From contig DAOURK010000032.1 of assembly GCA_030625085.1 (NCBI GenBank), positions 1-36,648 of the forward strand: 36,648 bases of DNA, in the 5' to 3' direction. Origin of the DNA: Pseudomonadota bacterium (GTDB lineage: Bacteria > SZUA-182 > DTGQ01). Shown here piece after piece: positions 1-36,648 of this stretch. Below the pieces are notes generated by a model. It saw only the letters and a program-made list of their open reading frames with translations, was not told the origin of the DNA and did not search any database. Numbering within the stretch: the first letter of the stretch is position 1; the number at the start of each line of letters is the position of its first letter. The position numbers were made by a program, and so were the translations under genes.

Positions 1-1185
1 TGTCGATGCAGCTATGGGTTCTCTAAAAGCAAGACGGATACCGTGAGCATTTGCAGTATCTAATAACTCGCAGAGTAATGAAGAGTATGATTCAAAATTT
101 TTCGCAAATACAATACGATATAAGGCTAGAAGTATTGTCAGCGCATTCACTTTCCTGGATCGTTGCATTGATTGTTCGTCGACTTGCTTACAAATGAGTG
201 CAATTTTTAGCTGTATCTTCTCCCATAAATCTAACTCGCTTTCATGTAACTTCATCTCTTTGATACATCGATCTAAGTTTCTGGGAGCGCCTTTTGTTGT
301 CAGTGCATTACCCTTCTTTTCTCGCAAAATATCTTTATAGTCGTCCTCGATAGGATAAATATAAACGTCCTTTGGATAGTGGGTTTGTGCCGGCGACTTA
401 TCTGTTCTGTTTGTATTATAATTACCCGAAGTTTGCCCAATGTGGACCCAATTGGCGGATTTATAAATCGAGCCGTGAAATTGACTGGGATCGACATATG
501 TTTCAAACAATACAGGCTTATAATTGAATTTTTGTTGCCAATCAGTAGGTACTTGCTTTCTGGCAAGAGAAAATATTTTTGAGGCTAAGTTGTCAATTTT
601 TATCCATGGGAAAATCAAGAATCTGTTGTTGTTTATTATCCAATTTAAATTTTTCTCTCTTTGTTCCCTGCTCCAACCAATATGAAAATCTCTGCATTTT
701 AGGTGGTAAGTAGTTGCGGAAACAAACGAAAAGCATCCTACAGGATCCCTGATTCCTTCCAGGCGGATGTAATACTTTAAGTGCAGACCAAAGTTTTTCT
801 TATAGCCAAGATAATGGTATCTTTGTACAAGGTCATTCCACTTTTTATATTCCTCTTTTTCTTTTGCAAGTTCTATATATGGGTTGAAATTATCAACCGC
901 ACCATTAATCTTAATCTTATTTGTGAAATTAAACTGCTCTGTATCGTCTTTTTTCATGTGGATGCGTTTTTGAAGAGGATTTAGATTAACTTTGCCGGCA
1001 GTTTGTAGTTTTTTTAAAAGAACAAGGCAAGAGTCAACTTTAAGGTTTGCGGCCTCATTTTTCCAATTGAGATTTTCACAAATTGTGTAAGCCAACTCCT
1101 TGCGAGATAAAGCTTGATATGTAGCAGCCAGCTCTTGTATGAGCTGGATTTCATGTTCTAAAAAATTCCTGTTGCCGATCCTCAT
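1..1185 (-). CDS. DUF4338 / DruA-like protein, likely transposase-linked (3' end off window)
   Basis: An uninterrupted frame of 395 codons runs from an ATG at 1185 to the left edge. A good ribosome binding site (AGGAG, 5 nt spacing) lies just upstream. Residues 1-75 look like a helical or winged-helix N-terminus. Residues about 105-290 match the DUF4338 family (the family of Druantia protein DruA): HYLGY at 124-128, PVGCFSF at 148-154, HIGW at 168-171, NNRFLIFPW at 186-194, the YKSANW..IGQTSG block at 241-254 and KDVYIYPI at 272-279. After a linker, residues 345-395 resemble the start of IS4-like transposases (NALTILLALYRIVF, then EPIAAST). DUF4338 is found both in the Druantia defence system and attached to transposase domains; the visible tail favours the transposase-linked form. 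This is inference, because the catalytic part lies outside the window. Confidence 0.8.
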   Translation of the reverse strand, partial: MRIGNRNFLEHEIQLIQELAATYQALSRKELAYTICENLNWKNEAANLKVDSCLVLLKKLQTAGKVNLNPLQKRIHMKKDDTEQFNFTNKIKINGAVDNFNPYIELAKEKEEYKKWNDLVQRYHYLGYKKNFGLHLKYYIRLEGIRDPVGCFSFVSATTYHLKCRDFHIGWSREQREKNLNWIINNNRFLIFPWIKIDNLASKIFSLARKQVPTDWQQKFNYKPVLFETYVDPSQFHGSIYKSANWVHIGQTSGNYNTNRTDKSPAQTHYPKDVYIYPIEDDYKDILREKKGNALTTKGAPRNLDRCIKEMKLHESELDLWEKIQLKIALICKQVDEQSMQRSRKVNALTILLALYRIVFAKNFESYSSLLCELLDTANAHGIRLAFREPIAAST

Positions 1186-1309
1186 GTGTACTCCTATTAA
1201 CATTTACAATAAAAGGGTTGAAGGTAAAGTTCCTCATTATAGGGTAGTACAGACAATCAAAAATGTCAACAGGTAATATAAATTTTTTTCAAGACTGTAA
1301 AATTAAACA

Positions 1310-1700
1310 CTTAAGCTTCGCAAGGAGGATTAAAAAAAGCTCCGAATGACATTGCGGGAGGGCGGGGGCATACATGACATTGCCGGCGCCATCTGGCCTG
1401 AATAAGGAAGGAAGCTGAAACAACGGCGACCGAAGGCAGCAGAATAACCAGGCACGAACATAGCCGTTGTTGCAGCGCCCAGATGCAGGCAAGGCCGGTG
1501 GAATAGTTAGCGCACTTGGTGTTGTAGGTGTGTGTGTTGTCAGGTGAAACAGGCGACTGAAAAAGATGGGCATGGTAGACGGATTCGTCCGCCTGTTGCA
1601 CCTGGCAATGCATGCGCCTACAATGCCACGGGCAACCTTTGTACTAAAAGTTCCAATTGCACCGAGCGTCCATGTGCGGGGGATAGACGGCAATCCTTCA
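1310..1700 (+). ncRNA. Candidate structured RNA, GC-rich
   Basis: This roughly 390-nt block is visibly richer in G and C than its flanks and has no good reading frame on either strand. Four nested or successive helices can be drawn: 1324-1331 with 1692-1699 (8 bp, closing); 1382-1387 with 1494-1499; 1390-1396 with 1479-1485, continuing through an internal loop into 1414-1427 with 1463-1476 (14 bp, one A-G mismatch); and a 44-position hairpin 1512-1555 with 1590-1633. In the long hairpin all eight imperfect purine-pyrimidine pairs are G-U wobbles on the plus strand and none is A-C, which points to a plus-strand RNA. I do not recognise the fold as RNase P, tmRNA, SRP, 6S or a group II intron. 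A decayed mobile element is the main alternative. Confidence 0.4.
1512..1633 (+). repeat. 44-position imperfect inverted repeat (long hairpin)
   Basis: Arms 1512-1555 and 1590-1633 pair at 33 Watson-Crick positions, 8 G-U wobbles and 3 mismatches, around a 34-nt loop. The arm sequence GTGAAACA/TGTTGCAC contains an A-G mismatch (1547/1598). The neighbouring helix at 1414-1427/1463-1476 has a near-identical arm, CTGAAACA/TGTTGCAG, with an A-G mismatch in the same place. Confidence 0.85.
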
Positions 1701-1704
1701 ATAT

Positions 1705-1738
1705 CTATTTGATATAATGGCCTATTTTAAAAATCGAT
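1705..1738 (+). promoter_or_regulatory. Extended -10 promoter-like sequence, repeat copy A
   Basis: Contains TTGATATAATGG, an extended -10 match (TGNTATAAT), followed by CCTATTTT and then AAATCGAT. The same sequence recurs at 2806-2838. No clear -35 box is seen. It lies at the 3' edge of the GC-rich block. Confidence 0.4.
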
Positions 1739-1873
1739 CCGCTCATATATAGTAAACAACGGCTTATATAAAACAATGAGAATGGAACTTTTATGAAATA
1801 ATGAGTGGGGTGAAATGGCCCAAAGGACGATCGATGCCTGATGTAACATTTTGATAACCATTTGTTAAATCAG

Positions 1874-1913
1874 CATTTGGCGGAAATGCTAACATTAGCA
1901 TTTCCGCCAAATG
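1874..1913. repeat. Perfect 40-bp palindrome
   Basis: Arm CATTTGGCGGAAATGCTAA (1874-1892) is exactly mirrored at 1895-1913 around a 2-nt centre. It is not followed by a T-run on the plus strand, so it is more likely a palindromic element or cruciform-type site than a simple terminator. Confidence 0.9.
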
Positions 1914-2000
1914 TCAAAAGTTCTTTCATCGCTGGAATATTTATCACCGCTCTTAGGGAAGAATTGCTTTATCAGCTAATAAATATGAGCGTATCGCAGA

Positions 2001-2060
2001 GTTGAGCGGCGTGAAAAACTGCGGAGCAAAGCGCAGCAGTTTTTCACGACCGACTCCAAC
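2001..2060. repeat. Long bulged hairpin
   Basis: The arms CGTGAAAAACTGC (2010-2022) and GCAGTTTTTCACG (2036-2048) pair perfectly. Pairing continues outward through GTTGAGCGG with CCGACTCCAAC (2050-2060), allowing two single-base bulges. This looks like a REP-type or RNA hairpin element; no gene adjoins it. Confidence 0.8.
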
Positions 2061-2104
2061 GACTTGTTAATGCATCATTGCTTTTAGGATATTTTTCTAA
2101 ATTT

Positions 2105-2171
2105 TTAGCTTTATAACGCGCGTTATAAATTTAGTGTTTAGAATTATAAACTACACCTGTGACGCGCGTTT
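2105..2171. repeat. Palindrome-pair unit, copy 1
   Basis: A roughly 67-bp unit beginning TTAGCTTTAT, with a perfect 20-bp palindrome centred on ACGCGCGT (2110-2129), a GTGTTTAGAATTATAA spacer and a second, half-kept site TGTGACGCGCGTTTGA. It is repeated in diverged form at 2227-2293. Confidence 0.7.
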
Positions 2172-2226
2172 GATTTTTAAATGCTTTAAATGCTTTTGTC
2201 TCTAATTGCCTTTGTTTTATAAATCT

Positions 2227-2293
2227 TTAGCTTTATGACCCGGGACATAAGTAGTGTTTGGAATGATAATCCAAATGTGTGACACGTGTCACA
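2227..2293. repeat. Palindrome-pair unit, copy 2
   Basis: Diverged copy of 2105-2171: the same TTAGCTTTAT start and GTGTTTGGAAT-type spacer, but the palindromes have changed centres, TATGACCCGGGACATA and the perfect 16-bp TGTGACACGTGTCACA (2278-2293). Conserved outer halves with varied centres suggest binding or folding sites; function unknown. Confidence 0.7.
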
Positions 2294-2805
2294 AGTGTAG
2301 TGTTATTAGATTATCTACATATCCTGCATTTGTGGCTCACTATTTGTTTTTATATTTAATGTATTTAATGCTCTGTTATGTAAAGTGTCAAACTTTTTTT
2401 GTGCATCCCTCCTTCGTGACAGAGGTAGACTTTCATCTCCTCCATATCGGGGGCGATTACAAAGCGATAAACCTCAGGCGATTTGGGGGACTGGTCCCCC
2501 AATTACTCTTTTATTGATCTTTCACCATGTATAAAATTGGAACCGTAACTTTCTGTTATACGTGGCATCCCTGGCACGATATTTATCCAAATTGGGATCA
2601 CACTCTTTGATTCTTTCGTTTTAATCTCTTGAGTCTCTTTCTTTAAACGAGTTTAAACTCTGGCATTAATCGAGGCGTCTCAAAAGATGTACGTTCCAGT
2701 TACAATTAATGCAAAGCTCCAGAATCCCTAATTTTAAAAATTGTATCAAAATTTGTGTTGTAGGTAAATCGTGACACTTTAACATATCATCTTTAATCGC
2801 ACTAA

Positions 2806-2838
2806 CTATTTGATATAATGGCCTATTTTTAAATCGAT
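2806..2838 (+). promoter_or_regulatory. Extended -10 promoter-like sequence, repeat copy B
   Basis: Second copy of the sequence at 1705-1738. Twenty-four consecutive bases around TTGATATAATGG are identical between copies, and both continue into a T-run and AAATCGAT. The upstream flanks differ. Confidence 0.4.
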
Positions 2839-2913
2839 TTATTTCTATGGGGATTTACCCCCGTTTGTTTAGTAATGCCTAATAATGGCTGGCAGTATTT
2901 GCAACAAATGAAA

Positions 2914-3000
2914 GGCAGTTAAAAAAAAAACGAGGCTTGATCATTAATGGTGATCATCACGTACTTTCCGGAAAACAGCAGACTTCTTCCTTTAACTGCC
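2914..3000. repeat. Inverted repeat with nested TGATCA pair
   Basis: GGCAGTTAAA (2914-2923) is mirrored by TTTAACTGCC (2991-3000). Inside lies TGATCA-N7-TGATCA (2938-2956). No coding content is seen; it could be the ends of a short decayed element. Confidence 0.5.
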
Positions 3001-3245
3001 ATAAGAATTTTGGTTAGCAAAGGCATATGTACAAATTGAAAAATAGATGCTCACTACACCTATGATGTGTAAAAAAATGCTTAAAATGCGGCCTCCGGCA
3101 GGTTGTTGAAATTGGGGCTAACTTGCTGAACTAAAAAAGATTTTCATTTTGGGCCTAAAGTGCGCTATGGGATTATTGTAATTTACTATCTAAATTACTT
3201 ATAGATTTTCAGATAAATAATTTCACAACAGCTATTTATACAATA

Positions 3246-3297
3246 GTGGCGCAGGGCTGAAGCCATGGGATAATGCAGGGCTAAAGCCCTGCGCTAC
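3246..3297. repeat. REP-like inverted repeat (GCGCAGGGCT type)
   Basis: Arms 3246-3264 and 3279-3297 are inverted copies of a GTRGCGCAGGGCTKWAGCC-like sequence with two mismatches. An inner perfect hairpin GCAGGGCT-AA-AGCCCTGC lies at 3275-3292. Short GC-rich motifs of this kind are common as dispersed intergenic repeats in bacteria; only one is seen here. Confidence 0.75.
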
Positions 3298-3473
3298 ATT
3301 ATAAAAAAATTAGTGCATGAAATTTAATATCTGAAATGCTATAGATGTCTGTATAGATAAAAATTGTCGGTAATATTTTATTATATCGGAAGGGATAGAG
3401 AAGGTTGAGTGATAAGGGAGGTCGAAAGGTTTAATCCTTCCTCCTCCCATATTCACCCAATCACCAAATGAAA

Positions 3474-4430
3474 TTAAAAAACAGGAGTCGTAAGCACTGC
3501 TTGAAATGTTCCTGTTTCCGCTACAGTAGTGCCATTTTTAATCAAAGTATAACTACCTTGCATTTGAGTACTACTAATTAATAGTGCCGAAAGATCTAGT
3601 TCAATTGTTCCTCCGGTGACACCCGGAATAATTCCATTGACAATAATTTGAGTACCTAATACCTCACCTGTTACACTAAGCCCGGCAGGGAGAAGTGGAT
3701 TTGTGGTAAGCTGTACATAGCCGGTAATTACACTTGGGATAACAGGGTCTTCAACAATATTTAACGTAATAGGCCCTTGCAGAATGCCGTTAGACCAAAG
3801 TCCTTCCCATGTCCCCACTTGTTCTGCAGCCACTGCTACTGCTGGTGAAGTAGTCCCAAATAATCCGCTACTACCTAACAGAGAAAGCATTGCCAGGGAA
3901 CCTAACCCTCCCATGCTGTTCATACCATAGAGACCGCCCATAAGGCCGCCTAAGCCATACATGCTTCCATAGAGTCCGCCCATGAGGCCAGAACCGCCTA
4001 AACCATACATGCTGCCATAGAGTCCGCCCATGAGGCCAGAACCACCTAAACCATACATGCTGCCATAAAGACCACCCATGAGGCCAGAACCACCTAAACC
4101 ATACATACTGCCATAGAGTCCGCCCATGAGGCCAGAACCACCTAAACCATACATACTGCCATAGAGTCCGCCCATGAGGCCAGAACCACCTAAACCATAC
4201 ATACTGCCATAGAGGCCACCCATAAGGCCAGAACCACCTAAACCATACATACTGCCATAAAGACCGCCATAACCGCCGTATGAACCAGATAATCCACTGC
4301 CGTACATACCATAATAACCACTTCCCAAACCTGAGCAGTAATAGGCCTTTGCTGTTCCTTTAGTTATGCTAACAAATAAAAATATGAATAAAAAAATCGT
4401 AATCAATACCTTTATTTTAAAAATATTCAT
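3474..4430 (-). CDS. Secreted Gly/Tyr/Met/Leu-rich tandem-repeat protein
   Basis: A 318-residue protein with a ribosome binding site (AGGAG) 7 nt before the ATG. Residues 1-29 form a signal peptide: Lys near the start, a long hydrophobic core and a cleavage-type AKA. A Gly/Tyr/Ser-rich stretch follows, then seven tandem units of GGLYGSMYGLGGSGLM (residues 55-164; the last is two residues short). The final part, residues about 205-318, is a non-repetitive domain starting GTWEGLWSNG with alternating hydrophobic pattern, probably a beta-structure. The repeats suggest a surface or extracellular structural protein, perhaps self-associating. I do not recognise a family and see no sorting signal at the C-terminus. 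It stands alone between intergenic regions. Confidence 0.75.
   Translation of the reverse strand: MNIFKIKVLITIFLFIFLFVSITKGTAKAYYCSGLGSGYYGMYGSGLSGSYGGYGGLYGSMYGLGGSGLMGGLYGSMYGLGGSGLMGGLYGSMYGLGGSGLMGGLYGSMYGLGGSGLMGGLYGSMYGLGGSGLMGGLYGSMYGLGGSGLMGGLYGSMYGLGGLMGGLYGMNSMGGLGSLAMLSLLGSSGLFGTTSPAVAVAAEQVGTWEGLWSNGILQGPITLNIVEDPVIPSVITGYVQLTTNPLLPAGLSVTGEVLGTQIIVNGIIPGVTGGTIELDLSALLISSTQMQGSYTLIKNGTTVAETGTFQAVLTTPVF
3939..4268 (-). repeat. 48-bp in-frame tandem repeat (7 units)
   Basis: DNA repeat coding for the 16-residue units of the secreted protein. Neighbouring units are nearly identical at the DNA level, and the last one (translation order) lacks six bases. This indicates recent expansion or homogenisation by slippage or recombination, so copy number may vary between strains. 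Confidence 0.9.
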
Positions 4431-5393
4431 AATACTTCTCCTAAGCTTTCCTCACCTTTCATAAATTCTATTTCTCAGAGACTAATGTGCTACACTAAAT
4501 AGATCTCTCCTGGAGTTTATTCCGCCTTCAATTTCTACACTATTGCCTTAATTTAGATACCGTAAATATGTGTGATAATCACCTCCTTGCTCTTTATTGA
4601 CGACTTTTGCAAGCCGCAACCATAAGTAAAAAAATCATATGCTGGGAGTTACAAAAGAATACGAAAAATAATACGTCTATTTTTCGTATAATCGATAAAG
4701 TGCATACTCAATGCCATAATCATTCTTTTGAGACATTTTTAAGTTGCCGCCTCATGGCCGATTGTCAATTGGAAGGTATAAAACAAAAAAAACCGATTGG
4801 ACCGCCGGGCTGGAAAGCACTCCAGAAATGGACACAGATTATAAATCTATCATTTTTGAGGGTTTCGTAAAAAGTCGTTTTTGGCAAATCTGTCATTTTG
4901 ACTGCAGAGAGAAATCTTATATTTTTTAGCATCTTGTGCAATAAAGATTTCTCACGTTCGTTCGAAATGACACGTTAAGGAGACTTTTTACGAATTCATC
5001 ATTGGGATTAAGGGTGGTTGCCTTTGAGTTATTTTGGATTTTTTTGACTGCTTTGGCTAAAATTTTTTACGCCGGACTTTTCCATTATAATATGTATGGT
5101 CGCCCTTTTTTACTTGTGTTTTTTCCGGTTTAGCTTTAATATACATAATGTATTATCAAAATAGACAATAGGAAGTCAATAAAAAAAATACTTTTCAAGC
5201 ATTAGGGCAGACAATGGAGCCTCCCTAAAAGCTTCTCGATCAAATACAAAATGCAATCGGTTTAAAACATTATTCTATTAATTCTATTAGGACTGAGCGG
5301 GCATATATAGGTAAGATAAGCACCCTATATTCTTTTCCACCACAAAAAGCATCCGAAGGAAATGGGAAGCCAGAAAATTGAGGTAAAAAAATA
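4431..5393. other. Intergenic region
   Basis: Roughly 960 bp between divergent genes. Apart from one full terminal-inverted-repeat element (4858-5000), I see nothing I can support. Overlapping short frames at 4607-4929 run into that element and look spurious. Confidence 0.6.
4858..5000 (-). repeat. TIR element, full copy 1
   Basis: Perfect 13-bp terminal inverted repeats TTCGTAAAAAGTC (4864-4876) and GACTTTTTACGAA (4982-4994) enclose a core with GAAATGACA-type and AAAGATTTCTC-type motifs. Its reverse complement aligns along its whole length with the copy at 9644-9786 with scattered substitutions. There is no open frame, so it would be a non-autonomous, MITE-like element. Confidence 0.85.
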
Positions 5394-5795
5394 ATGACTA
5401 AAGACATAATAAAAAATAGAATAATTATATATGAATTGCTCGGATTTGGAATTGTAATATTATCATTATGGATGGATGAATTTTTTGATATTCCTTACTA
5501 TCTGTTTGGGGCTGTAAAAACCCCTATAAATTGGATCGAAAGTATTATAGAAACCGGTTTGGTTCTCGTATTATGTGCTTTTACAACCTTCTTTTCATGG
5601 CGTTTTTTGAAGAGGATTAAATATCTGGAAGGATTTTTACGGATTTGTACTTTTTGTAAAAAAATCTGTGTTGATAATAAATGGGTTCCCATTGATACCT
5701 ATATACAAGATCATTCGGAAACAAAATTATCTCACGGTTTATGTTCTGAATGTATGGAAAAACATTATGGGAATGATAAGGCCGATAACAATTAA
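5394..5795 (+). CDS. Small membrane protein with cysteine-rich signalling-type tail
   Basis: 133 residues. Two hydrophobic segments (about residues 8-27 and 45-70) are followed by a cytoplasmic tail with FLRICTFCKKICVDNKW and, further on, DHSETKLSHGLCSECM. The pattern CxxCKKI ... HG.C.EC is common at the C-terminal ends of bacterial PAS/GAF sensor proteins, so this may be a stand-alone or truncated relative of those sensors, with a possible metal-binding Cys cluster. No sensor or kinase domain is present. The start is chosen at the ATG preceded by a GAGG-like sequence. Function unknown. Confidence 0.65.
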   Translation: MTKDIIKNRIIIYELLGFGIVILSLWMDEFFDIPYYLFGAVKTPINWIESIIETGLVLVLCAFTTFFSWRFLKRIKYLEGFLRICTFCKKICVDNKWVPIDTYIQDHSETKLSHGLCSECMEKHYGNDKADNN

Positions 5796-5951
5796 AATTT
5801 ACTCCTCTAAATCTACGTTTATTTGTCGTTTTAATTTATAAGGAAATGATCCTTATGAGGGCAAAGGAACCTGAATTGATATTGATATTGATAAGATTAC
5901 CAAATGGTTAAAGGTAAAAAAAATCAAAGAAAGGTCAGGTTATTTACCTGT

Positions 5952-7145
5952 TTAAAGGCAGGAATGAGAGCCGGCCAGGTTAAGCAAAATATTACCGACA
6001 GATTTGACTGTTTCTGCATCCGGAATGGTCCCTGATTCTATTTCGATAACTTCTATTCCTTCGGATTCCAAAAAATCCTTATCCTTAGGTTGATATAACA
6101 GAGGTGTTCCGGAATAATCCTTAGGTTCTTTAAACACTACTATATGCGTTATAGCAGGGTTATACTTATTTTGACCAACCCTTTCAGTGTAATTGTTTAT
6201 TTCTCTCACAAATTTAATTGGGCTAAAACCATGGGTCTCTGCGTCAACTGCCGGGTTTAATAAAAGGACTTTGGGCACCTTACTGGTCAAAAGGATTTCA
6301 CTAAGCCCATCTACAAGTAAATTTGAAATGATGCTTGTGTAAAAACTCCCCCATGAATAAACAATTACTCGAGCATCAAAGAGTTCCTGCCGAGATTGAT
6401 TTAAAAGTTTTGCCGTGGCTTCTATGGCCGAAGCGCCATAGGAATGGCATAGATAAACTCTGTTAATCGGAGAACTGAGAGGATTTTTCTCACTAGTGAT
6501 CTCCTCCTGACCAACAATAAAATCGCCGTTCTGCAGAATAGCTGCCAGATGCCTTGATTCAAAGGTTATTGGTAATACTTGACCACAAGCAGAGACAAAT
6601 TCATGGGCCCAATCCAAAGTCTTTGTCCATCCTCCATCTAAAAGATAACGACCATAAAGGATCAAATTCCCTAAAGAGGCTCCCCGAAGATTAAATGAGG
6701 GGCCAAGAAGCTCAACTAAAATCGATAAAGGAGAAGAAATACTTTGAATAACTTTAGTATTGCAGTGTTTGATTACTCCATCTTTTCCCTTGACCACCCG
6801 CGAAAGCTTTTCCCACAGAAGGTTGTTCGGTTTGTTTGCAGCAAAACGATATGCAAAAAGGTTATATCTGCAAGCAGCTTCTTCAGAGCTGACGCATGAC
6901 AAGGCCATAAGCCTATTTCGAATATCCCCAACAGCAATACATTCATCCTTAAAAACTTCAGCAAGATATTCACGCAGCAAGCCTGTACTTCCCCCATCAT
7001 CAAAAACAGTAACCAGATGGGTTGCCGAAAACCCATGTTTAGCAAAACAAGAAGCAAGTTGATTCAGGGCTGACCCGCCTGTAAGAAATACAAGTCCGGA
7101 ATTTTTTACTGAAGGTTTTTGATCAATAAGATTATCAGGTTTCAT
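5952..7145 (-). CDS. CofD/YvcK-family protein, GAK-system-like
   Basis: About 397 residues. The N-terminal Rossmann-type motif VFLTGGSALNQLA is followed by VTVFDDGGSTGLLREYL and VGDIRNRLMALS, then FNLRGASLGNLIL and VGQEEITS. These are the nucleotide/phosphate-binding and conserved blocks of the CofD (2-phospho-L-lactate transferase) / YvcK superfamily. The GGSALN start and DIRNRLMAL block resemble the CofD-related proteins annotated in GAK systems more than YvcK or true CofD; no GAK partner gene is in view. The gene follows the phosphohexomutase on the same strand, which suggests a sugar or nucleotide-sugar linked role (inference). I start at ATG 7145; a TTG two codons earlier (7151) is possible. 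No strong ribosome binding site is visible. Confidence 0.75.
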   Translation of the reverse strand: MKPDNLIDQKPSVKNSGLVFLTGGSALNQLASCFAKHGFSATHLVTVFDDGGSTGLLREYLAEVFKDECIAVGDIRNRLMALSCVSSEEAACRYNLFAYRFAANKPNNLLWEKLSRVVKGKDGVIKHCNTKVIQSISSPLSILVELLGPSFNLRGASLGNLILYGRYLLDGGWTKTLDWAHEFVSACGQVLPITFESRHLAAILQNGDFIVGQEEITSEKNPLSSPINRVYLCHSYGASAIEATAKLLNQSRQELFDARVIVYSWGSFYTSIISNLLVDGLSEILLTSKVPKVLLLNPAVDAETHGFSPIKFVREINNYTERVGQNKYNPAITHIVVFKEPKDYSGTPLLYQPKDKDFLESEGIEVIEIESGTIPDAETVKSVGNILLNLAGSHSCL

Positions 7146-7164
7146 ATCCAATCATTGTAAATTA

Positions 7165-7234
7165 AATTACGAATTACGAATTACGAATTACGAATTACGA
7201 ATTACGAATTACGAATTACGAATTACGAATTACG
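7165..7234. repeat. Heptamer tandem repeat, 10 x AATTACG
   Basis: Ten perfect copies of a 7-bp unit lie in the 146-bp gap between the phosphohexomutase stop and the CofD-like start, immediately upstream of the latter. Short heptamer repeats of this type are prone to slippage. Confidence 0.95.
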
Positions 7235-7291
7235 AACTAATGATCGGCTGGGAAGCCGCATAAATAAAATGAAAATTCCTATGCTTTTAAA

Positions 7292-9487
7292 TTATTTTTT
7301 TAGCTTATCGACGATTAAACTACTTGCCTCTGATGAAAGGCAAAGTTCAATCAAAGCTGGACGCATACTCTGCAAAGGGTCAGAGCCCCCGCCATACTCT
7401 TTAAGATGAGTGCGTAACCATTCAAGCAGACTATTGGTATCCATATCTGCCAATCGAGAAGCCTCTGAGAAAAATTTCGGTGTAAAAGAGGTATCAAAAG
7501 CCCTTTTTAAATCCATTTCAATATAATCCGGGATAAGTTCAGCCACACGGGAAAGTCGATATTCTGATCCTAGATAATTAAGACATTCTCTATACATTTC
7601 CGTGGCCAACTCTCCTGCCTGCTGCTTGGCTGTCTGCCTGGTGCTGCCGGGGGCTTCAACCTCTGCATATATTTTAACCTTGGGCTCTGTGCCCGAAGGC
7701 CGGATGATTACTCTGGCCCCTTCAAAACGAAAAAGAAGAAGGTTCCTGGCCTTACCCTCTGAGGATTCAGGATTAACCTCAGGTTTGCCGTTTGCATCAC
7801 AGAGAAAATCTCTGATCTCTATAACCTTTTTACTCCCTACCATTTTAAGAGGAGAAAATCTCAGTGAATCCATTAATTTTTTTAGCAAATCGGCCCCTTT
7901 GATGCCCCTCATCAATATTCCCCTGGCATCATTACCGAAGTTATCACATTGAGAGGCAACCTCATCCAAATAATCCACCAGTGTGCGGCCCTCTTCATCA
8001 AGTTTGGCCGTCAAATCACACAATACCAAAGCTGCTCCCGCAGCATCTTTGTCTCTGATTTCCGGGGTCAATAAAAAGCCATGACTCTCTTCTGTAGCCA
8101 TAACCAGATCATCAGGCTTGGCCTCGATGTTTTGGTAATGACCATCCTTTTCCAGTAAATTAAGTACATAGGCTATATATTTGAATCCGACTAAAAGATC
8201 ACTTACCATCAAACAGTTTCCCTTCCGGGCAATCCTTTCGATCATACCGGTAGTAACCAATGTTTTTATAACCAACCCGCTTCGACAGGGACCACGCTTT
8301 TGATCAAGAATAAGATAATAAGCTATTAGAGAGCCTATTTCATTTCCATTTATATATACCCAATTTCCATCTTTTCCTTTCGCCAAAACACCTAGGCGGT
8401 CTGCATCAGGGTCCGTTGAAAAAATTATTGGGGCATGATGTTGATCTGCAGTCTGTATAGCAGGCCAGGCAGCCTGCGGGATCTCAGGATTGGGCAAACG
8501 TAAAGGGATTGATTCAAAAGTCCCATCAAATTTTGCCTGAGGCTCATATTCAATGACTGTATAACCGGCCGCCCGCAATACTTCGGCCACTGTAGTTTTG
8601 CCTGTTCCGCACAAAGGGGTATAGACAACAGGAGGTGTGCTTTCTCCAATAGTCTTTGGTGGTGTTCTTTTAATGTGAAGATTGATTTCAATATACTTGA
8701 GGTGTAACTCATGGGGTATTGCTTTAATCAAATTCTGCTGCAAGCCTTCCTCAAATGAAAGTCTGGTTACTTGTCCAATATCATTCATATAACCGGCCAG
8801 CTCTTCATCATAGGGGGGTATATCCTGCGCTCCATCTGTATTATAAAACTTAAAACCATTATCATCCGGATGATTGTGTGAAGCACTTATGTTGATCCCT
8901 CCGGAAGCTTGCAATTGGCGGATAAAAAATGAAAGTTCCGGAGTTGATAAAAAACCTTCATCGCTTTGGGGTTTCATCATATAACTTTGGATACCACACC
9001 CTGCATATATTTCAGCAGCGATCTTGGCCAATTTTCGAGAACTTAAGTTGAGAAGATAATTATCACCTTTTAAAAATGAATATGTTGAAAAAATATCCTT
9101 AAATATACGCACATCATAGGCAATAACAACGGAAAATTCAGTATCTTTCCCGGAGGTTCCGTTATTAAGGTAATTACAATGACCCTGAACAGAAAGTGCA
9201 ACAGTAGCCTCATTGATTCGATTAGGGCCAAACCCTACCCTGCCCCGGCGACCACCCGTGCCAAAGGGAATAAATTGATAAAAACTGTCAAGTAAAAGAG
9301 CATATTTTCCAGCTCTAATATGAGTCATTACCGGTTCCCACTGGGGTCGAAACAATTCCTCATGGAGCCAAAGTTTAAGTAACCTCATGGCCTGGGCTAC
9401 GCGATCGGGGTTAGTAATCTTTAAAAATTCTTTTTCAACTTCAGTAGATGATCTTTCCCACTCTTCCCCATAATTCAGGGTCGACAT
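7292..9487 (-). CDS. Phosphohexomutase (phosphoglucomutase/phosphomannomutase family), long form
   Basis: 731 residues, well over the usual 450-600. It should interconvert hexose 1- and 6-phosphates. All family motifs are present in order: FGTGGRRGRVGFGPNR at 75-90 (type-2-like N-terminus), the phosphoserine loop SASHN at 201-205 (Ser203), the metal-binding loop DPDADR at 359-364, the sugar-specificity loop EESHG at 466-470 and the phosphate-binding RPSGT at 596-600. About 120 residues follow the last motif with no recognisable domain. A strong ribosome binding site (AGGAGG) precedes the ATG. The substrate cannot be told from sequence: glucose, mannose or pentose phosphate are all possible. 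It lies upstream of the CofD-like gene on the same strand. Confidence 0.9.
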   Translation of the reverse strand: MSTLNYGEEWERSSTEVEKEFLKITNPDRVAQAMRLLKLWLHEELFRPQWEPVMTHIRAGKYALLLDSFYQFIPFGTGGRRGRVGFGPNRINEATVALSVQGHCNYLNNGTSGKDTEFSVVIAYDVRIFKDIFSTYSFLKGDNYLLNLSSRKLAKIAAEIYAGCGIQSYMMKPQSDEGFLSTPELSFFIRQLQASGGINISASHNHPDDNGFKFYNTDGAQDIPPYDEELAGYMNDIGQVTRLSFEEGLQQNLIKAIPHELHLKYIEINLHIKRTPPKTIGESTPPVVYTPLCGTGKTTVAEVLRAAGYTVIEYEPQAKFDGTFESIPLRLPNPEIPQAAWPAIQTADQHHAPIIFSTDPDADRLGVLAKGKDGNWVYINGNEIGSLIAYYLILDQKRGPCRSGLVIKTLVTTGMIERIARKGNCLMVSDLLVGFKYIAYVLNLLEKDGHYQNIEAKPDDLVMATEESHGFLLTPEIRDKDAAGAALVLCDLTAKLDEEGRTLVDYLDEVASQCDNFGNDARGILMRGIKGADLLKKLMDSLRFSPLKMVGSKKVIEIRDFLCDANGKPEVNPESSEGKARNLLLFRFEGARVIIRPSGTEPKVKIYAEVEAPGSTRQTAKQQAGELATEMYRECLNYLGSEYRLSRVAELIPDYIEMDLKRAFDTSFTPKFFSEASRLADMDTNSLLEWLRTHLKEYGGGSDPLQSMRPALIELCLSSEASSLIVDKLKK

Positions 9488-9643
9488 ATCAAACCTCCTA
9501 TGTAAACTTTCATATTTCTTTCATGCTGTTTTTGACATAAGCAAAACTATAGTGATAGAGCTGCAGTAATATATAAAATTACTATCCAGAAACCGGACAG
9601 ATAGTTAATTATACTTTAAAAAATAAAACGATGTATTTTATTT

Positions 9644-9786
9644 GATAGTCTCGTAAAAAGTCTTATCAGCGTGTCATTTCGAACGAACGTGAAAAATCTT
9701 TATTGAACAATATGCTGAAAAATACAGAATTTGTCCCTGCGGTCGAAATGACAAACTTGCCAAAATCGACTTTTTACGAATTTATC
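9644..9786 (+). repeat. TIR element, full copy 2
   Basis: Runs from GATAGTCTCGTAAAAAGTC to GACTTTTTACGAATTTATC (imperfect 19-bp ends). The core has GTGTCATTTCGAACGAACGT and CGGTCGAAATGACAAACTT, themselves an inverted pair. It aligns with the element at 4858-5000 in opposite orientation. Confidence 0.85.
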
Positions 9787-9841
9787 TTGTTTACTTTTCG
9801 GAAGGTAAAGAATTAACTAATGATTTAAAGTATGTAAAGAA

Positions 9842-9897
9842 AAATACCTTCTAAAGATAATAAAGGGGACACCCCTAAACACCAAGAGAAGGTATTT
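9842..9897. terminator. Nested hairpin downstream of dksA
   Basis: AAATACCTTCT (9842-9852) is mirrored exactly by AGAAGGTATTT (9887-9897), with an inner AGGGG-ACA-CCCCT stem at 9864-9876. It lies 16 nt past the dksA stop. It could end dksA transcripts or be a small repeat; there is no long T-run, so the terminator call is tentative. Confidence 0.45.
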
Positions 9898-9912
9898 GTG
9901 GCTAATTACGTA

Positions 9913-10275
9913 TTAAAAATTTTTTTCTTTTTTCTCCTGAAGTGTTTTACACTGGATACACAGAGTCACCACCGGTCTGGCTATAAGACGTTTTATGCCT
10001 ATCTGCCCACCGCAACTGCTGCAAATGCCGAAGTTTCCTTTTTCAATACGCTCTAGCGCCTCATCAATTTTAGCTAACAATTTCCTTTCTCGATCCCTCA
10101 TTCGAAGTTCAAAATTTCGATCAGACTCAAATGAAGACTGATCAGCAAAATCTTGTGAATTTTCAGGATTTTGATTTATGCTATCTTCAATTGTTTTATC
10201 GCTGGCTGTAAGAATCCGCTCTCTTTCTGTGAGAAGCTGCTTTTTAATAGTGGCCAGATCATCTTCACTCAACAT
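9913..10275 (-). CDS. dksA: DksA/TraR-family RNA polymerase-binding regulator
   Basis: 120 residues, shorter than E. coli DksA (151) but with the same layout. An N-terminal coiled coil contains the tip motif DFADQSSFE (DxxD-type acidic tip used in the polymerase secondary channel), then NFELRMRDRERKLLAKI. A four-cysteine zinc finger follows: CSSC and CIQC framing GGQIGIKRLIARP. The family modulates RNA polymerase with ppGpp. A strong ribosome binding site (AAGGAGG) precedes the ATG. It follows accC by 25 nt on the same strand and probably belongs to that transcription unit. Confidence 0.92.
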   Translation of the reverse strand: MLSEDDLATIKKQLLTERERILTASDKTIEDSINQNPENSQDFADQSSFESDRNFELRMRDRERKLLAKIDEALERIEKGNFGICSSCGGQIGIKRLIARPVVTLCIQCKTLQEKKEKNF

Positions 10276-10300
10276 CTACAATCCCTCCTTCCTTATTAAT

Positions 10301-11641
10301 TTAACACGTGCCCAAATGATTTAAAAATTCAGTGTTGATATTCCCGTCAAAAAAATCCTTGTTTTTCAATACATCTAAATGAAAAGAAATGGTTGTATCA
10401 ATTCCTTCAATAATAAACTCTTCTAAAGCTCTTTGCATTATTTGAATTGCTTCCTGGCGATCATTGCCATGAACAATCAATTTAGCTATGAGAGAATCAT
10501 AATGTGGAGATATCTTACAATTTTGATAAGCACACGTATCAATCCTTACTCCTAATCCTCCAGGCAAATGTAAATTGGTAATCGTGCCGGGACAAGGAAT
10601 AAATGACTTTGGATGTTCAGCATTAATCCGGCATTCTATTGAATGCCCTTTTGAGATGACATTATTTTGGGTGTAAGATAATTTTTCTCCAGCGGCCACC
10701 TTAATCTGCTCCTTAATAAGATCAATTCCGGTGATCATTTCCGTGACCGGATGTTCTACTTGTATCCTGGTATTCATTTCCATAAAATAAAAATTATTAT
10801 CCTTATCTAAAAGGAATTCAACTGTACCGGTGCTGTAATAATCGACTGATTTTGCTGCTTTAATGGCCGTATCCCCTATTTTTTTTCGCAGCTCAGGCGT
10901 TAAACTGATTGAAGGTGATTCTTCTATTAATTTTTGATATCGCCGCTGGATAGAACAATCTCTTTCCCCTAAGTGAATAATATTTCCATAATGATCACCC
11001 AAAATCTGGAATTCAATATGACGTGGTCCTTCAATAAATTTCTCAACGTAGAGTCCGGGATTGTCGAAAAAATTGACCGCTTCAGCTTGAGCAGTTGCAA
11101 AGGCGTTCAGAAAACTGACATCAGTATGCACCACGCGCATTCCTTTCCCCCCGCCTCCACCGGTAGCCTTAATGATAACCGGGAAACCAATTTTATGCGC
11201 AATTTTAAGACCTTCTTGACTATTTTCTACAATAGCGCCACTGCCGGGAATAATAGCAACTCCTGCTGCTTGCATGAACTCTAAGGCATTAGCCTTATCG
11301 CCCATTTTTTTAATACTTTCTAAACTTGGGCCGATGAATTTAATTTTGCAGGTTTCACAGATCTCGACAAAATGAGAATTTTCAGCCAAAAACCCATAGC
11401 CGGGGTGAATGGCTTCAGCATCGGTGATTTCTGCAGCACTAATGATGGCTGGGATATTAAGATAGCTTTTCAGTGGATCGGATGGGCCAATACAAATAGC
11501 TTCATCAGCAAATCGAACATGAAGAGAGTCAATATCGCCTTCAGAGTAAGTAGCCACTGTTTTTATCCCCAATTCCTTGCATGCGCGAATTATGCGAAGG
11601 GCAATTTCTCCTCTATTGGCAATTAATATTTTCGAAAACAT
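10301..11641 (-). CDS. accC: Acetyl-CoA carboxylase, biotin carboxylase subunit
   Basis: 446 residues, the usual length. It carboxylates the biotin of AccB using ATP and bicarbonate, the first half-reaction of malonyl-CoA synthesis. Seen in order: the N-terminal [28 protein letters not shown], the ATP-grasp glycine-rich loop [23 protein letters not shown], the [20 protein letters not shown] block and [22 protein letters not shown] with metal and biotin-site residues, then RINAEHP. It lies 42 nt after accB. The start is at the canonical [12 protein letters not shown]. Confidence 0.96.
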
Positions 11642-11683
11642 TCTTACAACCCTATTAGTAAACTTGTCCTTAGGTAATTCTAC

Positions 11684-12160
11684 TTATCTTTCAATCAAAA
11701 AAAGGGGCTCAGCATATTCAACTGGTTGGGCATTTTCAATAAAAATAGAAATAATTTTCCCGTCAGTTTCCGCTTCTACTTCATTCATAAGCTTCATAGC
11801 TTCAATAATACATAACGTTTGACCCTTTTTAACATTATCTCCCACCTCTACAAAAAAAGAAGCTCCAGGTGAAGGGGTCCGATAAAAAGTCCCGACCAGT
11901 GGTGATCGGACAATTGTTTGATTATCATTGGTCTCCAAAATAGTTTTTGTGCTCGCCGCCTTTGTATCGACTTTTTGTTCAACTTCTTTTTTCTGTACTG
12001 ACCCGCGAAAACCTTTACGAGCTTTGATGCGAAGGTCCCCTTGTTCAACCTCTACCTCGCTAAAACCTGTCTTTTCAATTAAATCTAGTATCTTAGTAAT
12101 TTTTTGTATATCCATATTCTGCTCTATTTTACTATCTGTTATATTATCTGATTTTGCCAT
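11684..12160 (-). CDS. accB: Acetyl-CoA carboxylase biotin carboxyl carrier protein
   Basis: 158 residues. An N-terminal helical region with [19 protein letters not shown], a variable linker and a C-terminal biotinyl domain with [15 protein letters not shown] and the biotinylation site EAMKLMNE (Lys modified), ending PLFLIER. It carries biotin between AccC and the carboxyltransferase, whose genes are not in this window. No strong ribosome binding site is visible before the ATG at 12160. It is downstream of the peptidase gene; in many bacteria efp sits between these two genes, but it is absent here. Confidence 0.95.
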
Positions 12161-12212
12161 AGTATAAAAATTTTATATTAATATAGTTTTACTATTATAC
12201 TCAAATTACTCA

Positions 12213-13298
12213 CTATATCCAAGTTATTTCTTGCGGTATGCTCCGGCTAAGAACTACAGGCCCCTGTTGCCCCACTGCCACCATATCTTCAAGCCGCAAT
12301 CCAAATTGATTAGGCAGATAAATTCCCGGTTCTAAAGTAAAAACCATGCCCTCCTCTAATATATTTTCATTGCCAGGAGAAATCCAAGGGCCTTCATGGA
12401 CCTCAATTCCTACCCCATGTCCGGTACCATGACCAAAACATGACCCATAACCCGCCTGTTCGATAACATTACGAGCGCATGCATCAATATCTTTGGCCGA
12501 AACACCAGGTTTGATATGTTTTATGGCTGCTGTTTGTGCTGATTGTAAAATACTCAATATGTGCTCTAGCTGGCCCTTTTTTTCACCAAGGCAAAAAATA
12601 CGAGTCACATCACTATGGTATCCCTCATAAACAGCCCCCATATCAATAAGCACTATTTCTCCTTCTTTAATTTTTCTTCCAGTAGGAGCAGCATGGGGCA
12701 TGGCCGATCGCTCTCCGGAGGCTACGATAATTTCAAAGGCGAGTCTCTCGGCCCCTTCCTTTTTTATGAGATATTCAATTTCTAAACAAACTTCTTTTTC
12801 ACTCAGTCCAATACCATTTCTCAATAGATCGGGTATTTTTTTGATAATATTGGCTAAAATTCCAATCGCTTTTTGTATTAATTCTATTTCAAAATTGTCT
12901 TTGCGTATCCGAAGCTTTTCAATAAGTGATTCACAAAGTATTAATCTGCCGGATATTTTTTCTTGCCACCTTAAAAAATTGTGGTGTGAAAGATAACAGG
13001 ATTCAACACCAATAGCGCGAAAATCATGATCATTCAACCAGACGCTGATTTCTTTAAATTTATCTTTAAATTGAAGCACCTTAACGTCAAAATCAAATTT
13101 ATGTTGTTGGGCCTCCAGCAGATACCGTGAATCAACGAATAAACTATTCTCCAAAGGGCTAAACACAAGCTCGCCATCAGTCAAACACAACCCGGTTAAG
13201 TACCTGATATTAAGTGGATTGCTCACAAGGAAAGCGTCGATTTTTTGCTCATCAAATTCTTCCAGGACTCTTTGGTATCTAGCTGCATAATTGAGCAT
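12213..13298 (-). CDS. Xaa-Pro aminopeptidase / M24B peptidase
   Basis: 361 residues, typical of the PepQ/PepP-like enzymes next to accBC. It has an N-terminal creatinase-type domain (RYLTGL near residue 33) and a C-terminal pita-bread domain with all five metal ligands visible: Asp in VLIDMGA, Asp in HSDVTRIF, His in [14 protein letters not shown], Glu in FTLEPGIY and Glu in RLEDMVAV. It should cleave N-terminal residues before proline in the cytoplasm. AAGGA lies 7 nt before the ATG. It sits 15 nt downstream of the TPR gene. Confidence 0.92.
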
Positions 13299-13313
13299 TA
13301 AAAAATCCTTAGG

Positions 13314-14150
13314 TTATTTTGATTTTTCAAATTTTTCAATGTTTTCCAACCACGTTTCCAGTTGCTGAAGAATTGATTCATGAGTATTTTTCTCCTTCGC
13401 CGCCTCCTCCTCTAGAGCAAAAATCTCGGCAGAAATTGCCGCGCCCTGGATTTCTTGAATAGCAGCAATTCGCTTTTTCCATTCTTCTTCCCGCTCAGGC
13501 TCTTTTTTTATTAAATTTTTATAAATTTCAATAGCTCTCTCAGGCAATCCCTGAGAGATATATAATTCTGCAAGGGTTGCCGTGATAATTTCTTCTTCCT
13601 GTTTTTTCTCCTCATCCTTTTTCTTGTCCACTAATTTTGTTTCGTCTTCTTGTTTTTCAGGTTTTTCAGGGTGTTCAATTAATGATTCTCTCTTTTGCTC
13701 TTTGAGTGAAGATTTTAGTTCTTGTTCATGGAAAGATTCCTTTTGAGAATCCCTACCTCTGATTTTTAAAACCTTTCCCTTGATACGAAGACTTTCTGCA
13801 TGATGAGGATTTACGAATAAAACGAGTTCACCGTGATGACCTGCTTTTAATAAATCACCTTTCTTCAAATAAATTGAAGCCAACAACTTATGCAGAAGAA
13901 AATTTTCCGGCACATGGACTAATGCGGTTTCTAATTCCTTTAAAGCCTCATCAAAGTACCCTTTTTCAAAAAGAGCACGCCCAAGCGCCACTCTGGCAGC
14001 CCAATAGTGTGGAAACAGAGAAAGACCTTGGCGAAATATCTCAATACAATCATCGAGTCTATCAACTTCTCGATAGGCATTGGCTAAAGGAAAAAAATTG
14101 TTTTTCTTTGGATACTGATAATATTTTTTTTCAAGTGATTTTAATTTCAT
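13314..14150 (-). CDS. Tetratricopeptide repeat protein
   Basis: 278 residues. Residues about 15-125 form three TPR-like helix pairs (FPLANAYREVDRLDDCIEIF; AARVALGRALFEKGYFDEAL; LHKLLASIYLKKGDLLKA). Next is a charged Lys/Glu linker (about 140-185), then a further TPR-like pair (TATLAELYISQGLPERAIEI) and a helical Glu-rich tail. There is no signal peptide, so it is probably a cytoplasmic scaffold. It is the gene before the peptidase, 15 nt apart, and likely co-transcribed. The partner is unknown. Confidence 0.8.
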   Translation of the reverse strand: MKLKSLEKKYYQYPKKNNFFPLANAYREVDRLDDCIEIFRQGLSLFPHYWAARVALGRALFEKGYFDEALKELETALVHVPENFLLHKLLASIYLKKGDLLKAGHHGELVLFVNPHHAESLRIKGKVLKIRGRDSQKESFHEQELKSSLKEQKRESLIEHPEKPEKQEDETKLVDKKKDEEKKQEEEIITATLAELYISQGLPERAIEIYKNLIKKEPEREEEWKKRIAAIQEIQGAAISAEIFALEEEAAKEKNTHESILQQLETWLENIEKFEKSK

Positions 14151-14298
14151 TCAGCGTGCCTACTAAGGTACCAACAAAATTTTTATTTGATCGAAATTTC
14201 AAAAAGCTTAGCAAATACACTATATATTATTGATCTTAAAAAGATTGTATCTTAAAAACCCGTTGGAATATAGCATTATCAATTTTATCTGTCAAGAC

Positions 14299-15171
14299 CT
14301 ATGGTTCTGATTCATTTTTATCAGCCGCCTCTCCATCTGAAATTTTACTCTCTAATTTCCTTGAAAAAAGCAAACCAATAGGCGTATCTTGTGTACTCAA
14401 GGTTGAACTGGTTTTAGTGACATAAAGGCCTTCATTCTCAAATTTTCCTATTGAAACAGTATAGTTTGAGGGTAGTTCTGCGTCAGTTCGACTATAAAAA
14501 AAGCTAAACAGATACTCTCTATTAACGATTAAATTAATAAAACTTAAAAATGCCAGTTCAACAGGCTTACACAGCTTCTCATATTCTTGTTTAAGATTTA
14601 TCTGCTCTGAAAGGGTATGACTTTTAGTTTCAGGTGGTATTTCAACAAGAGTCAGATGCCAACCCTCAGGAATTAGTTCCTCAGCAAAATCTTCATCCAG
14701 CCACCAAAGATCTCTATCAAAGGCCGGCTGATATCTATCATCGGTCCCAAAAATTTCCAACATCTTTCTCAAATTAAAACCATACCGTTCAGGAGGCGCC
14801 CACCAAAGAATAGCCCTCTTTCCTCTCCATTTTCTTTGAGCTATTTTGTTTAATATCTCTTCAGAAACCGGTATAGCGCTATATTGATCTAAATCATTCT
14901 CTGTTAGGCGGATAGCTACCCCCTTCCATTGCAAAGCATTAATTACCAGGTTTATGCCTATAAAATTGCACCCCATAATTTGGGCCGCCCTTTTTTGTGA
15001 TTCAGAAAAATTATAATAAATTCCTCGAGGAATAGTAAAAGCGCTAACATTATTTAGAAAGGCCTGAAATACCTCGCGATTGATAGAGCCCTCAGCAACC
15101 TTTTGCCAAAAAATTTTCATCTGACTTGGTAATATTGCTTCAAAGTTTCTATCTTCATAATCATTTTCCAT
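14299..15171 (-). CDS. Conserved-looking hypothetical protein (290 aa)
   Basis: The frame is open 28 codons further up, but ATG 15171 is preceded by an excellent AAGGAGGT sequence at 6 nt, so I start there (MENDYEDRNF...). It is soluble, Trp/Glu/Leu-rich, with clusters such as RKWRGKRAILWWAPPERYG and DRDLWWLDEDFAEELIPEGW, and an acidic tail (DGEAADKNESEP). There is no signal peptide, membrane segment or motif I recognise. It is first in the minus-strand block and transcribed away from the ATP synthase operon. Confidence 0.7.
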   Translation of the reverse strand: MENDYEDRNFEAILPSQMKIFWQKVAEGSINREVFQAFLNNVSAFTIPRGIYYNFSESQKRAAQIMGCNFIGINLVINALQWKGVAIRLTENDLDQYSAIPVSEEILNKIAQRKWRGKRAILWWAPPERYGFNLRKMLEIFGTDDRYQPAFDRDLWWLDEDFAEELIPEGWHLTLVEIPPETKSHTLSEQINLKQEYEKLCKPVELAFLSFINLIVNREYLFSFFYSRTDAELPSNYTVSIGKFENEGLYVTKTSSTLSTQDTPIGLLFSRKLESKISDGEAADKNESEP

Positions 15172-15534
15172 ATTAGACCTCCTTAAATATCTCCAAATAA
15201 GACTTTTACAAAATAGACTATTTTCAAGAACCTTTAAGTCCCTAAGAAAAAACATTCATGGCTCTCTAAGCCGCTACTGATTATGAAAAACTTATTTTTC
15301 AAACAGTTATATAGAGCTACACAGAGTTATACAGTTATACATTTATTTTAGAAATAAACTTTACAAAAACAGAGGTAATTCTATAATCTTCCCTTAACCT
15401 TCCCTTGTAAATTCGTATTCCTTAATATTGCCTATGATAATACCCTATTTTCTTTTTTTTAACATCATTATTATAGCAGCTAAATTATAGCATTATTATA
15501 ACACTGATTTGCTCTACTTTCCAATATCATAATT

Positions 15535-15572
15535 GATGAACTCATAAAAAATCTTATCGAGGTGTCATTTCA
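15535..15572 (+). repeat. TIR element, decayed partial copy
   Basis: GATGAACTCATAAAAAATC followed by TTATCGAGGTGTCATTTC matches the left third of the 9644-9786 element with several substitutions; the rest is missing. Confidence 0.5.
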
Positions 15573-15786
15573 TTTTCACCCATAGATGTATGAAGGGTGG
15601 CAAAATGTTCGCTGAAGCGATATAGGGAGGCTTTTGTAAAGCTTCTCACCTCACAATTTTCATTATGATAATCGCCAATTCTTTTCACTAGGAAGAGTTA
15701 AAAAACATAATTAGCTATATTCCTATAATAATACCGACTTTCTACTGGGCAATCATAAAAAATAAGACAAATTATTTTTATGAGTC

Positions 15787-15822
15787 TTGACAATAGGGTT
15801 ACATTTTTGTTATTATAACAAA
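15787..15822 (+). promoter_or_regulatory. Candidate ATP synthase operon promoter with palindrome over -10
   Basis: TTGACA (15787-15792) and TATTAT (15811-15816) are 18 bp apart, a good sigma70-type promoter about 90 nt before the first gene. The -10 lies within an 8-bp-arm palindrome TTTGTTAT-T-ATAACAAA (15806-15822), which could be an operator. Confidence 0.5.
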
Positions 15823-15909
15823 CGTTACCAAGGGGAAAAAAACATATAGTAAAAAAAAGAATCAGGAAAATTATTATAGTAAGAATAAAGTATACTGGGA
15901 GACGGGGGT

Positions 15910-17190
15910 ATGCATGTACATTTTGGCCTAAGCTGGTTGCATCAGTGGATGTATTGTATTTTTACCACCGGTATTATCCTCACCTTTGCCATTCTGGTAT
16001 ATAAAAATAGAGAAAAAGACGGACCTCCAGGAATCCTTCAAAATATTGGTGAAATAGCGATAGAATTCATGGAAGATTTAATTTCTACCGAGTTGGGCCG
16101 CGACAAACTGTCTTCATTACTTCCTTTTTTATGCACTCTTCTCTTCTTTATCTTAATCTCTAACCTTTTTCTTATTATACCAAATGCTCATCCTCCCACC
16201 AGTGATTGGAGCAATACTGTTGCCCTGGCCATGATTGTAATCATTGCCTTGCAATTTTACAATATAAAATTTAATGGCCCCAAAAAGGCAATCAAATTAT
16301 GGCTGGATCCAATCCCTGAACTGACGCAAAAAGAAACTACAGAGGGAGATGAACTAGTTAAGCCGGAAAAAAAAGAGAAAGTCCCATCCTCAAAAGATTC
16401 CGGTTTATTAAAAATAGCGGCGGTTGGTTTTTTCATTTTGTACTTTGTTGATAATGCGGGTACATTACTTTCCCTGTCATTAAAAACTATGGTCGTATAT
16501 TGTTTGGTGGCATCATTCCTAATATCAGCTTTTGCCCTGTGGGCAAGATCAAAACTTCGAGACACGGCCAATAATGCCCCATCAGGCATTCAATGTTTCT
16601 TGGAATGGACGGTGGAAGCTCTATTGGAAAAAATGGGCTTAGAAGAAGAGGAAGGTTCCTCAATCAAAAAATTTCTCTTTTTGGTTATAGGCAGTTTAAT
16701 CTTCATCGCGGGGAGTGTCTTTCTTCTCTTTATACCCTTCAAACATCCTGCAACCATAAACGCGGTCAGTATCTATTCACTTATCTTAGTAACACCTTTT
16801 ATTATAGTTTATATTCATAAAAAATTTCCATGGCTAAACACTTTTTGGGCCATTATTTGGTTGCCTATAGGCAAATTATTAAAGATATTGCTGGCTATTT
16901 TAAAACAGCTCCCGTTAAAGATATTAATAGGATTTTTTATTCTTTTACATGTTTTTGATAATGGCGCCCGTTTGCTTTCCTTGTCTTTGCGACTTTTCGG
17001 GAATATTTTTGGAGAACATACCGTGCTCACTATGGTTACCGAAATTGCCATAAAAAACTATTATTTTGTTATTCCTCTCGCGATACCGTTTATGATCCTT
17101 TGTTTGGATCTGGTTTTTGCCTGCGTGCAGACCTTAGTCTTTGTCATGCTCAGCCTGTTCTATTTTAAGGAAGAGCTTGGAATACATTAA
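15910..17190 (+). CDS. atpB: F-type ATP synthase subunit a with internal duplication
   Basis: 426 residues against about 230-290 usually. This is the membrane stator subunit forming the proton half-channels. Residues 8-134 match a normal N-terminal half (WLHQWMYCIFTTGIIL, PGILQNIGEIAIEF, NTVALAMIVI). Residues 335-426 match a normal C-terminal half, with SLSLRLFGNIFGEH (essential Arg361) and CVQTLVF (Gln407). Between them is about 200 extra residues that repeat the first part: GIQCFLEWTVEALLEKMG at 226-243 parallels GILQNIGEIAIEFMEDL at 41-57, and FVDNAGTLLSLSLKT at 179-193 parallels FDNGARLLSLSLRLF at 349-363. In the first copy the essential Arg is Lys192. The number of membrane helices is roughly doubled. 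First gene of the operon. Confidence 0.9.
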   Translation: MHVHFGLSWLHQWMYCIFTTGIILTFAILVYKNREKDGPPGILQNIGEIAIEFMEDLISTELGRDKLSSLLPFLCTLLFFILISNLFLIIPNAHPPTSDWSNTVALAMIVIIALQFYNIKFNGPKKAIKLWLDPIPELTQKETTEGDELVKPEKKEKVPSSKDSGLLKIAAVGFFILYFVDNAGTLLSLSLKTMVVYCLVASFLISAFALWARSKLRDTANNAPSGIQCFLEWTVEALLEKMGLEEEEGSSIKKFLFLVIGSLIFIAGSVFLLFIPFKHPATINAVSIYSLILVTPFIIVYIHKKFPWLNTFWAIIWLPIGKLLKILLAILKQLPLKILIGFFILLHVFDNGARLLSLSLRLFGNIFGEHTVLTMVTEIAIKNYYFVIPLAIPFMILCLDLVFACVQTLVFVMLSLFYFKEELGIH

Positions 17191-17228
17191 TTTTAATTAA
17201 TCAACTTTATATAAGAGGTGAATTGAGT

Positions 17229-17714
17229 ATGTTGGGATTTGATTTTATTAAAACCATGTTTTTAGTCGGCAATTTTTTTATTCTCCTCTTCCTTCTCAAA
17301 AAGATATTCTATAAACCTATAATGGAGATATTAGAGGAAAGAAAAGAAAAAATCAAAGAAGGACTGGAACAACGAGCGATTGCCAAACAAGAGAGAGAAG
17401 ATGTTATAAAACAGAGAGAGGAGGTTATTGCTCAAACCAAATTAGACGCCCAAAAAATAATTAAACAAGCAAATGAGATGAAAGAAAAAATTCTTGCTAA
17501 GGCTAAAGAAGAAACAGCGATATTTTTAGAACAGGCCAAAAAAGAAATTGCCAAAGAACGGGAAGAGTTGAAAGAAGAAATGAATCTGAAATTAGTAGAT
17601 CTTGTGAGCCATGTTGCTTATGCAGCCCTCCCTGATCTAGCGAAACAAGAAGGGCATGAAGATTTGGTTGAAAATACTATATTACAGAATTTAAAACAGG
17701 CATCATCAATGTAA
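17229..17714 (+). CDS. atpF: F-type ATP synthase subunit b
   Basis: 161 residues from ATG 17229, which sits 8 nt after GAGGTG; a TTG at 17223 is too close to that site. One N-terminal membrane segment (FLVGNFFILLFLLKKIFY) is followed by a long charged coiled coil (about 35-130) rich in Lys, Glu and Ala, ending in a short helical C-terminus. This is the peripheral stalk that holds F1 to the membrane. The length is normal, so it is not the b-delta fusion known from mycobacteria. It comes before the c gene, whereas the usual order is a-c-b-delta. Confidence 0.93.
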   Translation: MLGFDFIKTMFLVGNFFILLFLLKKIFYKPIMEILEERKEKIKEGLEQRAIAKQEREDVIKQREEVIAQTKLDAQKIIKQANEMKEKILAKAKEETAIFLEQAKKEIAKEREELKEEMNLKLVDLVSHVAYAALPDLAKQEGHEDLVENTILQNLKQASSM

Positions 17715-17787
17715 CCATAATGCAACCATATTAAAAAGACCTAATTATATAATTCCAATCAACCCAATTTAAAAGGAGAGTTTTTAA

Positions 17788-18144
17788 ATGTCTATCAAAT
17801 CCTTAGTGAAAGCTGTAAGTAGTAAAAAAACTGTTTTCTATGGAGTCGTTAATCTTGCTTTATTAGCTATGGCTTCTCCTGTATGGGCTGCAGCCACTGG
17901 AGCTGTTACAGCGGATACTCAGTGGAGTCATGCGGCAAAAGTAATTTCCGGTGCGCTTGTACTTGGGTGGGGGGCATTCGGATCGGCAGTTGGAATATCT
18001 AAATTTGGAGCAGCTTGTCTTGAAGGAATGACCCGACAACCGGAAGTACAGGGCAAAATTTTTACCAGTATGCTAATCGGTATGGCTTTTATCGAGGCAT
18101 TATGTCTTTATTGTCTTGTTATTGCTTTAATTCTGGTATCATAA
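17788..18144 (+). CDS. atpE: F-type ATP synthase subunit c with signal-like N-terminus
   Basis: 118 residues against about 75-90 usually. Residues 1-35 form a signal-like extension (SVVNLALLAM-type core, ASPVWAAA). The mature part has helix 1 with LGWGAFGSAVGISKFG, the polar loop MTRQPE that contacts F1, and helix 2 with FIEALCLYCLVIAL carrying the ion-binding Glu. The Na+ ligands of Ilyobacter-type c subunits (Gln in helix 1, Ser/Thr after Glu) are not conserved: Ile and Ala-Leu stand there. Proton coupling is therefore more likely. A strong AAGGAG precedes the ATG. Confidence 0.93.
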   Translation: MSIKSLVKAVSSKKTVFYGVVNLALLAMASPVWAAATGAVTADTQWSHAAKVISGALVLGWGAFGSAVGISKFGAACLEGMTRQPEVQGKIFTSMLIGMAFIEALCLYCLVIALILVS

Positions 18145-18468
18145 TAATTCTATAAATAAATTTATGATATAGAGTGTAAGTGATCGGGTGCATTAATCTG
18201 TTATAGATAAATTTAAGATAAATCAAAATCGGCTGTAATGAATCCAACAGATGATGCATAACGAGAATATTAGAGTATCAACTCATTATTTATTCAAAAT
18301 ATATTTTTAATATACTCTTATCTCCTGAATTATTTAAGTAAGGAGACCCAAAAAATTAGTAACCCATTCGAAAAAAGTGCTCCCCAAGTACAATGAAAAG
18401 CGTGTGTCAATATATCAAAACTAACATCCACAAAAGAGTGTTAAAAGTCTGAAGGAAGGCTGGCAATT
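18145..18468. other. 324-bp gap where delta would be expected
   Basis: In most bacteria the delta subunit gene precedes atpA. Here the gap has no open frame with protein-like content. A weak inverted repeat AGAGTAT/ATACTCT lies at 18272-18318. The gap may separate two parts of the operon, but no clear promoter or T-tailed terminator is seen. Confidence 0.6.
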
Positions 18469-20271
18469 ATGGAACAAGTTAATCAGACAGGATTAAAAGA
18501 TGCTTTAGTTGAGGCTGACCAACCGTTAGTATTAATGAGTCCTACTGTATTTAGCTCAGATTTTGTGAAAAACCTGGAAAATCAGCTTTCACAAATTGCT
18601 GACAAAAAAATGCAGATAAAGGCTTTTACTAATGCTCGGCAGGAAAGCCCAGTCCTCTATCTAAGTAGGGACAAAAAGATTAATCTTGATACTAAGAAAA
18701 GTTTTATTAGCGAACTGGATCGAAAAATTCTGGAATTAAAAGGTGATGTAGAAACCTTAAAATCGGATGATATCAGCCGGCAACTGAAAGAGCTTATAGA
18801 TTCCACCAAACCTAAATTCCAAGTTGAGGATATGCGGCAACAGGGCATCGTCTTGCAGGTTGGTGATGGAATTGCACGAGTGGCAGGCCTTGAAGATGTC
18901 GGATCCATGGAGGTCCTGGAATTTACTAATGATATTTACGGCCTGGCCTTCAATTTGGAACAAGATGCTGTCGGATGCATTCTATTGGGGCCGGAAGAAA
19001 AGATCAAAGAGGGCAGTTATGTATCCTGTACCGGTCAACTACTAAAAATACCGGTAGGCGATGCAATGATGGGCAGAATTGTCAATGCTGTTGGCCAACC
19101 CATTGACGGTAAGGGAAAGATTCCTACAACTAATTACCGACTGGTCGAAAGAATTGCCCCCGGAGTAGTAACTCGGCAGCCAGTGAAAGAACCGGTACAA
19201 ACAGGTATTAAAGCTATAGATGCTATGATACCCATTGGCCGGGGACAGCGAGAATTGATCATTGGCGACCGAAAAATTGGTAAAACCACTCTAGCCATGG
19301 ATACTATAATCAATCAAAAAGGCGGAAACCTTACCTGTATTTATGCCGCCATCGGGCAAAAAGCTGCTGCCGTAGCCAAAGTGGTAGAGGTCCTCCGAAG
19401 AGAAGGCGCTTTAGGTCACACAATTATTGTAGCTGCCCTGGCGAATGAACAAACCGCTTTTAAATTCTTAGCTCCTTATACAGCCTGTGCTATTGGTGAA
19501 GAATTTATGGAACAGGGTCGTGATGCACTCGTTATTTATGACGATTTATCGAAACATGCCGTAGCCTACAGAGAAATGTCAGCCCTTTTGAAAAGACCAA
19601 TCGGCCGGGAAGCTTATCCTGGTGATATTTTTTATGTACACTCAAGATTATTGGAAAGAGCAGCTCAATTACATGCTGATAAAGGCGGAGGATCTCTCAC
19701 AGCTATACCCATTATTGAGACCTTAGGCGGCGATGTAACCTCCTATATCTCAACGAATGTAATTTCCATTACCGACGGCCAGATATATCTGGAGTCCGGA
19801 TTATTCAATACCGGTTTTCGACCCTCCATCAACGTCGGTTTATCGGTATCAAGGGTTGGTGGTGCAGCCCAAACCAGAATAATCAAGCGAATTGCCGGTA
19901 GATTAAGGATAGATCTCTCCCAATATCATGAAATGCAGGCCTTTGTTAAGTTTGGGGCAGAGGTAGATGAAACAACCAAAGCCCAATTGGCTAGAGGGGA
20001 AAGGGGTCGCGAACTGCTCAAACAGATCCAGTATGCGCCTATGCCTTTAGCAGAGGAAGCGGTTGTTCTTTATGCTGTTGTCAATAGTTTAATGGATGAC
20101 ATACCTGTTAAAAAGGTTAAGGATTTTGAAAAAGGATTGATTGAATTTTCTCATCAAAATTATCAAAATATTATGGATATGATTGATGAGAAAAAAGATC
20201 TAACCCCTGAGATAGAAAAAGGCATCCAAGAAATAATTGCCGAATTTAAAGATACATTTATAGAGAAATAG
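18469..20271 (+). CDS. atpA: F-type ATP synthase subunit alpha with extra N-terminal domain
   Basis: 600 residues against about 500. From residue 98 on it is a normal alpha: SDDISRQLKELID at 99-111, VLQVGDGIARVAGLE, the Walker A loop GDRKIGKTT at 266-274, and VGLSVSRVGGAAQ with the arginine finger. Residues 1-97 are extra. A segment of about 60 residues (29-88: SSDFVKNLENQLSQI, KKMQIKAF, LYLSRDKKINLDTKKSFISEL) has the layout of the delta/OSCP C-terminal domain (helix, short strands, helix), but similarity is faint and not proven. A strong GGAAGG-type site precedes the ATG, supporting this early start. Gamma follows 4 nt after the stop. Confidence 0.93.
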   Translation: MEQVNQTGLKDALVEADQPLVLMSPTVFSSDFVKNLENQLSQIADKKMQIKAFTNARQESPVLYLSRDKKINLDTKKSFISELDRKILELKGDVETLKSDDISRQLKELIDSTKPKFQVEDMRQQGIVLQVGDGIARVAGLEDVGSMEVLEFTNDIYGLAFNLEQDAVGCILLGPEEKIKEGSYVSCTGQLLKIPVGDAMMGRIVNAVGQPIDGKGKIPTTNYRLVERIAPGVVTRQPVKEPVQTGIKAIDAMIPIGRGQRELIIGDRKIGKTTLAMDTIINQKGGNLTCIYAAIGQKAAAVAKVVEVLRREGALGHTIIVAALANEQTAFKFLAPYTACAIGEEFMEQGRDALVIYDDLSKHAVAYREMSALLKRPIGREAYPGDIFYVHSRLLERAAQLHADKGGGSLTAIPIIETLGGDVTSYISTNVISITDGQIYLESGLFNTGFRPSINVGLSVSRVGGAAQTRIIKRIAGRLRIDLSQYHEMQAFVKFGAEVDETTKAQLARGERGRELLKQIQYAPMPLAEEAVVLYAVVNSLMDDIPVKKVKDFEKGLIEFSHQNYQNIMDMIDEKKDLTPEIEKGIQEIIAEFKDTFIEK

Positions 20272-20275
20272 GATT

Positions 20276-22667
<2,392 letters not shown>

Positions 22668-22685
22668 AGAAGGGACTTAGCTGAT

Positions 22686-23612
22686 ATGGCCAAAGAAAAG
22701 AAGGCAACAAAACCTCAAGGAAAACTTATTTTAGAAGTACTCACGCCCGAAAAAGTCGTTCTGAGAGATAGTGAAATAGACATTATTGTGGTAAAAGCGC
22801 CTGAACCTGCATTTCCCGATGTCCAGCCCATTAAAATGCCGGAATCTAAAGTCCCTATGCAATTTACAGAAGGAAGAGAAGTATTTAGAGATGGAAGAGA
22901 AGTTTTAAAAACAAAAAAGGTAATGGGTATCAAAGAATTGCCTGAAACCATGCACGAAGATGTGCCTCGGGTTATGGATGACAAACCCGGCGTTATGCGC
23001 GATGACGCACCGCGGCTTATGGAGGATGGTAAACCTCGTGTTATGAGGGATGATGCTCCGCGGGTTATGGATAAAAATGCACCTCCCATGGCAGATTTGC
23101 CTGATATGCCTGGCGCGCCACCAATGGGTGATTTGCCTGATATGCCTGACGCGCCTCCAATGGGTGATTTGCCCGAAAGACCAAACTTACCTCCTTTAGC
23201 GCAACGAGGAGATTTACCAGCACTACCCAAATTAGCGGAATTAGAAAAATTGCCCGATTTGCCCACCAGGCCTATAGCTTTAAAAGAAGTAGGCATTATG
23301 AATGGCCATGCGCCCATGCTGGTTAATTTGCCCATAAGTCCGATACGGTATAAAAAGGGAGAAGAGCTTCACTGGTTAATAGTTGCCGGGGGATTTTTAG
23401 AAGTGCGAAATAATAAAGTAACTATCCTATCCTTTGGCGCCGAGATTGTCACAGAAGAACCAGATGAGGATTTAGCTATTGCGGCCAAAAAGCGAGTTGA
23501 AAGCTGGCTTCTTGAAGGACAGGTGGGGAAAGTGGCTTTTGATGAAAAGGCTGCTGAAGCTGATATTAAAAAATCAGCTATCGAGCTTTACAAAGCCTCT
23601 TCTTCCCAATAA
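22686..23612 (+). CDS. atpC: F-type ATP synthase subunit epsilon with large Pro/Met/Asp insertion
   Basis: 308 residues against about 130-140. Residues 12-37 (GKLILEVLTPEKVVLRDSE) are the first strands of the epsilon beta-sandwich. Residues 202-258 (VGIMNGHAPMLVNLPISPI, LIVAGGFLEVRNNKVTIL) are the rest, and 259-308 the C-terminal helices. Between them, about 160 residues interrupt the sandwich where a short GxxGxFG loop normally sits. The insert has low complexity: repeats of VMRDDAPR, then APPMGDLPDMPD, then Leu-Pro-rich segments. It is likely disordered and outward-facing. Epsilon normally regulates ATP hydrolysis and links gamma to the c-ring. DNA through the insert is in frame and uninterrupted. 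Confidence 0.88.
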   Translation: MAKEKKATKPQGKLILEVLTPEKVVLRDSEIDIIVVKAPEPAFPDVQPIKMPESKVPMQFTEGREVFRDGREVLKTKKVMGIKELPETMHEDVPRVMDDKPGVMRDDAPRLMEDGKPRVMRDDAPRVMDKNAPPMADLPDMPGAPPMGDLPDMPDAPPMGDLPERPNLPPLAQRGDLPALPKLAELEKLPDLPTRPIALKEVGIMNGHAPMLVNLPISPIRYKKGEELHWLIVAGGFLEVRNNKVTILSFGAEIVTEEPDEDLAIAAKKRVESWLLEGQVGKVAFDEKAAEADIKKSAIELYKASSSQ

Positions 23613-23630
23613 CCGGACCAGAAATTCCTC

Positions 23631-24635
23631 ATGAAATTAGAATTGAATTTTGAGGATTTAGAAGCTCAATGGAAAAAAAGACAGCTTGATCTGTTTCCAT
23701 GGTTGCAAGGGCTTTTAGCTCTTCTACGACCCAGGGCAGTCAACCTCACCATAACGAAAAATAAGTTATCATCTTCCACACCGGCTACCATGGTGCAGTT
23801 TTTATCCTCTTTCGACCCTGAAACTGCAAAAATTGCCCGGCAAATAATCAAAGCACAAAACTCTACAACCATTTTACCCCTTTTACTCTATAGTCTTGAG
23901 AAAAACAACAAAACTGATTATCCACATAGAGTCATGAATTCCCTGCTCGATTTTAATCCCACCATTTCCTTTGGTTACCTTTTGGCATATTTACATGCAC
24001 GACAGACACCAAAATCAGAAAAAAATCAATTTTCAAAACCTGAAAACGCCCCTGATTTAAGTGAAGAACAAATCAAAAAATCCATCTTTCAGGTTATCAG
24101 TGAAATTTTCTTTAACCTCAACACTCTTTTCCCCTCTTCACAGGAAAAAGACCAATTTCTCAGCCAAATTTTCGAAGCACTCTCCATGGATTTAAAAGAA
24201 CGAATGCCTTTCCTATCAATAGTATTGGAAACATGGGGCGATTTTGAGGCCATTAAATTAGACCTTGAGGTTATATTATCTCTATTTAAAAAAACAAAGT
24301 ATGAGGAATACGCCCAAATTATCGAAAAAAAGATACAACAACTAGGCCAAGATATTATAATTTCTCTTAATGGCTTGCCCTTCGAATTAGAAAAAGGTGA
24401 AATCTTATTTGAGCATTTAATAGCGGTAATTCAATATATGGCTGTCATGAGGCTTGAGGCTGATAAGCAATTTCTGCAATCTATGCCTAAAAAAATCCAC
24501 TCTTTTGAGCTTACAGAAAAGCAAAAAACTGATATCATCCGGACATGCGAAGCTGCAGTAAAGATTATTGATCAGCCTGAAACAACCATACGAAAAATAC
24601 TGGCTGAGCTCGAAACTCCTTTCTTTATATACTAA
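23631..24635 (+). CDS. Unknown protein, last gene of the ATP synthase operon
   Basis: 334 residues, soluble and mostly helical, without signal peptide or membrane segment. Recognisable only as Phe/Leu/Glu-rich helices (MKLELNFEDLEAQWKKRQLD start, TETTIRKILAELE-type end). It starts 18 nt after epsilon and has no strong ribosome binding site, which suggests co-translation with the operon. It could be an assembly or regulatory factor for the unusual ATP synthase, but the only support is position. Confidence 0.65.
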   Translation: MKLELNFEDLEAQWKKRQLDLFPWLQGLLALLRPRAVNLTITKNKLSSSTPATMVQFLSSFDPETAKIARQIIKAQNSTTILPLLLYSLEKNNKTDYPHRVMNSLLDFNPTISFGYLLAYLHARQTPKSEKNQFSKPENAPDLSEEQIKKSIFQVISEIFFNLNTLFPSSQEKDQFLSQIFEALSMDLKERMPFLSIVLETWGDFEAIKLDLEVILSLFKKTKYEEYAQIIEKKIQQLGQDIIISLNGLPFELEKGEILFEHLIAVIQYMAVMRLEADKQFLQSMPKKIHSFELTEKQKTDIIRTCEAAVKIIDQPETTIRKILAELETPFFIY

Positions 24636-24844
24636 ACATACTCAGTTTCTCTATTTACAGAGTATCGGCAAATCTCATTATTAAAATTCTTTACAAGCCC
24701 GCCTCTAGAGAAATATAATAACCCTGCAGTACGTTTCAATTCAAAGACTAATTTTAAGAGTAATGTAAGAGTAATGAAGGGATAAAAAGTTTCATTAATT
24801 TGTCTAATAGAACAAATGTGGAAAATCTCCATTAGACTACACAC

Positions 24845-24900
24845 TAAAAATATAAGATTTATCACTGCGCGAAATGACAAATTCGCCGGAAATAACTTTT
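24845..24900 (+). repeat. TIR element, right-half remnant
   Basis: TATAAGATTT ... CTGCGCGAAATGACAAATT ... AACTTTT matches the right half of the 9644-9786 element. The apparent ATG of the next gene (24874) lies inside its GAAATGACAAA motif. Confidence 0.6.
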
Positions 24901-25983
24901 CAGGAGAGGCCATCAAGGTTTAATTTGAAAAAAACAGTCTTATTGGATTTGGGAAAATTAAAATATTTATATAATGGACTTGGGCAAGTCTCATATCAAC
25001 TAGGGAAAAAACTTGGGAAATATAATGCCCCTGAGATAGATTTTTATTACCTATTGCCGAAACGCTTTGATACTGTTTTTTTTAATGTTGCTGATCGTGA
25101 GACAATATCATTGAGACGTCGTTACTTTCCATTTACCTGTAGAAGATATGATTTATGGCATTCCACTCATCAGGATTCTGCCTATTTCCCTTCAGATTCT
25201 CAAACTCCTTATCTCCTTACCATTCATGACCTCAACTTTCTTGAAGAAAAAAAAGAGAGGAAAGCTATGAAACGATTACGATCTTTACAAAAAAAAGTTT
25301 CTAGAGCTTCTGCTATTACAGTTATTTCAAAATCTACAGAAAAAATTGTCAAGGACAATCTTGATTTACGAAATATACCTGTTCACTTAATTTACCAGGG
25401 AGTAAAAATATCAAGGGGTAATGAAAAAAAACCCGGATTCGCTCCATCAAAAAAATTTTTATTCTCCATTGGAGTAATATTAGAGAAAAAAAATTTTATA
25501 GTCCTTTTAGATTTCATGAAACTTTTGCCTGAATATAAACTAGTTATAGCAGGTAAAAATACTACTGAGTATGCAAAACTAATTGAGAAAAAAATACAAA
25601 AGCTTAATTTGGCAGACAGTATTATCATGCCCGGAATAATATCAGACCAAGAAAAAACCTGGCTGTATCAAAATTGTGAGGCTTTCGTTTATCCCTCAAA
25701 ATATGAAGGCTTTGGTATGCCCATTATAGAAGCTATGAATTTCGGGAAACCTGTATTCCTTTCAACATACTCTTGTTTGCCTGAAATTGGGAGTACCTAC
25801 GCATATTATTGGAATGATTTTGATCCAAAAAAAATGAGCGATTATTTTTTAGATAACATTTTTAAATTCCAAAAGAAACCGGAGTTATCTGAAAACATGA
25901 AAATATATGCACAAAGTTTTAACTGGGATAATACGGTAAACGCATATATAAAGGTCTATAAAAAATTATTAGGATTATCGTAA
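24874..25983 (+). CDS. Glycosyltransferase family 4
   Basis: 369 residues as drawn. GT-B fold: the N-terminal half has GLGQVSYQLGKKLG and DLWHSTHQDS, and LLTIHDLNFLE. The C-terminal half has FLFSIGVILEKKN, then IIMPGIISDQEKTWLYQN and the donor-binding EGFGMPIIEAMNFGKPVF with its conserved Glu pair, as in mannosyl/glucosyl transferases of LPS or capsule synthesis. The ATG at 24874 lies in a TIR-element remnant and lacks a ribosome binding site. TTG 24925, 7 nt after AAGG, gives a start KKTVLLDLGKLKYL that fits the family better; I am unsure between them. Donor and acceptor sugars cannot be told. Confidence 0.85.
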   Translation: MTNSPEITFQERPSRFNLKKTVLLDLGKLKYLYNGLGQVSYQLGKKLGKYNAPEIDFYYLLPKRFDTVFFNVADRETISLRRRYFPFTCRRYDLWHSTHQDSAYFPSDSQTPYLLTIHDLNFLEEKKERKAMKRLRSLQKKVSRASAITVISKSTEKIVKDNLDLRNIPVHLIYQGVKISRGNEKKPGFAPSKKFLFSIGVILEKKNFIVLLDFMKLLPEYKLVIAGKNTTEYAKLIEKKIQKLNLADSIIMPGIISDQEKTWLYQNCEAFVYPSKYEGFGMPIIEAMNFGKPVFLSTYSCLPEIGSTYAYYWNDFDPKKMSDYFLDNIFKFQKKPELSENMKIYAQSFNWDNTVNAYIKVYKKLLGLS

Positions 25984-25995
25984 TCCAAACTCTTC

Positions 25996-26080
25996 AAGAT
26001 TTCTCCCGGAATTTACACTGAACGTAGTGAACGTGCTCGAAATGACAAATTTACAAAAAAGGACTTTTTACGAATGTATC
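25996..26080 (+). repeat. TIR element, right-half copy
   Basis: AAGATTTCTCCCGGAATTT, then GAACGTAGTGAACGTGCTCG, then AAATGACAAATTT and the end GACTTTTTACGAATGTATC. It reaches into the stop codon of the convergent heptosyltransferase gene. Confidence 0.75.
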
Positions 26081-27062
26081 AGATATTATATTTGCCAATT
26101 AAAGAATGCGCTGCTTCAATAACCATCTTGGGCGTAATTTCTTTCATACACCGATGATGCTTTAAAGGACAATGGTGCTTCATACATGGGCTGCATGGAA
26201 TGTCGGTTCTTACTATTACTCCCCTTGGATTATGCCACTGATCTGTATGGCTGTGATTGGTGGGTCCAAAAATAGCCACTGTTGGAATCCGGTATGCAGC
26301 CGCGATATGCATAGGCCCGCTATCATTGGTTATAAAAAGTGATAGCCCTCCGATTATTTCAATAAGATCGGTAATGGTTGTTTGTCCGGCCAAATTTTTA
26401 TAGTTTTTAATACCCCATTGTTGAAGATGCTCCTCAATTTCATTAGCCATGTCCTTTTCGGTTGGACCTCCAAAAATTAAAATATCAAAAAAATCGCTTA
26501 AAATTTTAGCAACCTCGGCAAATTTTTTCGGATACCATCGTTTGGCACTTCCATAGGTAGCCCCTGGATTGATCCCTACCGTTTTGTTAGCAAAAACTTT
26601 AGGTTGATAATATAATTTTAAATTCCCAGGCATATGAGATGTTTGAAAATAGGCATTTATCATATCAGCATAGGTTTCAACCTGATGTCTATTTTTCTTT
26701 TGATTATAGCTATGGGTAAGAAACATTGTCCGGGGAAAGCGTTTATACCCTGTGCGGATTTTAGATTTGGTTAAATAAAGAAAAAAAGCGCCAAAAAATG
26801 AGCCTCGAAAGGTAAAAGCCAAATCATGGGACCCGACAGTTCGGGCTAAAATTTTGATAGGTTTAATCCGGCCTCTATGTTCTTTCGTATCATCTATAAA
26901 AGTGTGCTTAACCAGAGGATGATTCTTAAGCGCTTCAATACTTACTTGAGAGCCCATGAGGCTCCACAGGGCAGAAGGATATTGATCTTCCAACATTTGC
27001 AAGGCAGGAGTGACCATTACAGTATCCCCCAACCAAGTGGGGAGTTCAATAAGTATACGCAT
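26079..27062 (-). CDS. waaF: ADP-heptose--LPS heptosyltransferase II (GT9)
   Basis: 327 residues, normal length. It adds heptose to the lipopolysaccharide inner core. It has MRILIELPTWLGDTVMVTPAL, NPGATYGSAKRWYPKKFAE, LIFGGPTEKD, the donor-binding FITNDSGPMHIAAA ... VAIFGPT and the C-terminal cysteine block PCSPCMKHHCPLKHHRCM, which is typical of WaaF. AAGG lies 7 nt before the ATG. It starts 4 nt after the glycosidase-like gene. Presence implies an LPS-bearing outer membrane. Confidence 0.93.
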   Translation of the reverse strand: MRILIELPTWLGDTVMVTPALQMLEDQYPSALWSLMGSQVSIEALKNHPLVKHTFIDDTKEHRGRIKPIKILARTVGSHDLAFTFRGSFFGAFFLYLTKSKIRTGYKRFPRTMFLTHSYNQKKNRHQVETYADMINAYFQTSHMPGNLKLYYQPKVFANKTVGINPGATYGSAKRWYPKKFAEVAKILSDFFDILIFGGPTEKDMANEIEEHLQQWGIKNYKNLAGQTTITDLIEIIGGLSLFITNDSGPMHIAAAYRIPTVAIFGPTNHSHTDQWHNPRGVIVRTDIPCSPCMKHHCPLKHHRCMKEITPKMVIEAAHSLIGKYNI

Positions 27063-27066
27063 AACT

Positions 27067-28317
27067 TTACCTTGAAAAATCTCGCATTACATAAACCACG
27101 GCTTCACCCAGTTCAATATCTTTTTGCATCAGCGATTCACCATAAATACTAATAACTTGATGATTATTTGTCTGAAGACGTTTTGGCTTTAGACTCCAAT
27201 GGGCTTCAATTTCCTTATTCCCTTTTACAAATAGCATTGTGTAATGGCTGTGGCTCTCTTCAAATTTTTCCAGTTTAGCCCCTTTTAGCAATCGAATCAT
27301 CGTATAAAAAGCTTTGTAGGCTCCTCGCTTTCTTATACCCTCTCGATTATCCACAAGTCCATAACCGGGAGCAATTAACTGATGCCAATAAACGGTTTTT
27401 ATATAACCTGTGGCCAGGGCTAAAAGATAATATCGCACCATATAGTTAGTATACACTCTCTCAGCTACACACTCATTTTCGCTGGTAGGAGCATATGGAG
27501 ATGTTCCGGTAATAGGCCAATTGGTTTCAGTAATAAGAATGTCCGGACCAGCTCTGGGACTCAGAGCAAGCATTGAGGCCAATACCTTAATTTTCCGTTG
27601 CAGGTTAAGCCCTAAATGACTTTTTTCGGGCGCTCCACGTCTATCTACATACAACAAAGTGTTTATTTTCTCAAAACGAATGGGATATAAATGGAAAAGA
27701 GCACGAAGAATTAAATGAAATTCAAAATCAATGACTGAAGGACCTATTAAGGTAACCTCTCTAAATTTCTTTTTCTTCAATTGATAAGCAACCTGATAAA
27801 AGCGTAAATATTCATCTATACTAAAAAAACCCCATTTCGTGCGATTGACTGCATTAGCAACTTGAAAGGCTTCCACCCATGGAGCAAACTTGCGAAAAAC
27901 AATAGTTAAAGCTTTTTCAAACTCCTGAGGATTTTCAATTAAATCTCTCGATTGCAGAAGATTCAAGACAATCTTTTTACCTTGGAATCTCTTGACAAAG
28001 GATAGATAAGACTCAAGTTGATCAATCTTGCACAGTGGAAAACGAATCAACAAGTGATCAACCCCAAGTTCATTAACCATCTTTACAACAGTATCCGGCT
28101 CTCGATCAATATTCACACCAAGGCCAAAAAATTCATCTGTTTTTGGCGTTTTTTGTTTTACCCAAAAATAATTCAAAAAAACCAAAGGGGTTACCAATAT
28201 ATTCGTTAAACCTACTTTTAAATGATCAGGCCATACTTTAAAACGCATTATTTTTTTTAACGCTTTGTTTTTCAAAGGATAAGGCTGATCAGAATAAACA
28301 TCCCATATAAACCTCAT
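27067..28317 (-). CDS. Glycosidase-like (TIM-barrel) protein of the LPS cluster
   Basis: 416 residues without a signal peptide. The pattern of alternating strands and helices, with GLGVNIDREPDTVVKMVNEL at the start of the domain, FQVANAVNRTKWG (an Asn-rich site before strand 5) and ILITETNWPITGTS (Glu at a strand end), fits a clan-A glycoside hydrolase barrel with a plausible nucleophile Glu. TVYWHQLIAPGYGLVD follows. The exact family is not clear. Placed directly before waaF, it may modify a cell-surface glycan or serve as a non-catalytic relative. Confidence 0.7.
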   Translation of the reverse strand: MRFIWDVYSDQPYPLKNKALKKIMRFKVWPDHLKVGLTNILVTPLVFLNYFWVKQKTPKTDEFFGLGVNIDREPDTVVKMVNELGVDHLLIRFPLCKIDQLESYLSFVKRFQGKKIVLNLLQSRDLIENPQEFEKALTIVFRKFAPWVEAFQVANAVNRTKWGFFSIDEYLRFYQVAYQLKKKKFREVTLIGPSVIDFEFHLILRALFHLYPIRFEKINTLLYVDRRGAPEKSHLGLNLQRKIKVLASMLALSPRAGPDILITETNWPITGTSPYAPTSENECVAERVYTNYMVRYYLLALATGYIKTVYWHQLIAPGYGLVDNREGIRKRGAYKAFYTMIRLLKGAKLEKFEESHSHYTMLFVKGNKEIEAHWSLKPKRLQTNNHQVISIYGESLMQKDIELGEAVVYVMRDFSR

Positions 28318-28381
28318 GTTAAAAACCTTTGGTCCTGCGGCATCATATTTGTTAAAACAGTCCTAAAACTACAGACCATTA

Positions 28382-29131
28382 TCATCTTCCCCTTATCTTA
28401 TTTTTAAAAATTTTGTATGCTTTAAATTTGCGATTTAAAGCATACAATAATCCGGCAGCGTAATCCTTTTGATCTTGTTTCCCTGCCAACTTTGCATATT
28501 CAGCGCCCAAAAATTCAGCATCTTCGTCACTAAGCCAAAGTCTTGAAAAATTTTTTAACCCCTCTTTAAAACCAACAGGTTTAAATTGCATCCGGTTCAC
28601 ATCCACAAGCGCAAATTTATATTTATCCGCCTCCTTCTTAATCAAAATATTCCCCGGTGAAAAATCAAGATGAATTATCCCTTTTTGATGCATAGCATAG
28701 GTAAAAAAAACAAACTGCCTGTAAATGCTTTCCACATCCTCAACTTGACGATTTTGTGCTTCTCTGATGGTAAAATCATAAAATATCTCTTCACTTACAT
28801 AATAACTTTCATCCAGTAATCCAAATCTTTTTTTTTCAACATAGCCTACCGGATTGGGCGCTGCAATTCCATTAGCCAATAGCCTTTGAGTATACTTAAA
28901 AGATCTTTTGGCCTTTGAAGCACGAAAAAAAGTATAAATGATTTTATAAAAAAAACATGGCCGTTTAAATGATTTAACCACAAATCTTTTATCTTCAAAG
29001 GTGATAACTTTTAAGGTATTTCGTGCTTGATGAATGATAGTGGAAGAGGCTTGAAAATAAGTCTGAATACCTCGTAACAAACTTGCATATGTATTATAAG
29101 CAGGATCGAAGATAATATTTACCACGCACAT
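28382..29131 (-). CDS. Kdo/heptose kinase-like protein (WaaP/InaA fold)
   Basis: 249 residues from ATG 29131, 4 nt after GAGGG; ATG 29134 and a TTG at 29194 are other in-frame options, the last giving a CxxC-containing start that I consider unlikely. It has a protein-kinase-like fold: the ATP-binding Lys in RFVVKSF, the catalytic loop GIIHLDFSPGNIL with Asp and Asn, and the metal-binding Asp in FALVDVNR. This resembles LPS core kinases. The location beside waaF supports a role in phosphorylating the LPS core, though aminoglycoside-type kinases share the fold. Confidence 0.78.
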   Translation of the reverse strand: MCVVNIIFDPAYNTYASLLRGIQTYFQASSTIIHQARNTLKVITFEDKRFVVKSFKRPCFFYKIIYTFFRASKAKRSFKYTQRLLANGIAAPNPVGYVEKKRFGLLDESYYVSEEIFYDFTIREAQNRQVEDVESIYRQFVFFTYAMHQKGIIHLDFSPGNILIKKEADKYKFALVDVNRMQFKPVGFKEGLKNFSRLWLSDEDAEFLGAEYAKLAGKQDQKDYAAGLLYALNRKFKAYKIFKNKIRGR

Positions 29132-29586
29132 CATTCCCTCAATATAGCGATAATATAGCCACCTGGGACATAAATGACATTTATTACATGTCAATTCATA
29201 TCAAAAATACATCCACTATTAATTGGCTGGGGTAGATCAATCATGGAAGGTAATAGTCCTATAAAATGAAAATTTTAGCATACCACCTCTTAAAGAGTCA
29301 ACGAAGATTAATGAGGATACAATCCTCATTTTGTCCCAAAATTTTTCTTTATTTTTTTATCTTTTTATATTATTATAATGAAATCTAAATATAAAAATTA
29401 AGGAGGATTTTTCTTTCTTAAAATTTTTCATAAAATAAACTGTTATAAAAATTAGTATTGATTAATTCGTAAAAAGTAATCTTCACAAAATTTGGGTTAC
29501 ATAAATTCAATAAATTATGTTGTGCGAAGACTCCAATTTTGGACTTTTTACGAGGCCATCATTATTGAATAAATAATCAAATTGTT
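29132..29586. other. Divergent intergenic region
   Basis: About 455 bp, AT-rich, with a full TIR element (29460-29560). An AAGGAGG at 29400-29406 is not followed by a usable start codon. No gene seen. Confidence 0.6.
29460..29560 (+). repeat. TIR element, full copy with different core
   Basis: Ends GATTAATTCGTAAAAAGT and GGACTTTTTACGAGGCCATC match the TIR family, but the 70-bp core is different and carries its own inverted pair (TCTTCACA / TGCGAAGA). It is 101 bp long. Confidence 0.7.
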
Positions 29587-30282
29587 ATGCCCTTTAAAAA
29601 TACTAAATTGGATACTTTTATCCCTTATTTTTCTCCTTATTTTGCCTTTCTTGGAATTAAAGCTATTGCCGATCTTTTCCCAAACGGTCTTTATTTAGGA
29701 TATATCTTAGCCTATGTAGCGGCAGCCGCCCTCCTTTGGATATTTCACCAAAAATATCAAGAGATGCATGAAAATAAAATAACCTCTTTAAATCTTTTTT
29801 GGGCATTAATAGTAGGTGTTATAGGAATTACCATTTGGATTTTGCCTTATCATTATATTGCCAATTTTGCCAAAACCGACGGTATCTTTGGTCTATTAGG
29901 AAGTCGCCAAAATACAATCAAATTACACCATTTACAGAAAAGCTGGCTTTCTCCATTTATTTTATTCCGTTTTGTTGGATATGTCCTGATAGTGCCGATT
30001 TTCGAAGAGCTTTTTATTCGTTCATTTTTATGGCGCTATATCATTAACCCCGATATAGAAAAAGTAGCTGTAGGAGAGTATACAGCCTTTGCCTTTTGGG
30101 GAACAGCCATACTATTTGCCTTATCTCATAATGAATGGATAGTGGCTTTTTTATACGCTGTTATTATAAATTTATTCCTCATTATCAAAAAAGACATAAA
30201 GTTATGTATGATAGCTCACGGCTTTTCCAACACAATTCTCATAATTTATGTCATAATAAGTGAAAATTGGTTTCTGTGGTAA
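29587..30282 (+). CDS. CPBP/CAAX-type membrane protease, exosortase-associated-like
   Basis: 231 residues with six or seven hydrophobic segments. The Rce1-like catalytic motifs are present: IFEELFIRSFLWRYI (EE...R), ILFALSHNEW (FxxxH-like) and MIAHGFSNTILIIYVI (HxxxN). The ending IIYVIISENWFLW and FPNGLYLGYIL resemble the CAAX-protease-related proteins that accompany exosortase/PEP-CTERM systems. No exosortase is in the window. No strong ribosome binding site is seen, but the frame starts cleanly with MPFKNTKLDT. Confidence 0.82.
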   Translation: MPFKNTKLDTFIPYFSPYFAFLGIKAIADLFPNGLYLGYILAYVAAAALLWIFHQKYQEMHENKITSLNLFWALIVGVIGITIWILPYHYIANFAKTDGIFGLLGSRQNTIKLHHLQKSWLSPFILFRFVGYVLIVPIFEELFIRSFLWRYIINPDIEKVAVGEYTAFAFWGTAILFALSHNEWIVAFLYAVIINLFLIIKKDIKLCMIAHGFSNTILIIYVIISENWFLW

Positions 30283-30445
30283 ACATTCATGGTCAAATAT
30301 TCAATTTGACCACCCCTGGAGATGAAAATAATATTTAGTAAAATATAATTTTTAGTGTAATGGGTATTTCCATGGTAAAAAAAAATTTATTTCGACGATG
30401 AAACAAAGATAAGTTTCCGAATAAATAATGAGAGGAGACATATCT

Positions 30446-30889
30446 ATGGAAAAAATCAGCATTGCTCGTCGACGCATAGAAAAACAAAACCTTCCCCTTT
30501 CTATTTCTAAAACCATAAACACTCATTCAATAAATTCTCCTCCAGAACCGAATACCCTTAAATTGACTCCCAGTTCCTTAGTTTCCCTGATCACTGAAGA
30601 AGCCCGTCTGGTTCAAACTGAAAAAAGGCAATTTACTATAGAAATTGTCTCCGGTTTTAAAAATCCCTTTAAGATGCTTGTTTCACTTCAACCACTCAAT
30701 TCAACCTGCTTCAATAACAAAAATTTTCTCACAACTCAAGAAACATCTCAACGCCTGCGTGTTTCAAAAAACACCATTTATCGTCAACTCCGATCAGGTA
30801 ATCTGTTAGGTCACAAAATCGGACGACAGTGGAGAGTCCCTTTAAGCGCTGTAACCTTGATAGAAAATCACACGAGGAGGGGTAGGTAA
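30446..30889 (+). CDS. Excisionase-type helix-turn-helix DNA-binding protein
   Basis: 147 residues from ATG 30446, spaced about 9 nt after GAGGAG; the earlier ATG at 30428 has no such site. The C-terminal 55 residues form an excisionase/MerR-like HTH: FLTTQETSQRLRVSKNTIYR, then QLRSGNLLGHKIGRQWRVP. The first 90 residues are Ser/Pro/Asn-rich with no clear domain. It abuts the ExeA-like ATPase gene with no gap, so the pair is translated together. Confidence 0.8.
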   Translation: MEKISIARRRIEKQNLPLSISKTINTHSINSPPEPNTLKLTPSSLVSLITEEARLVQTEKRQFTIEIVSGFKNPFKMLVSLQPLNSTCFNNKNFLTTQETSQRLRVSKNTIYRQLRSGNLLGHKIGRQWRVPLSAVTLIENHTRRGR

Positions 30890-32065
30890 ATGTATTACGA
30901 ATATTGGGGAATGAAAAAGGCTCCTTTTGATAATGTACCGGACCCTTCTCTTTATTGGAGTGAAAACAACTCTCTTGAAGATGCTATTTCAGAGATTTTA
31001 TTCGCCATTGAGGAAGGCAATGATTGTTTAGCTGTCCTTACAGGAAAAATTGGATCAGGAAAAACTTTGGGCCTGCGAATTATCTTAAACGAACTCGATC
31101 CGGAAAAATATCGTATTGCTTTTATTACTAATCCCGACCTCTCTTCAGTGCAGTTAATGCGTGAAATCATCGGCCAGTTGAAAAATAAAAAAATTACCAA
31201 CCGCTATAAAGACCAACTTCTGGAGGAATTGAACACTACCCTGTTTGACTGTGCCAATAAAGGTCAAAAGGTAATTATTTTTATTGATGAGGCCAATGTC
31301 ATGAACACAGCTCAATTGCACAACCTTCGACTTATGACTAACTTGCAGGATGATCAACAGAATATGATTATCTTTGTGCTCGCCGGTCAAGAAGAATTGG
31401 GGAAACGTTTAGAATCAAAAGCTTTGGAAAATCTTTACCAAAGGATTGGCGTTTACTGTCGTGTAAAAGGATTAACCGGTCCGGAAACAGTTCAACAATA
31501 TCTATCACACCGCATTAAGATTTGCGAAGGATCACCGGAAATATTTTCCCCAGAGGCGTATGAAGCAATCTGGCTTCATTCAGGTCAGGGAGTGCCGAGG
31601 CTGATTAATAAAATTGCAAAGCTTTGTTTGAAAGCCGGTGAAACCAATCAAATAAAAAAAATTGATGCTGAAATGGTCCATACCATAGCTTCGATGTTCG
31701 AGCGGGTAAAACCTCTTCTTCCCCAAATACCTCAGCAAAAAAACCCCGCTAAAAATAAAAAACCCCCTTCTCAATCTGATAATCATAAGGTATTTTCACC
31801 AGTTACTCAAACTCAGTTTCATGGGGATGCAATGGTAATAGATCTTATTGAGGGACTGTCACCCCAGATTCGTAATCAGTTACAATCTATGGAGGATAAG
31901 CAATTAGTGGACCTGGCCGGTAAAATGGCTATACAACTTATTCAAAAAAAAGGACAAAAATCAGCCGACGACCCGGTGATTGTTTGGCATTCCATCAAAG
32001 GCCGCATATACTCTGCACTTAAATCTATCCAAGAGCCTAAACGATACCATATAGGCACCTCCTAA
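30890..32065 (+). CDS. ExeA-like AAA+ ATPase
   Basis: 391 residues. The N-terminal YYEYWGMKKAPFDNVPDPS is the signature start of the ExeA/MshM family. It has Walker A GKIGSGKT, Walker B VIIFIDEAN, the sensor region MIIFVLAGQEELG and a winged lid part with GVPRLINKIAKLCL. About 90 further residues form a helical C-terminus without recognised domain (no peptidoglycan-binding domain as in ExeA itself). Relatives act in type II secretion, pilus assembly or exosortase-linked EPS loci. Its neighbour protease fits the last idea; this is an inference. Confidence 0.85.
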   Translation: MYYEYWGMKKAPFDNVPDPSLYWSENNSLEDAISEILFAIEEGNDCLAVLTGKIGSGKTLGLRIILNELDPEKYRIAFITNPDLSSVQLMREIIGQLKNKKITNRYKDQLLEELNTTLFDCANKGQKVIIFIDEANVMNTAQLHNLRLMTNLQDDQQNMIIFVLAGQEELGKRLESKALENLYQRIGVYCRVKGLTGPETVQQYLSHRIKICEGSPEIFSPEAYEAIWLHSGQGVPRLINKIAKLCLKAGETNQIKKIDAEMVHTIASMFERVKPLLPQIPQQKNPAKNKKPPSQSDNHKVFSPVTQTQFHGDAMVIDLIEGLSPQIRNQLQSMEDKQLVDLAGKMAIQLIQKKGQKSADDPVIVWHSIKGRIYSALKSIQEPKRYHIGTS

Positions 32066-32362
32066 AATATTTCACCCAAAAAAATTGCTGCCCGGATATT
32101 TCTCTCCCCTTATAAATCTATTAGTGAAATAAAAAATTACTACTTAAAACAAAGAGTTAAGAATATAATAAAAAAAAAGGATGAGAAATTTCTCAGCTTT
32201 TATAAATTATTATGTTATGATATGCAACAGCAATCAAAAATAGACTATAATTAAAGCCATACACCGACTCATTGAAATTCAAAATTCTATACTTACCCAG
32301 TCTAACGAAAATAAAAATAAATTGTGATTACCATATCAATTCAGGGAGAAAGGAATATCAGT
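32066..32362. other. Intergenic region upstream of carA
   Basis: About 300 bp, AT-rich. A perfect 14-bp palindrome TGAGAAATTTCTCA at 32182-32195, followed by GCTTTT, could be a weak terminator for the ATPase unit or a regulatory site for carAB. I cannot locate a convincing promoter. Confidence 0.45.
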
Positions 32363-33436
32363 ATGAAAGGATCATTACTCTTAGAGGATGGAAGTTCTTT
32401 TGAAGGCCTTTCAATAGGAGCGGCCGGAGAAAGGATAGGGGAAGTGATTTTCAACACGGCTGTAGTCGGATATCAAGAAATGATGACAGACCCTGCTAAT
32501 GCCGGTAAAATCTTAGTTCTTACCTATCCTTTGATAGGCAACTATGGTATGGCCCCTAAATTTAATGAATCCAAAAGATGCTGGATAGAAGGGTTGGTTA
32601 TTAAAGAAGAAAGCAAAATACCTTCCAACTGGCAAGCTGAGGATAGTTTTACTCATTTTCTAAAAAACGAAAAGCTTTTAACTCTCAGTGGAATAGATAC
32701 AAGAACATTGACTGTACATATTCGAGATAAAGGCCAGATGTTAGGAATAATTTCAAGTGATGGTACAAAGAAATCAGACATGATGAAAAAATTAAAAGCA
32801 TATAAAAAAAATATAAAAAAAGACTTTATTAAAGATACATCAGTAAATGAAATTACCAAAATTACTAACAATTCTTCCGGAGCAAAGATCGGCATACTGG
32901 ATTTGGGGATCTTGAATAACTTTCTCCGCCAATTAAAAACCTTGAGATGCAACATCACCTTGCTGCCTTACAATATGGATGCGGACAAAATTCTTGCCTT
33001 AAAACTTGATGGTTTAATAATTTCCAATGGGCCTGAAGATGATAAAGCAATTCCTGAAATTGTCAAAACATTTCAAAAAATTCTCGGCAAAATTCCTATC
33101 CTGGGAATTGCTACGGGTCACGAAATTATTGGCTTGGTCTTAGGAGGAAAGCGAACCAGGATGCAGGTGGGGCATCACGGCGTAAATTATCCTGTCAGGT
33201 CATCTTCTTCCTTTAAAGGTGACATTACTGTTCAAAACCATTCATTTGTTGTGGATGAGGATTCAATCAAAGATAAAAAAAATATTTCTGTCACCTTGCG
33301 AAATGTAAATGATAACTCCATTGAAGAGATGGAAAGTGTTCCTTTACGATTTATTTCCACCCAATACTATCCGGTAAGTCCGGGATTTGATGAAGTCCAC
33401 CAGGTATTTACCAAATTTTTAGGGATGATACATTAG
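32363..33436 (+). CDS. carA: Carbamoyl-phosphate synthetase small subunit, glutaminase triad lost
   Basis: 357 residues from ATG 32363 (AAAGGA upstream; a GTG 13 codons earlier is unlikely). The N-terminal CarA domain is normal: LLLEDGSSFEG, GEVIFNTAVVGYQEMMTDPA, LTYPLIGNYG, SGIDTRTLTVHIRDKG. The class I glutaminase domain is recognisable (HHGVNYPV, TVQNHSFVVDEDS) but catalytically broken. The nucleophile motif GICLGHQ reads GIATGHE with Ala250. The QYHPEASPGP motif reads QYYPVSPGF, with Tyr336 for His, Val338 for Glu and one residue deleted. The oxyanion-loop SNGPGDP reads SNGPEDD. DNA at 33110-33112 (GCT) and 33368-33376 (TAT CCG GTA) confirms this. The frame is intact, so the protein should still be made and may serve as a partner of CarB without hydrolysing glutamine. 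Confidence 0.93.
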   Translation: MKGSLLLEDGSSFEGLSIGAAGERIGEVIFNTAVVGYQEMMTDPANAGKILVLTYPLIGNYGMAPKFNESKRCWIEGLVIKEESKIPSNWQAEDSFTHFLKNEKLLTLSGIDTRTLTVHIRDKGQMLGIISSDGTKKSDMMKKLKAYKKNIKKDFIKDTSVNEITKITNNSSGAKIGILDLGILNNFLRQLKTLRCNITLLPYNMDADKILALKLDGLIISNGPEDDKAIPEIVKTFQKILGKIPILGIATGHEIIGLVLGGKRTRMQVGHHGVNYPVRSSSSFKGDITVQNHSFVVDEDSIKDKKNISVTLRNVNDNSIEEMESVPLRFISTQYYPVSPGFDEVHQVFTKFLGMIH

Positions 33437-33493
33437 CTGTTTGGCAACATTCAAAGTCTATAAAGTAACAGGAAGGGGAGGAAAGGTTACATA

Positions 33494-36400
33494 ATGCCAA
33501 AACGCAATGATATAAAAAAGATATTAATGATTGGCTCAGGGCCTATTGTTATTGGGCAGGCCTGCGAGTTTGATTATTCAGGTTCTCAAGCCTGTAAAGC
33601 TTTACGAGAGGAAGGTTATTATACTATCCTGGTAAACAGCAATCCGGCTACCATTATGACCGACCCCCATATGGCCGATGTAACGTATATTGAGCCACTT
33701 ACCATAGAGTCGGTCATAGAAATAATAAAAAAAGAAAAACCCGATGCCATTTTGCCTACCTTAGGTGGCCAGACCGGCTTGAACCTGGCTTATTTTCTAA
33801 TGAAAGAAGGTATCCTGAAAAAATATAGTGTTGAGTCCTTAGGGGCTGATGTTGAGGCCATTGCCAGGGCCGAGGATAGAGAGCTTTTCAAACAGGCCAT
33901 GAAAGAGATAGGCGTAGATACCCCCAAAAGCGGCATAGCAGTTAATCTGAAAGAGGGAATGGAGATAGGTCTTGGCATTGGATTCCCCTTGATTTTAAGG
34001 CCGGCTTATTGCATGGGAGGCAGCGGCGGCTCGATTGCTTACAACAAAGAAGAATTAGAAGAATCTTTAATCAATGCCCTTGAAATCAGCCCGGTTCATC
34101 AAGTATTGGTTGAACAATCAGTCCTGGGCTGGAAAGAAATAGAGTACGAAGTGATGCGGGATTGTGTTGACAATGTCATCATGATTACCTCTATGGAGAA
34201 TATAGACCCTATGGGCGTTCATACTGGAGACAGTATTGTCGTAGCCCCATCTCAGACACTGACCGGAGAAGAATACACCCAATTTGTAAACCTTTCTAAA
34301 AAAATTATCCGCAAAGTCGGCATAACCGGGGGAGGGGCTAATATTCAATTCGGTCAAAATCCTGATAATGGACACATTGTGATCATCGAAGTTAATCCGA
34401 GGCTTTCCAGAAGCTCGGCGCTGGCTTCCAAGGCCACGGGCTTTCCGATTGCCCGGGTGGCCACCAAATTGGCCGTCGGTTATACGCTTCCCGAGGTTAT
34501 GAATCAGATTACCGGGCAAACAACCTCTTTCTTTGAACCGACTGTTGATTACTGTGTATTTAAGATCTGCAGATTTACCTTTGAAAAATTTCCCCAGGCT
34601 AAATGGGCCCTGAATACGGCTATGAAAGCTGTTGGTGAGGCCATGTCTATTGGAAGAAACTTTAAGGAAGCCCTCCAAAAAGGTATAAGGTCAACTGAAA
34701 CACGCAGGTTCGGCCTTGGCTCGGATGGGAAGGACAAAATCTCGGATAAGACATTATCCTCGGCCTCAAAGGAGTTAATTGATAAAATAAAAACCAAAAT
34801 AAGAATTCCCAATGAAAATCGACTCTTTTATATCAGATATGCGCTTAAAGCGGGGCTTACTGTTGATGAAATATATGACCTATCAAAAATCGACCGCTGG
34901 TTTATTGATAACATCAAACAGATTGTCGAGTTAGAGGGAGAAATAAAAAAATTTAAAAATGATAATATTAAAGCCGATATAACAATCCCGCCGGAGCTGC
35001 TGAAAAAAGCCAAGCAGTATGGCTTTTCAGATATACAGCTTGCCTTTCTTCTCCATTCAACAGAGAAAAAAATAAGGTCTCAAAGGAAACGACAAAACAT
35101 AAAAGCAGTCTATAAATTAGTAGACACCTGTGGGGGAGAATTTGCGGCCAAACAGCCTTATTATTATTCAACCTATGAAACATCCAACGAAAGTAAGCCC
35201 TCTTCAAATAAAAAGGTCCTCATCCTTGGGGGGGGACCAAATAGAATAGGACAGGGAATAGAATTTGATTATTGTTGCTGCCACGCCTCTTACGCCCTCC
35301 GAGAAGAGGGCATAGAAAATATCATGATAAATTGCAACCCGGAAACTGTATCTACGGATTATGATACTTCAAATAAACTGTACTTTGAACCATTAACTGT
35401 TGAAGATGTCTTAAATATTGTAGACCATGAAAAACCCGTTGGCATCATTGTCCAATTTGGCGGCCAGACCCCGCTTAATATTGCAGTACCTCTGGAAAAA
35501 GCGCGGGTAAAGATTCTAGGCACAAGTCCTGACGCTATAGACAGGGCAGAGAACAGAAAAAGATTTCAACAAATGCTCAAAAAGCTAAAAATCATCCAGC
35601 CTGATAATGGAACAGCCCTCTCTGTCAAAGGAGCATGGAAAGTGGCCAATAAAATAGGCTATCCTGTAGTTGTAAGACCTTCGTATGTACTCGGCGGCAG
35701 GGGCATGGAGATTGTCTATGATGATGAAGGGTTAGCCGATTTTATGGAAAAAGCATTAGAAGCCTCTCCCGAGCATCCCATCCTTATCGATAAATTCCTG
35801 GAAGATGCTATAGAAGTAGACGTGGATGCCATAGCTGACGGTAAGCAATGTGTTATAGGAGGCATAATGGAACATATTGAAGAGGCGGGTATCCATTCCG
35901 GCGATAGCGCTATGGTGCTTCCTCCCCATACTCTGGGAAAAGACCTCCTCAAAGAAATTAAAAAAAATACCTATGCTATTGCCAAAGAATTACAGGTAAA
36001 AGGGCTTTTAAATATTCAATATGCTATTAAAAATAATATCGTGTACGTGCTTGAAGTTAATCCGCGAGCCAGCCGAACCATTCCTTTTATCAGCAAAGTA
36101 ATGGGGGTTACCCTGGCCAAACTGGCTACCAAGGTAATGCTTGGGAAAACCTTACAAGAATTAGGATTTACCCAGGAAAAAGAGATAAGTTATTTTGCAG
36201 TGAAAGAGTCTGTCTTTCCCTTTATAAAATTTCCGGGTGTGGATGCTATTTTGGGTCCTGAGATGAAATCCACAGGGGAAGTCATGGGTATTGACGCCAC
36301 CTTTGGCACAGCTTATATGAAAAGCCAAATAGCTGCCGGGCAACGCTTACCGATAAAAGGTACCGTGTTTATCAGCGTAAAAAACCAGGACAAGAGAGAT

Positions 36401-36648
36401 ATTGTCTTTATTGCTAAAAAGCTGGCCGATCTTGGGTTCACCATTACAGCCACTTCCGGCACGGCGGATGTTCTCTTAAGAAACGATATATCTGTAAAAA
36501 CTTTACCCAAACTGTATGAAGGAAGACCTAATATTATTGATTTAATAAAGGACGGCAAGGTTGATCTTTTAATAAATACCCCTTCAGGGAAGGCAACCAA
36601 AAAGGATGAAACGAAAATACGATCTCATGCCATTCTTTATAGTATCCC
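33494..36648 (+). CDS. carB: Carbamoyl-phosphate synthetase large subunit (3' end off window)
   Basis: 1051 codons are visible of a family length of about 1070. It makes carbamoyl phosphate for pyrimidine and arginine synthesis. First half: [68 protein letters not shown] and the metal-binding [19 protein letters not shown]. Second half: [46 protein letters not shown] and [17 protein letters not shown]. Both ATP-grasp domains look intact. The C-terminal allosteric MGS-like domain begins at about residue 955 ([14 protein letters not shown]). GGAGG lies before the ATG, 57 nt after carA. Confidence 0.96.

Follow-up and report, generated by a model that had tools for sequence, protein, structure and literature searches.

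The window, by which we mean the whole 36,648-nucleotide stretch of DNA that was analysed, encodes a carbamoyl-phosphate synthetase (CPS) small subunit whose glutaminase site appears to be dead, followed by the gene for a large subunit. The question raised by this locus is where such a pair obtains its nitrogen, and whether the organism makes carbamoyl phosphate in any other way. The two genes are called carA' and carB' here. They were examined residue by residue against E. coli CPS, then in a clade of related pairs and in the genomes that carry them.

Active-site and tunnel residues of CarA' and CarB'

The carA' gene occupies 32363..33436 on the + strand and encodes a glutaminase-dead CarA of 357 aa. 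The open reading frame begins with an ATG at 32363 and ends with a stop at 33436, and an alternative in-frame GTG start is located at 32324. CarA' matched the full-length CarA family TIGR01368 over residues 4-356 with 351 bits (cut-off 307), and contains the Pfam domains CPSase_sm_chain and GATase. The AlphaFold2 model was confident (pLDDT 90.5, pTM 0.91). E. coli CarA topped its PDB matches (TM 0.90-0.92), followed by human CPS1. The frame is intact, as the initial annotation had stated, and the predicted fold is that of CarA.

The Cys-His-Glu triad was absent from CarA'. Alignment with E. coli CarA placed A250 at C269 and Y336 at H353, and E355 was deleted, which confirms the earlier claim that all three triad residues had been lost. 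The third change had been read as Glu to Val338 plus deletion of an adjacent residue. That is the same gap set one residue over, and the alignment of the clade described below favours deletion of E355 itself. The altered oxyanion loop was also borne out, with SNGPGDP changed to SNGPEDD (G243 to E225, P245 to D227). Further changes were S47 to A45, K202 to L184, L270 to T251 and G313 to S294. Besides the triad, the glutamine pocket and the GPG loop are altered in CarA'.

Among 84,980 species genomes scanned, 22 loci with 48-71% identity turned up, all in metagenome-assembled genomes (MAGs) that bear the labels Omnitrophota, Ratteibacteria, Elusimicrobia and Clostridia. Additional members were obtained from phylum samples. 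Together the window copy and its relatives, about 47-71% identical and mostly from Omnitrophota MAGs, comprise 32 CarAs that are monophyletic in the CarA tree (SH-aLRT 100). Alignment across CarA relatives had been proposed as a check in the initial annotation, and the same dead pattern was found in all 31 relatives.

The dead clade was compared with 117 other CarAs; all window coordinates that follow are on the + strand. Glu225-Asp226-Asp227 (33035..33043) form the altered GPGDP loop (E. coli G243, D244, P245), where position 243 is Glu in 32/32 dead-clade members and Gly in 117/117 others. Tyr336-Pro337-Val338 (33368..33376) mark the replacement of His353 and the deletion of Glu355. E355 is absent from 32/32 members, and 20/32 have Tyr at 353. 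Ala250-Thr251 (33110..33115) correspond to catalytic Cys269 and Leu270; position 269 is Ser, Ala or Gly in 31/32 members and Cys in one, compared with Cys in 115/117 others. Ala45 (32495..32497) replaces Ser47, which we take to be a glutamine-site residue, and is Ala in 30/32 of the clade but Ser in 115/117 others. Val274 (33182..33184) lies at the ammonia-tunnel residue Gly293, with Val in 26/32 and Gly or Ala in 95/117. Finally, Phe342-Asp343 (33386..33391) match P360-H361 of the CarA-CarB interface loop, which presumably have a tunnel-wall role; position 360 is Phe in 26/32 and Pro in 116/117. With these residues CarA' is predicted to be unable to work as a class I glutaminase.

The carB' gene (33494..36648, + strand) matched NF003671 with 1600 bits. 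The gene is cut short where the contig stops at 36648, so 1051 residues (33494-36646) are seen and the last few tens lie beyond it. Every catalytic residue checked against E. coli is kept in both ATP-grasp halves, as expected from the earlier report of an intact carB, and the E. coli-type UMP/IMP-site residues K954, T974 and T977 are retained. Orthologues of CarB' (71-85% identity) are full-length where contig ends do not cut them.

The 32 dead-paired CarBs were then compared with 62 CarBs that adjoin intact CarAs. Thr232 (34187..34189, + strand) stands at the E. coli gate residue Cys232 and is Thr in 32/32 dead-paired CarBs but Cys in 62/62 others. Val265 (34286..34288, + strand) stands at Arg265, which we take to be part of the tunnel wall at the CarA interface; it is Val in 32/32 and Arg in 62/62. 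Kim and Raushel reportedly used P360, H361 and R265 for tunnel perforation in 2004. By position, we take E. coli C232, A251 and A314 to be the equivalents of Cys648, Ala667 and Ala729 of human CPS1. The latter three form the ammonia gate of the human enzyme (PMC4655335). Clade-wide substitutions at positions conserved in other CarBs numbered 16, with 16 in the N-half and 0 in the C-half (P 5e-4). Thus the N-half of CarB', which uses ammonia and contacts CarA, carries fixed changes matching the dead CarA'. As the dead clade is monophyletic, the correlated changes count as essentially one event and not as independent replicates.

Distribution of the pair and a second CPS in the window's genome

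The genome to which the window belongs, as contig C242, measures 4.94 Mb in 247 contigs (G000). Another carA of this genome has its triad intact (GICLGHQ, QYHPE) and is accompanied by a full-length carB (C144:8855-13640; 405 and 1126 aa). This rules out carA'-carB' as the only CPS of the genome and overturns the initial proposal of an ammonia-only CPS for the organism, for which the initial annotation had itself named such a gene as the refuting finding. Given the intact second CarAB, there is no sign of the ammonia dependence or ammonia-rich habitat that had been suggested. In G000, carA'-carB' is, as far as the sequences indicate, a CPS additional to an ordinary CarAB that depends on glutamine. 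A single pair of PF02729 genes, presumably ATCase and OTCase, is located elsewhere in G000. A mis-binned contig was ruled out using accC, which is on the window's contig, is single-copy in G000 and is 83% identical to that of a genome of the same family.

All carA copies of the related genomes G001-G004 are intact. Second copies in G001 and G003 were considered as relatives of carA' and rejected, being intact and of another type. Because the closest relatives of carA'-carB' are instead in Omnitrophota and similar MAGs, the pair was likely acquired horizontally by the window's organism.

Several other features of the window were noted. Repeat regions are present at 3949-4268 and 23001-23194. 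A tandem repeat of 48 bp is translated into GGLYGSMYGLGGSGLM repeats within a protein that looks secreted, and an ORF at the place of ATP synthase epsilon (22686-23612) contains a repeated insert rich in Pro/Asp. At 7165-7236 the 7-base unit AATTACG is repeated perfectly, in ten copies, just upstream of the neighbour of a phosphoglucomutase-like ORF. Upstream of carA', at 29587-32065, are genes for a CAAX-protease-related protein and an XrtA/PEP-CTERM-type ATPase, hinting at an exosortase system.

In the 145-genome Omnitrophota sample 11 genomes (about 8%) carry carA'. Most carriers of the dead pair also have an intact carA. No second carA was found in 8 carriers (G061, G062, G063, G071, G076, G087, G091, G127), which are MAGs, so the absence is weak and the assemblies may have missed a second carA. 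Among them, the sisters G061 and G063 are closest to the window copy. A PF02729 transcarbamoylase was found in all 8, with two matches in 7/8 and one in 1/8, which counts in favour of the ammonia-fed reading given below.

Pairs with unsaturated dS gave NG86 dN/dS values of 0.06-0.18 for CarA' and 0.03-0.09 for CarB', and the GATase domain of CarA' is under as much constraint as the N-domain. CarA' is held under purifying selection and shows no decay. One subclade lies in a pyr operon with the order pyrR-pyrB-pyrC-TIGR00375-SLOG-carA'-carB'-mutM-PEMT-pyrK-pyrD-pyrF; in another, carA'-carB' is upstream of purF-guaA-purL. These pyrimidine and purine operons suggest that the product most likely feeds nucleotide synthesis. 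The window locus has neither pyr nor pur operon context, and its downstream side lies beyond the contig. Neighbouring genes were screened as candidates for a substitute glutaminase and rejected. The TIGR00375, SLOG-family, mutM and PEMT-like products have no amidotransferase domain, and purF, guaA and purL encode ordinary purine amidotransferases. One TIGR00375-family protein in a pyr operon (L053:3060-5534) contains a ~400-residue insert that matched an intein-containing model.

The residue states and how well they are conserved, the CarB changes that correlate with them, the way the genes are arranged and the trees lead us to infer that carA'-carB' is probably a CPS that no longer takes nitrogen from glutamine via its own small subunit, that is, an ammonia-fed pair. 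The window pair's own CarA is predicted to give no glutamine use. CarA' would keep its fold and probably still be seated structurally on CarB'. CarB' would form carboxyphosphate and join it to NH3 reaching the N-domain from outside, and the carbamate would then be phosphorylated in the C-domain. Overall the reaction would be like that of vertebrate CPS I, carried out by a two-subunit bacterial enzyme. E. coli CPS with a blocked or perforated tunnel loses glutamine-dependent activity and has normal NH3 activity, and an alternative entry of NH3 along the subunit interface has been proposed for it (PMC4655335). Counting against the ammonia reading, ordinary E. coli CPS uses free NH3 poorly (PMC6245113).

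A second dead CarA bears on the ammonia reading in two ways. In its favour, the sole CarA found in G030, a 99% complete genome, is triad-dead (GEVLGHQ, QFMPD; L209:8189-12485) and unrelated to the clade, and its CarB has intact catalytic residues. Against it, this CarB keeps gate C232 and has R265K only. Since this CarA is dead but falls outside the clade, the glutaminase appears to have been lost more than once in bacteria. Two Omnitrophota CarAs are dead in other ways (AFGLGSCF at L195:5354-9693; GISLGHQ with QFHPR at L197:6400-10834), and their CarBs are on the CarB' side of the N-half tree with R265V in each. A triad-dead CarA outside the clade (GIGLGHE, QFYPK) was also noted in Clostridia bacterium RUI230 (L065:8001-9050), where carB is cut by the contig end.

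Reciprocal CarB halves in Omnitrophota and alternative explanations

In Omnitrophota genomes with both loci, the CarB beside the intact carA consists of the N-half only. It is ~545-575 aa long, ends after the oligomerisation domain and retains all N-half residues. These intact-carA plus CarB-N loci (L131-L146, L196, L206-L208) are in clusters with gltB-gltD-pyrG-...-purF. A separate CarB C-half was looked for in the dead-pair genomes with CarB-N and none was found. Separate C-half genes were identified in 5 genomes without carA' (G098, G108, G112, G167, G213; L189-L193). They are 77-80% identical to the C-half of the window's CarB' and lie 5-18 kb from an intact carA. The C-half tree nested them among CarB' C-halves, and a grouping of dead-pair C-halves without the separate genes was rejected (AU p 9e-6). 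CarB-N sequences fall with ordinary CarBs in the N-half tree. G141 (L194) has, after an intact CarA, a single CarB that joins an N-half of the live type to a C-half of the CarB' type.

According to these trees, the separate C-half genes and the C-half of the G141 fusion descend from the CarB' C-half of the dead pair. In the CarA tree, intact CarAs of genomes with both systems enclose those of G141 and of the split genomes, a nesting that suggests the split and fused states came after the two-system state. The simplest account is that the CarB' C-half serves, or came to serve, intact CarA:CarB-N. As the C-halves now found with intact CarA appear to derive from CarB', the dead and intact systems probably cooperate in Omnitrophota, and in most carriers there the CarB' C-half probably also serves, or once served, the intact CarA and N-half CarB. 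The other ammonia-releasing partner suggested in the initial annotation is thus a live possibility in Omnitrophota, where an intact CarA occurs with a half CarB, but no half-CarB system was found in G000.

We tentatively raise, as a possibility, that the CPS of Omnitrophota consists of two modules. One, made of intact CarA and half CarB, would hydrolyse glutamine; it and a synthetase module (CarA' plus full CarB') would share one carbamate-kinase half, the mutual dependence having arisen by reciprocal decay after duplication. The synthetase module would then have spread by gene transfer to other phyla, the window's organism included, as a stand-alone ammonia-fed CPS.

The same arrangement could be taken further, with CarA'-CarB' as one half of a two-part machine. 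Intact CarA and N-half CarB would hydrolyse glutamine, make carbamate (or NH3) and pass it to a CarB' whose C-half is the genome's only carbamate kinase, and CarA' would be structural or regulatory. The short CarB beside intact carA with no separate C-half found, the nesting of the separate C-halves and the natural fusion in G141 all fit such a machine. We felt it was rather unlikely all the same. It does not suit G000 and G048, which have a complete second CarAB, or the carriers in which no second carA was found, and the N-half active site of CarB' is also fully conserved. Moreover, a half CarB might dimerise and perform both steps alone, as in the small dimeric archaeal CPS (PMC6022934).

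CarA' could also be a regulator or decoy that modulates CarB', or competes with intact CarA for CarB and so damps glutamine-dependent synthesis. A dead, conserved paralogue alongside a live one, as seen in most carriers and in G000, would be compatible with this. We consider it improbable, as CarA' always occurs with its own CarB', whose N-half is changed in step, which would be needless for a decoy of another CarB. A decaying pseudogene, assembly error or mis-binned contig is very improbable: of the genomes searched from the window's family just one has the copy, and carB is cut by the end of the contig, but 31 separately assembled relatives in the same state and dN/dS far below 1 reject decay and assembly error, and the accC result argues against mis-binning.

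The probable ammonia-fed pair and known CPS enzymes

If the ammonia-fed reading is true, ammonia-type CPS would have arisen a second time with carA'-carB', in bacteria and probably independently, the small subunit being retained as a dead scaffold while the tunnel wall and the ammonia gate changed in step. The clade would supply natural variants for studying the glutamine-to-ammonia rewiring of a 96-angstrom tunnel enzyme, and the live CarA/half CarB versus dead CarA'/full CarB' of Omnitrophota would make complementation after duplication directly testable. The annotation "glutamine-hydrolyzing" would be wrong for dead-clade proteins. We found no earlier report of a glutaminase-dead bacterial CarA or of Omnitrophota CPS among the open-access papers searched.

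The analogy with mammalian CPS I drawn in the initial annotation was apt. Vertebrate CPS I (human and frog CPS1) is likewise an ATP-grasp CPS in which the synthetase domains are intact and the class I glutaminase domain, though dead, has been kept (PMC4655335). The likeness extends to the motif around the catalytic Cys, which in human CPS1 is Ser followed by Thr (GIS-T-GN; PMC4655335) and in most of the dead clade reads GIS-T-GH. It also extends to the tunnel, where Gln318 of human CPS1 blocks the passage at the site of E. coli Gly293 (PMC4655335), a residue replaced mostly by Val in the clade. CarA'-CarB' shares with CPS I the loss of the glutaminase Cys and the intact synthetase residues, but carA' and carB' are separate genes. 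CPS1 is a single fused chain that requires N-acetylglutamate and keeps the triad His and Glu. Unlike CPS1, the dead clade has also lost the His and Glu, its gate residue C232 is changed in CarB' (kept as Cys648 in CPS1), and the operons around it belong to nucleotide synthesis instead of ureagenesis.

CarA'-CarB' matches E. coli CarAB, a bacterial CPS II, in gene order, fold, domains and synthetase residues, and CarA' scores above the TIGR01368 cut-off. The two differ in the glutaminase triad, the glutamine pocket and the GPG loop, and in residues of the tunnel wall and the gate. Some Omnitrophota relatives, with intact CarA, CarB-N and a separate CarB-C, resemble the split CPS of Aquifex aeolicus, which has separate GLN, CPS.A and CPS.B (PMC6022934). 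Unlike that enzyme, their separate CarB-C appears to derive from the CarB' of the dead pair, and many genomes are without a separate C-half. The CarB-N beside intact CarA is also comparable to the half-size synthetase of the small dimeric CPS of Methanobrevibacter smithii (PMC6022934), but in Omnitrophota it is paired with CarA and coexists with a full-length CarB'.
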